A stretch of DNA of 64,000 nt from Halanaerobiales bacterium. Lineage in GTDB: Bacteria > Bacillota > Halanaerobiia > Halanaerobiales > Halanaerobiaceae. The notes under the pieces are model-generated. The model was not told the DNA's origin. It was given only the letters and a program-made list of their open reading frames with translations, and ran no database searches. Numbering within the stretch: the stretch's first letter is position 1; every line of letters begins with the position of its first letter. Made by a program: the position numbers and the translations under genes. The DNA is taken from NCBI GenBank assembly GCA_016278485.1, contig JADQBT010000020.1:1-64000 (forward strand), in the 5' to 3' direction. Below, in pieces: positions 1 through 64,000 of the stretch.

Positions 1-640
1 ACACAAGATATAAGACATTTATAATTCTTCCAGTCCTACCATTTCCATCATAGAAAGGGTGGATTGATTCAAACTGATAATGAATAACTACCAATTTAAT
101 TAAAGAATCAATTGTATCCTCATCATTATTAATATACTTTTCCAGATTAGACATAAGAGATAGTATTTCCTCTTCTCCAGCAGGAGGTTTATAAACTATT
201 TCACCAGTAACTGTATTTTTTAACTCAGTACCCGGTAATGACCTGATTCCTGCTCTGTTTTGTTCAATGATTTCCTGTATATCCACTATAACATTTGTAG
301 TAATTACTCCTCTTTTTTTAACCAATTCATATCCATGCCATAAAGCCGTTCTATAATTGACCACTTCTTTTGCTTGAGGGTTATTATAATTTTCTTTACT
401 CATAGCTTTAAATAATTCATCGTGTGTTGTAATAATATTTTCAATCTCTGAACTATCCTTGGCTTCGTTGATGGTGATTGCATTGATTAAGATATGTTTA
501 TTGGGTATAGTATCAGCATATCCCTTTAATTCCGCTAATGCCCTATGTGATCTTGCAAGTTGTTTTAATACTCTTCTTGTTTCTAGATTTACATCTGGAG
601 GTAATAACTTAAGCCCGTTGTTAGCCAATGAAATATAATC
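1..640 (-). CDS. Fic family protein (partial, runs off the window; start lost or unusual)
   Basis: A minus-strand reading frame enters from the window edge and carries the Fic signature HPFYDGNGRTGR close to position 20-60. Further upstream in the protein are stretches typical of the Fic N-terminal domain (PPDVNLETRRVL, ELKG, and EAKDSSEIENI followed by TTHDEL). Fic enzymes usually transfer AMP or a related group to target proteins, and the SSEIENI helix resembles the inhibitory motif built into many of them. The C-terminus lies outside the window. No ATG precedes the conserved N-terminus: the frame meets a TAA just before position 640, and the only nearby candidate is a TTG at 626-628 without a ribosome binding site. 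The gene may have lost its start, or it may use a rare start. Confidence 0.8.
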
Positions 641-646
641 TTATTC

Positions 647-874
647 TTGCTCTTTCAGACAATATCAATTATACTGGTTGCGGCCTTTCTGCTATGGTAC
701 ATAGATACCACAACATACTCAAGAATTTCTTTAATCAATTCAGATACTATAACCACATTTGAAGCCTTATCAGCTTCTGTTAAAAGTGATTCATTTTTTT
801 TATTATTTATTACAATTATTCATATTATTTTATATAATATGTTGATAAAACTTATTGACCTAGAAAGTCATTAA
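647..874 (+). CDS. Possible small two-helix membrane protein or fragment
   Basis: This 75-codon frame on the plus strand would encode two hydrophobic helices, at about residues 3-18 and 49-68. It begins with TTG and has no clear ribosome binding site. It starts within ten bases of the point where the Fic frame breaks off on the other strand, and it ends inside the last codons of gajB. It could be the C-terminal piece of a membrane protein cut at the same junction, or a chance frame in AT-rich DNA. I do not recognise a family. Confidence 0.25.
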   Translation: MLFQTISIILVAAFLLWYIDTTTYSRISLINSDTITTFEALSASVKSDSFFLLFITIIHIILYNMLIKLIDLESH

Positions 875-2549
875 CTAATATAACATTATCGATCCCAAAC
901 CAGTCCTGAACTCTAGTCAGACCAGCAGAAAGTTGATCATTTATATATAGAATTGCTAGATTCTTGATTGCTCGAGAACAACTAACATAAAACAGGTGAT
1001 TAGTCCTATCATAAACTTTCGTTGGGGCATCTTTTAAGGCTTCTATGTCACCAGTTAAATATTCTGGGAAATTATAATTATTCCATGTTCGCTCTCCTAT
1101 TACTACCAACACATTTTCAAATTCGTCTCCTTTTGTATTATGTTTAGTAGAAAATATTGAATCTCTTTCAATATGATTATAAAGATTTTTAATCTCCTGA
1201 TAATTTATGTCCATTAATTTTTGAAAAAAATTTTTTCTTTCTTTATCTTCTTCAATTTTATTCTTAAATGCCTTTAATTTATCATCTTCAACAAATAAAT
1301 TATTATTGAATACATATTCCCAGATTTCTTTTAGTTTTCCTTCTTTTTGAAGTTCAATTAAATCATCCATTATCTTTTTTAACTTCATCTTATCATTACT
1401 TCCTAGAAATTTATAATCTATTTTTCCCATTAAATCAAAGATCTTATTTTCATTATATAGTTCTATACTTGTCTCAACTCTATTCAAGAGAAAAGAGGAA
1501 ATTGAGCATTCTTTTTCAAATAACTTTTCCTGATAATTATAATATGGATAATATTCCTTATATATATTGAATATGTTTTCATATCCAGCTCTCTTTGCTA
1601 TTTCTCTATGACTTAGTAAAAGTTCCTTAACTACCCCGCCCCAATTAATTTGTAGTCTTTCTTTAAAAATGCTTAAAATACCCGACTCAAATATAGATGA
1701 ATATTCTTCTTCACTTTCTAAATAAAAAAAGGAAACAGAGCCTTCTATATTTTTATTTTTACCTGCTGGATATTGATTAATATCTCCTCTGATATTATTT
1801 AATAAATTAATAACCTGTTCCGAAGATCGATAATTTGTTTCTTTTGGTATATGTTCTAAAACATCACTTTCTTCGATTGAACCAATGCCTTTATCATATA
1901 TACTCTGCATAAAATCGCCAAAAAAACCAACCATAAAATCATCACTCTGATTTTTATCTTCAAGTTCTGATAAACATTCAAAAAATATATTTACTATATT
2001 TTTATCTGTATCCTGATATTCATCTATTAGCACAACAGGAAACCTATCCATGAAAATACGTCTTAATTTTGAATATCTCAAAAACATCTCCCAGGAAATC
2101 TCTATAACTTCATCATGAGAAATTACACCATCTTTAATTACTTTAAATTCTCTATATTCTATATTTCTATTTTCCAAAGATTCAATATCTAAATCTTCAT
2201 ATAAGTCTATTATAACATCTTTTAATTCCTGTTGATATTTTCCTATTATATCCCAAAAAAAATCATGTATTGTATTCACAATTAGAACACTATTTTCTCC
2301 AATTCTATCTTTTATTTCATCAACTGCTACATTTGTATAGGTAATACAGCCTATCTTTTTAGCTAATCTATCATATTCAATAGCATTATTTTCAATAATA
2401 TACTCCAGGGTTTTAATCAAAGACCATGTCTTACCTGAGCCTGCACCTGCATCAAGTAAAAAAGACTTTTTATTATCAATACACGCATATATTTTATCTA
2501 AAGAATCATCTTTATGTTCAACATCATTTCTTTCTATTTCTGCAACCAC
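852..2549 (-). CDS. gajB: Gabija GajB, UvrD/Rep-like helicase
   Basis: The 565-residue product is a superfamily 1 helicase-like NTPase. Walker A is GAGSGKT at residues 35-41, Walker B with the UvrD-type tail is LIDEYQDTD near residue 175, an NYRSS motif lies near 240, and the C-terminal motifs GDEFENVLVV and FYVSCSRA are present. In Gabija, GajB works with the OLD-type nuclease GajA to stop phages, and nucleotide depletion is thought to license GajA. The start overlaps the end of the upstream gajA by 16 bases, so the two are almost certainly co-translated. The length is somewhat above the approximately 500 residues usual for GajB. The family assignment rests on the pairing as well as on the motifs. 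Confidence 0.88.
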   Translation of the reverse strand: MVAEIERNDVEHKDDSLDKIYACIDNKKSFLLDAGAGSGKTWSLIKTLEYIIENNAIEYDRLAKKIGCITYTNVAVDEIKDRIGENSVLIVNTIHDFFWDIIGKYQQELKDVIIDLYEDLDIESLENRNIEYREFKVIKDGVISHDEVIEISWEMFLRYSKLRRIFMDRFPVVLIDEYQDTDKNIVNIFFECLSELEDKNQSDDFMVGFFGDFMQSIYDKGIGSIEESDVLEHIPKETNYRSSEQVINLLNNIRGDINQYPAGKNKNIEGSVSFFYLESEEEYSSIFESGILSIFKERLQINWGGVVKELLLSHREIAKRAGYENIFNIYKEYYPYYNYQEKLFEKECSISSFLLNRVETSIELYNENKIFDLMGKIDYKFLGSNDKMKLKKIMDDLIELQKEGKLKEIWEYVFNNNLFVEDDKLKAFKNKIEEDKERKNFFQKLMDINYQEIKNLYNHIERDSIFSTKHNTKGDEFENVLVVIGERTWNNYNFPEYLTGDIEALKDAPTKVYDRTNHLFYVSCSRAIKNLAILYINDQLSAGLTRVQDWFGIDNVILVNDFLGQ

Positions 2550-4630
2550 TCCAATCCCTCCCTGATATAAGTAGGTACTTTCCAGTCATCTAATTCAAGA
2601 TGAAACATAATATCAAAAGCAAAAGTAGGTTTATTGGAAATGGATATTACAATCTTATCAATCACTTGTTTATTTATAACTATATCTTCTTTGTTTTTAG
2701 AAAATATATCCTTTATTGCTCCCTTCAGATTCCCAGCAGGGGTTTTAACAGATTCAAATTCAGAAATACTGTCATATAATAAATCAAAATTTTCTAAGAC
2801 AAACTGTTCTTCAAAACTCCTACCACATAATACTTCGCATTTATGTAGCTTTAAAGGATACTGATATTGATAAGCGACTCTGAATAGTTCATTACAATCT
2901 ATTTTGTTATCTTCACCACATTCCAGCAACTCATCTATATTCTTCAATTTAGGAAGCCAATCCTGTAAAGTTAAATTACTACTAGTATAGTCTTTATTTA
3001 ACTCAGGAGCTATTTTACTATATTTATTATTAGGGTCAACACAATCTAAATCTGTTATAATTAAAGTCTTAACTCCAATAAAGTTTAATAAGTCTTTAAA
3101 CTTATAGGCATATGCCCCTCCTACTTCAATTATCGAAATGTATTGGGTAGTTAAACTATAGTCTTTATCATCATTTGATATTTTCTTAATCATCAATGGC
3201 AATAACATTCTTTCTACAGTTCCCTCAATCATAATCACTTTATCAGCAAAAAACATATCGCAATTATCAAGTTTTAAATATTGTTCTAAAAACTTAATAC
3301 CCTCTGACTTTGAAAGAGCAAAATCCTCTAAATCTTTAGTTACAACATATTCTCCCCGATTTTTAAGGTAACGAATGTGCTTATAGCTACTTTCAGATAT
3401 AATATGAGAAGAATGAGTTGTAATAACAATTTGTACATTCCATTTTAAAGCTCCTTTTTCTTTATCAAGTTTCTTGCTAATAAAATCAACTATATTTCTT
3501 ATAAAAGTTTTTTGCATTTGTGGATGTAAATGAACTTCTGGTTCTTCAATAAATATCATTTGCAGTCTAGAACCTACTATCTGAAATTCTTTATAAAAGT
3601 ATAATAATTTTAGTATTATATAAATTAGGTTACTGAATCCAAGACCATTATATGACTCAGGTAAACTATAGCCACTATCATTACTATAAAATATATCTGT
3701 ATTATTCTTCAAAATACTTTCTGGAGAAAACTTCGATTTCAATTCTATATTGCGGTCTTCCAGACCTGGATAACCAAAAGTATTTAAGTCATCGAAATAT
3801 TCCTTGAAAATAACAGAATAATTATCGTCCCAGGTTCCACTGGCGGTTCCTAATACTTCTGTTAGCTCTATTAATAATTTTTCATCATCATCCTGTACTA
3901 ATTTAAAATAGCTGTCAAACAACTTTGATAATTCTTTAGTTTTATCCTCAGACTTATCATCAAGTTCCCGACGAGCAAAAATAAATGCAGTTTTTAATAA
4001 TTTATTTAAATCTGTCTTCCATGTTTTTTTCTTATCAATTTGATACTTATTTTTTCTATTAGTAGAATCAATAGTCCAGATGCGGGTTTTATAAAAACTA
4101 CTATAATTATCTTTGATATATTCTAATAATTCTATTTTGCTATCACTATGAAGTCTTTCATATCTTTCAAAAAGCCGTTTGGCTTTTTCACAATAGTACT
4201 CATATTGCAAAATTACTTCTTTATTATCAAATTTTAATTCAGTAATAAAAGGTTCTAAATGTGCTGTATTATCGCTATCAGTATATGTAATTACAATTTC
4301 TAACTTTATTATAGGTAGTTTGTTTTCAAACTCTTTTTTTAAATCAGTTATTTTTTCTTCATTTTCTTCATTTTTTTTACCTTTCAACTTTGTATACTTT
4401 TTGTAACTTTCATAACTACTATCAAAATTACTTAAACATGATAATGAAAAATCAGCAAAATCGAAATTCGGATTATTATTTGTAAAACACTTAACTAATT
4501 CAACAAAAGATGTCTTTCCACAATTATTTCTTCCCACTATTATAGTATTCTGATCATCCAGCATGATTCTATTTTGTGACTTTTTAACAAGTAGTCTAAA
4601 ATTTTCCCCAGCAATGCTTTTAATTTTCAT
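2534..4630 (-). CDS. gajA: Gabija GajA, OLD-family ATPase with TOPRIM nuclease
   Basis: This is a 698-residue OLD-family protein. The ABC-type ATPase half has Walker A GRNNCGKTS at residues 33-41, Walker B FIEEPEVHLHP near 365 and an H-loop ITTHSSH near 400. The TOPRIM nuclease half follows, with an EGTVE acidic motif near 468 and ITDLD near 525. Such proteins nick DNA in a sequence-guided, nucleotide-inhibited way. It is the first gene of the pair, with gajB overlapping its stop. It is longer than the well-studied GajA (about 580 residues), mainly because of a charged region at about residues 75-230 in the ATPase half. A related class 2 OLD/UvrD pair outside Gabija proper is the alternative. 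Confidence 0.88.
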   Translation of the reverse strand: MKIKSIAGENFRLLVKKSQNRIMLDDQNTIIVGRNNCGKTSFVELVKCFTNNNPNFDFADFSLSCLSNFDSSYESYKKYTKLKGKKNEENEEKITDLKKEFENKLPIIKLEIVITYTDSDNTAHLEPFITELKFDNKEVILQYEYYCEKAKRLFERYERLHSDSKIELLEYIKDNYSSFYKTRIWTIDSTNRKNKYQIDKKKTWKTDLNKLLKTAFIFARRELDDKSEDKTKELSKLFDSYFKLVQDDDEKLLIELTEVLGTASGTWDDNYSVIFKEYFDDLNTFGYPGLEDRNIELKSKFSPESILKNNTDIFYSNDSGYSLPESYNGLGFSNLIYIILKLLYFYKEFQIVGSRLQMIFIEEPEVHLHPQMQKTFIRNIVDFISKKLDKEKGALKWNVQIVITTHSSHIISESSYKHIRYLKNRGEYVVTKDLEDFALSKSEGIKFLEQYLKLDNCDMFFADKVIMIEGTVERMLLPLMIKKISNDDKDYSLTTQYISIIEVGGAYAYKFKDLLNFIGVKTLIITDLDCVDPNNKYSKIAPELNKDYTSSNLTLQDWLPKLKNIDELLECGEDNKIDCNELFRVAYQYQYPLKLHKCEVLCGRSFEEQFVLENFDLLYDSISEFESVKTPAGNLKGAIKDIFSKNKEDIVINKQVIDKIVISISNKPTFAFDIMFHLELDDWKVPTYIREGLEWLQK

Positions 4631-4692
4631 ACTAAGCCTCCATCTGTTATATTGTATAATATTATCTATATTACCTTGAATATATCGAATAT

Positions 4693-4977
4693 TTATTCAC
4701 ACAATAAACTACTAAAACCCTGTAGTATCTCTACCAAGTTATTTGAATGATTTTTCAAAAAATAATCTGCATCAACAATAGGCCTTGTAGTAAATTCACT
4801 TATTGAATATAAAAGAAATCCTCCTTTGAGTATGAGACTATTTCTGTAAGATGACCGGGAAAGTCTCCTTATAAACTCTTCCTAGCAAAATAGATTAAGT
4901 AATTGTAGAAGTGGCATCCCATCCTTTTTTGATCTATTTTTTAATTTAGCTATAACTGATGCTGCCACATTAGCCAC
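4693..4977 (-). pseudogene. AbiEii-type toxin remnant (copy 1)
   Basis: Translating the minus strand just after abiEi gives an AbiEii-like N-terminus: ANVAASVIAKLKNRSKKDG, then a TAG at 4882-4884 where homologues usually have a sense codon, then EEFIRRLS, LILKGGFLLYS and TRPIVDADYFL. KGG and DADY correspond to the nucleotidyltransferase-type active site of the AbiEii toxin. The frame stops at 4693, after about 95 codons, whereas full toxins have around 300. A GTG start would overlap the abiEi stop, as in functional abiE operons. The toxin is therefore dead through both a nonsense codon and loss of its C-terminal two thirds. Confidence 0.8.
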
Positions 4978-5573
4978 TACAACCACACCCCTAGATATGT
5001 CTGCAACTTATTCTGAATATTGAATCTCTCACCATATTCCAATAATCTCCTAATATTTTTATTACTGTCAATTACATAACGCTGTATAGCATTACTAACA
5101 ACTTCTCTTTCTAATTTATTTTCATATCGTAAAACATCGCAAATAGTCCGATCACGATTAAATATTTTAACTGTTACACCTGCAACTTGAATTGAATCTA
5201 CTCCTATTTCTAGAATGTTGGGTTTAAGATAAAAAGGTTCTACAAGAGGATAATCAATTTTATACTTACTTTTTGCACTATTTCTATCAACTGCTATTTG
5301 ACATGCTGATGGTATTCTATCTGTATAATCATATTGTAAAAGTGCACTTTCTAAAAATATAACTGCCCGAGGAAATAATCTTGCTATAATTGCCTCTTCC
5401 GGGAAAGTAGACTCCAATAATTCATAATAACCATATTTTATCCTACTAACAACATTATCTTCTATAAGTCTTTTAATCTGACGACTGGAAAAACCGATGT
5501 CATTTAGTTCGGAAGTTTTTAAAATACCACCATGCTTATTAAATTCTTTATAAAGAATATCTAATTTATTCAT
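4977..5573 (-). CDS. abiEi: AbiEi-type antitoxin and autorepressor (copy 1)
   Basis: The 198-residue protein matches the AbiEi family. It has an N-terminal winged helix (FNKHGGILKTSELNDIGFSS, then RQIKRL) followed by the C-terminal antitoxin domain with DRTICDVLRYENKLEREVV. I chose the ATG at 5573 (MNKLDILY). An upstream in-frame ATG at 5654 would place the promoter and operator inside the coding region, and the paralogue at 49810 begins at the equivalent codon. AbiEi normally neutralises the AbiEii nucleotidyltransferase toxin and represses its own operon. Here the toxin downstream is a pseudogene, so this antitoxin is an orphan. It is nearly identical to the copy at 49.8-50.4 kb over its C-terminal half. 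Confidence 0.88.
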   Translation of the reverse strand: MNKLDILYKEFNKHGGILKTSELNDIGFSSRQIKRLIEDNVVSRIKYGYYELLESTFPEEAIIARLFPRAVIFLESALLQYDYTDRIPSACQIAVDRNSAKSKYKIDYPLVEPFYLKPNILEIGVDSIQVAGVTVKIFNRDRTICDVLRYENKLEREVVSNAIQRYVIDSNKNIRRLLEYGERFNIQNKLQTYLGVWL

Positions 5574-5588
5574 AATTGCACCTCGATG

Positions 5589-5654
5589 TACGCATTGATA
5601 TTCGCACTGCGTATAATTTAGTGTAGTTATACTAAATATTTCTATTGACAGCAA
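5589..5654 (-). promoter_or_regulatory. abiEi promoter with inverted-repeat operators
   Basis: On the minus strand a -35 TTGCTG (5649-5654) and a -10 TATAAC (5626-5631) are separated by 17 bases. Two inverted repeats follow directly: GTATAA/TTATAC (5611-5632), overlapping the -10, and TACGCA/TGCGTA (5589-5613), over the expected transcription start. AbiEi proteins are known to bind inverted repeats in their own promoters. The same arrangement survives at 19.86-19.93 kb, and a degenerate form lies at 50.42-50.45 kb. Confidence 0.6.
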
Positions 5655-5754
5655 TTATTATTTACCTTACTGGGTATTGTCGTCCCTGTATTTATACTAA
5701 GTCAAAAAGTAAATAAAAACTCTGATCCTAGCTTACTATCGGACCATTTTCAGT

Positions 5755-5885
5755 ATAGCCTGTGAACTCTAAAACCTGCAAATTTAGTCTGCGAAATTTC
5801 TTTTGAACCTGTCCACTGCATTTTTGTCACTCTTTTTTTGCATATTTGACAATATTTACTTTATATTTCGACAGGGCTAATATAA
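5755..5885 (-). pseudogene. Deletion scar of an ABC-three-component-like operon
   Basis: Bases 5758-5806 closely match the last codons of the ABC ATPase gene at 19.98-20.03 kb (shared run TGTGAACTCTAAAACCTGC). Bases 5813-5880 match the first codons and promoter of that operon at 23.85-23.92 kb, with a shared CACTGCAT and a shared TATTTCGACAGGG. Everything between, about 3.8 kb in the intact copy, is missing. This stretch is thus the two ends of a second, deleted copy of the operon, still sitting directly beside an abiE locus as the intact one does. It holds no gene of its own. Confidence 0.75.
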
Positions 5886-5918
5886 TCTCTGCGAGATTGC
5901 TCCAGCAGGATGGGGTGC

Positions 5919-7031
5919 CTATCTTTTAAATAACTCATATTTATTGGCACTTTCATAAAAAAGTTCTTTATACCAGGAAACTGCCTGATAAAACTTATAC
6001 CAGTTAGAGGCAAAAAAATCATCAGCGACTACTGCTTCTCTTACTGTTCTGCTTTGATAACGATGAGGTTTGAAATCAAGAAAAGCCTCTCTCAGCCACT
6101 CATTTTCATCATAGTAAAAACCTTTATCATGTTGTTGAAGTAACTTCTGATCAATAAATATTTGCTGCCAGTTTGATATTCGCTTATCTGTCCTCGTCTG
6201 CGAGATTAAATTAGCAAAAAATAACTCATAATTGTTAAACTCTACATTATCATCTCTATATTCAGGATGGTTTTTCAAGTATTCTTGTAAGTGTGTTTTT
6301 ATATTTTGAAAGGCTCTTATGTAACGGTCAGGATTAGCTACTTTTACTTTTTTATACCCAAGAGAAAAGTTATCTGTTCTATCATAGGCATACTCCCAGT
6401 GTAAATACGGATAATCAGGATAATGATAGGCCTGCCCATGTCCATATGCAGGTATATTATCAGAATGTTCTTCCGGAAGTTGTTTCAGGACAAATAGTTT
6501 TATTTCATTTATTTGATTATCATATACATCATCAAGTGGACACTGATCTCTAATATCATTTACTTTACTGACAATACCGGAAAATCCCTGGTGGGCAAAG
6601 GTATCTGCATAAGCATGTAAGACCACTCCCAGTTCAATCGGATGGTGGTCCTGTTTTGAACTGACTGTTTTTACTTCATTTAAAATATCCATTATGATTG
6701 GTGATTCTTCTTTACATCTCATTTTCTTGCTGAAGCTTGTCCCCTCACAACCTGGGACAAAATGAAAGGCTGTGGTGTTATTCAGCATAGCTTCATAGTT
6801 AAAAGTATTGATTTTAAAATATGAATGGCAGGTAGCCATATTTAACAGAAAATTTTCAGGAATCAATTCTCTCAAAACCGCCTGTGGTGTAATTTCATCC
6901 AGAGTTATCTGATTAATTTTAGCATCATCAACAAACTGGGATGCATAAGCGATCTGATAGGCTGCTTCTTTGTTAAAACCAACTCCACGAGCAAATGCTA
7001 AAAGTGCAAAATAATGGGCATCTATTTTCAC
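5919..7031 (-). CDS. DUF6765 family protein (copy 1)
   Basis: This 370-residue protein begins MKIDAHYFALLAFARGVGF and continues with AYQIAYASQFVDDAK, as in the DUF6765 family. It is rich in His and Asp (HPIELGVVLHAYADTFAHQGFSG near residue 130), a pattern like the metal-binding helices of zinc-dependent phospholipase C and S1/P1 nuclease folds. The fold link is inference; I know of no assigned reaction. It starts 13 bases after the PIN-like gene at 7044-9074 and probably shares its promoter. A nearly identical copy of exactly equal length lies at 56231-57343. Confidence 0.75.
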   Translation of the reverse strand: MKIDAHYFALLAFARGVGFNKEAAYQIAYASQFVDDAKINQITLDEITPQAVLRELIPENFLLNMATCHSYFKINTFNYEAMLNNTTAFHFVPGCEGTSFSKKMRCKEESPIIMDILNEVKTVSSKQDHHPIELGVVLHAYADTFAHQGFSGIVSKVNDIRDQCPLDDVYDNQINEIKLFVLKQLPEEHSDNIPAYGHGQAYHYPDYPYLHWEYAYDRTDNFSLGYKKVKVANPDRYIRAFQNIKTHLQEYLKNHPEYRDDNVEFNNYELFFANLISQTRTDKRISNWQQIFIDQKLLQQHDKGFYYDENEWLREAFLDFKPHRYQSRTVREAVVADDFFASNWYKFYQAVSWYKELFYESANKYELFKR

Positions 7032-7043
7032 GAGTTATCTCTC

Positions 7044-9074
7044 CTAAAAAGAATTTTCCATTGGAATTTCATCATCATTGAAGAAAGCTATTAACCTGTT
7101 TTTTAAAAATTTGACAAAAATAATTTTAATAATCCAGGTAAGAAAGGTTGAAGGTAGGCCAATAATTACCCCTTCAATAATAAAGTTTATTTTACTCCAA
7201 TCTAACGCAATTAAATCTTTTATTAAATAAAGAAAACTAGTAATTACTCCAAAAATAAAGATGATTGCCATTTTTTCTATTGATTTTTCCATCTTGCTCA
7301 TAGTAACATTTAATTTATTTTGGGTCATCACCATCGTTTTTTCCAATAATTCTTTTTCCTTTTCACTATTAACAGCTAATTCTTCGTTAGCTGCTTCAAG
7401 TTCTTCAATTTTACTATTTGCTTCTACCAGTTCTTCTTCCATCTCCCTAGCTTTATCTATTAGCGAATCATGAATTAATTCATCTCTTTCTCCTTCAGAT
7501 TTGCATTCCTTAAATTTGCTTGTTATATAACGATCCATTAAGACCCTTTTAGCTAATTTTTTTGTTCCATCAAATCTAGATATCCGGGCTAAGATCTTAT
7601 GTATTAATTCGGAATCTGAAATTAAAGTATCTTCTGATCTGAAAGTATTAGCAAAAAGTTGAATAAAGGTGTCATCATAAGTAGATTCAGAGGTCGTTAC
7701 AAACCTCAGTATTTGCATAAGCTGAGAAGGTAATATTGCAAGAGGAGGCTTCTCCTTTAATTCATGATCAAGTTTTTGCATTTTTATCAATAAATAATCT
7801 GTTGTCAAAAACCAACTGTTTGCCTCATAAAAGTTTTTACAATAATCTCTATCTTGATAGATATAAGCAAGATTATATGCATCATGTTCGAGAGCAGTTG
7901 TACTCTTTTTTCTATCTTCTGGGACTCCATCCTCCTGCAGTCTTATTTTTGAAATAAATTTATTTATTACATCTTGTAAATTTTCATTATATTCCTGGAA
8001 CTCTCTTTCTACTGTAATTCCTTTTTCCTCTAATATATAGTCTATATTTTTATAGATACTGATAAAATCGTCAACAGAAATACCACTTTGCATTGATTCA
8101 CGCCAAAATGTAGTTACATAATTATGATCTGTCGTGTAATTACAACCTAATTCAGCTAAACTTCTTTTAACTGGATATTGTTTTATAATCCTTGCATCAT
8201 AATTTAAACGTCTCTGTAATTCATCTAAGGTCATTCTGCTAATCCTTAAATCAAATTTATATTTATGGCAAATTTCTACTACTTCCTTGACTGCCTGATG
8301 TCTTTCTTCTCCCTGCAGATTTACCAATCTATACACTACACTGGAGTCCAGATATAATATCTTACCGGACAATTCTCTTTTGAAATTTTCTATTATTTCC
8401 GGATCACAAACAGTAGTCAGATAACGAAAAGCTTTATCTACTAAATTAATTAAGAACATATTTCTTTCTTTATTATTGGAAGTAAAGAATGCAGGAAATT
8501 CAACCTCTTCAATTTTTTTAATTTCTGGTCTATTAGAAAAGGTAAAATCAAACTCTTCATAATCAAGTAACTTTTCTATTTTTTCTTTATCCTTACCATC
8601 AATTAAATGAATACTATCTATCCCATGTGTTACAAATAATTGATTTAAATATGATAGTAAATCTTTCTTAAGTGTTTTAAAGTCTTCAGAAGTTAAAAAA
8701 GAATATGAAGGACGAATTTCATTATATACCCAATCATTAAGAACTTTATCTTGCAACTCATCTTCATTATCTTTATTTTGTTTAATTGAATTATATACAT
8801 CAGGTGAAAGTTGATAATTGTTTTCTTTTAGAGATATTAACTTATTTTTATTTTTTAAATTTTTTAAAATAGGTTTTAATTCATTTAAGGTCATTTTGAT
8901 ACCAAGAGCTAAATCAATCTGTTCAATAATTTCAACACTTGATAAAGAACTATTGTTGCTCTTAAAAAGAACACTTAATACAAGAGCTTCTTTTGTCTCT
9001 TTTGTGCAGTCAACATCACATGGTACAAAATGTGCCAGTCGATTAATTATTTTTACTCCTTCACCTGTCTTCAT
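7044..9074 (-). CDS. Winged-helix, PIN-like nuclease and membrane-anchor protein
   Basis: The 676-residue product has several parts. An N-terminal region looks like a winged helix (residues about 15-95). A PIN-like core has the first acidic strand in ILYLDSSVVYRLV near residue 240, a conserved acidic helix ALEHDAYNLAYI near 396 and WFLTTDYLLI near 426, which is the usual spacing of PIN active-site acids with an inserted helical region. A coiled coil covers about 535-595 and two transmembrane helices about 600-660. PIN domains are metal-dependent ribonucleases. The membrane tether with a coiled coil suggests a sensor or effector acting at the membrane. It forms a probable two-gene operon with DUF6765 and has no second copy in the window. 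Confidence 0.6.
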   Translation of the reverse strand: MKTGEGVKIINRLAHFVPCDVDCTKETKEALVLSVLFKSNNSSLSSVEIIEQIDLALGIKMTLNELKPILKNLKNKNKLISLKENNYQLSPDVYNSIKQNKDNEDELQDKVLNDWVYNEIRPSYSFLTSEDFKTLKKDLLSYLNQLFVTHGIDSIHLIDGKDKEKIEKLLDYEEFDFTFSNRPEIKKIEEVEFPAFFTSNNKERNMFLINLVDKAFRYLTTVCDPEIIENFKRELSGKILYLDSSVVYRLVNLQGEERHQAVKEVVEICHKYKFDLRISRMTLDELQRRLNYDARIIKQYPVKRSLAELGCNYTTDHNYVTTFWRESMQSGISVDDFISIYKNIDYILEEKGITVEREFQEYNENLQDVINKFISKIRLQEDGVPEDRKKSTTALEHDAYNLAYIYQDRDYCKNFYEANSWFLTTDYLLIKMQKLDHELKEKPPLAILPSQLMQILRFVTTSESTYDDTFIQLFANTFRSEDTLISDSELIHKILARISRFDGTKKLAKRVLMDRYITSKFKECKSEGERDELIHDSLIDKAREMEEELVEANSKIEELEAANEELAVNSEKEKELLEKTMVMTQNKLNVTMSKMEKSIEKMAIIFIFGVITSFLYLIKDLIALDWSKINFIIEGVIIGLPSTFLTWIIKIIFVKFLKNRLIAFFNDDEIPMENSF

Positions 9075-9200
9075 TGTTTCGCCCCCATTTTTTTGTTATA
9101 AATTAACAAAATTGATTTTATAAATAAATATATTCTATTACTAGATATAATTTCCTGCATAAAGTTCTAATTTTTTGTAATTTTCTTTCTTTTTTTCTGT
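9075..9200 (-). promoter_or_regulatory. Conserved leader/promoter of the PIN-DUF6765 operon
   Basis: The sequence upstream of the PIN-like gene (AAATTAACAAAATTGATTTT, then TATTCTATTACTAGATATA) is almost identical to that directly upstream of the second DUF6765 gene (57355-57460). Conservation over more than 100 non-coding bases, with a different gene placed after it, marks it as the original promoter region. Exact -10 and -35 boxes are ambiguous in this AT-rich stretch. Confidence 0.45.
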
Positions 9201-9212
9201 TATACGTCAAAA

Positions 9213-9241
9213 AATCCTGCCAGAAAACTTCCAGCAGGATT
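9213..9241 (-). terminator. Dispersed hairpin terminator (AATCCTGC type)
   Basis: The arms AATCCTGC and GCAGGATT flank a 13-base loop. Read on the minus strand, the hairpin is followed by TTTTTTGACG, as in a Rho-independent terminator. The same hairpin recurs at 23980, 54492 and 57494. Confidence 0.7.
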
Positions 9242-9247
9242 GCTAAA

Positions 9248-9425
9248 TAGCTATTTAACTTTTCCATCTACACAAACTTTAATTTTTGACTGCTTGTTTT
9301 CCAGTCAGGTTGCCATCTCTGCTTCAGTTTTTGCATCAGCAACAAAAACGTTCCCTGCCCTTCTCAATTTTTTTTGCTTCCAGATATCATTTTAATGCAA
9401 TTATCAATAAAAAGAAAAAGCAGGA
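9248..9425 (-). pseudogene. Remnant of the USP-like gene
   Basis: Bases 9248-9350 match the 3' end of the USP-like gene at 58352 (shared TTAACTTTTCCATCTAC and TTTCCAG..AGG with CATCTCTGCTTCAGTTTTTG). Bases 9365-9425 match its upstream flank (TTTTGCTTCCAGATATCATTTT). The middle, some 400 bases in the intact gene, is deleted. No usable reading frame is left. Confidence 0.7.
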
Positions 9426-9429
9426 CCAC

Positions 9430-9459
9430 TTGACAAAATCATAATTACTGTCTTATAAT
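9430..9459 (+). promoter_or_regulatory. Strong sigma-70 promoter of small RNA copy 1
   Basis: A consensus TTGACA (9430-9435) and a consensus TATAAT (9454-9459) are 18 bases apart on the plus strand. Transcription would start near 9466 and run into the structured RNA. The identical promoter occurs at 59575-59604. Confidence 0.8.
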
Positions 9460-9465
9460 TTAAGT

Positions 9466-9631
9466 ATAAAGATAAAATAAATGCATATTCTTAATAAAGA
9501 GGATTATTGAGGGCAGAACAGGCATCTGTCACACCCTCTGGGTATAAAGTGATGTGGGATACGCTGGGATACGCCGCCCCACCAATAATCCTCCCATTTT
9601 TTAATAAAGCCTTTTAAGGCTTTATTTTTTT
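9466..9631 (+). ncRNA. Structured small RNA, family not recognised (copy 1)
   Basis: This non-coding transcript has its own consensus promoter and a perfect terminator: 9-bp stem AATAAAGCC/GGCTTTATT at 9603-9626 followed by a T run. The body folds as a closed unit. An outer helix GAGGATTATTG (9499-9509) pairs with CAATAATCCTC (9583-9593). Inside it, AGGG/CCCT closes one arm and GTGGG/CCCAC another, giving a three-way junction. This copy carries a 10-base tandem duplication (GGGATACGCT then GGGATACGCC) compared with the copy at 59.6 kb. There is no open frame with a ribosome binding site. It does not look like 6S, SRP, tmRNA or a riboswitch family I know. Confidence 0.75.
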
Positions 9632-9849
9632 AATTGTACCCTCTTTTAAATATCTTTCAACTTTACTATTACTTACGTAATATAAACTCCTCACAAATAA
9701 TGTGTCTTTTCTACTAGCCCTGACCGCGACTAACACATTTTTATCAAACTCTTTGATAAATTCTATTCCTCCCTGAGAAGGGTGAACCCCAACATAGGGA
9801 TGTCCAATACCCCAACAAAATCTGTTGTTGAACTGTATTTGTTTATCAT
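9614..9849 (-). pseudogene. PBECR-type nuclease gene, broken copy
   Basis: Both ends match the intact gene at 59749-60126: the 3' part up to CCCCAACATAGG and the 5' part from GATGTCCAATACCCC. The 142 bases between them are missing, so the reading frame is shifted as well as shortened. The 3' end still overlaps the terminator of the small RNA, as in the intact copy. Confidence 0.75.
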
Positions 9850-9894
9850 AATAAACCCCACTTTTCTTATGCTAATTATAACAATTTACCATTT

Positions 9895-9995
9895 ATAGTA
9901 TAATTCCTGCAAATATCACAAAAAAATCTATTTCACATGGGGTTTAACTTTCTTACCTCACAAATAGCTCCAGCCCAATCAGCGGCCAGTAGAAT
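9895..9995 (-). mobile_element. IS21-type transposase remnant
   Basis: About 80 bases are shared almost exactly with 60168-60258. On the minus strand they encode LLAADWAGAICEVRK, which agrees with the end of the IstA-like fragment at 63654 (LLAADWAGGFC). The frame is broken by stops. It marks the edge of a duplicated block and lies directly downstream of a SEC-C gene. Confidence 0.5.
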
Positions 9996-10033
9996 TTTGC
10001 CAGCAGACTACTATCACATTTTATCCCCTAAAA

Positions 10034-10780
10034 TTACTCGTCTTTCCCCAGGCAGCACTTTTTGTACTTCTTCCCACTACCACACGGACATGGATCGTTC
10101 CTAACAACCTTTTTCCTATGCTTCATATCAATTATATTGGTTTGATTAAAATCGAATGGTTTATCCGGAAGTGGTCTCAGGTTTGGTTTCTCAAACTTCT
10201 CAAATATCTCGTAAGGTGTATGCCCGTTGTTCTCCCAGATTCTGATGTTATTGGAAAGCTCCATAACAAGCTGAATTACTTGATTAGCCTGGTCCATATC
10301 CTGAAAGCTAATGCCCCGGTCGTTAAAAATATCTAATATAATTTGCATATTCAGTCCAAATTTACATGTCCCATGAACATCCTCGCAGAGCCATTCAGCT
10401 TTTTCTTCCTCGCCCTTAAAAAAGTTCTTCTTTATATATTTGATTAAGGCATTGTACTCTTTAGATTTCTCAAAATAACCTTCATCAACGTATTTGAGAA
10501 GTTCAATCTTATTTGGAACGTAGTGAGGCTTATCTCTCTTTTTCCTCAACATTAAATCAAACTCATCATGTTCCATGATAGCCTCATGAACAAAGTGGTC
10601 TTTGTAAGTTTCAATGAAAGCATCTTCCAGCTCTGCTGATGGATTGGAGAGAAGTTCTTCAACTTCAGTAAGACTGATTTGATCTTTATTCTGGCTGTTG
10701 TAAATTTCTACAACTTTTTCCTTGTGGACCATTCCATAAAGATTTGATAATGAGATTATATACTGTGTTAATTGGCTCAT
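10034..10780 (-). CDS. SEC-C motif protein (copy 1)
   Basis: This 248-residue soluble protein ends in a SEC-C zinc-binding motif, [16 protein letters not shown], the same module that sits at the tail of SecA. The rest is helical and acidic, without a motif I recognise. SEC-C tails often accompany nucleic acid or protein-binding domains in defence-island genes, but the role here is unknown. Full-length paralogues lie at 57560 and 60260 and a chimeric one at 41997. This copy differs in having VVRNDPCP where the others have VGRNDPCP. Confidence 0.75.
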   Translation of the reverse strand: MSQLTQYIISLSNLYGMVHKEKVVEIYNSQNKDQISLTEVEELLSNPSAELEDAFIETYKDHFVHEAIMEHDEFDLMLRKKRDKPHYVPNKIELLKYVDEGYFEKSKEYNALIKYIKKNFFKGEEEKAEWLCEDVHGTCKFGLNMQIILDIFNDRGISFQDMDQANQVIQLVMELSNNIRIWENNGHTPYEIFEKFEKPNLRPLPDKPFDFNQTNIIDMKHRKKVVRNDPCPCGSGKKYKKCCLGKDE

Positions 10781-10869
10781 TGCATCACTCCGTTCATTGA
10801 TTTTAAAGTATGATTACCTGGGCTGTACTACAGAAATAAGAAGGATTTTCTTCATATTGATACTCATTA

Positions 10870-11511
10870 TTAATCTTCCAAAGATGTATCTTTTACCCAA
10901 ACTTCTTGATAAGTCTTATCTTGCGAAAACCCAAATTTCTCTAACAGACATATTAACTTCATTTTTTCAACTTTATAATTTGGATCTTCTTCTTTAATTT
11001 TCTCTCTACCGTCTTTTTCAAATGGTACTGGAGTTACTGTTATAACACCTGCTCCTCGTCCAAGTACATCTACGAGTAAAGCTAAAACTATTGTTCCTAC
11101 TCCTTTATTGCGAAACTCCGGCTTTATATAAAATCTATCAATATATAGTACCCCATTATCAAAATATTCTTCTTTTAACCCCCCATCACTGTTAACAATA
11201 GGTGATACTGCAAGTTCTAAATCTCCACTAAAGGCATCAGCTGTATCATAGACATCTATCCAGGTATTATTGGCGTAATCATATTCAGAAATATAATAAC
11301 ATACACTCTCACCTATCTTTGTCTTATCTTCTGACTCATAATTATCATATAACTCTATATCTATATAATATTTGTTTATATAATCATCTGGCTCATTTAC
11401 ACGCAACCAATCAGAAGAACTTAATGACATATTTATATTTACTTTTAACAGATTAGGGTCTATATCATTCTCCTTCAGTTTATAAAAAGCTTTTTGTAGT
11501 TTATCTCTCAT
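10870..11511 (-). CDS. GNAT family N-acetyltransferase
   Basis: The 213-residue protein has the GNAT core. A strand YIDRFYIKPEFRNKGVG (near residues 124-140) provides the acetyl-CoA pyrophosphate loop of the form R-x-x-G-x-G, and a helix LALLVDVLG follows. A C-terminal LEKFGF stretch fits the last strand. The N-terminal 100 residues are unusual, with many Tyr and Asp. The substrate is unknown. It is followed by a hairpin and stands apart from its neighbours. Confidence 0.7.
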   Translation of the reverse strand: MRDKLQKAFYKLKENDIDPNLLKVNINMSLSSSDWLRVNEPDDYINKYYIDIELYDNYESEDKTKIGESVCYYISEYDYANNTWIDVYDTADAFSGDLELAVSPIVNSDGGLKEEYFDNGVLYIDRFYIKPEFRNKGVGTIVLALLVDVLGRGAGVITVTPVPFEKDGREKIKEEDPNYKVEKMKLICLLEKFGFSQDKTYQEVWVKDTSLED

Positions 11512-11565
11512 GATATCTATCCCCTTCTAATAGAAATAATCTTATCTTTCACTAACATTAAAAAA

Positions 11566-11597
11566 GCCCTTTAAGCTGTAAAAAGCGTTAAAAGGGC
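11566..11597. terminator. Hairpin terminator
   Basis: GCCCTTT (11566-11572) pairs with AAAGGGC (11591-11597). On the minus strand it is followed by TTTTTAATG, so it would end transcription of whatever lay upstream, now an exopolysaccharide gene remnant. Confidence 0.55.
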
Positions 11598-11612
11598 ACA
11601 TTAATATCTTAT

Positions 11613-11838
11613 CTATGATGCTTTGTGTCCCATAAATATTACTTTAAAAATTTCCAAAATAATTTTCAAGTCAAAAAAGAATGAGCTTTTATTGGCATAT
11701 AGTAAATCCAGGCGAAGCTTGCCCTCAGCATCCGAACTATAAAAACCGTAAACCTAAGCTAAACCGGTAATACCTGTTTTTATTTGATGCCGATACTTGT
11801 AGTCTAGTATTTCATCTTCAAACACAAGAAAGAGTAAT
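11613..11838 (-). pseudogene. Bacterial sugar transferase C-terminal remnant
   Basis: The minus strand encodes DYKYRHQIKTGITGLA, a TAG stop, and then VYGFYSSDAEGKLRLDLLY followed by FFFDLKIILEIFKVI. This is the C-terminus of the polyprenyl-phosphate sugar transferase family (PF02397) of exopolysaccharide synthesis, where homologues have GITGLAQVNG: the Gln codon has become TAG. The normal stop is at 11613-11615. Only about 70 of the roughly 200-450 codons remain, so it is a decayed fragment. Confidence 0.8.
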
Positions 11839-12024
11839 CATATTTTACTTTTTGGATGATTAAGTTTAGTAAATATTGAACTTGCCAGCTTAAGTATTGG
11901 TTCCATAAATATACCTGCCTTATAATTATACTAACTAAAATTAGTTTGTTTTATTAGTGATAATCTTAAAATCATTTACTTTTACATATTTTAATAATTT
12001 AGAAATTTTTCTTATAAACCTTAA

Positions 12025-13158
12025 CTATAATTTAAAAAGCTCCTCCATAATATCCTTCTTTAACTTTCCCAATGATAAATTTACAATTTCTTTCTCACTT
12101 ATCGGCATAGCAAATAGAGTTCTGATTATTTCTTTCTGACTAATATGTTCATCTGGAATCAACGCATTAATTTCCTCAACCAACTCATCAGAGTAAATGT
12201 GTCTTTTGTAAACTAAATCTGCTACAATATCACTATGTCCATTGTATATTTCTTTTAATTTGCCCTCAAAACTAATCCCAGCGTTTTTCCTATTAAATGT
12301 TACTTCTAGCTCTTTACTCTTGCCAGAAAAAACATCTATATTATTTAAATTGAAAGAAAATATTCTCTTCTTATTATCATTTTTTAAATATGGATGGTTA
12401 TCTTTATCCAGCGGTAATTCTAAATCCTTTTTTAATTGACTATTGCAAACTTTACAGCTTGGAATAAGATTAAAAAAAGATAATGCTAAATAAGGATGTT
12501 TTGACTTAGTTAAATAATGGTCAAATTCAGGCCTGGTAATCTTCATATTATTATTAACTATGGTAGAAGTATAAAGACGATTACAGTATGGACAGACATT
12601 TACATCTAACTTTTTGGCAAGATCATAAGCATTCCAATTTTTAAAATGTCCACTACCCTTAACAAATTTATTATAATCAAATATTTTTTTAAGAAATATA
12701 TTTACATAATCCTTGGCATCAACTCTATTCAGTCCATTTCTGGCAAAATTATAATTATTAAATTCGATAATAATATCTTTATGAGCTATCGGCTTTGCTG
12801 TAATAATATTTTTTGTATATAAAACATGATTCGGATCCAAAAAATCTTTCAATAATTTTTCCAGTTCTGAATTAATTTTATAAAAATCTTCTTTTAAATC
12901 ATTATACTTGAAATTTCGAGAATCAAAAATATTGTTAAATATATTTTTCCTTTTTGATATAACATTAAACCAGCCATTATAACGCCTATAGTCAGATTTT
13001 AACTCAATTCCTTTTTCAAACTCATCTATGGCTAAATCACCATCATTAATAGCAATAAAGTTTAAATAGAATCTAATTGTTCCTTCAATATAGTCTTTTA
13101 TATTCTGATAGTGTTCCAATTCCAGACCATCTTCAACATACTCTTTTATACCAATCAT
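12025..13158 (-). CDS. HNH endonuclease, Septu PtuB-like
   Basis: The 377-residue product has a central HNH domain: CPYC near residue 190, the catalytic EFDHYLTKSKHPYLALS near 210 and CKVCN near 236, so two CxxC pairs frame the His. It starts 4 bases after the ATPase gene stop with an AAGGAA ribosome binding site, so the two are one operon. An AAA/SMC-like ATPase followed by an HNH nuclease is the gene order of Septu (PtuA-PtuB) and of some retron effectors. No reverse transcriptase lies beside it. The nuclease looks intact although its ATPase partner is interrupted. Confidence 0.8.
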   Translation of the reverse strand: MIGIKEYVEDGLELEHYQNIKDYIEGTIRFYLNFIAINDGDLAIDEFEKGIELKSDYRRYNGWFNVISKRKNIFNNIFDSRNFKYNDLKEDFYKINSELEKLLKDFLDPNHVLYTKNIITAKPIAHKDIIIEFNNYNFARNGLNRVDAKDYVNIFLKKIFDYNKFVKGSGHFKNWNAYDLAKKLDVNVCPYCNRLYTSTIVNNNMKITRPEFDHYLTKSKHPYLALSFFNLIPSCKVCNSQLKKDLELPLDKDNHPYLKNDNKKRIFSFNLNNIDVFSGKSKELEVTFNRKNAGISFEGKLKEIYNGHSDIVADLVYKRHIYSDELVEEINALIPDEHISQKEIIRTLFAMPISEKEIVNLSLGKLKKDIMEELFKL

Positions 13159-13162
13159 ATAA

Positions 13163-14827
13163 TTACATTTCCTTAAATTTCTTATTTATTAATTTTCTCA
13201 AGTATGATTTTAAAACCGGCTCACCTATTAATTCCGAAATCTTTTTTATCCTCTCAAAGTCTTCGTCTGTAACTTCATCTTCTTTTAAATCATTAATTAC
13301 TCCCTCTACAGTTTCTTTTGCAAATTCTCCAAAGGTACTGTCCATAAAAAAGTCATCTTTAAAAAGTTTATGAATATTTTGAGCAAAAGTATTATCACGA
13401 TTTTTTATCACTTTGCAGTTACCATTTACATCAGCTTCAATTTTAATTACATCTTTTTGGGCTAAATCAGAAATAATAAATGGAGAATGGGTGGTGATTA
13501 TAAACTGAAAATTAAAATCATTAAATAGACTAACAAAGTCTATTTAATTAGAAATTATTCTTCTGCTCCACTCAGGATGCATAGATTTATCTGGTTCATC
13601 AATCATAATTATTATTGTTTCTACACTGCGATGACTCTTTATAACGTTTATACCACTACTTATTTCTGAGAATAAATTTATATAAATTCTTTCTCCCATG
13701 CTAAGTGGCTCAAATTTAACAACTATATTGCCATTTAAAAAATTTTCATCTCCTGTACTAGTTTTATCAACCAGTTTCAATAAATTTATTATTTTATCAT
13801 CTAAAACACTTTCTATAGTAATTTTAATTTTATTTTCGGTAAAATAATCAGCAGTTAATTCTTTCTCGACCAACCCAATATAATCTTTAATTGCTGAATA
13901 ATAAGGCATAGTATCATAACTGTTATTATAGGCTTGATTAAGTAATTTAAATTCGTTTTTTAAAATCTTAAATAAATCGGTTTTATTAATTGAATCCAAC
14001 GAGTTAATTGAATCTTTTATGTCTATAAAATCATTTTTAAATTTTTCTTCTATTTCATTCTCCAAATGATTATATAAACTGAGAACATAATTTTTTAGAG
14101 TTTCTAAAATATATTTATTCTTAGAGGATAAATTATTTGAAACAGTAATAGAAAGATCTTCAAATATCCCGTAAGAAAAATTTGTGTCGATAATTAAAAA
14201 AATATCATTCTTAAAGTTAGTAAATTCTTTAGAATCTCGATTTTTCAGGCTGCTAATAAATTTATATTTATTGATCTCTTTAGCTTTCCGAACATTAAAT
14301 CTTAGGTAGTCAAAGCCGTAATAATCATTACTAAAATCACGATTCTTGTAATCTGGAGAAAACCATTCTCTAATATTTAAGTGAGCAATTTGATGTTTAT
14401 GATCTGCAAATTGTGCATACTCTTTAAAAATAAATTCATTTTTTTCTTCATGAAACCCAACAATAAATGTGTATACTTCTTTCGATTCTTCTGGGAAATT
14501 AGTTAAATTCTCAATTTTCCAGGGATTATAACCTTCAATACAAAAAGTATTTTCTTCTAAATGATATAATAGAAAACTTCCTTCACCTAGATTTCGTTTC
14601 TCATTTCTTTGTTGGGCTAAGGCATCAATTATGCTTGTTTTTCCAGCCCCATTTTTACCAACTATTACTGAAATATTATCAATGTCACCATAATCTAAGT
14701 TAAAGGAATTATCTCTTTCCAGCAATATTTTATTATTTTTATAAGCAACATTAAAGTTTGAAGAAAAATTCAAGCCAACTTTTTTTAAGTTATTATAATT
14801 TTCTATCCAGGCATAAATTAATTCCAT
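13163..14827 (-). pseudogene. Septu PtuA-like AAA ATPase split by an in-frame stop
   Basis: The first 427 codons (13544-14827) encode an SMC/AAA_21-type ATPase with Walker A GKNGAGKTS near residue 56, a signature PLSMGERIYINL near 388 and Walker B IMIDEPDKSMHPEW near 410. A TAA at 13544-13546 stops it. The same frame then continues without shift through QFIITTHSPFIISDL (H-loop) to the end of a further 82-codon frame at 13163. Reading through would give a normal 554-residue protein, so a single base change, for instance TTA to TAA, explains the break. The truncated protein lacks the H-loop and would not be expected to hydrolyse ATP normally. A sequencing error is the alternative. Confidence 0.8.
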
Positions 14828-15085
14828 TGAAACACCTCATCGTATATAATGTTTTTATTTTGAATTTAGTTTAGTTAATATTAATCCCAGTATAATACAT
14901 TTATTTTATTTCCGCAATTGACAACTGATATATTTAAAATCTATTTGCAAGTATTACTTTAAAAAACAGTTTAAACAAACCAAAAAACAAGTATTAATTG
15001 TTTTTATATATATTTTTGATTTTTTCTTGATTTATTTTTATGAGTTTGTTATTATGAGTATAATATAATTAAGGAGGTATTAATT
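14828..15085. promoter_or_regulatory. Divergent promoter region
   Basis: This gap separates the minus-strand ATPase/HNH operon from the plus-strand HTH gene. A TATAAT at 15059-15064 lies 22 bases before the AAGGAGG of the plus-strand gene. Because the box is so close to the ribosome binding site, the leader would be very short. I see no gene or repeat here. Confidence 0.4.
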
Positions 15086-15661
15086 ATGTCTAAAAAATTT
15101 ATTTTTAATCCTAGAACACATAATATAGAAGATATTATATCTTTTATTATTGAAAAAGTAATCAAAAATGAGCAAAGTGTTAATAGTCTAGGCAAAGAAC
15201 ATGGTTATGATCAAGGAACAGTTTATGTTTGGAATAGAAAAAAAACCGAAATATTAAACACATTTCTTACTCAAATGTCATTTGATGAGCAAATAAAAAT
15301 CATGGACAATTTTACTGATAAAGATTTTTTGAAGTTCTCTGATGAATTATTAAAAATTAGTAATACAAAAGAAAACTTTGCAGAGACTGATAAAAAAATT
15401 ATGGACAATTTTACTGTAAAAGCTAGAGAATTCATAGAAAATTATAATGAAATTTTAGATAAAAATAATACTGACAAACTGCAGTCCCATGATGAAGATC
15501 TTTCAACTCAAAGCAAACTTTTAAGAAAAAAACTGACTCGATATATAAAAAGTGATGATTCAACTCTTAGAATAGCGATAAAAAATAATTTTGATGAGGT
15601 TGTTGATGTTATTATTGATGACGAAGAGTTCTTACAGAAAATATTACATATTATTATTTAA
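15086..15661 (+). CDS. Small helix-turn-helix protein of unknown role
   Basis: This 191-residue protein is preceded by a strong AAGGAGG. Residues 25-50 (NEQSVNSLGKEHGYDQG, then TVYVWNRKK) form a helix-turn-helix of the kind found at the N-terminus of transposase OrfA proteins and some regulators. The rest is helical, with the short phrase KIMDNFT occurring twice (near residues 71 and 108). It has no catalytic domain. It is one of very few plus-strand genes and is divergent from the Septu-like pair, so it could regulate that pair. It ends at a strong hairpin. Confidence 0.5.
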   Translation: MSKKFIFNPRTHNIEDIISFIIEKVIKNEQSVNSLGKEHGYDQGTVYVWNRKKTEILNTFLTQMSFDEQIKIMDNFTDKDFLKFSDELLKISNTKENFAETDKKIMDNFTVKAREFIENYNEILDKNNTDKLQSHDEDLSTQSKLLRKKLTRYIKSDDSTLRIAIKNNFDEVVDVIIDDEEFLQKILHIII

Positions 15662-15698
15662 TATGTAGTTAATATAAATTTATAGGCTAAAGTAAAAA

Positions 15699-15740
15699 TA
15701 GCCCTATAACCTCTAAAAGCTATAGGGCTAACCATCTTAT
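15699..15740. terminator. Hairpin terminator between convergent genes
   Basis: TAGCCCTATA (15699-15708) pairs perfectly with TATAGGGCTA (15721-15730). It is followed by a T-rich run on the plus strand and preceded by an A-rich run, so it can serve both the plus-strand HTH gene and the minus-strand kinase operon. Confidence 0.75.
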
Positions 15741-15783
15741 TTTTTACGTCACTTTCTAAAAAATATATATTAAACTAAATGCT

Positions 15784-17082
15784 CTACAAATTATATTTAT
15801 TTAAAAAGTCCTCAAAAACCTTCCGCCATACTCGTACATGTCTGCTTTCATCGCTTAAGGGATCATCTTCAAATCTTTCCGAAAAATAGGTTCTTTTCAT
15901 ATCTGCTGATAATAACCAATCTTTAATAAAATTGACTTTGCTATTTAAATTACTTTTTTCATTTATTTTTTCTACAATTGTATTGATTCGCTTCATTCTA
16001 TTATTCTCAGCAATAGTTGTATTATTCTGAGTTTCTCTCCAGTCAGGTATTTTTGCAGCAGATTGATTTTGTTTCAATGCCTCAAATAGTCCTTCACTCA
16101 AATCAGTTTTATCTTCATCAATCATTTGAATTAAATTATTATCTCTTATTTTATTTAAATCAGTCTCTGATAAAAAATCACCAATTAAATTATGAGAATA
16201 AAATTTGGGAAAAGATCTACCGAATGAACTTTTAAAGTTAGAAAAGCTCATTTTTCTTTTGCTAGTTGAATATCCTGTAGCAAATTCCTTTGCACCAATA
16301 CCCATACAAACAAGTCCATAAACATCTTCAAAATTTATAATTACCTGTTTTTTAGCTCTAATACCAATTAAATATGAAATCTCTAATAGACTGGAAGCTA
16401 TTCGAGGACTAATTTGATAAAGTGTATCATATTTATTTCTTAAAATAACTATATAAATTCCATCCAGTTCTCTCAAAGTAGATATATTATCTAATATAGT
16501 TTGTAAAACAGTATTATCATCAAAATTACTCTGAAGTAATATACTATCATCAATTGTTAAAGAAGCTAAAAAATCTCTATTATATTCTGATTTTAGTTCG
16601 AGCGCATTCTTAATCCATTTTAATTGTTCTGTAAATCCATCTTCTGCACTTTTAATAATTGGAACTGGCAATATATATTTACTTGCCTTAATTTCTTTTT
16701 GAAAATCAAGGCAGCACTTAATTTTTTGATTAATTCCTGCTTCAGAATCTGGAAGGCTAACAGGCCAAGAGTAATGTTCTTTATGCTCATTAAACCACTC
16801 GGTTATATTTTGATATTTATCAGAGTTATAGTTTTCTGATTCAGCAAACCAGGGATAAGTTGTAAGTCGGGGGAAAACTATGTTATCTGAGTCCTCTTCT
16901 GCTATTAATTCTGTCAAATATAACTGAGGGTCAAATAGAATTTCTCTATCACTATATTTATTGTCATTAATTCTACTTTTTAAATATTCTCTATTTATAC
17001 CACTTGGCAGTAACATGACCCCTGAAATATCATCAATACAACTTGTTCTATAACCCAAATTCTTATACAGCACTATTATCAC
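15784..17082 (-). CDS. Unknown protein, last gene of the kinase operon
   Basis: I do not recognise this 432-residue soluble protein. It alternates hydrophobic strands and helices in its first 300 residues (PQLYLTELIAEED, YILPVPIIKSAEDGF, GIYIVILRN, QVIINFEDVYGLVCMGIGAKEF), a pattern that would suit an alpha/beta barrel, though that is a guess. The C-terminal 100 residues are helical and charged. Its first codons overlap the end of the kinase gene. The GTG at 17073 has a better-spaced GGAAGG than the GTG at 17082. It is probably either the kinase substrate or the effector of this operon. Confidence 0.55.
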   Translation of the reverse strand: MIIVLYKNLGYRTSCIDDISGVMLLPSGINREYLKSRINDNKYSDREILFDPQLYLTELIAEEDSDNIVFPRLTTYPWFAESENYNSDKYQNITEWFNEHKEHYSWPVSLPDSEAGINQKIKCCLDFQKEIKASKYILPVPIIKSAEDGFTEQLKWIKNALELKSEYNRDFLASLTIDDSILLQSNFDDNTVLQTILDNISTLRELDGIYIVILRNKYDTLYQISPRIASSLLEISYLIGIRAKKQVIINFEDVYGLVCMGIGAKEFATGYSTSKRKMSFSNFKSSFGRSFPKFYSHNLIGDFLSETDLNKIRDNNLIQMIDEDKTDLSEGLFEALKQNQSAAKIPDWRETQNNTTIAENNRMKRINTIVEKINEKSNLNSKVNFIKDWLLSADMKRTYFSERFEDDPLSDESRHVRVWRKVFEDFLNKYNL

Positions 17083-17932
17083 CTTCCATCAAATATTCAA
17101 TAACTTCTTTACCAGAAAAAGGTCGATCGATAGGTCTTGTTTTAAGCAGATAATTAATAACATTCGCAATTTTATTGTCAAAATTTAACTTAGCTGACTT
17201 TATTGGTTTTGGATTTATCCTTCCTATCACTGTATAATTAAATCCATATGGATGCTGACCAGTATATGCTTCATATAGAACTATACCTAGAGAAAACAGA
17301 TCACTTTTTATGGTGAGATTTTTCCTTGCAGTTAATTGTTCAGGTGACATATATACCGGAGTACCTACTACCATCCCAGTTTTAGTAATGGTGGATAAAT
17401 CGTGGTGTTTTGCTATTCCTAAATCTATTAATATAAAATCCTCTTCAGTTTTCATTATATTTGCTGGCTTAATATCCCTATGCAAAATATCGTGTTCCCA
17501 GAGTTGATCAATTGCTTTACACATAGAAACAATCAATTTTTTCATCTCAAAATCCTTTAATTGCCGAACTTTTATTACATTCTTTAAATTTTCACCCGAT
17601 ATAAAATCAGTTACTGCATAATAATAATTTTTATCTCTTATTTGAATACTACCAGAATCAATCAAGTCTACAAAGTAAGGAGAATCTAATTCTTTAAGTT
17701 TTTCAACCTCTCTTTCAGCTCTTATTGTCATACCAGGTTTATAAATTTTTAAAAATAGCTCTTCCTCTTCCTTTTTTACTTTAAACACAAATCCCTGAGC
17801 TCCTGATTCAAGAGTATCAACTACTGAATAATTATCAAATAGGTCATCAACTTCATCCAGTGTTAAATAAAAAGTTGCATCTTCAATCATTAACCACCAG
17901 TCCTCTCTTATATTTAAATTAATACCTTCCAT
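17063..17932 (-). CDS. Serine/threonine protein kinase
   Basis: This is a Hanks-type kinase domain with almost nothing else, 275 or 289 residues depending on the start. It has a glycine loop LESGAQGFVFKVK, the Lys of LFLKIYKPG, the catalytic loop LHRDIKPANI near residue 140, DLG in place of DFG (LIDLGIAKH), and the activation segment GTPVYMSPEQLT. No transmembrane or sensor domain is attached, unlike typical PASTA kinases. The ATG at 17890 (MIEDATFYL) has a GAGAGG upstream; the ATG at 17932 overlaps the previous gene. Kinases in defence operons can act by phosphorylating a partner after infection; here that partner is presumably one of the neighbours. Confidence 0.9.
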   Translation of the reverse strand: MEGINLNIREDWWLMIEDATFYLTLDEVDDLFDNYSVVDTLESGAQGFVFKVKKEEEELFLKIYKPGMTIRAEREVEKLKELDSPYFVDLIDSGSIQIRDKNYYYAVTDFISGENLKNVIKVRQLKDFEMKKLIVSMCKAIDQLWEHDILHRDIKPANIMKTEEDFILIDLGIAKHHDLSTITKTGMVVGTPVYMSPEQLTARKNLTIKSDLFSLGIVLYEAYTGQHPYGFNYTVIGRINPKPIKSAKLNFDNKIANVINYLLKTRPIDRPFSGKEVIEYLMEGDNSAV

Positions 17933-18624
17933 TTTTCATTGGTATTTAAATCCTGCAGAGCCTTTAATTGTTGTAGTCTGGATTCTGTTTTGTTTTTTGA
18001 ATTAATTTTTTTTGTATTTACTGCTGTAGAGAGGCTACCATCTTTATCTACTAAAACTAAACCAATATTTTTTTCAGTAAAATGAGATATTATTGCATTT
18101 TTCTTTTCATTTGCAAATTCCGCATCCATTGCTACATAAGAATAATCTGCAAATTTCTTTGTATCTTCAGCCTGAGCTAGTGCTTCTTTCCATCTAGATA
18201 ACTTGGCTTCTACTGCATATAATTCTCCAATTGAATCTTTTAATGGTTCAATAATTTTAAATCTATAGCGAGACAACTGTTCTATGAAGTTTAATTTTAA
18301 AAAAGTTTTAATATAATTATTTTTAATCTCATGATAATTTGAAAAAGTATCAGATGCAATCTTTTGAATTGAAAAGTTACCATATTCGCTCATAAGAGAT
18401 AAAATATATTGTTCAGAACTATTTAATCTTTTTAACTTATTAATAATCTCTTTGTCTAATAGATCTTCATTTTCAATTGTTAAAAAGACTAAATCAATAA
18501 TTCTACTGCTTACTGTTAATTCTTCGGCAACAGCTATTTTTTTATTTATATTAAAAGTTTTCTTGATTCCGTCAATAATATGCGGAACCATCTTTCTCTC
18601 CTTTTCGTAAAACATTACTTTCAC
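17914..18624 (-). CDS. PD-(D/E)XK nuclease-like protein with inserted winged helix
   Basis: The 236-residue protein has the second half of a PD-(D/E)XK core, ELYAVEAKLSRWKEALAQA near residue 135, followed by the strand YSYVAMD. The first acidic strand, SRIIDLVFLTIE near residue 45, is separated from it by about 85 residues that look like a winged helix (SSEQYILSLMSEYGNFSIQK onward). The nuclease core therefore seems to be split by a DNA-binding insert. The EAKL..W..AL..A pattern is shared with the small protein encoded just upstream. It overlaps the kinase start. Confidence 0.6.
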   Translation of the reverse strand: MKVMFYEKERKMVPHIIDGIKKTFNINKKIAVAEELTVSSRIIDLVFLTIENEDLLDKEIINKLKRLNSSEQYILSLMSEYGNFSIQKIASDTFSNYHEIKNNYIKTFLKLNFIEQLSRYRFKIIEPLKDSIGELYAVEAKLSRWKEALAQAEDTKKFADYSYVAMDAEFANEKKNAIISHFTEKNIGLVLVDKDGSLSTAVNTKKINSKNKTESRLQQLKALQDLNTNEKWKVLI

Positions 18625-18667
18625 CTCTTATATTATATTTCAGCTCCCCACAATAATTACCTTCTTT

Positions 18668-18928
18668 TTATTCTAACATAAAATTACATTGTATATAAAT
18701 ATAGGCCTTATCTGTACCATTTTTATGATCCGCGGCCTGTCTTATAGCCTTTCTCCAATTAGTCAACTTAAATTCGATACTAAATATATCATTATCACCA
18801 GTAATTAAAATCATATCAATTGACCTTGATAGATAAGGAACTTCTTTAATTATTGCTTTATACCTGTTAGATTCTAATAGTTTTTTGTAACATAAATCTA
18901 CCATTTTTTCTTCAGTCAATTTAATCAC
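18668..18928 (-). CDS. Small PD-(D/E)XK nuclease-like protein, first gene of the kinase operon
   Basis: At 86 residues this is a minimal PD-(D/E)XK fold: a helix with Glu (EKMVDLCYKKLLE), an acidic strand RSIDMILITGDN, then FSIEFKLTNWRKAIRQAADHK and the strand AYIYIQ. Alignment of EFKLTNWRKAIRQA with EAKLSRWKEALAQA of the next gene shows that they are paralogues. It ends abruptly after the last core strand, so it may be a truncated relative of the downstream protein. The gap to the next gene is 43 bases, consistent with one transcript. Confidence 0.55.
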   Translation of the reverse strand: MIKLTEEKMVDLCYKKLLESNRYKAIIKEVPYLSRSIDMILITGDNDIFSIEFKLTNWRKAIRQAADHKNGTDKAYIYIQCNFMLE

Positions 18929-18978
18929 TTTTTATTTTTACTGACCCACCATGAGCAATCATAATGTTATTTAATCTA

Positions 18979-19719
18979 TTACCACAATTCCCCTAGATTG
19001 ATACTTAAACCTTTAAAATCTGCATGTTCCATGACATCTTCATCCATTACTGCTACCAGCAGGGCATAGATGCCATCACGTAAAACAAAGCATTCCATAG
19101 TTTTTTCAGCTGGATCAACAAGCCAGTAATTTTCTATTCCGGCATTCTGATAAATACGCATTTTTTGTAGTCGATCCTTACGTTTATTATTAGGCGATAT
19201 AATTTCAACAACTAGCATAGGTGAACCATCAATTCGTTTTTCTTTTATTATCTCTTTCATATTACCTGCTATATAAAATATATCTGGTTGAACTACATTG
19301 TGCTCTGATAAAGTTACATCCAGAGGTGCATTAAAAACCTCTCCTTCAGGATCAACCTCTTTAAAATAATCTTCCAATATTCTCAGTAATCTTCGGGAAA
19401 CACGTTGATGTAGAACATTAGGTGAAGGTTCTTTTATTAAAGTTCCCTCCAGTACTTCAAATTGATACCCTACTTCCCTTGGTAGCTCTAAATAATCCTG
19501 GTAAGTAAAATTCCTGTTATCATTTTTATATTCGGCTCCTGTTTCCTTTACTTTCGAACCAGACAAAGAATCGATTACTTCATCAACTTTGTACCGATAC
19601 TGCCTATTTCCCAAATCTATAAAAGGAATTTTTTTCTCTCTTGTATAGCGCCAGACAGTCTCCACAGAAAGATTTAATTCCTCTGCCAGATCCTGGGCAG
19701 TCATTAGTTCTTTAGCCAT
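18979..19719 (-). CDS. Uma2-family PD-(D/E)XK protein with excisionase-type HTH
   Basis: Residues 1-55 form a MerR/excisionase-type helix-turn-helix (MTAQDLAEELNLSVETVWRY). Residues 70-246 are a Uma2 (DUF820) domain with VVQPDIFYI as the Asp strand, PMLVVEIISPNNKRKDRLQKM as the E-x-S core, and IENYWLVDPA. Uma2 proteins are PD-(D/E)XK nuclease relatives of unclear function that are common in mobile regions. The HTH fusion resembles other clostridial members. It is a stand-alone gene with its own GAGGTGATAT ribosome binding site. Confidence 0.82.
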   Translation of the reverse strand: MAKELMTAQDLAEELNLSVETVWRYTREKKIPFIDLGNRQYRYKVDEVIDSLSGSKVKETGAEYKNDNRNFTYQDYLELPREVGYQFEVLEGTLIKEPSPNVLHQRVSRRLLRILEDYFKEVDPEGEVFNAPLDVTLSEHNVVQPDIFYIAGNMKEIIKEKRIDGSPMLVVEIISPNNKRKDRLQKMRIYQNAGIENYWLVDPAEKTMECFVLRDGIYALLVAVMDEDVMEHADFKGLSINLGELW

Positions 19720-19805
19720 AATATCACCTCTACTTCATTATATACCATTTATTTACTATAATCAACTGTAAATAAGTCAAATAAGGTTAAATCAACTAAT
19801 TTAAC

Positions 19806-19935
19806 TATAGCATAACTAACAACTTCTCTTTCTAATTTATTTATAATTGCACCTCTATATACGCATTGATAGTCACACTGCGTATAATTTAGTGTAGTTA
19901 TACTATATATTTCTATTGACAGCAATTATTATTTG
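19806..19935 (-). pseudogene. AbiEi remnant: 3' piece joined to promoter (copy 3)
   Basis: Bases 19806-19842 match the 3' coding part of abiEi (AACTTCTCTTTCTAATTTAT), and 19843-19935 match its start region and promoter, including the TACGCA/TGCGTA operator. The roughly 450 bases between are gone. The junction lies in TCTAATTTATT, an 11-base sequence that occurs at both matching points of the intact gene (near 5110 and near 5560), so the deletion probably arose between these direct repeats. Confidence 0.8.
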
Positions 19936-19936
19936 C

Positions 19937-22330
19937 CTAACAATAATGTGTATTAATTACCGGTCCCTCTTCGTCAAAACCTGTGAACTCTAAAACCTGC
20001 AGATTGAGTTTGCGAAACTTCTTTTGCAAGAAAGCTGCTATCTTTCTATCATGAGTGGAGATAAAGAACTGGGGTGGTTGGGGCAAATTATAATAGACCC
20101 ATCTAATGACATCAACAAAGGCAAAGATATTCAAATCATCCATGTTCTGAACCGGATCATCTAAAAAGACAGTCTGCAACTTACTCCAGTTATTTTGGAC
20201 AACAAAACTGAAAAAGAATGCCAGAACTACGATGTTTACCTGGGCACTACTATAGACAAAAGAAGGGTTAATGGTAAGTCCCTGCTCATTTTTCATTTTT
20301 AATATTAAATTTCCCTTAGCATACTGGCTAGTCCGCTCCCAGCCCAGTTTAGGAAAGAGAGGTTGAGGATTGATCTTTTGATAGATAAAATTAGCTAGCT
20401 CTTGGTATGGTTCCAGAGTCTTTTCTGTCAGCTGATTGATCACTTCAGGTACTTTCTTTTCCAGATTAGCCAGTTCGTTAATTTTTGACTGATAATAATC
20501 TGCCTGTTGCTTACTTTTATTCAAATTATCTCTAACTTGGAGTAGCTTTTTATAATCCTGTTGGTTTTGATATTGTTCAATTATTTTCTGTAAGGCAGTT
20601 TCCTTTTCTGCAAGATCATTAACAACCAATTTACTGTGATTAAATTGTTCTGTTTTCTGCTGGTATAACTCTTTTAGCTCTTCCACTTTTTCTATTTCAA
20701 AATCGGCCAACTTTTCCTTAAACTGATCTATTTGCTGCTTAATTTGAGCAATTTCACCTCTAACAACAGTTGTTTCTTTTTCAAAATCATTATTTTCATA
20801 TTCCATTAACTGCTTTGCCAGTTTCTCCTGTTTTTCTTTTAAGTTCTCCAGCAATTTTTCAGATTGGACAAGATCCAGTTGAGCAATCATTTCTGCTGCC
20901 CGGTTATGTTTAGTCAAAAACTGCTGTAACTGCTGCTGTTTTTCCTGTTTATCAAAATATTCTTCAAGCAAGGCAAGCTGTTGTTGTAGTTTCTCTCGTT
21001 CAGAAAATAGATCAGTATTTAATTGTTGATCATCTTTAATTCTTTCAGTAAGATCTACCCTTAAAGCTGTCCAATCAATCTCATTTAGACAGACTGGACA
21101 GTAGTCAAGTGGATTTTTGTCTAGATAGTCCCTTACATCACTAAGAATCCTGTTCTTTAACTGCTGTACCTGGTTAATCATTTTTTCTATTTTTTTAAAT
21201 TCTTTTTCTAATAGATAATGCTCTGCTTTTAGGTCATCAGAATCAAAAGAAGCATTTATCTCTGTTAGTTTTTTGCTTAATAGTGTAATTTTTTCTTTGA
21301 GACTGGTTAATTTAACTGGTGTATAATAATTGGCAGTAATGAAATTATACTTTTCCAGCAGCTGCTGAACCTGACTTAACTCATGCAATTGCTGCAGTTT
21401 TTTCTGTTTATGATTAAGCTCTTCTCTCCAGACCGGAAGTTGGGCTGATTGTTTTTCCAGAGAGTTTAATTCTTCCTGCTGTTGTGCTATTTTATGTAAT
21501 TTTTCTATTTCCTGCTCTTTTTGCTGCTGTAAGATTTGTAGCTTTTTTTCTTTTAAAAAATCCTCCAGAGAACCAGAGTAAAGTTTTTGATCATAGTTGA
21601 CTAGGTTACTTAAATTCATTTTTAACTGGATAGCTTTAAACTTAGTTGACAACTTTAATTCTGATAAAGCTAGTGTGTTAGTCTTTTCTTTTAAGGTTAT
21701 CTCTTCTTTTTCTAACCTAGTAATTTTATTTGATATTTTACTTTGCTTTTCTTTACAAATATTTTTCATTATTTTTAACTGCTCAGTAAAGGTCTGATAA
21801 TTTTTTAAACCGACCAGATTACTCAAAAGTGAATACCTATCTTTTCCTTTTGAGCCGCGGACAAAATCATTGATCAATTCCTGGCTCAATAAATGACTGA
21901 AATTAAACGATCTGGCAAAATCAAAATCAGCCTGATGATTAGCTTTTATGAGATGTTTTTTAAGTTCTGCTTCCGCAGCAGATTCTCCGTTAATTTTGAG
22001 CTTCCCGTCATTATAATCATTACCATATCTGGATTCAGTTTCTCTGCTAATTGTTAAGGGGGATGTCCCACCTGCAAACTGCAGATTAACCTGACCGGCT
22101 GTACTACCAAAATGATTCCGCAAAAATATTTCTGAGTTCTTTTCTCGGTCAGGCTGATCATACCGTTTGATTGTTCCAGTTAAACCCCATTGTACGGCAT
22201 CAAAGAAAGATGTTTTACCATAGCCGTTATTACCAACCAGTAGAACTAAATCTGCCTTGCTAAAATCAAGTGACTGCTCCTTTTGAAAGCCTCTAAAATT
22301 TTTCACCTTCATTTCCGCTAATCGGTACAC
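19937..22330 (-). CDS. SMC/Rad50-like ABC ATPase of an ABC-three-component-like operon
   Basis: The 797-residue ATPase has Walker A GNNGYGKTS at residues 33-41, two long coiled-coil arms (about 170-400 and 430-640) joined at a zinc-hook motif YCPVCLNEIDW near 413, a signature region VYSSAQVNIVVLA near 690, Walker B VFLDDPVQNMDD near 720 and an H-loop ISTHD. This is the build of the ABC ATPase subunit in ABC-three-component (ABC-3C) conflict systems described by Aravind and co-workers. It overlaps the preceding 191-residue gene by 13 bases. RecF- or SbcC-type repair is the alternative, but the tightly overlapping partners argue for ABC-3C. Confidence 0.82.
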   Translation of the reverse strand: MYRLAEMKVKNFRGFQKEQSLDFSKADLVLLVGNNGYGKTSFFDAVQWGLTGTIKRYDQPDREKNSEIFLRNHFGSTAGQVNLQFAGGTSPLTISRETESRYGNDYNDGKLKINGESAAEAELKKHLIKANHQADFDFARSFNFSHLLSQELINDFVRGSKGKDRYSLLSNLVGLKNYQTFTEQLKIMKNICKEKQSKISNKITRLEKEEITLKEKTNTLALSELKLSTKFKAIQLKMNLSNLVNYDQKLYSGSLEDFLKEKKLQILQQQKEQEIEKLHKIAQQQEELNSLEKQSAQLPVWREELNHKQKKLQQLHELSQVQQLLEKYNFITANYYTPVKLTSLKEKITLLSKKLTEINASFDSDDLKAEHYLLEKEFKKIEKMINQVQQLKNRILSDVRDYLDKNPLDYCPVCLNEIDWTALRVDLTERIKDDQQLNTDLFSEREKLQQQLALLEEYFDKQEKQQQLQQFLTKHNRAAEMIAQLDLVQSEKLLENLKEKQEKLAKQLMEYENNDFEKETTVVRGEIAQIKQQIDQFKEKLADFEIEKVEELKELYQQKTEQFNHSKLVVNDLAEKETALQKIIEQYQNQQDYKKLLQVRDNLNKSKQQADYYQSKINELANLEKKVPEVINQLTEKTLEPYQELANFIYQKINPQPLFPKLGWERTSQYAKGNLILKMKNEQGLTINPSFVYSSAQVNIVVLAFFFSFVVQNNWSKLQTVFLDDPVQNMDDLNIFAFVDVIRWVYYNLPQPPQFFISTHDRKIAAFLQKKFRKLNLQVLEFTGFDEEGPVINTHYC

Positions 22331-22893
22331 TCTTTTCCCTCCTTAAGCCACTCTTGCCAGACCTGGTCTATCTCCTCTGGTTTAAGAAACAAAAAATTGT
22401 CCTGTTTTATAAAGTTTTTTAACTGTTGGTCAGGAGTAAATTTTATTAACTCTTTCTTGAAAGCTGTTTCATTTAAATGCTGGTTAATTTGCGGTAATTT
22501 TGGTTTAGGTTGGAATAGGGTAATTTTACTGAGATGTTCTTTCAGGGAAAGTTCTGGCTCATAGTTTATGACTATTTTTTTGCAGATAAAACGGTCATTT
22601 TCTATTTCCAGTCGTTTTTTTAAGTCAATGGGAAAGTCTATTATTAATATCAGATAGATATCCCAGATAATATCCAGATCGTTGAAGTGTTGTTTTATAA
22701 AATTGGTTTTATTCTGAAAATAGCCACCAATAAAGTTTTCAAGTTGTTCTCGCTGGTCTGTCAGCTGATCACAAGCTTCGATCCTGGCCAGGACAAATAT
22801 TGCATAATCATTATAATAAATAGCTGAAAATAGATTTTCAATCTGTTCCGGAAACTTATAATCTAATTTCTTTAAATCAGCCAGCCTGTTCAT
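22318..22893 (-). CDS. Putative ABC-3C middle component
   Basis: This 191-residue protein has no catalytic motif and is largely helical, with Trp, Pro and Lys-rich stretches (LFQPKPKLPQINQHL). Its size, position and overlap on both sides (17 bases with the upstream gene, 13 with the ATPase) fit the middle component of ABC-3C operons, which links ATPase and effector. That label is an inference from gene order rather than from a sequence match I can verify. Confidence 0.5.
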   Translation of the reverse strand: MNRLADLKKLDYKFPEQIENLFSAIYYNDYAIFVLARIEACDQLTDQREQLENFIGGYFQNKTNFIKQHFNDLDIIWDIYLILIIDFPIDLKKRLEIENDRFICKKIVINYEPELSLKEHLSKITLFQPKPKLPQINQHLNETAFKKELIKFTPDQQLKNFIKQDNFLFLKPEEIDQVWQEWLKEGKECTD

Positions 22894-23644
22894 AAGCCAA
22901 CATCCTCTCTAAAATTTCTGCCGCCTGATTGAGCTGGTAAATATCACTTAGACAAGTTCCACAGCTTATATTAGGAAATTTTTTTAAACCAGAGATAAAA
23001 TCAGACTGTTTTTTTACATCAGTAAACTCAGCAACCACATTTTTGAATTGGAAGCCAGCTATACATTCCTCGTGACAGCTAAAAACTGCCTTACAAATTA
23101 ATACCCTGTCTTCAGGAAGAGACTGATAATTACAGGCACGCAGGTGTCTAATCACTTCCGGTCCTACCATTTCGAGTGGCTGCTTAAAGGCTGAATTGGT
23201 ATTGTAGAGGATAAACCCGTAATTCTGTTCTGCCATTCTGGAAATGAGCTTATAGATCTGCTGATCCAGCTCAATCTGACAGCTACTCTGATAATACTGA
23301 ACGATCACCAGAAAGGTTAATAAGGTGGCCAGTCTTTTTTCGTTTTTTAATTCCAACTGCATAGCTTTCATCTGGTTGACAACTTTTTTTAATTGATCTA
23401 GTCTGCCCGGTTCAGAATATTCCGATTTAATTTTGTAAATTATAGTTGAGAGTTTATCTTTTTCTTTATCTGAAAAATGACCTGATCCTTCAATGACAGG
23501 TTTTAGATCAAGACAGATGCGCTCAAAGAGTTGGGAAAAAGTTTCTGCATTGATAATCTGGTTGTTCATATTTAGTTCTTGAATTTGATTATTATTACCG
23601 TTAAGATTAAATTCATTAACTGGGGTAAATTGTTGCTCACTCAT
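22877..23644 (-). CDS. ABC-3C partner with N-terminal Asn-rich motif
   Basis: The first 30 residues of this 255-residue protein hold an Asn-rich motif, LNGNNNQIQELNMNNQI (residues 14-30). The remainder is a helical domain with several Cys residues (ACNYQSL, FSCHEECIA and ISCGTCLSD near the end), which may bind a metal. The Asn motif matches, position by position, VNGSDNKLGNVNMTNNI in the small membrane protein encoded just upstream. Shared short Asn/Gly motifs between an effector and a partner are the hallmark of amyloid-type signalling pairs. The role of this protein as the adaptor or sensor is therefore inferred. It overlaps both neighbours. Confidence 0.5.
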   Translation of the reverse strand: MSEQQFTPVNEFNLNGNNNQIQELNMNNQIINAETFSQLFERICLDLKPVIEGSGHFSDKEKDKLSTIIYKIKSEYSEPGRLDQLKKVVNQMKAMQLELKNEKRLATLLTFLVIVQYYQSSCQIELDQQIYKLISRMAEQNYGFILYNTNSAFKQPLEMVGPEVIRHLRACNYQSLPEDRVLICKAVFSCHEECIAGFQFKNVVAEFTDVKKQSDFISGLKKFPNISCGTCLSDIYQLNQAAEILERMLAYEQAG

Positions 23645-23858
23645 CTTTATCAGTACCGATATTATTGGTCATATTTACATTACCAAGCTTGTTATCTGAG
23701 CCGTTTACATTAAGCTGATTACCTTTATCTGTTTTGTTGTCAATCTGATTATGACTAAACCTCTTTGCTCCCCAGATAATTAGAACCACTGCTATAATTA
23801 TTAAACCTGCTACTTTATAGGGACTGTCCACTAATTTTAATAACCCTGCCCACTGCAT
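23637..23858 (-). CDS. Small single-pass membrane protein with Asn-rich motif (likely effector)
   Basis: This 73-residue protein has one transmembrane helix (VAGLIIIAVVLIIWGA, residues 16-31) and a polar tail containing VNGSDNKLGNVNMTNNI (residues 50-66). It is the first gene of the four-gene operon, and its last codons overlap the next start by 8 bases. A tiny membrane protein whose tail carries the same motif as the partner protein suggests a pore-forming or membrane-disrupting effector that is recruited or templated through the motif. Its promoter region was also kept in the deletion scar at 5.8 kb. Confidence 0.6.
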   Translation of the reverse strand: MQWAGLLKLVDSPYKVAGLIIIAVVLIIWGAKRFSHNQIDNKTDKGNQLNVNGSDNKLGNVNMTNNIGTDKDE

Positions 23859-24141
23859 ATTTAATCACTCCTTTTATTTGCTTAATTGACATTATTTACT
23901 TATATATTTCGACAGGGTTAACCTGATTCCTGCTATTTTTTCATTTATTTTACATATTTTATCATTATTATAACAAAAAAATCCTATCAAAAAGATTCCA
24001 ACAGGATTGATAAAACACTATTTTATTATTAAACATTAATTTTCTTATCTCTTTTACTTCTTGGGCTCGCTTTTTAACTCTCCAGAGCCGGCCAGTTGCC
24101 GAGATCATCCTAGCCAAAGGAACCGAAGAAACTAACTTTGC
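23859..24141. other. Intergenic region with operon promoter and terminator
   Basis: Bases 23859-23930 are the promoter side of the ABC operon, repeated at 5.82-5.88 kb. Bases 23980-24008 are a dispersed hairpin terminator. At 24055-24140 there is a stretch of higher GC (GAGCCGGCCAGTTGCCGAG) unlike its surroundings, possibly a fragment of a lost gene. I find no frame in it. Confidence 0.5.
23980..24008 (-). terminator. Dispersed hairpin terminator (AATCCT type)
   Basis: The arms AATCCT and AGGATT flank a longer imperfect stem. On the minus strand the hairpin is followed by TTTTTTTGTT. It would end transcription of the two-gene operon at 24142-26393. Confidence 0.65.
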
Positions 24142-25188
24142 CTAATCATAAATACTCATTTGTTTAAAATCTTTATTAAAAACATCTTTTCTGATATCAG
24201 CTGTTAATATATAATCTTTTATTTCTTGCAACTCTTCATATTCTAGAGCAGGAAAATTTATTCCATCAGGAATACTCGAGTATTCTAATTCTGTATTTTC
24301 CATAATAATATTTAATAAATATTTTAAATATTTCCTTGTCTTATTACGGATAAACATCTTGTTATCTGAATTATTCCATAAATGCCACACAGGAACAGCC
24401 TTCTTCAAGACCTCTTCTAAACTTAAAATAGTATCCTTCTCCGTAGAAAGAGATTTGCCAAGGAACATTAATAATTGATTTTTAAGCCTTTTATAAAATA
24501 CCGTATATCCTAAATTATCTCTAGGTAAGTTATGATCTATTGGTATTAAATATAGTGGAAATTCTTTTTCTTCTTTATCATTTTTGCTACCACTTATAAC
24601 TTTTATTCTATCTGGAAACTTTATATCTTTCCATTCGTTTTCAGATTCAACAAGATAAAGCGTTCCTTTACTGTTTTTCCAATACAAAGTACCAATATAA
24701 TTACTATCATTTAAACCTTTATCTAATAATTCATTTTTCACATTAAGGTAAGACTGATAAAAGTCTTCTATAAAATCAGAATTAACAAAAATGTAACCTA
24801 AATTACCTTCCCATTCACCGTCAAGACCAAAATCTTCAGCTAGAATACTGGCATTATAACACAAAAATGATACTGCCTGTCCAAATTGCCGAGTTTCATT
24901 ATTTTCAAAATCAAAACCCTGGTTTTTACATTCAATTAATAAAAATATTCTTTCTTTTTTATTTACCATAACTAATTCAGGTCTAGGGTTTCGTTCGAAA
25001 TTTAAATCGTTTTTATTTAAAAAATCAATTAACTTTGGGGGCAAAGATAACTCCGGTTCAATTGCTTCAATTTCAAATCCATTCTTATAAAAGAAGGGAT
25101 TTATCCACTCTTCTCTCCCTGGTAGTGACATCCATAAAAGCATGTTCAGTTGAAGTAAAGAGTCGTCATGTAAGGTTACTTCAATCAT
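24142..25188 (-). CDS. PD-(D/E)XK nuclease-like protein, second gene of a two-gene system
   Basis: The 348-residue protein has a restriction-endonuclease-like core: PRPELVMVNKKERIFLLIECKNQGF at about residues 62-86, in which Glu, then E-x-K, sit at the expected spacing, followed by the helix RQFGQAVSFLCYN. A second half has further alternating strands and a C-terminal helical stretch. Its ATG overlaps the stop of the preceding gene by 4 bases (ATGA), so the two are co-translated. I do not recognise the pair as a named defence system. Confidence 0.6.
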   Translation of the reverse strand: MIEVTLHDDSLLQLNMLLWMSLPGREEWINPFFYKNGFEIEAIEPELSLPPKLIDFLNKNDLNFERNPRPELVMVNKKERIFLLIECKNQGFDFENNETRQFGQAVSFLCYNASILAEDFGLDGEWEGNLGYIFVNSDFIEDFYQSYLNVKNELLDKGLNDSNYIGTLYWKNSKGTLYLVESENEWKDIKFPDRIKVISGSKNDKEEKEFPLYLIPIDHNLPRDNLGYTVFYKRLKNQLLMFLGKSLSTEKDTILSLEEVLKKAVPVWHLWNNSDNKMFIRNKTRKYLKYLLNIIMENTELEYSSIPDGINFPALEYEELQEIKDYILTADIRKDVFNKDFKQMSIYD

Positions 25189-26393
25189 TGAGATAATCCC
25201 TCCTCTAAACTTTTTTCTACTAGTTCACTATAGGACGTTTCTCCAACATAGACCGTAAAATCCGGATTCAAGTTATGCTGAATATTTGTTATTAATCTAT
25301 TAACTGTATTGCCACAAACCCCTTCTGGAAGGACAAAAACAAACATCCCTGGTGTAAACTCCATAAAAATTTCCTGCCATAAATGAAGATCTAATCCATA
25401 AACATGGTATTTATTTTCAGAGAGTTTGATTGGCTCTCCCCATAGCCTGAAATTCCCATACCTTTTTTCAAATGTTCTGATAATAAAATTTTCAAACAAA
25501 TATTTATCCAGTGGTTCATCAAATTCCATTATGACAGGACTACCTTTAATGATACCACCACTACTTTTAAAATGATGACTACTTATATTAAACCAGGTTT
25601 TTTCTTCAATCTGGTTAATCAGATTATGATAAATATTGATCACAAATTTTAAATTGTGATACAAATCCACAAAACTGCTACTTCTATTGGTAATCTTACC
25701 GTCATAATAAAAATCAAATCCTCCACCTTTGTTACCTGGAAAACGTAACATGGAAATGGAACGGGCAGGTGAAAAAACCTTTATTTTTCTTAATTGTTCT
25801 ATTAATTCATTTACTAAAGGTAATCTTTCTGTAAACTCAAATTTTTTCTGGCTTTCTCTTAAATCAATCTCATTATAATAGTCCGGTACATTATCCTGTT
25901 TTACTTCCTCAAGCAAATTCCACATTAACTTTGAATCAAATTCCATCTTCATTTTTACAAATCTGTAGTTAGGAAAATTATTATAAATCCAAGTAAATAA
26001 ATTATAAAAAAATGTATCTGCTAACCAGAGCGAATCAAGTATGGTGGATTCCTTAATAATTTTTTTAATTGCATTTTCGACTTCATTTACTTTTTGAGTT
26101 GTATAGAAAGTATAAAATCTATCTGATAAAGGCTCCAACCAACCATCTGGCTTATTCTTATCTTTATAATTTCCGCTATTTAATTCAAAAATATTTCCTT
26201 CCATCTCTTTAATTTCATAAAATTGTTTAAATACATTTAGTACTTCATTTCCATCATGTATTGAAGATGTTTCGAAATTATATATTTTTAACAGCGGGGA
26301 GTTTGTCTTTCTCTCATCCAGCTCATCTTTTTTTTCAGCTGAATATTTATTGAAATAATCATATAAATCATCTTTTGCTTTATAAAAAGTCAT
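25185..26393 (-). CDS. Unknown protein, first gene of a two-gene system
   Basis: I do not recognise this 402-residue protein. It has a helical first half, a central segment with glycine-rich RFPGNKGGGFDFYYDG near residue 218, and a mixed second half (IMEFDEPLDKYLFENF, GMFVFVLPEGVCGN, FTVYVGETSYSELVE). No signal peptide or membrane helix is visible. It is tightly coupled to the PD-(D/E)XK gene downstream and probably acts as its sensor or regulator. The Asp- and Glu-rich FDEP phrase is not part of a Walker B, since no Walker A is present. Confidence 0.5.
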   Translation of the reverse strand: MTFYKAKDDLYDYFNKYSAEKKDELDERKTNSPLLKIYNFETSSIHDGNEVLNVFKQFYEIKEMEGNIFELNSGNYKDKNKPDGWLEPLSDRFYTFYTTQKVNEVENAIKKIIKESTILDSLWLADTFFYNLFTWIYNNFPNYRFVKMKMEFDSKLMWNLLEEVKQDNVPDYYNEIDLRESQKKFEFTERLPLVNELIEQLRKIKVFSPARSISMLRFPGNKGGGFDFYYDGKITNRSSSFVDLYHNLKFVINIYHNLINQIEEKTWFNISSHHFKSSGGIIKGSPVIMEFDEPLDKYLFENFIIRTFEKRYGNFRLWGEPIKLSENKYHVYGLDLHLWQEIFMEFTPGMFVFVLPEGVCGNTVNRLITNIQHNLNPDFTVYVGETSYSELVEKSLEEGLSQ

Positions 26394-26551
26394 ACAATCA
26401 CCTCGACTCCCCTTTGTTTTTTACTACAAGCTTAGAATTTCATCTAATTTAGTTTAATTATAAAACATTTGTTCAATAAAATCAATAATTTTTTCCATTT
26501 TATTTAAAATTTGATATTTTCTTAAACCTATTTTGTTAAGTTTTTTATCCA

Positions 26552-27178
26552 TTACTCATCTCTATAAAAAACAAAATATAAATTTCCAACATTTCTAATT
26601 AAAACTAAGAAAATGTGAATTAATAAACCGACCTGAACCATTAATAAAATATCTCTTAATATTAATGGTTTCCAAATCTGTATTACAAAAGAAGAAAAAA
26701 ATACGAATATTAGCAATATTATTTCTGCAATAATAATATGAACAAACATAATTAATAACCATTGGTAAAGACTGATTGAATAATTGGTAATTCTTCTTCC
26801 GTCAGTTTCTTCTGTTTTCAAGAAGTTTATTGACTTATTATCACTAGTTATAATTATCGTTAGACAAGTTATTGAAAACCCTATTAAAATAGAAATAGTA
26901 GATGGTAATAGTGTTCTAAGCTCGATCAGAGCCTTTTCAGATAAGTTATAGTAGGAATATGTAATGGTAATAATTATACTTATCATAATAGGAAAAAAAA
27001 CTTCTGATACTTTTTCTCTTTTTTTTTCAGATCCAATAAATTTCTTGGAGGTGAATAATTCAGCCATTCTTATCTTATTAGTATTTTTTAAAGCTTCTAA
27101 AAAATTATCTGATGGTATTATTGAATATATAATTTTACATCTATTACTTTTTGAGTTTAGATCATCAATTCTACCCAT
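26552..27178 (-). CDS. Four-helix membrane protein of unknown role
   Basis: This 208-residue protein has a soluble N-terminus of about 60 residues, then hydrophobic helices near residues 62-80, 92-112, 138-163 and 175-200. A cytoplasmic loop (SDNKSINFLKTEETDGRR) separates helices 2 and 3. Membrane proteins of this size are frequent effectors beside nucleases in defence islands, but it is 158 bases away from the two-gene system upstream and no family is recognised. Confidence 0.5.
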   Translation of the reverse strand: MGRIDDLNSKSNRCKIIYSIIPSDNFLEALKNTNKIRMAELFTSKKFIGSEKKREKVSEVFFPIMISIIITITYSYYNLSEKALIELRTLLPSTISILIGFSITCLTIIITSDNKSINFLKTEETDGRRITNYSISLYQWLLIMFVHIIIAEIILLIFVFFSSFVIQIWKPLILRDILLMVQVGLLIHIFLVLIRNVGNLYFVFYRDE

Positions 27179-27186
27179 AAATTCAT

Positions 27187-27597
27187 TTAAATAATAAACA
27201 AACTGTGTAATACTAACACCTGTATGGTTTTTTTCTTTTCTCCTTCATACATTCTTTTATCACTTGGTCTTACTTTACCATTTAAACTAGAAATATAGTC
27301 AGGAGAAAAATTGTATCTACCTGAATAAAAAAGAATTTTATATATATTGGTTTTTTTATTCTCACAATCTCCCATTAATAAAGCTTTATCTTTATTATAT
27401 TTATCTTTTTTTAGATTATTATTATTATAAATTAATTTCCCCTGTATGACCTGTATATTAAACACCGTGTTAGATTTTTTAAGGTTAATAAAATCAACCT
27501 CTTTCCCCATGGATTCTGCCAGTTTATGGGAATGCAGAAAGAGCTGATAATTATCGATATTATTTATATGCAGGCAGCCAATCTCCATGTGCTTCAA
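27187..27597 (-). pseudogene. MNT-type nucleotidyltransferase C-terminal remnant
   Basis: Within this 136-codon frame, residues about 20-55 (HKLAESMGKEVDFINLKKS and VIQGKLIYN) match the second half of the minimal nucleotidyltransferase (MNT) domain found in HEPN/MNT toxin-antitoxin pairs. The first half, with the GSxxxG and DxD active site, is absent. The first 13 codons overlap the end of the glycosidase gene in another frame, so the fragment is fused directly behind that gene. The rest has no recognisable homology. It is most likely a dead antitoxin piece at the edge of the defence island. Confidence 0.6.
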
Positions 27598-28855
27598 TTA
27601 AATCATCACAAAGATTGATCGTATCATCAATAGATAACTCAGCAGAAGTATGTGGGTCGAGTAGAGCAGCCTGATAGATATAATCTTTTTTGAGAGTCAG
27701 GGCAGCTTCCAGAGTTAACAGATGAACATTAATATTGGTCCGATTTAAAGCGGCCAGTTGTTCAGGAAGTTTCCCGACATGACAGGGAGTAACCCCGCTT
27801 CTATCGACCAGACAGGGTACTTCAACCACAGCCTCAGCTGGTAAGTTCTCTATCAAACCGGTATTCATGACATTTCCACCAATTTTATATGGCTGGTCAG
27901 TTTCCATAGCTTCCATAATATAGGACGCATATTCAAAAGTACGTTGATGAGTCAGATCAGCATTGTTAATCAGATCATCTTTCATCTTGGCCCACTCAAC
28001 AATCTGTTGTTCACAACGGCGGGGATACTCATCAAGCGGAATATTAAACTTCTCTATAAGTTCTGGATACTGCGATTTTATAAAATAAGGCAGATATTCT
28101 GCATTATGTTCACTCGATTCTGTCACATAATAACCAAACCGCTTCATCATTTCATAACGGACCTGATCATCATGAGGAACCGGCCTGTTAAAGGCTTTTT
28201 CTTTAATTTCAGGGTATAGATCTTTACCGTTTCTGGTAATTTCCAACAGCCAGGCCATATGATTAATCCCGGCAATTTTCCACTGTAAATTTTCAGTACT
28301 CATTCCCAGAGGGTCCAGTAATTTTTTGTGGCATAATTGAACACTGTGGCAGAGACCAACTGTTTTAACATCAGTTGATCTAAGCATAGCACCGGTTAAG
28401 GTTGCCATTGGATTGGTGTAATTTAAAAACCAGGCATCAGGGGCTACTTCTTCAATATCTCGGGCAAAGTCTAACATAACTGGAATGGTTCTTAAGGCTC
28501 TAAAAATACCCCCAATTCCTATTGTATCACCAATAGTCTGCCTCAACCCATATTTTCTGGGAATTTCAAAATCAATCACTGTTGATGGTTTATACCCTCC
28601 AACCTGAATTGCATTTACAATATAGTTGGCATCTTTTAGAGCAGCTTTGCGATCAGTATATGCAACAATTTTTCCATGACCACCGTGATTTTTATTAATA
28701 TTTTTCAACATCATCTCTGATTCTTTTAATCGGGCATGATCAATATCATAAAGAGCAAATTCAGCTTCCCGCAGGGCAGGTGTCAAAATACAATCACCCA
28801 GTACATTTTTAGCAAATACAGTGCTGCCAGCACCCATAAAAGTAATTTTAATCAT
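27560..28855 (-). CDS. GH4 glycosidase (alpha-glucosidase / alpha-galactosidase type)
   Basis: This 431-residue NAD- and metal-dependent GH4 glycosidase has an N-terminal dinucleotide fold FMGAGSTVFAKNVLGD, the metal-site region NYTNPMATLTGAM, and GLCHSVQ with the metal-binding Cys-His. The sequence resembles MelA/AglA-type enzymes, which act on alpha-linked unphosphorylated sugars through oxidation at C3. That chemistry parallels the 3-dehydrogenases of the same cluster. It is the last gene of the sugar operon, 16 bases after the GH13 phosphorylase. The exact substrate cannot be read from the sequence. Confidence 0.85.
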   Translation of the reverse strand: MIKITFMGAGSTVFAKNVLGDCILTPALREAEFALYDIDHARLKESEMMLKNINKNHGGHGKIVAYTDRKAALKDANYIVNAIQVGGYKPSTVIDFEIPRKYGLRQTIGDTIGIGGIFRALRTIPVMLDFARDIEEVAPDAWFLNYTNPMATLTGAMLRSTDVKTVGLCHSVQLCHKKLLDPLGMSTENLQWKIAGINHMAWLLEITRNGKDLYPEIKEKAFNRPVPHDDQVRYEMMKRFGYYVTESSEHNAEYLPYFIKSQYPELIEKFNIPLDEYPRRCEQQIVEWAKMKDDLINNADLTHQRTFEYASYIMEAMETDQPYKIGGNVMNTGLIENLPAEAVVEVPCLVDRSGVTPCHVGKLPEQLAALNRTNINVHLLTLEAALTLKKDYIYQAALLDPHTSAELSIDDTINLCDDLIEAHGDWLPAYK

Positions 28856-28871
28856 GAAAATACCTCTTCCT

Positions 28872-30626
28872 TTAGAATTTAAGCCAGCTGACCTGATAGG
28901 GTTTTAATTCAATCTTTAACTGCTGATCATTAAGTAAAATTACTTCTCCAGAAACAATATCTCTCACACTGGAAGATTGATCAATATTATATTTACTCAA
29001 ATCAATTGACAGATTGACGGTCTCAGCAGCTACATTATGCAGGGCAAGCACTCTTTCTTGTTGGTCCAGAGACGTCCTTAATAAAGCAAAGATTTTTTGA
29101 TCTAAAGATAATACTTCCTGCCCGGCACTGGGATGAAATGCCTTTTCATTTCTCCTGATTTGAATTAATTCCGTATACCGCTGATAAATGCGAGCAGTCA
29201 GCGAAGCTTGGTCAGTTAGTTTTTTCTCAATCTCTTCTCTTTGTAATTTTTCTCGATTAATGGTGCGGTATTTACCAGTCTCTTCTACCCCTTTTGAATA
29301 ATTTTGAGAACTTAACAGACTGTGCATATAAATTCCTGGAACCCCAGCAAGTGAAAGTAAAATCGACTGTGAGGAAATAAACTTGGCCAGTTTAACTTCA
29401 TCAGCTTCTCTCTGATCAATTATGGCATCAAAATAGGTAATGTTTAATTCATAAGGGTCTTTACTCCCGTCTGAGTTGGTCTTATAGGAAACATGCCCAC
29501 CTCTTTTTTCGACAAGTTCCAGCAGGTTAGTAATCTCTTCCCCGGTAAGAATCCCTTCAGCAGGTCTAACTCCAATTCCATCATGGGAGGCCAGGAAATT
29601 AAAATAGGCATTTCCAGCAGGTAAATTTTCAAGACCAGCTGCCCAATCAGTTAACTTTTCTGCATTTCCAGTTGCAAAGCTGTGCATCACCAGTGGAGGT
29701 AGACTAAACTGATAGACTAAATGAGCTTCATTGGTTCCATCACCAAAATAACTGATATTTTCCTGATGAGGAACGTTAGTTTCGGTAATGATTTTAACAT
29801 AAGGAGCCGCTTCTTCAAAAATATCCCGGAATAGTTGAATCACCTGATGAGTCTCAGGTAGGTGAATACAACTGGTTCCAATTTCTTTCCAGAGATAGGC
29901 AATGGCATCAAGTCTGATAATCCTCGCACCCTTTTCTACATAACATAATAATACTTTCACTATCTCAAGGAGAACTTCTTCATTTTGGTAATTTAAATCA
30001 AGTTGGTCAGGACTGAATGTAGTCCATAAGTGTTTTAACCCCTCACTGGTTTCAAAGGGTGTCAATAAAGGTTTGGTCCGCGGTCTAGTCACACCAGACA
30101 AATCTTGATCAGAATCTACCTCAATAAAAAAATTCTGATATTTTTCTTCTCCAGTCAGATAACCCTGAAACCAATTACTCCGGGCAGAAATATGATTAAT
30201 TACTGCATCAAACATCAGGTCAAAATTCCGATCCAGTTTCTCTATATCTACCCAGTCACCTATTTCCGGGTCTACTTTTGTATAGTCAATCACAGAAAAA
30301 CCATCATCAGATGAATAAGGAAAAAACGGCAGAATATGCACTGTTGAAATAGAATCATAAAAATATTTTTTTAAAAAATCATGTAAAACAGCTAAATCTT
30401 TTTTCCCTGCTTCTTTTATCTGATCACCATATGTTATTAATACTACATCCTGTTCACTGAGCTCTTCACTTCCTGCTGTCGGCTCAATTTTGGTAGAGTA
30501 ATCCTGCAGGATCTCAAGCAGACGATCTGCAACAATTTCAGCTCGCTGCTCATCATAAATAAATGTGAGTTTTTTCATTATTTTTTCTATAAATGTATTA
30601 GTTATTGGCTTAGTCAATTCATGCAC
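28872..30626 (-). CDS. ycjM: GH13_18 phosphorylase (sucrose / glucosylglycerate phosphorylase type)
   Basis: The 584-residue enzyme belongs to the sucrose phosphorylase subfamily. It has ILPFFPYSSDDGFSVIDY, the nucleophile strand ARIIRLDAIAYLWKE, the acid/base ITETNVPHQEN, and the stabiliser region FNFLASHDGIGVRP. These use phosphate to split alpha-glucosides into glucose 1-phosphate. The loop GVTRPRTKPLLTPF fits the glucosylglycerate- or sucrose-phosphate-active members more than classical sucrose phosphorylase. In E. coli the corresponding position in the ycj cluster is held by YcjM. I therefore favour glucosylglycerate phosphorylase but cannot exclude another acceptor. The ATG at 30579 (MKKLTFIYDEQ) is an alternative start. 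Confidence 0.8.
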   Translation of the reverse strand: MHELTKPITNTFIEKIMKKLTFIYDEQRAEIVADRLLEILQDYSTKIEPTAGSEELSEQDVVLITYGDQIKEAGKKDLAVLHDFLKKYFYDSISTVHILPFFPYSSDDGFSVIDYTKVDPEIGDWVDIEKLDRNFDLMFDAVINHISARSNWFQGYLTGEEKYQNFFIEVDSDQDLSGVTRPRTKPLLTPFETSEGLKHLWTTFSPDQLDLNYQNEEVLLEIVKVLLCYVEKGARIIRLDAIAYLWKEIGTSCIHLPETHQVIQLFRDIFEEAAPYVKIITETNVPHQENISYFGDGTNEAHLVYQFSLPPLVMHSFATGNAEKLTDWAAGLENLPAGNAYFNFLASHDGIGVRPAEGILTGEEITNLLELVEKRGGHVSYKTNSDGSKDPYELNITYFDAIIDQREADEVKLAKFISSQSILLSLAGVPGIYMHSLLSSQNYSKGVEETGKYRTINREKLQREEIEKKLTDQASLTARIYQRYTELIQIRRNEKAFHPSAGQEVLSLDQKIFALLRTSLDQQERVLALHNVAAETVNLSIDLSKYNIDQSSSVRDIVSGEVILLNDQQLKIELKPYQVSWLKF

Positions 30627-30630
30627 CCCT

Positions 30631-31971
30631 TTATAAATCTGATAATAATTCTTTTAGGTCCTGTGCTAATACCTGGTAGGAATAATATTTTTTACCGAGT
30701 TCGAAGTTTTTTTGAACAGCTTGTTTGCGATAATTAGCATCTTTTAGATATCTTATAACCTTATCTGCTACCTGTTCAACAATACTGTCAGCAACTCTGG
30801 TATATCCATTGCTGCGTAATTGATAACTATCACCAAAAGAGGCATATAGGAAACCTTTTTCTTTTATTTCATCAGCAAAGACAGGATATTCATATAAGGC
30901 AATTGGTTTCCTGACAAAAATAGCTTCCAGGAATTGATTACCCCAGCCTTCCAGAATACTCGGATAAGTAATAAGATCAGCAATGGTATAAGCATCCCAG
31001 AGAGAATAATATTTTTCTCCCTCTTTCTGCATACGTTCAGCCTCAATCAAATCATTAATCCAGAGTAGTTCAACCTCACTGTTTGCTGCCAGATCTTCCA
31101 GAAAATCAAGGTAAACCTGATCAGCTTCTTTCAGACCGGCCAGAACCAGCACAATCCTCTGCTGGTCACTGAATTGTTTTCCATTATATAAACTGCCCTG
31201 TAACTCATCCCGGCGGTTTTCCAGGGCCGCTGTCAGTTCAACAGCCTGTTCGATAGCCTTCCTCTCTGCAACCCGGGTAGCCTGTAAAAGTACAATATCA
31301 TTTTCAGCCAGTCCTAATCTGTCTCTTAAATCACTGTTATACTGGTCTTTAACCCAGTGTGGCTGCTCAAAATCAAAGACATTGGGTACAACTCTGGCCT
31401 TAAACCCTTTCCTTTTCTTTAACTCATCTTTAGCTAACCGGTTGATTACCACATGGTGGCTTAGCTCAGCAGGAGGGAAAAACTTTTCCAGTGTTTCTCC
31501 CACAAAACTACAGGTTGGTCTACTATATTGTTCTCTTTCCCAGTGAAAATCGTGATGGTGACCGATTGCTGGTAAGTCAAGCTGCTTAATCACTCTAGTA
31601 AAAGCAATCCCTGCAGCCAGGTTCCAGCCTAAAGACCAGATATTATTGACAATTACTAATTCTATTTCAGCCGCTTTCAACTCAGCAATTACTCTTTTTT
31701 CAATCTGATCTGCATAAATCAAGATCTTATCTTCCAGTTCTTTGCTATCATAGTCAACCAGATTTTGGTAAGCATTCTGATTAATCTTGATATTAATTGG
31801 ATTGCGATAATTTAATTCAGGAATTGCTATCTGTTCTGTTTCAACATTTTTACTTCCTGATAGATAGATAACTTGATGACCTGCTTTTTCCAGCACAGTT
31901 TTCCATTTTTCCATCTCCAGAGAGACACCATCAGTCTCGTCAACCCGGAAATGGGCTAAAGCAATCTTCAT
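30631..31971 (-). CDS. GT4 family glycosyltransferase
   Basis: This 446-residue GT-B fold enzyme opens with KIALAHFRVDETDGVSLEM. Mid-protein it has a GHHHDFHWEREQYSRP segment and VVPNVFDF, and near the C-terminus TYPSILEGWGNQFLEA with the E-x7-E signature of GT4 donor-sugar binding. It lies between the importer genes and the phosphorylase, with 4-base spacing to the latter, and E. coli ycj has no such gene. A retaining hexosyltransferase next to a glucosylglycerate-type phosphorylase could build or rebuild a glycosylglycerate compatible solute, but that is inference. Confidence 0.72.
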   Translation of the reverse strand: MKIALAHFRVDETDGVSLEMEKWKTVLEKAGHQVIYLSGSKNVETEQIAIPELNYRNPINIKINQNAYQNLVDYDSKELEDKILIYADQIEKRVIAELKAAEIELVIVNNIWSLGWNLAAGIAFTRVIKQLDLPAIGHHHDFHWEREQYSRPTCSFVGETLEKFFPPAELSHHVVINRLAKDELKKRKGFKARVVPNVFDFEQPHWVKDQYNSDLRDRLGLAENDIVLLQATRVAERKAIEQAVELTAALENRRDELQGSLYNGKQFSDQQRIVLVLAGLKEADQVYLDFLEDLAANSEVELLWINDLIEAERMQKEGEKYYSLWDAYTIADLITYPSILEGWGNQFLEAIFVRKPIALYEYPVFADEIKEKGFLYASFGDSYQLRSNGYTRVADSIVEQVADKVIRYLKDANYRKQAVQKNFELGKKYYSYQVLAQDLKELLSDL

Positions 31972-32814
31972 CTAACCTTTAACACCTCCATAAGTCAGAC
32001 CACCAGTAATAAATTTCTCAATTGATAAGAACAAGACTACTACTGGAATGGCTGTCAGAAGTGATGCAGCCATCATTCTACCCCAGATATAATGTTTGGT
32101 ATAGAAAAGCTGACTTAACCCAATTGGCAGTGTTTTTAAAGATTCGGAATTAATAAATACTGAAGCAAAAAGGTATTCGTTCCAAGCTATCATGAAACCA
32201 TAAATAAAAACTGATGCTATAGCAGGAGCCGAAAGTGGCAAAATAATCCTAAAAATTGCTTCAAATCTGCTACAACCGTCAATAATCGCAGCTTCTTCTA
32301 TTGACTCCGGCACTGAACGAAAATAATTACCTAACATGTAGAGTGCCACTGGTAGAATCTGTACAATATAAGTAATAATCAGGGAAGTTCTCGTGTCAAA
32401 AAGTCCTAACTTAACAATGATTTGGAATAAGGGGATAACTAACAGGACCCCACCAAACATGTAAACCAGTAAAACCCCACGCTGAATCAAACCGCGCCCT
32501 CTATATTGTAATCGGGCAAAACTATAGGAACCAAAAATTGCAATCACAACACTTAAACCAGAAGCAATTAAGGCTACAATAAAACTATTTTTAAAGTACA
32601 TCAAAAAAGGAAAAATTTCTGGATTTAAAACTTCCTGATAATGAATTGTCGTTGGATTATCAGGAACTATTGTCGGTGGAAATAGATGCTGTTCTTGAGG
32701 CGGTTTAAAGGATGAAGAAATCATCATTACAAATGGCGACATTACAAAAATTATCAGAATGCCAACCGCTAAAACAAAACTAATTTTTGCTGCTGTTTGT
32801 CTTATGTTTACCAT
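31972..32814 (-). CDS. ycjP: Sugar ABC transporter permease (MalG type)
   Basis: This 280-residue inner-membrane permease has six predicted helices and the EAA loop ESIEEAAIIDGCSRFEAIFRIILPL, which contacts the ATPase subunit. It matches the second permease of carbohydrate-uptake (CUT1) importers. It overlaps the partner permease by 7 bases. No ATPase gene is encoded in the operon, so it probably uses a shared MsmK/UgpC-type ATPase encoded elsewhere. Confidence 0.9.
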   Translation of the reverse strand: MVNIRQTAAKISFVLAVGILIIFVMSPFVMMISSSFKPPQEQHLFPPTIVPDNPTTIHYQEVLNPEIFPFLMYFKNSFIVALIASGLSVVIAIFGSYSFARLQYRGRGLIQRGVLLVYMFGGVLLVIPLFQIIVKLGLFDTRTSLIITYIVQILPVALYMLGNYFRSVPESIEEAAIIDGCSRFEAIFRIILPLSAPAIASVFIYGFMIAWNEYLFASVFINSESLKTLPIGLSQLFYTKHYIWGRMMAASLLTAIPVVVLFLSIEKFITGGLTYGGVKG

Positions 32815-33665
32815 TCTAAAACCCTCCTGACATAATAGAGAATAAAACCGAGTACAAAGATAAATAAAATAGTAGCTATTGCTGCTCCCTGTCCAAAGTT
32901 ATAGTTGGCAAATGCTTTCTCATAAACATAAACAGGTAGGGTTTCAACAGCTGGTGATAAGAGATATACTTCTGCAAACTTATAGAAGTTCCAGATTGTC
33001 CGCAAAATAACCAGGGCCCCAATAACAAATTTCAATTCAGGCAGAGTAATATGCACAAATTTCTGCCAGGCACTGGCCCCATCTACTTCAGCTGCTTCAT
33101 ATAGGGTACCGGATATTGACTGCAATTCCGCCAGAATCATTAAAAAAGAAAACGGAAAATTATGCCAGATGTTAAATATTATAACAGCGTAAATTGCAAA
33201 TTGCGGTGATTCAATCCAGTTTAAATGATGGGGAAAAAAGTTTAACATATCAACAAAAATGTAATTGAACATCCCGAAAACAGGATCAAATAAATATTTC
33301 CAACCAAAAACCAGCGAAATTAATGGTGTTACATAGGGTAATAATACCATTCCTCTTAATATGGTTCTCCCTTTAAACTCTCGATTAAGTAATAAAGCTA
33401 CTCCCAAACCTAGTAGTGTTGTACCTAAAACAGTTGAAAGTGTAAAAATTACTGATGTCTTAAATGAACTCCAGAATTCGTAATCTGTTAAAATTTCAAG
33501 ATAATGTTGTAAACCGATAAATACATTTCCTTTGGCCGGGTTTAAGCTTACCTCAAAAAAACTTAGTGTTAAATTATAGCCAATCGGGTATAAAATTAAA
33601 CCTGCAATTAAGATCACTGTCGGCAGGATTAAAAAATATCCCAGGCGTGCTTCGTTTTTTGACAT
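32808..33665 (-). CDS. ycjO: Sugar ABC transporter permease (MalF type)
   Basis: This 285-residue permease has six predicted helices and an EAA loop GTLYEAAEVDGASAWQKFVHITLPEL near residue 190. It is the first permease of the CUT1 importer, following the solute-binding protein gene by 81 bases. Its partner overlaps its stop. Confidence 0.9.
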   Translation of the reverse strand: MSKNEARLGYFLILPTVILIAGLILYPIGYNLTLSFFEVSLNPAKGNVFIGLQHYLEILTDYEFWSSFKTSVIFTLSTVLGTTLLGLGVALLLNREFKGRTILRGMVLLPYVTPLISLVFGWKYLFDPVFGMFNYIFVDMLNFFPHHLNWIESPQFAIYAVIIFNIWHNFPFSFLMILAELQSISGTLYEAAEVDGASAWQKFVHITLPELKFVIGALVILRTIWNFYKFAEVYLLSPAVETLPVYVYEKAFANYNFGQGAAIATILFIFVLGFILYYVRRVLEW

Positions 33666-33746
33666 CTAATGTCTCCCCCTTTTCAAAACTTCTCCCGCCA
33701 GAAAACCTGACGGGAAAAGAAATTGATCTATCTTGCTTTTAATTAT

Positions 33747-35057
33747 TTATTGAATTGCTTTTTCCATTTTTTCCTGGGCCCATTCTGCTGTTTCTTCAGG
33801 AGTCCAGTCTCTTTCAATCATATTTAAGAGGGCCTCACCGATGATGAACTGAGCAGAAATTTTACCCATGTCTGTAAATACATTTCCACCAACATAGCCA
33901 AATTTTCCAATGTTATTTAAACCAGCAGCGATGTTAGTTGCCTCTTCACCGTATACTTTAAGAACTGGGTTATCTAAATATTTAGGATCACTGGCAATTG
34001 AATGTCTAACAGGGTTTGATCCGCCAGGGGCCATATGCAGATAAGTAATGTAATTTTCACCAGTTAACATAAACTCAATAAATTTTCTGGCTGCTGCAAC
34101 CTGTGGTTCTTCATTACCTTTGATAATACTTAAGGCTGAAACCTGACCAAAAGTGGCAGAAGATTTGTGAGTCATAACATTAGCTAGGGCAGTTTTTTCG
34201 CCTAAGTCTTCAACAAAGAAACCTTCATAATCGGTGTTTCCTACACCAATATCATCCATGATGTAAGTTGAATACATCATCATTGGAACCCTACCTGAAA
34301 GATAAAGGTCACGTGAATCTCTCCAACCGTCTGGTCCAGGAGGAGTATATTGAGCTAATTCTTTATAATATTTCAATGCTTCAACCATTTCAGGAGAATT
34401 AAAGACGATTTCGCCTTTTTCATTAAATACTCTGGCATTATTGGAAAGAGCATATTGAGTAAATGTCTGACGGGCAAAAGCATCTTTATTGGTACCTATA
34501 ACAATACCATATTTTTGTTCATCAGGACTATAAAATTCTTTGGCTGCTTTTAAAATGTTTTCCCAGGTTGTAGGTGGTTTAAGACCTTTTTCAGCAAATA
34601 AATCTTTTCGATACCAGATCCCCTGTACCCAACCGTGGAAAGGAACAGCAAAGTTGCCGCCTTCTGGAGTTGCTAACATTTTAAGTGCACCTTCATAAAA
34701 ATCGTCTCTGCCGATTTTGTTGATAATGTCAGCTGCAGCTTGAACGTCAAGCATTTCTTCGGCACCCAATCTCAATACCATCTCAGCACCCATGTCAGTA
34801 ACTTCTGGTAACATGCCTGCAGCCATACCAGCAGCTAATTTGGTAGGAATATCATTTTCTTCCACAGGTACTATTTCCACATTAATACCTGGATTTTCTG
34901 ATTCAAACTTACTGACCAGATCTCTGATTACCTGCTGACGGTTTTCCTCTGTCATAGTTGTCCAGTACTCAATGTTGGTTGTTGCACCAACAGCAACTGT
35001 TCCCATTACCACTAACATAATAACAACCAAACCCATTAATAAACTTCTTCTACTCAT
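33747..35057 (-). CDS. ycjN: Sugar-binding protein of ABC importer
   Basis: This is a 436-residue family 1 extracellular solute-binding protein. The signal peptide (MSRRSLLMGLVVIMLVVMGTVAVGA) has no lipobox Cys and should be cut after AVGA, giving a free periplasmic protein rather than a lipoprotein. That favours a diderm organism. The mature part shows EYWTTMTEENRQQVIRDL, PGINVEIVPV and GIWYRKDLFAEKGLKPPTTW, typical of MalE-like proteins. A LacI-type operator lies about 90 bases upstream, so it begins a transcription unit. Confidence 0.9.
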   Translation of the reverse strand: MSRRSLLMGLVVIMLVVMGTVAVGATTNIEYWTTMTEENRQQVIRDLVSKFESENPGINVEIVPVEENDIPTKLAAGMAAGMLPEVTDMGAEMVLRLGAEEMLDVQAAADIINKIGRDDFYEGALKMLATPEGGNFAVPFHGWVQGIWYRKDLFAEKGLKPPTTWENILKAAKEFYSPDEQKYGIVIGTNKDAFARQTFTQYALSNNARVFNEKGEIVFNSPEMVEALKYYKELAQYTPPGPDGWRDSRDLYLSGRVPMMMYSTYIMDDIGVGNTDYEGFFVEDLGEKTALANVMTHKSSATFGQVSALSIIKGNEEPQVAAARKFIEFMLTGENYITYLHMAPGGSNPVRHSIASDPKYLDNPVLKVYGEEATNIAAGLNNIGKFGYVGGNVFTDMGKISAQFIIGEALLNMIERDWTPEETAEWAQEKMEKAIQ

Positions 35058-35144
35058 TTTTTTCCTCCTCTAAAATTTAAGTTTAAGTTAAAAAAGATAC
35101 TTTTTAAACCGTTGTTATTCTCCTAATCACCTCCAGCAAAAGTT

Positions 35145-35160
35145 TTGTCAATCGTTTGTC
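35145..35160. promoter_or_regulatory. LacI-type operator upstream of the importer genes
   Basis: TTGTCAATCGTTTGTC resembles the perfect operator at 38200 with the core CG kept and two arm mismatches. It lies 88 bases upstream of the binding-protein start. Confidence 0.6.
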
Positions 35161-35179
35161 TTAATTTGAAGAATTTTTT

Positions 35180-36217
35180 TTATTCCTCAAATTTAACACC
35201 TAATTTAACACTTTCCTCCGGATGTTGATCGACATATTTCTTATATGCATCTACAATATCTGTAAAGTCGACCACAGGGTCAACAATATTTTCACAGTTA
35301 TACCATCCTGCGGACAGCATCTGCCAACAAGTTGCATTAACCCGGGCTAGATCCCAGCGGGGATATTCCCGATCTGGATTACTACAGGCTCTACTGAAAA
35401 CTATATTGGGAATATTAAAATGGGCTTCTTCTCCAAAATGAATGCCGCCTTTGCATTCTTTATACCAACCAGCTACAGAAACAGTTCCATTGTAAGCTGT
35501 TGAACGAATAGCCTGTTGAAGTGCTGGATAAGCGCCACTAATTTCAATCGCTACATCGACCCCTTTTTTATCTGTCTGTTTTTTAATTTCCAGGCCGATA
35601 TCTACTGCAAGGGGGTCAAGAGCCAGATCTGCTCCATTATCGAGGGCTGCTTTTCTTCTTTTTTCAATCGGATCCACAACCGCAACCCAGACTGCTCCCG
35701 CTTTTCTGGCCATCTGAGCTGCCAGTAGTCCAATTGCTCCTAAACCAAAAACAACCACCCGATCACCAATTTTGACTCCACCATCGCGCACTGCCCCCAG
35801 GGCAAAGCGGGCCGGATCATAACACATGGCCTCTTTCCAGGTCATTCTGTCAGGCATTACAAAAGCTGCTTCTTCTTTAATGATACAGGTATTTCTCAAA
35901 TTACCATAACCTGCAATACGCTGTCCAATTTTTAATTCTTTGACTTCTGAACCTTTTTCAATAATTTCACCAACCCACATATTACCGAGACCCATCGGGA
36001 ATATCTCTTCCTGGTCCTGGTTAGGGAGAAACATCTTCCAGTCAGTATCATAATATTTCTCCTGAAATGGGCTGATTCCACGGTACATGGTCAGTTCTGT
36101 ACCGTGTTTTGGCGCGCCAAATTGTACTTTAACTTTTACTTCATCAGCTTCAACTTCTCTATCCTGATATGTTTTTAAAACAGGTGTTGACGGTTTCACT
36201 GCAACTAATTCTTTCAT
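35180..36217 (-). CDS. ycjQ: Zinc-type medium-chain sugar dehydrogenase (YcjQ-like)
   Basis: This 345-residue medium-chain dehydrogenase has a nucleotide-binding segment VVVFGLGAIGLLAAQMARKAG near residue 160 and PMGLGNMWVGEIIEKGSEVK in the catalytic half. E. coli YcjQ reduces 3-keto sugars to gulosides or back. The context with a Gfo/Idh-type dehydrogenase and an epimerase is the same as the E. coli QRS trio, which converts D-gulosides to D-glucosides by C3 oxidation, C4 epimerisation and reduction. Substrate identity is inferred from synteny. Confidence 0.8.
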   Translation of the reverse strand: MKELVAVKPSTPVLKTYQDREVEADEVKVKVQFGAPKHGTELTMYRGISPFQEKYYDTDWKMFLPNQDQEEIFPMGLGNMWVGEIIEKGSEVKELKIGQRIAGYGNLRNTCIIKEEAAFVMPDRMTWKEAMCYDPARFALGAVRDGGVKIGDRVVVFGLGAIGLLAAQMARKAGAVWVAVVDPIEKRRKAALDNGADLALDPLAVDIGLEIKKQTDKKGVDVAIEISGAYPALQQAIRSTAYNGTVSVAGWYKECKGGIHFGEEAHFNIPNIVFSRACSNPDREYPRWDLARVNATCWQMLSAGWYNCENIVDPVVDFTDIVDAYKKYVDQHPEESVKLGVKFEE

Positions 36218-36248
36218 TCAAAAACCCTCCAGATCAATTTATATGTCA

Positions 36249-37319
36249 TTAAAATCTTACTTCAGTACCTTTAACGGCTGATTGATAGATCCCATTTATT
36301 ATCTTGATTACATCGATTCCCTGATCAATATTATAACTCAACTGTGTTCTGCCCAGCAGACAGTCCACAAAGTGTTTAATATTTTCCTGTCGGCCTGCCC
36401 CATCCTGAAAATTTATGTTAGGAATTTCCTGGGCAGTAATCCCGTTTCTTTCTGAAAAAAGTTTGATTTCACGATCAGGATAATTCCAGTAAGCGCCGGC
36501 TTTTGTACCCATTATTTCTATAAATTTTCTTTCCTTTTCTATATTGGCAGCCCAGCTGAACTCCAGAGAAAGGGAAGCTCCACTGGCAAATCTGACATAA
36601 CCACGGGCTGTATCTTCAACATCAAAGACTCCTGCAGCATCTTTTACTCCGAATTTGGAATTGCTGGAATCAGGTCGAGCAGTATTTTCTGCAAATTTAC
36701 TATAAGTTGATCCGGTCACCGTTGTCGGTGTGGGACTGCCCATCAACCAGTAAGCCAGATCAATCATATGTACTCCAAGATCAATCAGGACTCCTCCACC
36801 AGATAACTTCTTGTTGGTAAACCAGCCACCGCGTCCTGGAATTCCCCTCCTTCTGACCCAACCACATCTCACGGCATAGACTTCTCCCAGCTCTCCCTGA
36901 TCAGACAATTTTTTCAGAAAAAGAGAAGGATTTAAAAATCTATTGTTACGCATTGCCATAAAAAGTCTGTCAGTTTGTTCGACTGTCTCCTTGAGTTTTA
37001 AAATATTCTCAATTGTTACTGCTTCAGGTTTTTCACAAAAAACATGTTTATCTTTTTTTAGAGCTGCCGTGGCAATCTCTGCATGTAAAAAATTGGGGGT
37101 ACAGATATCTATAATATCAATTTCAGCACTATCCAGCAGTTCATTGTAATCTGTATATATCTGGGGAACATTATATTTTGCTGCTACCTGCAGGGCTTTT
37201 TCTTCAGATAGATCACAAATTGCTGTTAGTTCAATTTCTTCATTGGCAAGCCAGGCCGGGATATGAAAGTTTTCGGCAATTCCGCCCAGTCCTATTACAG
37301 CCAGTTTGAATTTTTGCAT
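36249..37319 (-). CDS. ycjS: Gfo/Idh/MocA-family glycoside 3-dehydrogenase (YcjS-like)
   Basis: This 356-residue oxidoreductase has the NAD-binding start KLAVIGLGGIAENFHIPAW, the catalytic-region motif CEKPEAVT near residue 95 and GGGVLIDLGVHMIDLAYWL near 175. Its E. coli counterpart YcjS oxidises glucosides at C3 with NAD. It sits between the epimerase and the zinc-type dehydrogenase, with about 30-base spacing to each. Confidence 0.82.
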   Translation of the reverse strand: MQKFKLAVIGLGGIAENFHIPAWLANEEIELTAICDLSEEKALQVAAKYNVPQIYTDYNELLDSAEIDIIDICTPNFLHAEIATAALKKDKHVFCEKPEAVTIENILKLKETVEQTDRLFMAMRNNRFLNPSLFLKKLSDQGELGEVYAVRCGWVRRRGIPGRGGWFTNKKLSGGGVLIDLGVHMIDLAYWLMGSPTPTTVTGSTYSKFAENTARPDSSNSKFGVKDAAGVFDVEDTARGYVRFASGASLSLEFSWAANIEKERKFIEIMGTKAGAYWNYPDREIKLFSERNGITAQEIPNINFQDGAGRQENIKHFVDCLLGRTQLSYNIDQGIDVIKIINGIYQSAVKGTEVRF

Positions 37320-37355
37320 GGGAGACTCACTCTCCTATCTAAATTTCAATTGTTA

Positions 37356-38165
37356 TTAATCCTGTAAGACAAGTCTAATATAGGCCAGTGCATCTGCTAC
37401 TTCCTGTGGGTTCCCAGGTGGGATTGCTTCAAAAGCAAGGTAATTATTATAGCCGACTGCCTTCAATACTGCCAGACTCCCTTTGAAGTCAGTATGCCCC
37501 TGACCTGGTAAAAGCCGGTTGCTGTCAGAAAGATGAATATGGGCCAGCTGTTCCTTAGCTTTAATCAGGCTGGCATCAATTTCTTTTTCTTCCATCTGCA
37601 TATGAAAAAAGTCAGCCATTAACTTTACCCCTCTACTGCCAACTGCTTCTATAATTTCCAGTCCATCGGCCAGACTATTAACTAGATGAGTCTGATAGCG
37701 CAGCAGTGGTTCCAGCAGCAGCAAAACTCCTAATTTTTCTGCATATTCACCTATTTCCTGTAGTGCTTCAATCAAAATCTTTTTGTCTTCTTCTTTAGTT
37801 CTCTTTCTGGTCGGAAAAGGAAGATAATCCGAGGTTCCATAAATTGAAGGTGTTATCAAACCAACCGCTCCTAGTTCAGCAGCATATTCCAGTAAACACT
37901 TGATATCTTTTACAGCCAGTTTTCTATCTTCTGTTTCATCAGCCACCAGCCAACCACGGAAGCCGCTGCAGATGGTACTTGCCTGAAGTCCTGTACTATC
38001 CAGTGCACTTTTAATTTCTTTAAAATTTTCCATCAAAAGGTCACCTGAAAGCTCTACACCATCAAATCCCCAATCTTTTAAAGTCTGATATTTTTGCTCA
38101 AACTTTACTCCTGGTACTAAAGTATCCTGACATGAAATTTTCATTGTTTCCAGCTCCTTTGACAA
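37356..38165 (-). CDS. ycjR: Sugar phosphate isomerase/epimerase-type TIM barrel (YcjR-like)
   Basis: The 269-residue AP-endonuclease-2-type barrel has metal-binding residues in LLLEPLLRYQTHLVNSL, KLMADFFHMQMEE, LAHIHLSDSNRLLPGQGHTDF and YLAFEAIPPG. Its E. coli counterpart YcjR epimerises 3-keto-gulosides at C4. The true start may be the ATG at 38144 (MKISCQDT). It is the first gene of a unit preceded by the perfect operator at 38200. Confidence 0.82.
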   Translation of the reverse strand: MSKELETMKISCQDTLVPGVKFEQKYQTLKDWGFDGVELSGDLLMENFKEIKSALDSTGLQASTICSGFRGWLVADETEDRKLAVKDIKCLLEYAAELGAVGLITPSIYGTSDYLPFPTRKRTKEEDKKILIEALQEIGEYAEKLGVLLLLEPLLRYQTHLVNSLADGLEIIEAVGSRGVKLMADFFHMQMEEKEIDASLIKAKEQLAHIHLSDSNRLLPGQGHTDFKGSLAVLKAVGYNNYLAFEAIPPGNPQEVADALAYIRLVLQD

Positions 38166-38199
38166 AAATAACGAATGTTAAGAAAAATTTTACAAATTC

Positions 38200-38215
38200 G
38201 GTCAAACGTTTGACC
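38200..38215. promoter_or_regulatory. Perfect LacI-type operator
   Basis: GGTCAAACGTTTGACC is a full 16-base palindrome with a central CG, the form bound by LacI-family regulators. It lies between the regulator stop and the epimerase start. Confidence 0.85.
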
Positions 38216-38231
38216 AAATAAAAATAAAATA

Positions 38232-39236
38232 CTATCCAATTTTTCTGGTTGAGTCCCTGATGATTATTTCACAGGGTAAATAAATACTTCTCTCAGCCAG
38301 ATTTTCTCCTTCAATTACTTTATATAACATTTCCATTGCTTTTTTGCCCAGACTTTTGGCCGGCTGGCCGACGGTAGTCAGCTCTGGATCACATGCTTTG
38401 GAAATAATATTATTATCAAAACCAACTACAGAGATATCTTCAGGAACTTGTAATCCTGTAGCTTTAATGGCCTTAATGGCTCCAACAGCCATGGCATCAC
38501 TGCCGGCAAAAACTGCTGTTGGTAGTTCCTTAGTTTTCAATATTTTCCGCATTCCTTCAATTCCCGAAGCTAGTTTGAAATCTCCTTCGGCAATATAATT
38601 ATCACAGAAAGGCAAGTCATAATCTTCCAGAGCTTTTTTATATCCAAGAAATCTATTATAACCTGATTCAACATCAGCAAAAGTACCACTAATCATTGCT
38701 ATTTTCTGATGACCTGACTTAATTAAAAATTCCACTGCTTTATAAGACTCTTTTATATTATCAATATGAATTGAAGGTACAGAATCATCAATTTTTCTGG
38801 CAACAACAACTGTTGGAATATTGGAATTTTTTATTTCTGTCAAACAAGAATCAGGCATTCGGCCGCTCATAAAGATAATCCCATCTACCCGCTTTTCTTT
38901 AAAAACATTAATATACTTTAATTCTTCTTTTTCACGACCGCCAGTAGTGGAAATAATCAGACTATAACCGTAAGAACTCGCTATCTCTTCTATTCCGCCG
39001 GTTACTGCGGCAAAATAAGGATTATAAATATCACTAATTACTAGACCAATAACATGAGTTTTTTGTTTGACCAGACTGCGGGCAACCTGGTTGGGGGAAT
39101 ATTCCAATTCCTCAGCAACTTTCAATATTTTCTCACAGGTCTCCTTGCTGGCTTTCGGAACACCATTTAAAACCCGTGATACTGTTGATTCAGTTACTCC
39201 GACCCGTTCTGCAATATCTTTTAAGGTTACAGTCAT
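38232..39236 (-). CDS. LacI-family transcriptional regulator
   Basis: This 334-residue regulator has an N-terminal helix-turn-helix and hinge (VTLKDIAERVGVTESTVSRV, then ANQVARSL-like PNQVARSLV) and a periplasmic-binding-like effector domain ending PAKSLGKKAMEMLYKVIEG. An operator half-palindrome overlaps its own promoter (39250), which suggests autoregulation, and further sites precede the epimerase, importer and GH65 units. It is the counterpart of E. coli YcjW by position, which responds to a sugar signal. Confidence 0.92.
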   Translation of the reverse strand: MTVTLKDIAERVGVTESTVSRVLNGVPKASKETCEKILKVAEELEYSPNQVARSLVKQKTHVIGLVISDIYNPYFAAVTGGIEEIASSYGYSLIISTTGGREKEELKYINVFKEKRVDGIIFMSGRMPDSCLTEIKNSNIPTVVVARKIDDSVPSIHIDNIKESYKAVEFLIKSGHQKIAMISGTFADVESGYNRFLGYKKALEDYDLPFCDNYIAEGDFKLASGIEGMRKILKTKELPTAVFAGSDAMAVGAIKAIKATGLQVPEDISVVGFDNNIISKACDPELTTVGQPAKSLGKKAMEMLYKVIEGENLAERSIYLPCEIIIRDSTRKIG

Positions 39237-39249
39237 CTGTTTTCCCTCC

Positions 39250-39265
39250 GGTCAAACGTTTGTCT
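39250..39265. promoter_or_regulatory. LacI-type operator at the regulator gene
   Basis: GGTCAAACGTTTGTCT shares 14 of 16 bases with the perfect operator and lies 14 bases upstream of the regulator start. Confidence 0.75.
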
Positions 39266-39297
39266 TAATTTGATTATATCTTTTTGGCTTTTTGTTG

Positions 39298-41631
39298 TCA
39301 AGAGGTGAGGTTTAAATTTTTTGAAATTTTCTTATTAACAGATAATTGGTATTTTTTTCCGTATAAGCGTAGTGGCATCTCCCTACTGCCCTTAATCATC
39401 TCCACCTCAAGCTGACAGTTACTGACCCTGATCTCCAGAATTGTCTTTTTCCAGTGAATTCGAAACTTGAAATGTCCCCATTTTTCTGGTAGCCAGGTCG
39501 GCGAAAATTGCAGTATCCCATCACTCCCTACAGCCATTCCTCCAAAACCGAAGACAGCTGCCTGCCAGGTACCACCGCAACTTGCTGCGTGTAAACCCTG
39601 AATGGTATTCCCCTGGTTATCCGCAAGATCTACTCGGGCACTGCGCATAAAATTGGCATAAGCTTTCTGGTGTTCCCCTACTTTTAATCCCATTAAGGAG
39701 TAGATACTGGGGCTTAAAGAAGACTTATGCATCGTTCGTTTTTCGTAATAGTTAAAATTGATTTTTCTGGTTTCCCTAGCAAAATCTTCTTCAAGAAGAT
39801 GCATTAACATCACTACATCAGGTTGTTTCAGTAGTGTATAGTCATTTAAACTGGTTTGATCGACTTTCTCAGGCCAGATCGGCATATTATTTTGATCATA
39901 ATCCGTGATTAGGTAGTCTTTTAACTGAAAATATCCCGCGAATTGTTCCAGCAGTTTTTTCTCTTCATGGTAGGGAATATATATTTTATCTGCAATTTTA
40001 AACCAGTCTGCTGGTTCTGTTTGGTTAAAGTTCAATTTGCTGGCAAGCCTTAGATATGTGTCCTGGTAATTAGTTTTAATCCAATCCATTAATTCTACTG
40101 CTTTCAACAGATTCCAGCGGGCCAGGTAATTGGTATAAGAATTATTATCTATATGAATATGAAATTCATCTGGACCAATGACATCATTTATCTCATACTG
40201 GTCCAACTGCCTGTTATATTCAACCCGACTTGCCCAGAATCGTGCTGTCTCAATTATTATCTCCTGTCCATGCTTTAGCAGAAAGTCTAGGTCATCAGTA
40301 GCCCTGTAATATTCCCAGACAGCCAGAGCCACATCTGCTGTGATGTGGTGTTCAATATCTCCTGTCCAGATTCTGGTTGGTTCACCGGCCAGTCTTTCCA
40401 TCCACTGAGGTGTTTCTTCTTCACCTGTATCTGCAGATTCCCAGGGGTACTGAGCACCAGCAAAACCGTTTTTATCTGCATTCGCCCTGGCCGCATCAAG
40501 GAGATGATAGCGGTACATCAATAAAGCTTTTGCTGTCTCAGGTTGGGAATAGATAAAAAACGGCACCATAAAAATCTCTGTATCCCAGAATACATGGCCC
40601 TTATATCCTTCCCCATGTAATCCCTTGGCTGCTATACTGACCCACTCATCGTCAGGATTGGCACAATTTAAAAGATGGTACATATTGAAATGTAATAACT
40701 TCTCTGCTTCCAGATCACCTTCAATTTCTATCTGCATCTTCTCCCAGAGACTATTGTATTTATAGATACTCTGTTGGAGCACCTGCTCAATTCCCTGTTC
40801 CAGATAATTTTTTAATTCCTCCCAGGCACATTTCTTTAAAACCTCATCTTGAGAACCTTTCTGGTTATGAATTTTTCTTGAAGAAACTACCACTATGTAT
40901 TTATCAACATTAATTGAACCGCCTTTTTCCACTGCAAATTCTGCTGTCTCAGATACAATTGCCCCCAGGTCTTTCTGTTGTTCTGCCAGCAGAGTACTTT
41001 TAGTGTCACCTTTCACCTTTAATGCTGCTGCAGTACCTACTCGATAATTTCTCTCTCTGGTTTCAACCTCCAGATAAACTGCCCGCGATAATTTTTCAAT
41101 ATTTGTTATGTTAAATAGCTTTGCTTTTTCCCGCGGTCTCTTAGCCGAATTTATAACAGATCCATCAATAAAACTCTCAACCATCAGATAACCACTATAG
41201 TTTTCACAGGTTACTTGGTAGCTCATTCCAGCCAGCTTACGGTCGGCTGAACTCACAAAACGGTAACCTTCAATTTTTGTAATTCGTTGTTTTTTATCCT
41301 TTACCCTGATTGATTTAAATAAAACCCCCTGTTTGAGATCTAAACTTCGCTGATATTCAATAATCTCACATTGCCGCAGATCAAGCCAGACCCCGTCAAT
41401 ATAAATTCTTAATCCAAAAAAATAAGGCAGGTTTACCAGCTCAGGAACCCTGGTGCCAGCTGTATCAAAAACACCAGCTAAATAAGTACCACTGGTTTCT
41501 TCAGGGTAAAGTTCATCTGAAGTTCCCCTTACTCCCAGATAACCATTAGCCAGGGTAAAGCAGGTCTCCAGGTGACCGGCAGGTTCAAATTTATTCTCTG
41601 TTATAAGCCATCTATCAGCAGATAATTGCAT
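39298..41631 (-). CDS. ycjT: GH65 disaccharide phosphorylase (kojibiose phosphorylase type)
   Basis: This 777-residue inverting phosphorylase has FTLANGYLGVRGTSDE, GHVFWDTEIFMVPFF, the catalytic acid region NDVIGPDEFHIHIDNNSYTN (Glu near residue 488), and LKQPDVVMLMHLL. GH65 enzymes use phosphate to cleave alpha-glucobioses such as kojibiose, trehalose or maltose and release beta-glucose 1-phosphate. E. coli YcjT is a kojibiose phosphorylase. I chose the ATG at 41631 (MQLSADRWLI), because the longer frame from 41715 would include the operator at 41656 and lacks a ribosome binding site. No beta-phosphoglucomutase gene is present in the cluster. Confidence 0.88.
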   Translation of the reverse strand: MQLSADRWLITENKFEPAGHLETCFTLANGYLGVRGTSDELYPEETSGTYLAGVFDTAGTRVPELVNLPYFFGLRIYIDGVWLDLRQCEIIEYQRSLDLKQGVLFKSIRVKDKKQRITKIEGYRFVSSADRKLAGMSYQVTCENYSGYLMVESFIDGSVINSAKRPREKAKLFNITNIEKLSRAVYLEVETRERNYRVGTAAALKVKGDTKSTLLAEQQKDLGAIVSETAEFAVEKGGSINVDKYIVVVSSRKIHNQKGSQDEVLKKCAWEELKNYLEQGIEQVLQQSIYKYNSLWEKMQIEIEGDLEAEKLLHFNMYHLLNCANPDDEWVSIAAKGLHGEGYKGHVFWDTEIFMVPFFIYSQPETAKALLMYRYHLLDAARANADKNGFAGAQYPWESADTGEEETPQWMERLAGEPTRIWTGDIEHHITADVALAVWEYYRATDDLDFLLKHGQEIIIETARFWASRVEYNRQLDQYEINDVIGPDEFHIHIDNNSYTNYLARWNLLKAVELMDWIKTNYQDTYLRLASKLNFNQTEPADWFKIADKIYIPYHEEKKLLEQFAGYFQLKDYLITDYDQNNMPIWPEKVDQTSLNDYTLLKQPDVVMLMHLLEEDFARETRKINFNYYEKRTMHKSSLSPSIYSLMGLKVGEHQKAYANFMRSARVDLADNQGNTIQGLHAASCGGTWQAAVFGFGGMAVGSDGILQFSPTWLPEKWGHFKFRIHWKKTILEIRVSNCQLEVEMIKGSREMPLRLYGKKYQLSVNKKISKNLNLTS

Positions 41632-41655
41632 CAGATTTTCACCTCTTTTTAATTT

Positions 41656-41671
41656 GGTCAATCTTTTGACT
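41656..41671. promoter_or_regulatory. LacI-type operator upstream of the GH65 gene
   Basis: GGTCAATCTTTTGACT is a two- to three-mismatch version of the perfect operator, 25 bases upstream of the chosen GH65 start. Confidence 0.65.
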
Positions 41672-41733
41672 AAATTTACGAAATATATTTTATATTTTCT
41701 ATCTGCTGTTGTCAAGATTTTTTCTCCTGATCT

Positions 41734-41979
41734 CTATAAAAACCAAAATAATTCTCCACCTTTTCCTATAGCTCCTGCCTGAATTACAAACTGAGAAGCT
41801 TCCGGAATAGTCATGAAATACCTTTTTACATCTCTATGGGTAACAGTGACTGGCCCCACCATTAGCTATCTGTTTTTTAAATAATGGGATAACCATTTCT
41901 GCAACTCTTTTGATAGCTCCCATAACATTGGTAGGGTTAACAGCTTTATCATTAGAGATTAAAACAAAACGATCTGCCA
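41734..41979 (-). pseudogene. CapD/EpsC-like nucleotide-sugar epimerase remnant
   Basis: The minus strand encodes DRFVLISNDKAVNPTNVMGA and IKRVAEMVI, the active-site region of membrane-type NDP-sugar 4,6-dehydratases or epimerases of polysaccharide synthesis. After a frameshift near 41860 it continues with [20 protein letters not shown] and [13 protein letters not shown], the usual C-terminal part of the same domain. About 80 of some 600 codons remain. It lies between the GH65 promoter and a chimeric SEC-C gene. Confidence 0.85.
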
Positions 41980-41996
41980 CATTTTATCCCCTAAAA

Positions 41997-42530
41997 TTAC
42001 TCGTCTTTCCCCAGGCAGCACTTTTTGTACTTCTTCCCACTACCACACGGACATGGATCGTTCCTACCAACCTTTTTCCTGGTCTTCGTAACAACTATAT
42101 TGGTTTTATTAAAATCGAATGGTTTAACCGGAAGTGGTCTCAGGTTTGGTTTCTCAAACTTCTCAAATATCTCATGAGGTGTATGCCCATTGTTCTCCCA
42201 TATTCTGATGTTATTGGAAAGCTCCATAACAAGCTGAATTACTTCATTAGCCTGGTCCATATCATTAAAGCTAATGCCTCGGTCGTTAAAAGCATCTAAT
42301 ATAATTTGCATATTCAGTCCAAATTGACATATCCCATGAATATCTTCGCAGAGCCATTCAGCTTTTTCTTCCTCATAACTCATTTCATTTAACTGAAAAT
42401 CGATGACATTTTCACAAAAGCTTTCTTTATGATCATTAAAATCTACTGCTCGTACCGGTCTGCCTTTTTCATCTTCTTTTTCTGAATTTTGCGGAGTCTT
42501 TTTAGTGTTATTAAGGACCATAATAATCAA
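41997..42530 (-). CDS. Chimeric, truncated SEC-C protein
   Basis: From [11 protein letters not shown] to the end (about 130 residues) this frame is nearly identical to the other SEC-C proteins and keeps the zinc motif [13 protein letters not shown]. The N-terminal 120 residues of the family are replaced by about 50 unrelated residues ([40 protein letters not shown]). The frame overlaps a 50-codon gene upstream. The join lies at SYEEEKA. It is a recombination product; whether it is expressed as a functional protein is unclear. Confidence 0.6.
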
Positions 42531-42663
42531 TTAAGTTTTCAATAGATTTTTTCAGTGTTTGTTTCTTTTCTTTTTTACTGTAGGATTTTATTTTATCCAG
42601 GCTGTGTTGAAAACTATGTGTAATATCAGCATTGGTACCATAACGCAAAATATGATAGGACAT
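42511..42663 (-). CDS. Small 50-residue protein of unknown role
   Basis: An ATG at 42661-42663 is preceded by a good ribosome binding site (GGAGGAG, six-base spacing). The frame begins [18 protein letters not shown] and ends IDYYGP. It is basic and helical and overlaps the chimeric SEC-C frame by 20 bases. The good translation signals suggest it is the true start of the old gene into which the SEC-C fragment recombined. I do not recognise a family. Confidence 0.45.
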
Positions 42664-42722
42664 TTAAACTCCTCCAATATTTGTTAAGTTTATTATGCTG
42701 TAAAAAATGTAAATATCAAGTT

Positions 42723-44789
42723 TTAATTAACATTATCACTCTCTAATTTCTTTGTGATGCAATCAAAAATCTCCATATCAACTTCAGTCTCAATTAACAT
42801 ATTATTCTCTTTTAGGTAATTAACAATATCAAAATAAACTTGCTCATTTTTAGTTCTCTGCAAAAGTGATAATAACTCCTTTTTATAATCATAATCTTTT
42901 AATACAATATTATTAAATAAATCGACCATCTCATAAAAATCATTTTTTTGACCATAAATATTGCCTTGTTTCATCCTGAGTCTTTCCAAACAATCTAAAC
43001 TTTGATCATTAAATCCATTATTTAAGAAAATAATCATAATCTTTTCTAAAAACCATTCTGGAAGCTTGTTTAAATCAAAATTAAAATAGTCATCAATTAA
43101 TTTTTTAATTTCGTCTCTGTACTTTTCTTTTGAATCTAGCCTTCTCCAAAATAATAATATATCAATAACAGAATTCGCTTCTACAAAATGATCACTAATT
43201 TCTATTTGATTTTCAAAATTATTTATCAGCGATGCAAGATGTTCAGATAAATTTAATTCAATTTTATTAGTTAAAGTATCCGGTCGGATAACATCTCTCC
43301 ATTCCCATTCATATATAAAATCTTTATATCTATCCCAAATCATCTCTGCTAATTGCTTATTATCTTCAGCAACTGCTACTTCAGAAAATAGAATCAGCAA
43401 ATAAGCTAATTTCCTATTATCATTCAACCAGTCACCATAATCTATACCTCTAGCAGCAGGATAATATATTAGTTTATCAGCTTTTTTCTTAAAATAATTC
43501 TCTACCTTAGCTTTACTGAAACTTCTAGTCAAACTAAAAATATCTTTAATAATTACACTTACATTATTTATAAACCATTGATTAAAATAATCCCAGCCCA
43601 AAATATTATAAAAAGAGCTTCTATCCTTATTAATCTCTTTAGTAAATAAATTATTTAAGATCACTAGTAATTTTGAAGAAAAAATTTTTTTAACTTCTTT
43701 ATTAAGAACCTCATTTTTTAATAATATTGCAAGTAAACCATAGAAGTTAAAACGATTATAACTTTCAATTATTTTTAAAATTGTTTTCGCCTTTTTTTGA
43801 TTCAAATCACTAATTAAATTAGAAACTATATTTTCTAAAGAAAGATTAGCTAAATCAGAATCAACATTTTTAGATGAAATATTATCTTTAATAACTAATA
43901 AAAGATAATCGGTAAGAATATAATTATATTCCTGTAATGAATTAATAATGCTAATTGAATTATTAAGATCCCTCCTGTACTCAGCCAATGTATCTTTTAA
44001 CATAGATTTAATTTCCAGAATATCTTCATCTTTATAATAAATACAGCTAAACCTATTTATTTTATTAATAAAAAATCTTCTTTTCTTATGATAATAATCA
44101 TGCAAATAAAATAAAGCCAGACTAACAACTCTGTAATCATCTGAGGACATTAATCTCAAAATTTTACTCTTATCAAGTCTCTGCAAAAATACAAAATAAT
44201 ATATATGAATATCCTCTTCAATTTTTTCAACAAATTTTAAAAAAAGACTAAACTTCTGCTCAAATAAAATTGTTGATAAAATATTTACTTTATTACTAAG
44301 TTCTTTACGATTCCATCTATCAAGTCTTTCCCACAATAATTGATAAGTTTTTACTTTTACAGTGCTTTGTTCAAAAGAATCATCGTCATCGTCATTATAA
44401 AGATTCTTCAAAAAACAATCACTATCAATATTTAATAATTCTTCATAAATGTTTTTTAAAACTTCTTCATTAAAAACATTATTTTCAATATTAAGTAAAA
44501 AATATAACAAATCCGAATTATCATATAGATCAATAAGATTCTCAATAACTTTTTCTTTATTCTGATTAACTTCTAAGATTTGTTCAACACAAAAATGATA
44601 ATCCTTTAATAATTTAACATCATCTTCACCAATATTTATGATTTTGTTCAAATCATTATAATTAAAAATATTATTTGAAATATCTTCATGTAAATTCTCT
44701 TTTAATTTGGTATAAAGAATTTTTATTTTCTTATATTCCTTGATTTTATTGATAAAATAATCATTTCTCTCAAAATCATAAACTACCAT
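42723..44789 (-). CDS. Large helical protein, second gene of a PLD-like system
   Basis: I do not recognise this 688-residue protein. It is almost wholly helical, very rich in Lys, Asn and Ile, with no Walker motif, Cys pairs or membrane helices. The repeated helical pairs suggest an alpha-solenoid scaffold. Its ATG overlaps the end of the upstream gene by 14 bases and has a GAGGAG site, so it is co-translated with the PLD-like protein. AT content is extreme even for this window, a sign of separate transfer. Confidence 0.5.
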   Translation of the reverse strand: MVVYDFERNDYFINKIKEYKKIKILYTKLKENLHEDISNNIFNYNDLNKIINIGEDDVKLLKDYHFCVEQILEVNQNKEKVIENLIDLYDNSDLLYFLLNIENNVFNEEVLKNIYEELLNIDSDCFLKNLYNDDDDDSFEQSTVKVKTYQLLWERLDRWNRKELSNKVNILSTILFEQKFSLFLKFVEKIEEDIHIYYFVFLQRLDKSKILRLMSSDDYRVVSLALFYLHDYYHKKRRFFINKINRFSCIYYKDEDILEIKSMLKDTLAEYRRDLNNSISIINSLQEYNYILTDYLLLVIKDNISSKNVDSDLANLSLENIVSNLISDLNQKKAKTILKIIESYNRFNFYGLLAILLKNEVLNKEVKKIFSSKLLVILNNLFTKEINKDRSSFYNILGWDYFNQWFINNVSVIIKDIFSLTRSFSKAKVENYFKKKADKLIYYPAARGIDYGDWLNDNRKLAYLLILFSEVAVAEDNKQLAEMIWDRYKDFIYEWEWRDVIRPDTLTNKIELNLSEHLASLINNFENQIEISDHFVEANSVIDILLFWRRLDSKEKYRDEIKKLIDDYFNFDLNKLPEWFLEKIMIIFLNNGFNDQSLDCLERLRMKQGNIYGQKNDFYEMVDLFNNIVLKDYDYKKELLSLLQRTKNEQVYFDIVNYLKENNMLIETEVDMEIFDCITKKLESDNVN

Positions 44790-46233
44790 TAAAAATCAAC
44801 TCCTCACTGTATCTACCTGTAGAATTGATTTCCCAAATCTTCTCAAATTCTTTCGCTACTTCTTTAACAATTTCTGGATTTGGAATCATAATTAAACTGG
44901 TATGTTTTACACCAAAATTATTGATAGAACTTCCTAAAACCCAGCCTATACTATCACCTATTAATATAAATCTATCATGAAATAAAGTATTATTGCTTCT
45001 ATGCACAGATTTACAGACTATATTCTGAAACCTTTCTGGAAACTCATCACTTTTCTCATTAAATTCTTCTCTCAAACTATTGATCTTATCTTGGGAATGT
45101 AATGAATTTAAAATTTTAACTCTGACATTCAAATCTTTAATATTGGCTAATATATCAACTGCTGCAACATCAAAATATGGATCCCAAATTCTAATAATTG
45201 AATCCGCATCTGCTTTATTTAAAATTTCTTCAAGATCTTCTTTTGCTTTATCAGAAGTCAGCTGAAGGTTATTAAGATCTGGTGTATAAAAAACAAATTC
45301 TTTTCTCTGCTCTAGCTCTTTTTTTTCATTACGAACTTCTCTAATTATCTGGAGATCTTCCCAGTTGAATTCATTATTATTAATATTATGCTTTTCACTA
45401 TTCACATAATTTTTCCCTTTTCGTTTTCCTCTCACCACACCAAGATTAAGTGTAATACCTTTCAAAAAGTTAGTTTTTCTTTCTGAATATACACAGGTAT
45501 TATTTTTATAAATTTTTACCCTGCTCGCGCTTATAGGAGAACTTAATTTTGACTTATAAACTGGAGAATCAAAATTATCCAATCTATTTATGACATACTC
45601 ATCTCCATCCCAGGCTTCAAGTGATAATTTATATTCATTAAAATTATTTTTTATATTTGTTTTTATGTAAATAGACTTGTCGTCTCGGCTAAATAATGTC
45701 TTAACTCTAATATTTTCAGGTAGAAAAAAAATAATGTTCCCTATTCTATCTGACCATTCATTTAAATTTAGTCCAATTTCCCTTTCTATAATTTCATTAA
45801 TTTTATTTTTTTCTTCAAAATTTAAATTATTTAATATTTTTTTATCAATATCCCAAAATTCTTTTATATTATAGGAATAATCTTTTTTGGGCAATAAAGG
45901 TCTGGAGACATCTTCTTTATTCTTAAAAATCAATGGTCTCTCTATTAATTCAACCATTATTTCATGTGAAGACGATTTATCAATAATTTTTCCATCTTTT
46001 ATTTCTTTATAAACATTCTCCACATCTGAAACATTAACCTCTTTAGTCCAATATGCCAAACTATATTGATCTGAAATAGATTCAATAAATTTATCCTGCC
46101 AACCATTTTTTAACTGTTTTTCATTTAAAAATTCTCCTTCTAAAAAATAAAAAAATATTTCTCCATTATCTACTAAAAAAAATAATTTGAGTATTAATTT
46201 TTTATACTGTTTAGCTTTTTTAATAAACTTCAT
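44776..46233 (-). CDS. Phospholipase-D-like nuclease-fold protein, first gene of a two-gene system
   Basis: The 485-residue protein has a C-terminal PLD-like region. ADSIIRIWDPYFDVAAVDIL begins the fold near residue 340, and LFHDRFILIGDSIGWVLGSS near 418 is an HKD-like motif in which Lys is replaced by Arg (H-D-R). A GSSINNFG loop follows, as in PLD nucleases. Only one such motif is present, so a dimer would be needed for an active site. The N-terminal 300 residues are unassigned. I chose the ATG at 46233, which has GGAAGG eight bases ahead, over the one at 46272. Confidence 0.6.
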   Translation of the reverse strand: MKFIKKAKQYKKLILKLFFLVDNGEIFFYFLEGEFLNEKQLKNGWQDKFIESISDQYSLAYWTKEVNVSDVENVYKEIKDGKIIDKSSSHEIMVELIERPLIFKNKEDVSRPLLPKKDYSYNIKEFWDIDKKILNNLNFEEKNKINEIIEREIGLNLNEWSDRIGNIIFFLPENIRVKTLFSRDDKSIYIKTNIKNNFNEYKLSLEAWDGDEYVINRLDNFDSPVYKSKLSSPISASRVKIYKNNTCVYSERKTNFLKGITLNLGVVRGKRKGKNYVNSEKHNINNNEFNWEDLQIIREVRNEKKELEQRKEFVFYTPDLNNLQLTSDKAKEDLEEILNKADADSIIRIWDPYFDVAAVDILANIKDLNVRVKILNSLHSQDKINSLREEFNEKSDEFPERFQNIVCKSVHRSNNTLFHDRFILIGDSIGWVLGSSINNFGVKHTSLIMIPNPEIVKEVAKEFEKIWEINSTGRYSEELIFNGSL

Positions 46234-46272
46234 TTTGAATTTCCTTCCAGTAGAGAATTTTACATGTATCAA

Positions 46273-46521
46273 ATAAAATAGGGTTATTTATGTCTTTATT
46301 TTGAGGTTCTGTAATATTTGTCATTGATGACTCCCCTAAAAATTACTTAATTTAATTTTTATTAAAAAATTTCAAATAATTTAACCCCTCTTTTTAATAG
46401 ACTTAGCCACATCAATATATTGACAAAATAAATAGTATTTTTTAAGTATAGAAAGAATTAAATTAGTTTGTTAGTTATTTCTTTAATCTATCTATTTATT
46501 TTTGAAATCTCAATGAACGAT
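46273..46521. other. Intergenic region
   Basis: This AT-rich gap separates the PLD-like operon from abiH. It must hold the promoter of the PLD-like operon. I see no gene, repeat or clear hairpin in it. Confidence 0.4.
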
Positions 46522-47514
46522 TTAAGTTAATATTCTAAAAAGATCTACATTCGAACTTAAAATATTCATCTCTGACACAAATTGCTTTATTCGTTTTAAA
46601 TCTCCAGAACTATACCAGCTGATATGCCAATTCATGGCTGCAACATTCTGATTATGCCTAATTATTTCTTTAAAGTAGGGATAATCTACCTGTGAAAGAG
46701 AATGGCCTATAACAACTACATTTTCTAAGTACCTGAAATTCTCAAATTTATCTTTATTATCTTTAATCACATCAGCAGACTTCTTGGTGGTAGCATCATA
46801 ATATTTAATCAAACCATAACCTGCCGTTTCACGTAAATCATATTCTGTTTGATTTTTTATTTTTGAAGATTTTCCACCAAATTTCCCTGTATTATCTTTT
46901 CTATGAAATTCAGATTCAGGTACATGCCCTAGAATCAGTTTTTTGTTTTTGTCTCTTCTATCTCCATGAATATACCAGATATTCTTTCTGGGTATTCCGT
47001 ATATTGTCTCTAAAAATTCAGTGTAATTGAAATTTATGAATTTGGATTCATTGCTTAAAATATCTACAAGAGGTTTTGCAGAATTGGATATTTTTAAAGT
47101 AGATATCCATTCCTTAAATTGCTTCTGCAACTCTCTCACAATTGTTTGTGCAGGTTCAATAGCAGCCTCAGCCGCCGCAAAAAAATCTGCTGCAGAAAAA
47201 TCATCATCAAATTGATCTTTCACATCAAAAATATCCATCATATCATTGGTTGTCCCTAGCATAGCATCATCATCTATATAAGCGAGACTTTCTTCAAAAT
47301 CTGCCCACAGATCATCTCTTTTGATGTAATTCTCCAGGACATTTCTAAGTCTATTATTCCTTCCCAGAAAATCCCTAAAATTATAATAACTTGATGGAAC
47401 TTCATGCATCAAGTCAAATCCATTGCCTATAATAAAAAGTGAAATTTTAGGGTTTATCAAAGATATTTCTGAGTTTTCTATCTGACTAAATGGTAGATAT
47501 GTATTCTCTGCCAC
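46522..47514 (-). CDS. abiH: AbiH-family abortive infection protein
   Basis: The 330-residue protein has the AbiH layout: FIIGNGFDLMHEVPSSYYNF near residue 27, SKFINFNYTEFLETIYG near 155, WYIHGDRRDKNKKLILGHV near 180 and VVIGHSLSQVDYPYF near 270. AbiH was found as a lactococcal abortive infection factor of unknown mechanism. The order G-N-G-F-D, N-Y-T, I-H-G and G-H-S-L echoes SIR2-like NADases, as in the neighbouring gene. It may share a transcript with the SIR2-like gene 136 bases upstream. Confidence 0.85.
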   Translation of the reverse strand: MAENTYLPFSQIENSEISLINPKISLFIIGNGFDLMHEVPSSYYNFRDFLGRNNRLRNVLENYIKRDDLWADFEESLAYIDDDAMLGTTNDMMDIFDVKDQFDDDFSAADFFAAAEAAIEPAQTIVRELQKQFKEWISTLKISNSAKPLVDILSNESKFINFNYTEFLETIYGIPRKNIWYIHGDRRDKNKKLILGHVPESEFHRKDNTGKFGGKSSKIKNQTEYDLRETAGYGLIKYYDATTKKSADVIKDNKDKFENFRYLENVVVIGHSLSQVDYPYFKEIIRHNQNVAAMNWHISWYSSGDLKRIKQFVSEMNILSSNVDLFRILT

Positions 47515-47650
47515 ATTTTCTCCCTCTTTTCCTATATAGCATGATCAAATATTAATAAAACAGTATTTTTTGCCACGCAAGTTGACCACAGCCTGAATTC
47601 GACCATAAAATCTGACATATAATAAAAGTCAACTCAACCATTTATACCTT

Positions 47651-49252
47651 TCATCTCTCCACCCAATTATTCGGAAATACTTCTTTAGGATATAACAACT
47701 TTTTTACCCTTGCTTTACTGGCATTTGTTCCACTCTTATCCATAAAAACAGCCGGGATACCACAAGCATAGCCCCTAACATTATTTCTTCCAAATATATC
47801 AAAAGCCGTTTTAACTACTTCAGCAAAGGAAGAATTTGCATTCTGATCTAAAAACTCGTCTAGTTCTCTACCTTTAAGCCATTTATTAGGAGCATCGGCA
47901 ATCCGTCCTGTTGCCACTGAACAGTAAGGTATATTTCCCTGTTCACTATATTTTTTCCTGGCAGCTAAAAGACTCCTGTAAATAACATCATCTTCTGGAA
48001 GACTATATCCGAATAATAATATGTGTTTAGCTCCCTCAATAGCTACCCGCATATCTCTTTGAATCTCTTCGATAAAAGAAGAGTGATTTAATTTAAAACT
48101 ACTCTGCATAATCATTGGAATATCAACAACTGAAGTTAATTTGCCGCAATACTGACACTGTAAACTATCCAGCAAACCAGCATCAAACTCATCTGATTCT
48201 TCTTTTGATCTGGGTTGAGAAAATGATAATTTTTTTAATAATTGAGGTGGAAATAAACTCTCAGAATAAATATCCCATTCATTACCCAAATAAGAAGTTA
48301 ACTTACCACAATTAGGACAATTTCTCCAATTTAGTGAGCCATGAGGAAAATAATATTTACCAACTCTAACCCTTCTATTCTGATATTCAGGATCATTGAG
48401 CCGCTGAACCACAGTTTCATTTAAAGGGTACCATATTTTCTGATCTTTAGTATCAAATGCTCTCACTCCCAGAAAATGTGCCATATCATTAAATAATTTT
48501 AGTTTAACTCCAGGTTTTCCTATTCTAATTGGAGAGTCATTTTTCTTTTTATGAGCATTAAAAATATACCATAAAAATAAGGGATCCCAATTCATTGAGA
48601 TTATTGCATAACTGAATAAATAAAATCTTCTTGTATTTAAACTATAATTTTTACTGCTATAATATTTTCCTTCTTCCTGCATCAGCTCAGCAAGAATATC
48701 AGCAAATTGAGCATATTTTTTTATCGTACTTATGTTATTTTTTAATACTAGCTGATATTTATAAGAGAAAATTAAATTTATTAATAACTTAAGCGTATTT
48801 TTAGCTTTTTTAAGTTTATTTAAATCAATAAATTCTTTATCCCCATCGTTATTGGGTATATGGAAGCCCTGCCCATTGTTTAAATGTAGATCAATAACAT
48901 TAAATAAATCTAAAAGTTTAAAATCATTTTCACTATTACCTGGGCATATTGAAATTAAAGATTCTAAAGTATTCCAGCTGTAATTGTTTTTTAAATTCCT
49001 TATGTATTTATCATTCTTATTACTGTTTTCAATATCATTTAGCTGCTGAAAAAGATCCAGTATCTCCTTTTGAAAGGTCTTATCTTGAAATACTGATCTA
49101 ACTCTGGAAGACAAATCACCATCGGAACTGCTTAATTTATACAGTAATTGTGCAATTTTTCCGGTTGTGGGCATTCCCAGTGCTGCTGATGCACCTGATC
49201 CTAAAAAAATAAGTGTTTCTGGCCAGATAGGATTATAACTTTCTATAGTCAT
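47651..49252 (-). CDS. SIR2-like domain protein
   Basis: The 533-residue protein starts with the NAD-binding LIFLGSGASAALGMPTTGKI. It continues with a central ISMNWDPLFLWYIF (the N-W-D equivalent of the SIR2 asparagine-aspartate), FPHGSLNW near residue 302 with the catalytic-type His, two Cys pairs CPNC and CQYC near 309 and 367, and HILLFGYSLPEDD near 420. SIR2-like proteins in defence islands degrade NAD during infection. The ATG overlaps the stop of the 135-residue gene upstream (TAATG), so they are co-translated. Confidence 0.85.
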   Translation of the reverse strand: MTIESYNPIWPETLIFLGSGASAALGMPTTGKIAQLLYKLSSSDGDLSSRVRSVFQDKTFQKEILDLFQQLNDIENSNKNDKYIRNLKNNYSWNTLESLISICPGNSENDFKLLDLFNVIDLHLNNGQGFHIPNNDGDKEFIDLNKLKKAKNTLKLLINLIFSYKYQLVLKNNISTIKKYAQFADILAELMQEEGKYYSSKNYSLNTRRFYLFSYAIISMNWDPLFLWYIFNAHKKKNDSPIRIGKPGVKLKLFNDMAHFLGVRAFDTKDQKIWYPLNETVVQRLNDPEYQNRRVRVGKYYFPHGSLNWRNCPNCGKLTSYLGNEWDIYSESLFPPQLLKKLSFSQPRSKEESDEFDAGLLDSLQCQYCGKLTSVVDIPMIMQSSFKLNHSSFIEEIQRDMRVAIEGAKHILLFGYSLPEDDVIYRSLLAARKKYSEQGNIPYCSVATGRIADAPNKWLKGRELDEFLDQNANSSFAEVVKTAFDIFGRNNVRGYACGIPAVFMDKSGTNASKARVKKLLYPKEVFPNNWVER

Positions 49253-49659
49253 TAAGAATCACTTAAGACCATAATAGTTTTAAGTACAATTGTGCAGTAG
49301 TTATTAACAGAAAATTTCTGTTTTTTATCTACACCGTGATCTTCACAATCTTTTGGAGTGTTATTTTTCCAGGTTATTTCAACCTCTATTTCAACTACTT
49401 TATTTTGTTCAAAAGCTATTTTTATTAAGTTTTTTAATCCTTGAATTTTAGAAGGAACTTTAATTTTAACTGAAGTATCTACTAAATATGAATCCAGACA
49501 TTTTTTATCGTTTCCAATGTCTTTATAAAAAACAGTATAAATATTATTTTTAATCTTCGCTGAATAATCATTTATTGGGTTAAGATTAAAATAAAAATCT
49601 TTATGCTTATCAAAAGCTAAATTTGAAATGGTTCCTTTAGTTTTATAATTAACTGACAT
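49252..49659 (-). CDS. Unknown small protein coupled to the SIR2-like gene
   Basis: This 135-residue, beta-rich, basic protein has no recognisable motif. A good ribosome binding site (AAGGAGATATAAT) precedes the ATG. Its TAA overlaps the ATG of the SIR2-like gene, which indicates linked function, perhaps as a sensor or inhibitor of the NADase. Confidence 0.5.
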   Translation of the reverse strand: MSVNYKTKGTISNLAFDKHKDFYFNLNPINDYSAKIKNNIYTVFYKDIGNDKKCLDSYLVDTSVKIKVPSKIQGLKNLIKIAFEQNKVVEIEVEITWKNNTPKDCEDHGVDKKQKFSVNNYCTIVLKTIMVLSDS

Positions 49660-49678
49660 ATTATATCTCCTTTTTGGG

Positions 49679-49810
49679 TTAAGTCAAATCTAAGCTCAAA
49701 TTCAGTTCATATTTCAAAACCTTTTTGCAAAAATTTTGCCAGCATTTTTGCATCTCTACATTCTCAGGCAATCTAGAGATTATAATAACTGATGCTGCCA
49801 TATTAGCCAT
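49679..49810 (-). pseudogene. AbiEii-type toxin remnant (copy 2, internal deletion)
   Basis: Directly after abiEi copy 2, with overlapping TAATG, a 43-codon frame begins MANMAASVI as in AbiEii. It jumps to SRLPENVEMQKCWQNFCKKV, which looks like the C-terminal end of AbiEii/AbiGii-type toxins. The catalytic middle is gone. Together with copy 1 this means that no complete AbiE toxin exists in the window. Confidence 0.65.
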
Positions 49811-50406
49811 TACAACCACACCCCCAGATATGTCTGCAACTTATTCTGAATTTTGAATTTCTCGCCATATTCCAGTAATCTCCTAGTATTTTTATTTCTG
49901 TCATTCACATAACGCTGTATAGCATTACTAACAACTTCTCTTTCTAATTTATTTTCATATCGTAAAACATCGCAAATAGTCCGATCACGATTAAATATTT
50001 TAACTGTTACACCTGCAACTTGAATTGAATCTACTCCTATTTCTAGAATGTTGGGTTTAAGATAAAAAGGTTCTACAAGAGGATAATCAATTTTATATTT
50101 GCTCTTTGCACTATTTCGATCAACTGCTATTTGCCATGCTGATGGTATTCTATCTGTATAATCATAATGTAAAAGTGCACTTTCTAGAAATATAACTGCC
50201 TGAGGAAATAATCTTGCGATAATTGCCTCTTCTGGGAAAGTAGACCCCAATAATTCATAATAACCATGCTTTATCCGACTTATAATATTATCTTCTATAA
50301 GTTTATTGATCTGCCGGCTTGAAAAACCGATATCATTTAGTTCGGATGTTCTTAAAATACCGCCATGCTTATTAAATTCTTTATAAAGTTTATCAAACTT
50401 ATTCAT
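49810..50406 (-). CDS. abiEi: AbiEi-type antitoxin and autorepressor (copy 2)
   Basis: This is a 198-residue AbiEi protein with the winged helix FNKHGGILRTSELNDIGFSS and the antitoxin domain DRTICDVLRYENKLEREVV. It is the same length as copy 1 at 4977, with only scattered substitutions, most of them in the N-terminal half and the last 30 residues. The operator upstream is partly decayed: ACGCATTGAT is kept but the second arm reads CTGCAAAT instead of CTGCGTAT. The toxin downstream is deleted. Confidence 0.88.
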   Translation of the reverse strand: MNKFDKLYKEFNKHGGILRTSELNDIGFSSRQINKLIEDNIISRIKHGYYELLGSTFPEEAIIARLFPQAVIFLESALLHYDYTDRIPSAWQIAVDRNSAKSKYKIDYPLVEPFYLKPNILEIGVDSIQVAGVTVKIFNRDRTICDVLRYENKLEREVVSNAIQRYVNDRNKNTRRLLEYGEKFKIQNKLQTYLGVWL

Positions 50407-50450
50407 AATCGCACCTCAATGTACGCATTGATGTTCGCACTGCAAATAAT

Positions 50451-50647
50451 TTAATGTAATTTTACCATTGACCAGAAATTTGGTTCTTTTGCTACTCTTT
50501 TTTGAAGTTTTATCATTGCTTTATCAATATTGCTGCAAGCCACACTAATCATATCTGAACGAAGCTCATATCTTCCAGTTGTATTTAGAAGATCATTATC
50601 CAGTTCTTCTTCGGTCGCTTTGCACGTGGAAGCACACCGAATATCAG
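50451..50647 (-). pseudogene. C-terminal gene fragment of unknown family
   Basis: The minus strand keeps an uninterrupted frame ending with the TAA at 50451. It reads EELDNDLLNTTGRYELRSDM, then SNIDKAMIKLQKRVAKEPNF before the end. Upstream it runs into the end of the membrane-protein gene in another frame. It looks like the C-terminal piece of a lost gene between abiEi copy 2 and the membrane protein. No family is recognised. Confidence 0.4.
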
Positions 50648-51385
50648 TTACTTCAAAATATCCATTAAAGACAACATGTTGAAGAAAATTGCTTTTTCTA
50701 TAATGTTTTTCAGTGAATCAGGGGCTTCATCATAAAGTGTGTCCCCCTCCCCCTTATTAATTCTAACATGTCGTTTTGCTTCTTTTTTCAAAAACTTCAT
50801 AAGGGTTGGATGTTCAGTAAGCGTTGCATCAACAGATTCATCATCTATCAATCCCATAAAAACATCAAGCAAGCCAATCCATATAATTTTAACCACATCA
50901 TTATATTCATAGAGAATATTATCTATCTCTTCAACTTCTGCTTGATAGAGATAATCTCTATTATTAAGTACTTCCCTCAGACAAGGAATAATCGTATTAA
51001 GGTGGCAGAAAACCGCACATACTCTTCCACTACCTAATTCAGATGCGTATTTATTATTCGTCTTTATAATTGATTCAACATTAATTTCATAGCTGGCAAT
51101 GATCCTGAAATATTTTCTTAACTCTCGCTGCCGTTTAACATTAAAACGATAATTATTGTATAATTCCATCATGATAGATATCAAAAGAGAAGTTGTGATT
51201 CCAGTCAAAATTGCTAATAAGACCTGATATGATTTTGTATTCTCATCCAGGTTTAGAATTATAAATGCTAATAACGCTGAAGCTATCATCAAAAATATGA
51301 AGCTAACTGTCACTGGTGTTATTGGTCGGAAGAGGAAACTGACTCTATATATTAAATTTTTGAATTTAATTTTTATTTTATTCAT
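50648..51385 (-). CDS. Two-helix membrane protein of unknown role
   Basis: This 245-residue protein has two N-terminal transmembrane helices (about residues 22-45 and 55-75) and a helical cytoplasmic domain of 170 residues (RQRELRKYFRIIASYEINVE onward). It follows the reverse transcriptase-nitrilase gene by 131 bases and may share its transcript. It could be an accessory effector, but DRT1-type systems are usually reported as single genes. No family name is recognised. Confidence 0.5.
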   Translation of the reverse strand: MNKIKIKFKNLIYRVSFLFRPITPVTVSFIFLMIASALLAFIILNLDENTKSYQVLLAILTGITTSLLISIMMELYNNYRFNVKRQRELRKYFRIIASYEINVESIIKTNNKYASELGSGRVCAVFCHLNTIIPCLREVLNNRDYLYQAEVEEIDNILYEYNDVVKIIWIGLLDVFMGLIDDESVDATLTEHPTLMKFLKKEAKRHVRINKGEGDTLYDEAPDSLKNIIEKAIFFNMLSLMDILK

Positions 51386-51515
51386 GCCCTAGCATCCCTT
51401 CATCTTTAAAATCACATGGTGAATCGAGTCTTTTTCTTTCAGCCAGTCTTTCACCCTTTTTCTTAATTCTCATCAATTACAAAATTATCCTTGAAACAAA
51501 TAATCAGCTATACGC

Positions 51516-54410
51516 CTATTTTCTATCATCTTCTTTTATTAGCCCTAACCGCCTTTTTACATCTTCTCTATCAAAATTAGGTGGTGTTAGTTTGAATTTT
51601 GCTTTATCATTTTCCTGCAATGAATGTTCTTTGATTTGAAATTTTCGCAATTCCTTTACATTAATATCTCCTACCAAAACGGTACTATTATTCCCGCCTT
51701 TTAATTTTAAAATATCCTTTATTTCTGTTTTAGAAGGTTTAGTTATCCTTGAATCTCCGTATATTGAGTTATTTACCTGAACAAAATAACAATGTACATC
51801 CCTGGCTACTGAATCAATTATATTTGAAAAATAATTAATATCTTTATTCATTACAGAGGCTACTAATAAATCAACTTTTGATTTAAATAATGAACGGTGC
51901 TTTATATCAGCCAACTCGTAACAATTATAACAAGAAAAATAAACTCCTTTCCAAACGAATAAATCATAATAAGCCCGGTCAAATTCTGGAGTTTTAAAAC
52001 TATATCCATTTATCAACTTTTTTTCGGCAGGGGAATAATGATTTTTCACTCTCACCTTTATTAAGGATTGTTTGTAATCATTAGATTTAAATGGTAAAAT
52101 TGTTGTTATTAAATTATAAGAAATATTATTTTGATCTGTTAAATGTTCTAATCCAAATACCAGAGCTATTTGATGCTTTCTAGAGTAATTAGAAAGTAAA
52201 GGAAGCCACGAAAAGGGTACTGAAACTTCCGGAAGAATAAATAAATCTACTCTTTCTTTATATGCCATATTTAAAATTTTAAATAATTTTTGTGCTCTAC
52301 TAAAACTTAGATCAGGTCTTCTTAAAATGCTATCTTCAATATTTTTAGGATCAATCCTTATATTGGCAATGCCTACTTTCATATTATTTATTTTTTCTTT
52401 TGAATTTACCACTAACTTTTCAACTGAAATGTTTTCTTTTTTGAATTTATCATTTACCTCAAAATATTCCTTTATTAGTTCATCTTTATTTATTTTAAAA
52501 TATCCAATTTCAGAATTAATTGTATAAAATTGTTCAAAAACCTTTTTTAAATATTTAAAAAAAGTACTATTACTATTATTATCTCGGCTGAATAGTTTCT
52601 TGAAAATATAATAATTAGTTACATCATCTAATTTAACAAACCTGGGTGAGTACTTTATAGTTTTGTCATCAATCTTAATGTCTTTTTCGTCAAAATTAAA
52701 ATATCCGATTTGTAAAAAGTTAAAATCTTTTTGTTTTCTCATTTCCGTATAATTTAATAAGGGATAAAAAACATAATGATGTCTAATCAAATTTGATTTT
52801 CTAAAATTCATCATTAAATAATCATCAAAGTTTAACTTACCCTCACTATTTGTAATTTCGTATTTGGAACATTGATTGAAAAAATTAATATTTAAGGAAA
52901 GAGGCATTGAAGCAGCTATCATCACATACTCTCTTAAGCTATCTTTTATTTCTTCTTCGAATTCAACTTTGTCAATTAATGTTAATATATAATTATAAAA
53001 TTTAACAAACTGTTTATTTAAATTTTTTAATACAAAATAAGTAAATATTCTTTCCCATAATGTATGGAATTCCAAACATACTCTACCTTTAAAAAATTTT
53101 AAGATTTGTTGAGAAGTTTTCTCAGCATCTCTACTGTCTTCATTCCATAATCGACTTGCAAATATTTTTCTCGCAAGGTATACTGATGCTTTATATTTAT
53201 TTTCTTTAAACTCTTCGATGCTTCTTAATTTATTAAAAGAATCAGAATAAACAATAGAATATGCTTGATGTTTAAATTCATTATCTACCCGATAATTCTC
53301 TGGCAATAAACGAAAAGCACTGGCATTCTTACGAATATTCTCTTCAAATATTTCCAGAACAGCATCAGAGTTATCTGCATTAAAGTGATATATCTTAAAT
53401 TTTTCTTCAGAAATATAAAGTTTATTTGGGTATAGAGAAAGTTTGTAATTTTCTGTTTTCTCATCTTCATTTTCATTTTCGAATATATTAGTTTCTTTAA
53501 AATACTTCTCTATAATTTCTTCAGAAGCAGATTTTTTTGAATTGAACTTAGGATTAGAAATTACTATTAATATATCATCAACATAGCGACCATAGTGGAT
53601 GGGATTTAATTTATTTTCAACTTCTTCGTCAAATTTTTGTAAATACCAGTTTGCTAAGACAGCAGAAGATAGTAATCCAATTGGAAGAATATTATTTTTG
53701 TTATTTTTAATTTTACCACTATAGATTAGATGAATTTTTTCCAACAAACAAGTTAATATTCCACAATTATTTGCATTTAACTCTTTTTTCAAGTTCTCAA
53801 ATGAAATGTTTACTGAATGATAAAAGTCTTTAATATCGAGACTAATGATTGCAACATTATTTCCATTATCTAATACTGATCTGGTGGCCTTAATTGCATT
53901 GTCTCGCCATGCTTGATATTGAATAAAATACGGTTTAAATAATCTTAAGCCATTTTTGATCTCCCCAGTAGAACTATTAGTTTCCAATATATATCCATAG
54001 GAATTTGAGTTAAAATTCTTGGCTAATTTATATCCTGACTTCATGATCCATAAAACAGATATAATATGTAGTTGAACCGGGGTGTTAATAAATTTTGTAG
54101 CTTTTGATATCTTATATTTATTTTGTTCAACATCATTAGAAATAAAATTTTCATTCCTACGTTTTTTTTCAATTTTTTTCGGCAATAAATTGTAATTTAT
54201 TTCATTAAGGAGTCGGTTGAAATATTCTTTTGCCTTGCTATCCCCATAATTATTTAAATGTAATTTTAATTTTTTTAATTCCTCGTCAATATTATGACAC
54301 TCAAATTCAGCCAGTTTTCTTCTTAAAAAATTTAGCGTAGTATCATAATATACATAAGACTTTAATTTTCGATAAGCAGTTTCAATTTCAGGCAAAGAAA
54401 TTTTCAACAT
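51516..54410 (-). CDS. DRT1-type reverse transcriptase fused to nitrilase
   Basis: The 964-residue protein joins a reverse transcriptase to a C-terminal nitrilase domain. RT motif A is IISLDIKDFYHSV (near residue 187), motif B is LPIGLLSSAVLANWYLQ, and motif C is GRYVDDILIVIS with YVDD near 275. The nitrilase (from about residue 675) keeps a Glu-Lys-Cys triad in FILPEVSVPFSW, KVRVKNHYSPAEKK and YFSCYNCYELAD. This architecture defines the defence-associated reverse transcriptase type 1 (UG1) and the related UG5 group. The start is set at the ATG at 54410 (MLKISLPEIET), where homology should begin; the frame extends upstream to 54464. How the nitrilase contributes to defence is not known. Confidence 0.9.
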   Translation of the reverse strand: MLKISLPEIETAYRKLKSYVYYDTTLNFLRRKLAEFECHNIDEELKKLKLHLNNYGDSKAKEYFNRLLNEINYNLLPKKIEKKRRNENFISNDVEQNKYKISKATKFINTPVQLHIISVLWIMKSGYKLAKNFNSNSYGYILETNSSTGEIKNGLRLFKPYFIQYQAWRDNAIKATRSVLDNGNNVAIISLDIKDFYHSVNISFENLKKELNANNCGILTCLLEKIHLIYSGKIKNNKNNILPIGLLSSAVLANWYLQKFDEEVENKLNPIHYGRYVDDILIVISNPKFNSKKSASEEIIEKYFKETNIFENENEDEKTENYKLSLYPNKLYISEEKFKIYHFNADNSDAVLEIFEENIRKNASAFRLLPENYRVDNEFKHQAYSIVYSDSFNKLRSIEEFKENKYKASVYLARKIFASRLWNEDSRDAEKTSQQILKFFKGRVCLEFHTLWERIFTYFVLKNLNKQFVKFYNYILTLIDKVEFEEEIKDSLREYVMIAASMPLSLNINFFNQCSKYEITNSEGKLNFDDYLMMNFRKSNLIRHHYVFYPLLNYTEMRKQKDFNFLQIGYFNFDEKDIKIDDKTIKYSPRFVKLDDVTNYYIFKKLFSRDNNSNSTFFKYLKKVFEQFYTINSEIGYFKINKDELIKEYFEVNDKFKKENISVEKLVVNSKEKINNMKVGIANIRIDPKNIEDSILRRPDLSFSRAQKLFKILNMAYKERVDLFILPEVSVPFSWLPLLSNYSRKHQIALVFGLEHLTDQNNISYNLITTILPFKSNDYKQSLIKVRVKNHYSPAEKKLINGYSFKTPEFDRAYYDLFVWKGVYFSCYNCYELADIKHRSLFKSKVDLLVASVMNKDINYFSNIIDSVARDVHCYFVQVNNSIYGDSRITKPSKTEIKDILKLKGGNNSTVLVGDINVKELRKFQIKEHSLQENDKAKFKLTPPNFDREDVKRRLGLIKEDDRK

Positions 54411-54491
54411 AATCACCCAATTCTTTACTTTTTTTCTTATATAATAATAATTTTCAATAAACATACAAGCAATCCTGCAAATATAGTAAAA

Positions 54492-54520
54492 AATCCTGCC
54501 AGAATTATTCCAGCAGGATT
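54492..54520 (-). terminator. Dispersed hairpin terminator (AATCCTGC type)
   Basis: The arms AATCCTGC (54492-54499) and GCAGGATT (54513-54520) are followed on the minus strand by TTTTTTACT. It ends the operon at 54572-55994. The bases just after it (54525-54570) are a short remnant of the USP-like gene 3' end. Confidence 0.7.
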
Positions 54521-54571
54521 GATAAATAACTATTTAATTTTTCCAGTTCAGCAGAATTTAAAAGTTCAGTT

Positions 54572-55198
54572 TTAACTATTTTCTTGGTTATATTTACCTT
54601 CTCTAGTTAATGTCAAATTTCTTGGTTTACAAATAATTTCTTTTATTTCCATACCTTCAAATGGTGAAAACATTAATCTCTTAAATGACCCACTTGCCAC
54701 AATAGCTGTATCTGCACTACAAGAAATTACTTCCTCACCTTCTTCAATTACTCCTTCTTCAAAGGCCATAATAACAGCTTCAATGCAAAGTTGCATACCT
54801 CCACCAAAAAGAGATAATGTATTAATAATTGTTGATAATTTAACATCCTTGGCATCTGGAATAATGATATCTTGAAAGGGCATTACTCCTTGTATTATTT
54901 TAACATCTAGTTCTTGAAGCATTTTTTTTATGTCATCATTTACAATACCAGTTTCAATTACTTCCTCATTATTTTTATAAAATTTTTGTTTATAGGGAAA
55001 AGTAACAGCATAAATATTTAGTTCACAGTCACTGCATAATTTGGCAATCTCTAAAACTGATTCACCATTGGCACTAAAAACAAATATTTTTTTTATGTTG
55101 AGTTTAAGAGCTCTTCTTTTTACTAAATTAAAAGTATCATCGATATTCATGCGACCTTCTTTTTTAAAATAGGTAATATCTGTTTTAATTTTATTCAT
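54572..55198 (-). CDS. Pyruvate kinase C-terminal-domain-like protein
   Basis: The 208-residue alpha/beta protein resembles the isolated pyruvate kinase C-terminal (PK alpha/beta) domain: KIFVFSANGESVLEIAKLC, YAVTFPYKQKF, GEEVISCSADTAIVASGSFK and IKEIICKPRNLT. In stand-alone form this domain is found in archaea and bacteria without the catalytic barrel. A strong GAGGAGG precedes the ATG at 55198, which overlaps the previous gene by 8 bases, so the two are coupled. A role in ligand sensing is a guess. Confidence 0.65.
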   Translation of the reverse strand: MNKIKTDITYFKKEGRMNIDDTFNLVKRRALKLNIKKIFVFSANGESVLEIAKLCSDCELNIYAVTFPYKQKFYKNNEEVIETGIVNDDIKKMLQELDVKIIQGVMPFQDIIIPDAKDVKLSTIINTLSLFGGGMQLCIEAVIMAFEEGVIEEGEEVISCSADTAIVASGSFKRLMFSPFEGMEIKEIICKPRNLTLTREGKYNQENS

Positions 55199-55706
55199 TT
55201 ATTCTCCTCCTCGATTTTTTAACAATTTTATTATAATGGTTCCAATTTTCGGGATCAAGTGGATATAAATCTGTATTTATAAACTCATTACATAACTTCA
55301 ACATAAGAAAAAAATTCATTCTTTTAGTTCTCAAACCAGTAATATCTTTTTTTAAGTCTTTACTATGTAATTCAACATCTTCATCATAAAACCAGTGGGT
55401 ACCATCTTTATCATTTATATGAGGCGCTGGTCCTTTACTTTCAAATCTAAACCAATTCACAGGGTCATTATAATGGTAATTATATTCACTAACATCATAA
55501 TCATAATTATGAACATGCCCCATTTCTAAGTTTAATATTAAATCATCTCCAGCAACAAATTTAACTCTTCCTTTTTCTTTAAATTCAAAAGCTATTATTT
55601 CACCACTACTATTTTTTCTAAAATTTATTTCAATATTTTCTCTTTCAACAATACTTTTGTCATTTAAGAAAGCTTCTATATTCCTTATATAAGTATCCAA
55701 ATTCAT
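55191..55706 (-). CDS. DUF6516 / TumE-like putative toxin
   Basis: This 171-residue protein has NYHYNDPVNWFRFESKGPAPH, THWFYDEDVELHSKDL and DITGLRT. The order Y-H-Y, R-F, P-x-P-H, H and H-S resembles the DUF6516/TumE family of small toxins, where a conserved R-x-D-N-x-P-H-H is usual. Here the motif is degenerate (SKGPAPH). It is preceded by a small antitoxin-like gene and overlaps the PK-like gene. The toxin label is tentative. Confidence 0.45.
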   Translation of the reverse strand: MNLDTYIRNIEAFLNDKSIVERENIEINFRKNSSGEIIAFEFKEKGRVKFVAGDDLILNLEMGHVHNYDYDVSEYNYHYNDPVNWFRFESKGPAPHINDKDGTHWFYDEDVELHSKDLKKDITGLRTKRMNFFLMLKLCNEFINTDLYPLDPENWNHYNKIVKKSRRRINE

Positions 55707-55775
55707 AATTAATTATTCACCCAGCTTGTCCAGTAATATTTAATAAAAGAAGACGACCGAAATTCCTGGTCGCCT

Positions 55776-55994
55776 CTAATAAAAAAAATCATTATTTTCA
55801 ATTTGCTGCTTTTTCGCTTTACGGTTTACCTCATATTCAAATGCCCATTTTGAAGCTTTATATTCATCTTCAATTAAATTTTCACCCTGTCTATAATGTT
55901 CATAGAAATATTCAGAACTAAAACCATATTTTTTTTCAAATTCTTTTAATTGTCTAGAAGAATATTCTGGTTCTTGTACGGTATTTATTTTCAT
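55776..55994 (-). CDS. Small antitoxin-like protein
   Basis: This 72-residue acidic protein contains EKKYGFSSEYFYEHYRQGEN and EYKASKWAFEYE. The phrase G-x-S-S-E-x-F-Y followed by W-A-F is common in small antitoxins placed before RelE-like or TumE-like genes. The ribosome binding site AGAGGTGATAATAAT is strong. It lies 69 bases before the DUF6516-like gene, consistent with an antitoxin-toxin pair. Confidence 0.55.
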   Translation of the reverse strand: MKINTVQEPEYSSRQLKEFEKKYGFSSEYFYEHYRQGENLIEDEYKASKWAFEYEVNRKAKKQQIENNDFFY

Positions 55995-56230
55995 ATTATT
56001 ATCACCTCTTCTAGTAGTTTAATATATTTATATTATTACTCACCAACTATAATATTATACTAAAGAACAATTACAAATGTTTCTTATAATATACTTTAAC
56101 ACATTCCAAAGCCTTTTTAAAGATTTATAATCTTATTTATTATGTATAGAAATATTTCTAGATAAAAATACAAATCCCTTTTTTCTTTTTAATTTCGATG
56201 AATCCTGTCAGAAAAACTCCAGCAGAATGC

Positions 56231-57343
56231 CTATCTTTTAAACAACTCATATTTATTGGCACTTTCATAAAAAAGTTCTTTATACCAGGAAACTGCCTGA
56301 TAAAACTTATACCAGTTAGAGGCAAAAAAATCATCAGCGACTACTGCTTCTCTTACTGTTCTGCTTTGATAACGATGAGGTTTGAAATCAAGAAAAGCCT
56401 CTCTCAGCCACTCATTTTCATCATAGTAAAAACCTTTATCATGTTGTTGAAGTAACTTCTGATCAATTAATATTTGCTGCCAGGCAGAAATCCTTTCTTC
56501 TGTCCTCGTCTGAGAAATCAAATTAGCAAAAAATAACTCATAATTATTAAATTCTACCTTATCATCTCTATATTCAGGATGATTCTCTAAGTATTCCTGC
56601 AAGTGTGTTTTTATTCTTTGAAAGGCTCTTATGTAGCGGTCAGGATTAGCTACTTTTACTTTTTTATACTCAAGTGAAAAGTTATCTGTTCTATCATAGG
56701 CATACTCCCAGTGTAAATAGGGATAATCAGGATAATGATAGGCCTGTCCATGTCCATAAGCAGGTATATGATCAGATTGTTCTTCCGGCAGTTGTTCCAG
56801 AACAAATAGTTTTATTTCATTTATATGGTTACCATATACTACATCAAGAGGTCTCTGATTTCTAATATCATTTACCTTACTGACAATACCGGAAAATCCC
56901 TGGTGGGCAAAGGTATCTGCGTAAGCATGTAAGGCCACTCCCAGTTCAATCGGATGGTGATCCTGTTTTGAACTGACTGTTTTTACTTCATTTAAAATAT
57001 CCATGATGATCGGTGATTCTTTTTTACATCGCATTTTCTTACTAAAACTTGTCCCCTCACATCCTGGAACAAAATGAAAGGCAGTGGTGTTATTCAGCAT
57101 AGCTTCATAGTTAAAAGTATTGATTTTAAAATATGAATGGCAGGTCGCCATGTTCAGGAGTAAATTATCAGGACCCAGTTCTCTCAAAACCGCCTGTGGC
57201 GTAGTTTCATCCAGTGTTATCTGGTTAATTTTAGCATCATCAACAAACTGGGAAGCATAAGCGATCTGGTAGGCTGCTTCTTTGTTAAAACCAACTCCAC
57301 GAGCAAATGCTAAAAGGGCATAATAATGGGCATCTATTTTCAT
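56231..57343 (-). CDS. DUF6765 family protein (copy 2)
   Basis: This is the same 370-residue DUF6765 protein as at 5919, with about 25 substitutions and the same His-rich core (GVALHAYADTFAHQGFSG). The start is the ATG at 57343, with GGAGGCG ahead; the frame upstream of it is only the promoter region. Here it directly follows the promoter that, at 9.1 kb, precedes the PIN-like gene. The PIN-like gene has therefore been lost from this copy while DUF6765 kept a promoter. Confidence 0.75.
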   Translation of the reverse strand: MKIDAHYYALLAFARGVGFNKEAAYQIAYASQFVDDAKINQITLDETTPQAVLRELGPDNLLLNMATCHSYFKINTFNYEAMLNNTTAFHFVPGCEGTSFSKKMRCKKESPIIMDILNEVKTVSSKQDHHPIELGVALHAYADTFAHQGFSGIVSKVNDIRNQRPLDVVYGNHINEIKLFVLEQLPEEQSDHIPAYGHGQAYHYPDYPYLHWEYAYDRTDNFSLEYKKVKVANPDRYIRAFQRIKTHLQEYLENHPEYRDDKVEFNNYELFFANLISQTRTEERISAWQQILIDQKLLQQHDKGFYYDENEWLREAFLDFKPHRYQSRTVREAVVADDFFASNWYKFYQAVSWYKELFYESANKYELFKR

Positions 57344-57493
57344 TGGGCGCCTCCATTGTATTTTGTTATAAATTAACAAAATTAATTTTATAAATAAATA
57401 TATTCTATTCCTAGATATAATTTCCTGCATAAAGTTTTAATTTTTTATAATTTTCTTTCTTTTTTTCTGCTATGTGCCAGATATAAACAAAAA

Positions 57494-57520
57494 AATCCTG
57501 CCAGAAACCTCCAGCAGGAT
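57494..57520 (-). terminator. Dispersed hairpin terminator (AATCCTGC type)
   Basis: AATCCTGC and GCAGGAT flank a short loop. On the minus strand the hairpin is followed by TTTTTTTGTTT. It ends the SEC-C operon that starts upstream at about 59.5 kb. Confidence 0.7.
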
Positions 57521-57559
57521 CGCTAAATAACTATTTAACTTTTCCATCTACAAAAACTT

Positions 57560-58312
57560 TTAAAATTCCTTGTCTTTCCCCAGGCAGCACTTCTTGTATT
57601 TTTTCCCACTACCACAGGGACATGGATCGTTCCTACCGACTTTTTTCCTGGTCTTCATATCAATTATATTGCTTTGTTTAAAATCGAATGGTTTATCCGG
57701 AAGTGGTCTCAGGTTTGGTTTCTCAAACTTCTCAAATATCTCGTAAGGTGTATGCCCATTGTTCTCCCATATTCTAATATTATTGGAAAGCTCCATGACA
57801 AGCTGAATTACTTGATTAGCCTGGTTCATATCATTAAAGTCAATGCCCCAGTTGTTAAAAGAATCTAATATAATTTGCAAATCCACTCCAAATTGACATA
57901 TCCCATGAATATCATCGCAGAGCCATTCAGCTTTTTCTTCCTCGCCCTTGAAGAAGTGCTTCTTAACATACCTTAAAAGAGCTTTATACTCTTTAGTTTT
58001 CTCAATGTAACCTTCATCTACATACTTGAGGAGTTCGTTCTTCTCTGGAACAAAGTGAGGCTTATCTCCCTTTTTCCGCAACATTAAATCAAGCTCATCA
58101 TTTTCCATAATAACCTCATGCACAAAGTAGTCCTGGTAGGTTTCAATGAAAGCATCTTCTAACTCTGCTGAGGGATTGGAAAGAAGTTCTTCAACTTCAG
58201 TAAGACTGATTTGCTCTTTATTCTGGCTGTTGTAAATATCTACAACTTTGTTCTTATGGACCATTCCGTAAAGATTTGATAATGCGATTACGTACTCTGT
58301 TAATAGGCTCAT
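57560..58312 (-). CDS. SEC-C motif protein (copy 2)
   Basis: This 250-residue paralogue of the protein at 10034 has the C-terminal [16 protein letters not shown]. It diverges most in the middle ([20 protein letters not shown]). It is the last gene of a run that also holds the USP-like and YwgA-like genes, with a 39-base gap to the USP-like gene. Confidence 0.75.
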
Positions 58313-58351
58313 TGCATCACTCCGTTCATTGATTTTAAGGACAATCAGATT

Positions 58352-58825
58352 TTATTTAACTTTTCCATCCACAAAAACCTTAATTCCAGATTGCTTGTTT
58401 TCCAGCCAGGTTTCCATCTCAGCTTCAGTTTCAGCATCAGCAACAAAATCGTTCCGGGAGAGATTTAACCAGATCACAGCCGGCTTTTTAAGATTAATGT
58501 CCATCTTTAAGTTTTCCAGTTCAGTCGAATTTAAAAGTTCTGTCTCGACATCTATATCCTGTTCAGCAGATCTGGAATTTATCTCTTTAATAAACATTTC
58601 AGCATTATCCCTATAAATTTCAACAACTGAGTCCTCTACATCACAGACAACTTTTTCACCCAGAAAACCAACATCGGATATCAAGTGATTAAATAATTTA
58701 GGTACACCTTCGAGTAATAAACAGCGGACAAGTAGTTTATCGCCTTTATCTATTTTACGGAAAAGCTCTTCTTCCAGTTCATTTAAACCTGCATAACTGA
58801 AAAGAATGAGCATATATTTTTTCAT
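58352..58825 (-). CDS. Small alpha/beta protein, possibly USP-like
   Basis: This 157-residue protein starts at the ATG at 58825 (MKKYMLILFSYAGLNELEEE) with GGAGAGGGG ahead. The pattern YMLILF, LLVRCLLLE, then the helix SVVEIYRDNAEMFIKEI and the strand IDVETELL resembles the universal stress protein fold, though the ATP-binding G-x2-G-x9-G signature is not evident. The C-terminal half (VIWLNLSRNDFVADAETEAE) is unlike USPs. It is the only complete one of three or four copies in the window. Confidence 0.5.
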   Translation of the reverse strand: MKKYMLILFSYAGLNELEEELFRKIDKGDKLLVRCLLLEGVPKLFNHLISDVGFLGEKVVCDVEDSVVEIYRDNAEMFIKEINSRSAEQDIDVETELLNSTELENLKMDINLKKPAVIWLNLSRNDFVADAETEAEMETWLENKQSGIKVFVDGKVK

Positions 58826-58934
58826 TATTTCTGCCCCTCTCCATAGCCTTTTTGCTTCCATATATCATTTTATGCAATTAACAACAAAAAAAGCAAAAGA
58901 GGAGCTTATTGAAAATTATAGTATTAATTAAATT

Positions 58935-59480
58935 CTATAATATAATATGATTATTTTCTGCTTCTTGAATATAATTATTTAATTCTTCTACTGCTTTTTT
59001 TGCTAGTTCTTTACTAATATGGGGTTTCAATTCGTGTATCTTTCCAACCATCTCAATCTCTGAAACATTTTCATTTTTCTTGACATAAAGAGCTGTTGCC
59101 ACTTGTTCCAGTTCTTTAACAGATTTGTTTGCCAGTTTTTCAACAATAAAATTAATTTGCTCCTCATAATCTTCTATTTCGCTTTTATATTTTTCTTCTA
59201 AAACTTCTGCTACTTTTCCAGGGATAAAAGAAGCTCCATAGGGTCTTCTTGGTTCCATTGCAATGTAGTTATCGGCACGCAAAGCTGTAAGTTCATCTCT
59301 TAAATCAAAAGAGAAAGGACTATGCTTATATAAAATGAAATTAAAATTCAAAGGAACATTTAAAAATTTTTCTAAAAAATAGGTGCATTTTTGGATATGA
59401 TTTTCACCTGTCCAACTACCTTTTTCTTTCATTTGACGGATTAATGAGACCATGGTAGCTTTTCTTTTTACATTAGCCAT
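58935..59480 (-). CDS. YwgA-like protein (copy 1)
   Basis: The 181-residue protein resembles the YwgA/Panacea-type family: KRKATMVSLIRQMKEKGSWT, HIQKCTYFLEKFLNVPLNF, then ILYKHSPFSFDLRDELTALR. The C-terminal half is helical. YwgA genes usually sit beside an HD-domain hydrolase gene, as in the second copy of this module. Here only 70 bases of the HD gene remain upstream. Confidence 0.65.
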   Translation of the reverse strand: MANVKRKATMVSLIRQMKEKGSWTGENHIQKCTYFLEKFLNVPLNFNFILYKHSPFSFDLRDELTALRADNYIAMEPRRPYGASFIPGKVAEVLEEKYKSEIEDYEEQINFIVEKLANKSVKELEQVATALYVKKNENVSEIEMVGKIHELKPHISKELAKKAVEELNNYIQEAENNHIIL

Positions 59481-59494
59481 TATCTTCTTCTCCC

Positions 59495-59570
59495 CTTTAA
59501 AATCTGTTCCCTCTGGATGTAATTCTAAATCACTTGGATGTCGAGAGTAGAGAACTTTAAAATGTTCCAG
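59495..59570 (-). pseudogene. HD-hydrolase gene remnant
   Basis: The bases TTCTAAATCACTTGGATGTC and GAGAACTTTAAAATGTTCC match an internal segment of the HD gene at about 62495-62545. The rest of that gene, some 1.2 kb, is absent here. Confidence 0.7.
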
Positions 59571-59574
59571 CTAC

Positions 59575-59604
59575 TTGACAAAAACATAATTACTGTCTTA
59601 TAAT
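59575..59604 (+). promoter_or_regulatory. Strong sigma-70 promoter of small RNA copy 2
   Basis: Consensus TTGACA (59575-59580) and TATAAT (59599-59604) are 18 bases apart, the same as at 9430-9459. Confidence 0.8.
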
Positions 59605-59610
59605 TTAAGT

Positions 59611-59767
59611 ATAAAGATAAAATAAATGTATATTCTTAATAAAGAGGATTATTGAGGGCAGAACAGGCATCTGTCACACCCTCTGGGTATAAAGTGATGT
59701 GGGATACGCCGCCCCACCAATAATCCTCTCATTTTTCTATAAAGCCTTTTAAGGCTTTATTTTTTTA
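59611..59767 (+). ncRNA. Structured small RNA, family not recognised (copy 2)
   Basis: This is nearly identical to the RNA at 9466, without the 10-base duplication. The outer helix GAGGATTATTG (59644-59654) pairs with CAATAATCCTC (59718-59728), with AGGG/CCCT and GTGGG/CCCAC arms inside. The terminator stem ATAAAGCC/GGCTTTAT (59739-59760) is followed by TTTTTTT. The last five codons of the PBECR-type nuclease gene on the other strand lie within this terminator, so the two genes converge on one bidirectional hairpin. Confidence 0.75.
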
Positions 59768-60126
59768 ATTGTACCCTCTTCTAAATATTTTTCAACTTTA
59801 CTATAACTTATGTAATATAAACTCCTCACAAATAATGTATCTTTTCTACTAGCTCTAACAGCTACTAACACATTTTTATCAAACTCTTTGATGAATTCTA
59901 TTCCTCCCCGAGAAGGATGAACTCCAACATAGGTAGGTTCTTTTATTATTTCAGGTAGTTTATCAATATATTTCTCAAATTCTTCATTATGTTTTTTTCT
60001 AATGTGTTTTTTATTCGTAGAGCCGATATAAATATTCTGTGGTTCAAAATCCAGATTGAGTTTATTAATGATTTTGATGTCCAATACCCCAACAAAATCT
60101 GTTGTTGAACTGTATTTATTTATCAT
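59749..60126 (-). CDS. PBECR-type nuclease domain protein
   Basis: The 125-residue protein resembles the PBECR (phage-Barnase-EndoU-ColicinE5/D-RelE) nuclease group: NIYIGSTNKKHIRKKHNEEF, DKLPEIIKEPTYVGVHPSRG, FIKEFDKNVLVAVRASRKDT, and LYYISYSKVEKYL. Conserved His in KHIRKKH and Arg in the RASRK strand are candidate catalytic residues. These domains cleave RNA and are found in phage and toxin proteins. I favour the ATG at 60126 over a GTG at 60138. The short form without a partner suggests either a toxin or an accessory nuclease. Confidence 0.65.
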   Translation of the reverse strand: MINKYSSTTDFVGVLDIKIINKLNLDFEPQNIYIGSTNKKHIRKKHNEEFEKYIDKLPEIIKEPTYVGVHPSRGGIEFIKEFDKNVLVAVRASRKDTLFVRSLYYISYSKVEKYLEEGTIKKIKP

Positions 60127-60164
60127 AATAAACCCCACTTTTCTTATACTAATAATAACAATTT

Positions 60165-60258
60165 ACCATTTAAAGTATAATTCCTGCAAATATCACAAAA
60201 AAATCTATTTCACATGGGGTTTAACTTTCTTACCTCACAAATAGCTCCAGCCCAATCA
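60165..60258 (-). mobile_element. IS21-type transposase remnant
   Basis: This is the same 80-base block as at 9895-9980 (TGCAAATATCACAAAAAAAT and AGCTCCAGCCCAATCA). It encodes the DWAGAICEVRK piece on the minus strand and is joined directly to the end of a SEC-C gene. Confidence 0.5.
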
Positions 60259-60259
60259 A

Positions 60260-61006
60260 CTACTTGTCTTTCCCCAGGCAGCACTTCTTGTATTTTTTCC
60301 CACTGCCACAGGGACATGGATCGTTTCTACCGACCTTTTTCCTGGTCTTCATATCAATTATATTGGTTTGATTAAAATCGAATGGTTTATCCGGAAGTGG
60401 TCTCAGGTTTGTTTTCTCAAACTTCTCAAAAATTTCATTTGGTGTATGCCCATTGTTTTCCCATATTCTGATGTTGTTGGATAGCTCCATTACAAGCTGA
60501 ATTACTTCATTAGCCTGGTTCATATCTTTAAAGCTAATGCCTCGGTCGTTAAAAGTATCTAATATAATCTGCAAATCCAGTCCAAATTGACATATCCCAT
60601 GAATATCTTCGCAGAGCCATTCAGCTTTTTCTTCTTCGCCCTTGAAGAAGTGTTTCTTGACATATCTTAAAAGAGCATTATACTCTTTAGATTTCTCAAA
60701 GTAACCTTCATCAACGTATTTGAGGAGTTCATTCTTCTTTGGAACGTAGTGAGGCTTATCTCCCTTTTTCCTCAACATTAAATCAAACTCATCATGTTCC
60801 ATGATAACCTCATGAACAAAGTAGTCATTGTAAGTCTCAATGAAAGCATCTTCCAGCTTTGCTGATGGATTGGAGAGAAGTTCTTCAACTTCAGTCAGAC
60901 TAATTTGATCTTTATTCTGGTTGTTGTATATTTCTACAACTTTGTCTTTATGGACCATTCCATAAAGATTTGATAATGCGATTACGTACTCTGTTAATTG
61001 GCTCAT
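60260..61006 (-). CDS. SEC-C motif protein (copy 3)
   Basis: This 248-residue paralogue with the C-terminal [16 protein letters not shown] is closest to copy 1 in the N-terminal half and to copy 2 in [12 protein letters not shown]-type residues, which suggests exchange between copies. It carries KLEDAF where the others have ELEDAF. It is preceded by a region with a hairpin and the broken USP-like gene. Confidence 0.75.
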
Positions 61007-61248
61007 TGCATCACTCCGTTCATTGATTTTAAAGTAATACTATACATTTAAATTATTAACAATTTCCATATTCAAAAACGAACAATTATATTACTACCAA
61101 AGTTCTATCTTAAAATATTTCGATAACAAGAGTCGGTTTCCTGCTAAAACACAAATTATAACTTCTGGGGAAGTTCACAATAAAAAGGAAAAGCCCTCTT
61201 AACAAGTTATTGATAAAAGGGCATCAGAATTTTATTTTATTTTTCCAT
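61007..61248. other. Intergenic region with terminator hairpin
   Basis: GCCCTCTT (61191-61198) and AAAAGGGC (61212-61221) form a hairpin that ends transcripts from the YwgA-like/USP-like side. The remainder is AT-rich and holds the promoter of SEC-C copy 3. I see no gene. Confidence 0.5.
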
Positions 61249-61611
61249 CTACAAAAACTTTAATTTTTGACTGATTGTTTTCAGCCAGGTTTCCATCTTA
61301 GCTTCAGTATCAGCATCAGCTACAAAATCATTACCGGAGAGATTTAACCAGGTCGCATCCGGTTTTTCAAGATTAATATCCATCTTTAAGTTTTCCAGTT
61401 GAGTAGAATTTAAAAGTTTTGTCTCGATCTTTATATGCTCTTCAGTGGTTCTGGAAGTTATCTCTTGAATAAACATCTCAGCATTATCTTTATAAATTTC
61501 CACAACTGAGTCTTCTACATCACAGACAACTTTTTCTCCCAAAAAGCCAACATCGGATATCAGATGATTACTCTCCAAAGCCTTTTTGCTTACATATATC
61601 ATTTCATGCAA
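61249..61611 (-). pseudogene. USP-like gene, broken copy
   Basis: From HLISDVGFLGEKVVCDVEDS onward this matches the intact USP-like gene at 58352. The ribosome binding site, start codon and first 50 or so codons are deleted, so that the leader GGCTTTGGAGAG runs straight into TAATCATCTGATATCC. One base is also missing near the end (GGCTGAAAAC for GGCTGGAAAAC), which shifts the last 15 codons. It is therefore broken twice. Confidence 0.75.
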
Positions 61612-61667
61612 TTATCGACAAAAAAGCAAAAAAGGAGCTTATTGAAAACTATTGTATTAATTAAATT

Positions 61668-62213
61668 CTATAATATAATATGATTATGTTCTGCTTCTTT
61701 AATATAATCATTTAATTCTTCTACTGCTTGTTTTGCTAGTTCTTTACTAATATGAGGTTTTAATTCTCTGATTTGTCCAACCATATCATCCTTTGAAACA
61801 TCTTCGTTTTTCTTGACATAAAGAGCTGTTGCTACCCGTTCCAGTTCTTTAACAGATTTATTCGCCAGTTTTTCAACAATAAAATTAATTTGCTCCTTGT
61901 GCTTATCTATATCATTACTATACTTTGTTTCTAATACTTCTGCTACTTTACCTGGCATAAATGAAGCTCCAAAAGGTCTTCTCGGTTCCATTTCGATGAA
62001 ATTGTCGGCACGCAAAGCTGTAAGTTCATCTCTTAAATCAAAAGAAAAAGGCCCGTGCTTATATAAAATAAAATTAAAATTTAAAGGAACTCTTAAAAAT
62101 TCTTCTAGAAAATAGGTGCATTTCTGAATATGAGTTTCGCCTGTCCAACTACCTTTTTCTTTCATTTTCCGAATTAAAGAGACCATGATCGCTTTTCTTT
62201 TTACATTAGTCAT
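61668..62213 (-). CDS. YwgA-like protein (copy 2)
   Basis: This 181-residue paralogue of the protein at 58935 has the same length and motifs (HIQKCTYFLEEFLRVPLNF, ILYKHGPFSFDLRDEL). The GPFSFDL form is closer to the family consensus than the SPFSFDL of copy 1. Its ATG overlaps the end of the HD hydrolase gene by 8 bases, reproducing the ywfO-ywgA gene pairing of bacilli. Confidence 0.7.
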   Translation of the reverse strand: MTNVKRKAIMVSLIRKMKEKGSWTGETHIQKCTYFLEEFLRVPLNFNFILYKHGPFSFDLRDELTALRADNFIEMEPRRPFGASFMPGKVAEVLETKYSNDIDKHKEQINFIVEKLANKSVKELERVATALYVKKNEDVSKDDMVGQIRELKPHISKELAKQAVEELNDYIKEAEHNHIIL

Positions 62214-63513
62214 TATCTTCCTCTCCCTCCTTTAAAATCTTTTCTTTGTTCTCCTCTAACCAACTAACAGCTTCCTCTTTTAGTTCTGGAGCTATAAATA
62301 CAAAATCTATTTTTACTACTGGAATATTATTCAAAGCATCTGATACATTTAAAGATGATTCTATATTATTATCATCATAAATTACAGGAAAATCGTAAGT
62401 ACCTCCTGAGGGATAATAATCATCATGTTGAACATTTTCTTCACCAAACTTTCTTGAAGCGGCTCTAAAAATTATCTTTTCTGGCTCTGGATTTAATTCT
62501 AAATCACTGGGATGTCTAGAATATAGAACTTTAAAATGTTCCCGATTCATAATTCTTTTCGCTTCACTATAACCAGGAGCTTCTTTATTATCCATAGCTT
62601 CCTGCATTGCTACTAAAACTTGATTGTCAGTTAATTTTAAGTGTTCATCTATATTATCCGTGATCTTTCCTCCTTCAAGCCAGGCTTTCATGAATTCTTT
62701 TAAATGAATATCATATATTCTTCTAACCTTATGCATATATACCTGTGTAAACATATAATAACGCGCCAGCAATAGAGATTCTGCCGTATGAATACCGCCT
62801 ATTTCAATTCCAAGAGTAGGTTCATCTGTCTGATCATAAATTTTAGGTAGTATTCTAAGAGTATCAATTAAACGAAAATGATCGAATTTACCATAAGCTA
62901 CACCAGCATGATAAGAATCTCTTAATAAATAGTCTATCCTATCAACTCCAAATGAATCACCAGTAATTATTTCTGATAAAATTATCTCCCATTCAGAAAA
63001 AGTTTTACTTGAATATTCCTTTGGTCCAACAGCAACTTTTATTATATCTTCTGTTCTCAAGGGTGGTGTCATGTCTAACCAAATTTCTTCTAGGCTTTCT
63101 ATTATTTTAACTGTAAAAGTCTCGTGTGACCAATTTTTCGGAAGAAGTTCAGCTTCAGCAGCATGAGAAAAAGGAATATGTCCAAGATCGTGACATAATG
63201 CTGCCATTCGAATTACTTTTTTCCAGTAATCGCGTTTTGCCGTGTCGTTTAATTCTGGAAATTTATCTTTTACTACAGGATGTACATTTTCTGGTTCAGT
63301 TACCACATCATATACTCGACTAGCCAGTTCCATTACTCCAAGAGAATGTTCAAATCTATTATGTGTTGCTCCCGGATAGACAAGATAAGTTAAAGCTAAT
63401 TGATGAATATATCTTAGTCTTTGAAAAGGAGGTGAATCAAGGACTTTTCTTTCCTCAGAAGATAATTTTATAAATACATGAATTGGATCCCGAATTTCAT
63501 GAGTTAACTTCAT
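62206..63513 (-). CDS. HD-domain phosphohydrolase (YwfO / dGTPase-like)
   Basis: The 435-residue HD protein has a leading DPIHVFIKLSSEERKVLDSP, THNRFEHSLGVMELASRVYD, the HD pair AALCHDLGHIPFSHAAEAEL near residue 107, and FGVDRIDYLLRDSYHAGV near 205. Together these supply the H...HD...D metal ligands. Relatives such as YwfO hydrolyse (d)NTPs. In defence settings HD hydrolases can deplete nucleotides. It is coupled by overlap to the YwgA-like gene, and a degraded copy of the pair lies at 58.9-59.6 kb. Confidence 0.85.
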   Translation of the reverse strand: MKLTHEIRDPIHVFIKLSSEERKVLDSPPFQRLRYIHQLALTYLVYPGATHNRFEHSLGVMELASRVYDVVTEPENVHPVVKDKFPELNDTAKRDYWKKVIRMAALCHDLGHIPFSHAAEAELLPKNWSHETFTVKIIESLEEIWLDMTPPLRTEDIIKVAVGPKEYSSKTFSEWEIILSEIITGDSFGVDRIDYLLRDSYHAGVAYGKFDHFRLIDTLRILPKIYDQTDEPTLGIEIGGIHTAESLLLARYYMFTQVYMHKVRRIYDIHLKEFMKAWLEGGKITDNIDEHLKLTDNQVLVAMQEAMDNKEAPGYSEAKRIMNREHFKVLYSRHPSDLELNPEPEKIIFRAASRKFGEENVQHDDYYPSGGTYDFPVIYDDNNIESSLNVSDALNNIPVVKIDFVFIAPELKEEAVSWLEENKEKILKEGEEDND

Positions 63514-63653
63514 AATGAAACCACCCTTTCAAATAAATTCCAGATTATATTATTATTATAAAACATATGTTCGGTAAAAGCAAATGTTTTCTTCAAAAAA
63601 ATACTCTTACACTTAATATTTTGACAAATATCTTAAAATACCTGCACATCTAT

Positions 63654-63917
63654 TTAACAAAAACCTCCAGCCCAATCAGCAGCAAGTAATTCATGATTTC
63701 TGTGCCACTGTGAGCACCACTCATCAATAGTTTCTTTAAATGGATCCAGTTTTGATCCGCGTTTGGACCTTACAGGTGGTTCTAAAACTAGATTAAAATC
63801 AGTCATATCAAGGTATTTATTAATTGTTTTGCGATCATGACCCGTTTTTCTCATTATTTCAGCCACATTTAAACCTTTCTTAAAGTACAGTTCTTTGATA
63901 TCATTAATATCAGTCAT
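63654..63917 (-). mobile_element. IS21-family IstA transposase, N-terminal fragment
   Basis: This 87-codon frame starts MTDINDIKELYFKKGLNVAE and continues to RKTGHDRKTINKYLDMTDF, the N-terminal HTH of IstA-type transposases. It then reads KLDPFKETIDEW and ends after LLAADWAGGFC, where a normal IstA would go on for 300 more residues. The stretch GTACGGTATTTTGGGGGTGA followed by CTGCA at the window end may be the terminal inverted repeat of the element. The rest of the element is deleted. Confidence 0.7.
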
Positions 63918-64000
63918 TGCTAATGTCATCTCCATTTTCCTTCCTTATATAAGTTGTGGTTGACTTAATATAAGGGTACGGTATTTTGGGGGTGACTGCA

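Follow-up and report, generated by a model that had tools for sequence, protein, structure and literature searches.

Skipping-rope RNA adjoins genes for stand-alone PBECR-fold nucleases and is a candidate RNA antitoxin

We found that the skipping-rope RNA, a family that was already known (Rfam RF02924), has a partner protein that is new here: a stand-alone nuclease of the PBECR fold, whose gene lies beside the RNA in a fixed geometry. The stretch of DNA that we analysed (the window, 64,000 nucleotides of contig JADQBT010000020.1 from a Halanaerobiales bacterium) holds two copies of the RNA, the only two in that genome. Copy 2 faces an intact nuclease gene, and copy 1 faces the remains of one. 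Across genomes, plasmids and viruses we observed that the RNA has a covarying fold and often a promoter of its own, and that the nuclease is lost far more readily than the RNA. We consider it likely that skipping-rope serves a module of two genes as its RNA antitoxin, and that the toxin is the stand-alone PBECR-fold (barnase/EndoU/colicin/RelE-like) endoribonuclease. An RNA family without a recorded function thereby gains a partner protein. The family was reportedly discovered by Weinberg et al. in 2017 (NAR). We found no function for it in the literature searched, which did not include that 2017 discovery paper, and in which skipping-rope is cited as a pseudoknot example only (PMC7779021) and is mentioned as occurring in phage sequences (PMC8501573).

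Both window copies are matched by RF02924 over the full model (positions 1-80), with scores well above the gathering cutoff of 36.7 bits (Table 1). The initial annotation of copy 1, made from the sequence alone, held that the RNA fits no known family, and these matches rule that out. It had also named a significant Rfam hit to a housekeeping RNA as grounds for giving up its reading; an Rfam match exists, but skipping-rope is not a housekeeping RNA. Much of the remaining description was borne out. The perfect TTGACA/TATAAT promoter is found just before the transcript start that it gave, the 11-bp closing helix is there and is perfect (9499-9509 with 9583-9593), and the strong terminator is present as a hairpin with a T run. 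The claim of a real structured small RNA, present twice and transcribed on its own, is supported, and the copy 1 region has a folding z-score of -3.24, with none of 200 shuffles folding equally well. The 10-base tandem duplication was likewise seen: the 10-mer TGGGATACGC stands at 9555-9564 and again at 9565-9574 in copy 1, is missing from copy 2, and leaves intact the pairs that close the GTGGG/CCCAC arm (9554-9558 with 9578-9582). This 10-nt insertion is the sole RNA difference between the window copies and RF02924, with which both share the same stems and the same pseudoknot (shown in PMC7779021).

Table 1. Features of the two skipping-rope loci in the window, duplicated blocks of the window, and neighbour genes at other loci
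Feature	Position	Strand	Evidence
Promoter of RNA copy 1, TTGACA-18 nt-TATAAT	9430-9459	+	12/12 consensus bases
Likely transcript of RNA copy 1	9466-9631	+	ends placed by promoter and terminator
Skipping-rope core, copy 1 (RF02924)	9502-9590	+	60.0 bits
10-nt tandem duplication, P4 loop region, copy 1 only	9555-9574	+	two-copy alignment
Intrinsic terminator of copy 1 (hairpin 9603-9626, T run to 9631)	9603-9631	+	
PBECR RNase gene remnant beside copy 1	9614-9861	-	self-alignment, pairwise alignment, HMM
Promoter of RNA copy 2 (locus L001), TTGACA-18-TATAAT	59575-59604	+	12/12
Skipping-rope core, copy 2 (RF02924)	59647-59725	+	70.8 bits
Intact gene for a PBECR2/3-fold RNase, the predicted toxin, facing RNA copy 2	59749-60138	-	PF18812 6.6e-26, PF18810 1.7e-10
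Duplicated blocks	4952-5632/49785-50465; 5916-7030/56228-57342		
Duplicated blocks	10029-10806/41978-42374/57561-58338/60258-61036; 58324-59568/61206-62542		
Toxin-antitoxin or abortive-infection genes beside RNA copies without PBECR	L097:4670-5079; L117:2351-3091; L111:2340-2905; L010:1159-1586; L017:1190-1956		

The junction is where the initial annotation went astray, since it described three ways; the RNA folds into a four-way junction (P1, P2, P3 and P4), to which a kissing loop between P2 and P4 is added. In copy 1, the P2 loop GGC (9521-9523) pairs with the P4 loop GCC (9573-9575). The GGC/GCC pseudoknot is present in both window copies and becomes GGU/ACC among relatives, its core pairs being kept in 39-40 of 41 and in 45-46 of 47 sequences; a C-G to U-A replacement occurs in five. 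Covariation in relatives, a check that the annotation itself had named, is present in an alignment of 84 distinct RNAs: paired cells make up 90.5%, against 72.9% when shuffled, changes on both sides are found in 21 of 27 pairs, and the signal is lost when the pairing partners are slid. The RNAs were aligned by fitting them to the model, which biases these figures in favour of the proposed structure. An apparent second RNA subtype (in L006-L009, L012, L018, L022, L024 and L026) was rejected as an artefact, as these loci lay on the opposite strand.

The proportions of this junction resemble those of a tRNA. The cloverleaf of tRNA has linkers of 2, 1, 4-5 and 0 nt; in skipping-rope they measure 2, 1, 4 and 0 nt in 38, 40, 40 and 40, respectively, of 40 RNAs that were not picked by sequence pattern. 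P2 and P4 have five base pairs each, the P2 loop reads A-A-N-N-G-G in the manner of a D-loop, and the loop-loop contact joins the second and fourth arms, such that P2 corresponds to the D arm and P4 to the T arm. Unlike in tRNA, P1 is 8-11 bp long, P4 lacks a T-loop, and the P3 arm, at the place of the anticodon arm, is short and variable. A CCA end was looked for in skipping-rope and was not found, no tRNA was called in the window by the tRNA covariance model or ARAGORN, and cmscan gives RF02924 only. The likeness is a resemblance and not family membership.

The initial annotation proposed no function for the RNA and overlooked both the RNase gene beside copy 2 and the remnant beside copy 1. 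The intact gene encodes 129 aa, with scores above the cutoffs for both PF18812 (PBECR3) and PF18810 (PBECR2), and its last codons fall within a terminator hairpin that it has in common with RNA copy 2. The end of the remnant similarly overlaps the copy 1 terminator. In a self-alignment of the window (9428-9798 with 59573-59933, and 9799-9981 with 60076-60258), the remnant shows a deletion of 142 bp, located between 9798 and 9799, by which residues ~22-69 are gone and the frame is shifted. The deletion takes the N-terminal half, including a conserved His, and the HMM match of the remnant covers the C-terminal half only. The alignment column of window His50 is at least 90% conserved, and R-S/T near the C-terminal strand is common; a helix His and a C-terminal Ser/Thr are described for PBECR, a predicted phage-type RNase, by Iyer et al. 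(PMC5512222). An AlphaFold2 model of the intact product has a pLDDT of 92. Its best solved matches in a fold search are the RNase toxins BrnT and HigB, both weak (E about 0.1), and it also matches viral MuF/nuclease proteins at an E of 7e-6. No solved structure matching the RNase by sequence was found, and neither PADLOC nor NCBIfam gave it a defence-system name; the RNase of plasmid pTA1060 has one weak match (0.003) to PD-T4-4_A. No homology to ToxN, CptN or TenpN was detected, Pfam returning PBECR3 and PBECR2 only.

The pairing of RNA and nuclease recurs well beyond the window. Among 398 genomes of the same phylum, RF02924 is found in 27 and PBECR3 in 20, with both in 14, where 1.4 would be expected (P=2.8e-14). 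In this sample, stand-alone PBECR3 genes abut the RNA (within about 130 nt) in 15 of 17 cases. Of the two exceptions, one (G416/L013) has the RNA 1.9 kb off on the same strand, with a UPF0236/ISL3-like transposase gene in between, and the other (G363) is a stand-alone RNase of 191 aa with no detectable RNA. None of five PBECR3 domains that form part of large polyvalent proteins (693-2356 aa) had the RNA, which ties the linkage to the stand-alone form; a fused PBECR3 frame of 509 aa (G272) does carry the RNA. A search of plasmid proteins with the pTA1060 RNase as query returned 16 records from Bacillus, Planococcus, Enterococcus, Streptococcus, Fusobacterium and Treponema (Bacillota, Fusobacteriota and Spirochaetota), and the RNA was present on the 3' side in 16 of 16, many of these plasmids being near-identical, so that they represent about six independent lineages. 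The plasmid RNAs score 55-71 bits with model R2, and Rfam agrees on the five tested as well as on pTA1060 and Planococcus. Further viral loci, selected by the RNase and with enough downstream DNA, carried the RNA in six of six, and in Streptococcus suis prophages the RNase (annotated spbA) is encoded next to the attachment site and is followed by the RNA at a distance of 18 nt. Distances among the RNAs are correlated with those among the RNases (Mantel r=0.78, P=2e-4), which fits a module travelling together and is also expected of any linked pair.

When loci were chosen from the side of the RNA, the partner was less constant. The RNase adjoins the RNA in 16 of 30 Rfam loci chosen by RNA alone, and in 19 of 36 assessable loci that a DNA pattern picked out in named genomes (L058 and L069, which fitted this pattern, were excluded because the RNA model did not match them). 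At about half of the RNA loci no PBECR gene could be recognised in the vicinity, and the RNA may accordingly have further partners or roles. These loci, together with the phage copies within tRNA arrays described below, favour the view that skipping-rope is an independent trans-acting small RNA that acts on another target, such as an mRNA or a host protein, and that co-travels on mobile elements. Hitch-hiking, however, would not put the RNA on every one of the 16 nuclease plasmids, and it leaves unexplained both the constant 3' position within about 125 nt and the lack of the RNA at polyvalent PBECR genes. We regard an independent small RNA as quite unlikely.

The RNA always lies 3' of the RNase gene, either on the same strand, 6-125 nt past the stop codon, or convergent to it at 13-35 nt, as in the window, pTA1060, Bacillus velezensis, Planococcus, L061 and L062. 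Promoters matching at least 10 of 12 positions are found just upstream in 47 of 88 RNAs, where shuffles expect 3.4; they often overlap the end of the RNase gene, and 64 of 88 RNAs have a T run downstream. We considered whether the RNA controls the nuclease mRNA, as an antisense (type I) antitoxin or as a 3'-UTR or terminator element, which would suit its 3' position and the terminator hairpin that the two genes have in common in the window. But same-strand and convergent layouts both occur, which excludes an obligate 3' UTR, and the orphan phage copies have no nuclease mRNA in cis. Antisense action was rejected, as the RNA-mRNA duplex energies show no cognate advantage (-40.2 kcal/mol for cognate vs -38.6 kcal/mol for mismatched duplexes; median rank 10.5 of 28). 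Control of the mRNA in any of these forms is highly improbable. An integron-type attC site or mobile cassette end, suggested by the position of the RNA after an ORF, was set aside because both orientations are found, together with a promoter, a terminator and loop-loop covariation.

Several RNAs stand without a functional nuclease. In the lytic Lactococcus phages WRP3, LW81 and phiL47, the RNA forms part of a tRNA/tmRNA cluster, where it starts 2 nt after a tRNA gene and lacks its own promoter. Lactococcus phage 949, whose copy is the top-scoring of all, carries it in the same tRNA/tmRNA cluster, and Brevibacillus phage Jenst has it near a tRNA cluster; the kissing-loop pairing is complete in the orphan phage RNAs. 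Elsewhere an intact RNA lies beside a broken RNase, through the deletion at window copy 1, an in-frame stop in Moorella and a frameshift in B. velezensis. The RNase is thus commonly lost where the RNA is kept, and the reverse is rare, as one would expect for a toxin paired with an antitoxin.

This asymmetry also bears on the possibility that the RNA activates the nuclease as a cofactor or guide, forming with it an RNA-dependent enzyme like the RNA-guided nucleases. Such a role would predict tight linkage and fixed geometry equally well, and in TnpB-type systems the RNA does lie at the 3' end of the nuclease gene. An activator should vanish with its enzyme, however, whereas skipping-rope persists without the nuclease, lytic phages included. 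We also found no variable guide-like segment in the RNA, everything outside the P3 loop and P1 being conserved or base-paired, and to our knowledge BECR RNases of toxin-antitoxin systems work without RNA cofactors. We therefore judge an activating role unlikely.

We think it most probable instead that skipping-rope is an antitoxin, in a module that would work as follows. A strong promoter of its own would drive surplus production of the RNA, as a separate small transcript with a terminator, and the RNA would fold into the four-way junction braced by the P2-P4 kissing loop. We infer that the folded RNA binds the nuclease and holds it inactive, and that loss of the RNA, or a halt in its supply, would free a nuclease that is predicted to be toxic. 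Small plasmids, prophages and genomic islands would carry such modules, and window copy 1 would be an antitoxin that has outlived its decayed toxin. Lytic phages in which the RNA occurs by itself probably neutralise host modules with it, in a putative anti-defence role. A more specific version, in which tRNA mimicry is the mode of binding, would make skipping-rope a single-copy tRNA-shaped decoy and the first of a new antitoxin class, blocking a BECR-fold toxin that cuts tRNA or mRNA; lytic phages would carry the decoy within tRNA arrays, from which tRNA processing would free it to serve as an anti-defence RNA. We put this version forward tentatively, as a possibility against which we lean somewhat. 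If the module is real, the RNA-antitoxin systems gain a member whose toxin fold is not known from the others; it is spread over three phyla and is present on prophages and on natural plasmids, B. subtilis pTA1060 among them. It would also explain the RNA among lytic-phage tRNA genes and give the stand-alone PBECR nucleases a function.

Among known systems, the closest parallels are with the type III toxin-antitoxin systems (ToxIN, CptIN and TenpIN), in which the antitoxin is a set of tandem repeats upstream of the toxin, with a terminator between and one promoter (PMC5086642). These also combine a small endoribonuclease toxin (here predicted) with a structured, pseudoknotted RNA, are carried by plasmids, prophages and chromosomes, and have RNA copies in phages. 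In contrast, the partner of skipping-rope is of the PBECR family and not the ToxN family, and the RNA is single-copy rather than a tandem array, lies after or facing the toxin gene and usually has its own promoter. The module probably works like type III yet departs from it in two defining features, the toxin family and the upstream tandem repeats under one promoter. The one exception to the single copy is L062:8063-8232 (minus strand), on a G+C-rich viral contig, where two tandem skipping-rope RNAs converge on a single PBECR gene, an arrangement that recalls the repeat antitoxins of type III systems. Non-classical RNA antitoxins do exist, as the AbiF/RCd22 pair of Clostridioides difficile demonstrates (PMC12373285). 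That pair is similar in its non-classical toxin, in its structured RNA, which has a SigA promoter of its own and neutralises the toxin in trans, and in its place in Bacillota prophages, but AbiF is an Abi_2 (HEPN) protein, and RCd22 precedes the gene and has two repeated motifs that differ in structure from skipping-rope. For the orphan copies, a model is offered by the pseudo-ToxI of phage PhiTE (PMC5449768), a phage-borne antitoxin-like RNA that suppresses a host RNase toxin. Its repeat is amplified in escape mutants, whereas the skipping-rope copies are stable, near-consensus and located in tRNA arrays.

A few of the RNA copies that lack PBECR have other toxin-antitoxin or abortive-infection genes as neighbours, namely those for YafQ, Gp49/HigB, AbiD and Pol-beta nucleotidyltransferases (Table 1). 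In a Streptococcus satellite phage (L117:2351-2573), skipping-rope directly follows the Rfam small RNA SpF41 (RF02435), and near the skipping-rope of phage Jenst BsrG (RF01412), a type I toxin-antitoxin RNA, is strongly matched (L116:4532-4806). On pTA1060-type and Planococcus plasmids, a gene for an HTH protein of ~300 aa stands ahead of the nuclease gene (L118:2996-3913, L119:3006-3908) and may be co-transcribed with it. The 305-aa HTH protein of the pTA1060-type plasmids was rejected as a general component, as it is not general across loci. A SEC-C gene upstream in the window (10034-10780 and 60260-61006) was likewise dropped as a third component, being absent from other loci, and is treated as context. 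The window is rich in duplicated blocks that are about 86-98% identical in self-alignment, and the duplicated genes include an AbiEi-like gene, a DUF6765 gene and the SEC-C gene (up to four copies), among others. These blocks suggest an island that is expanding by segmental duplication.
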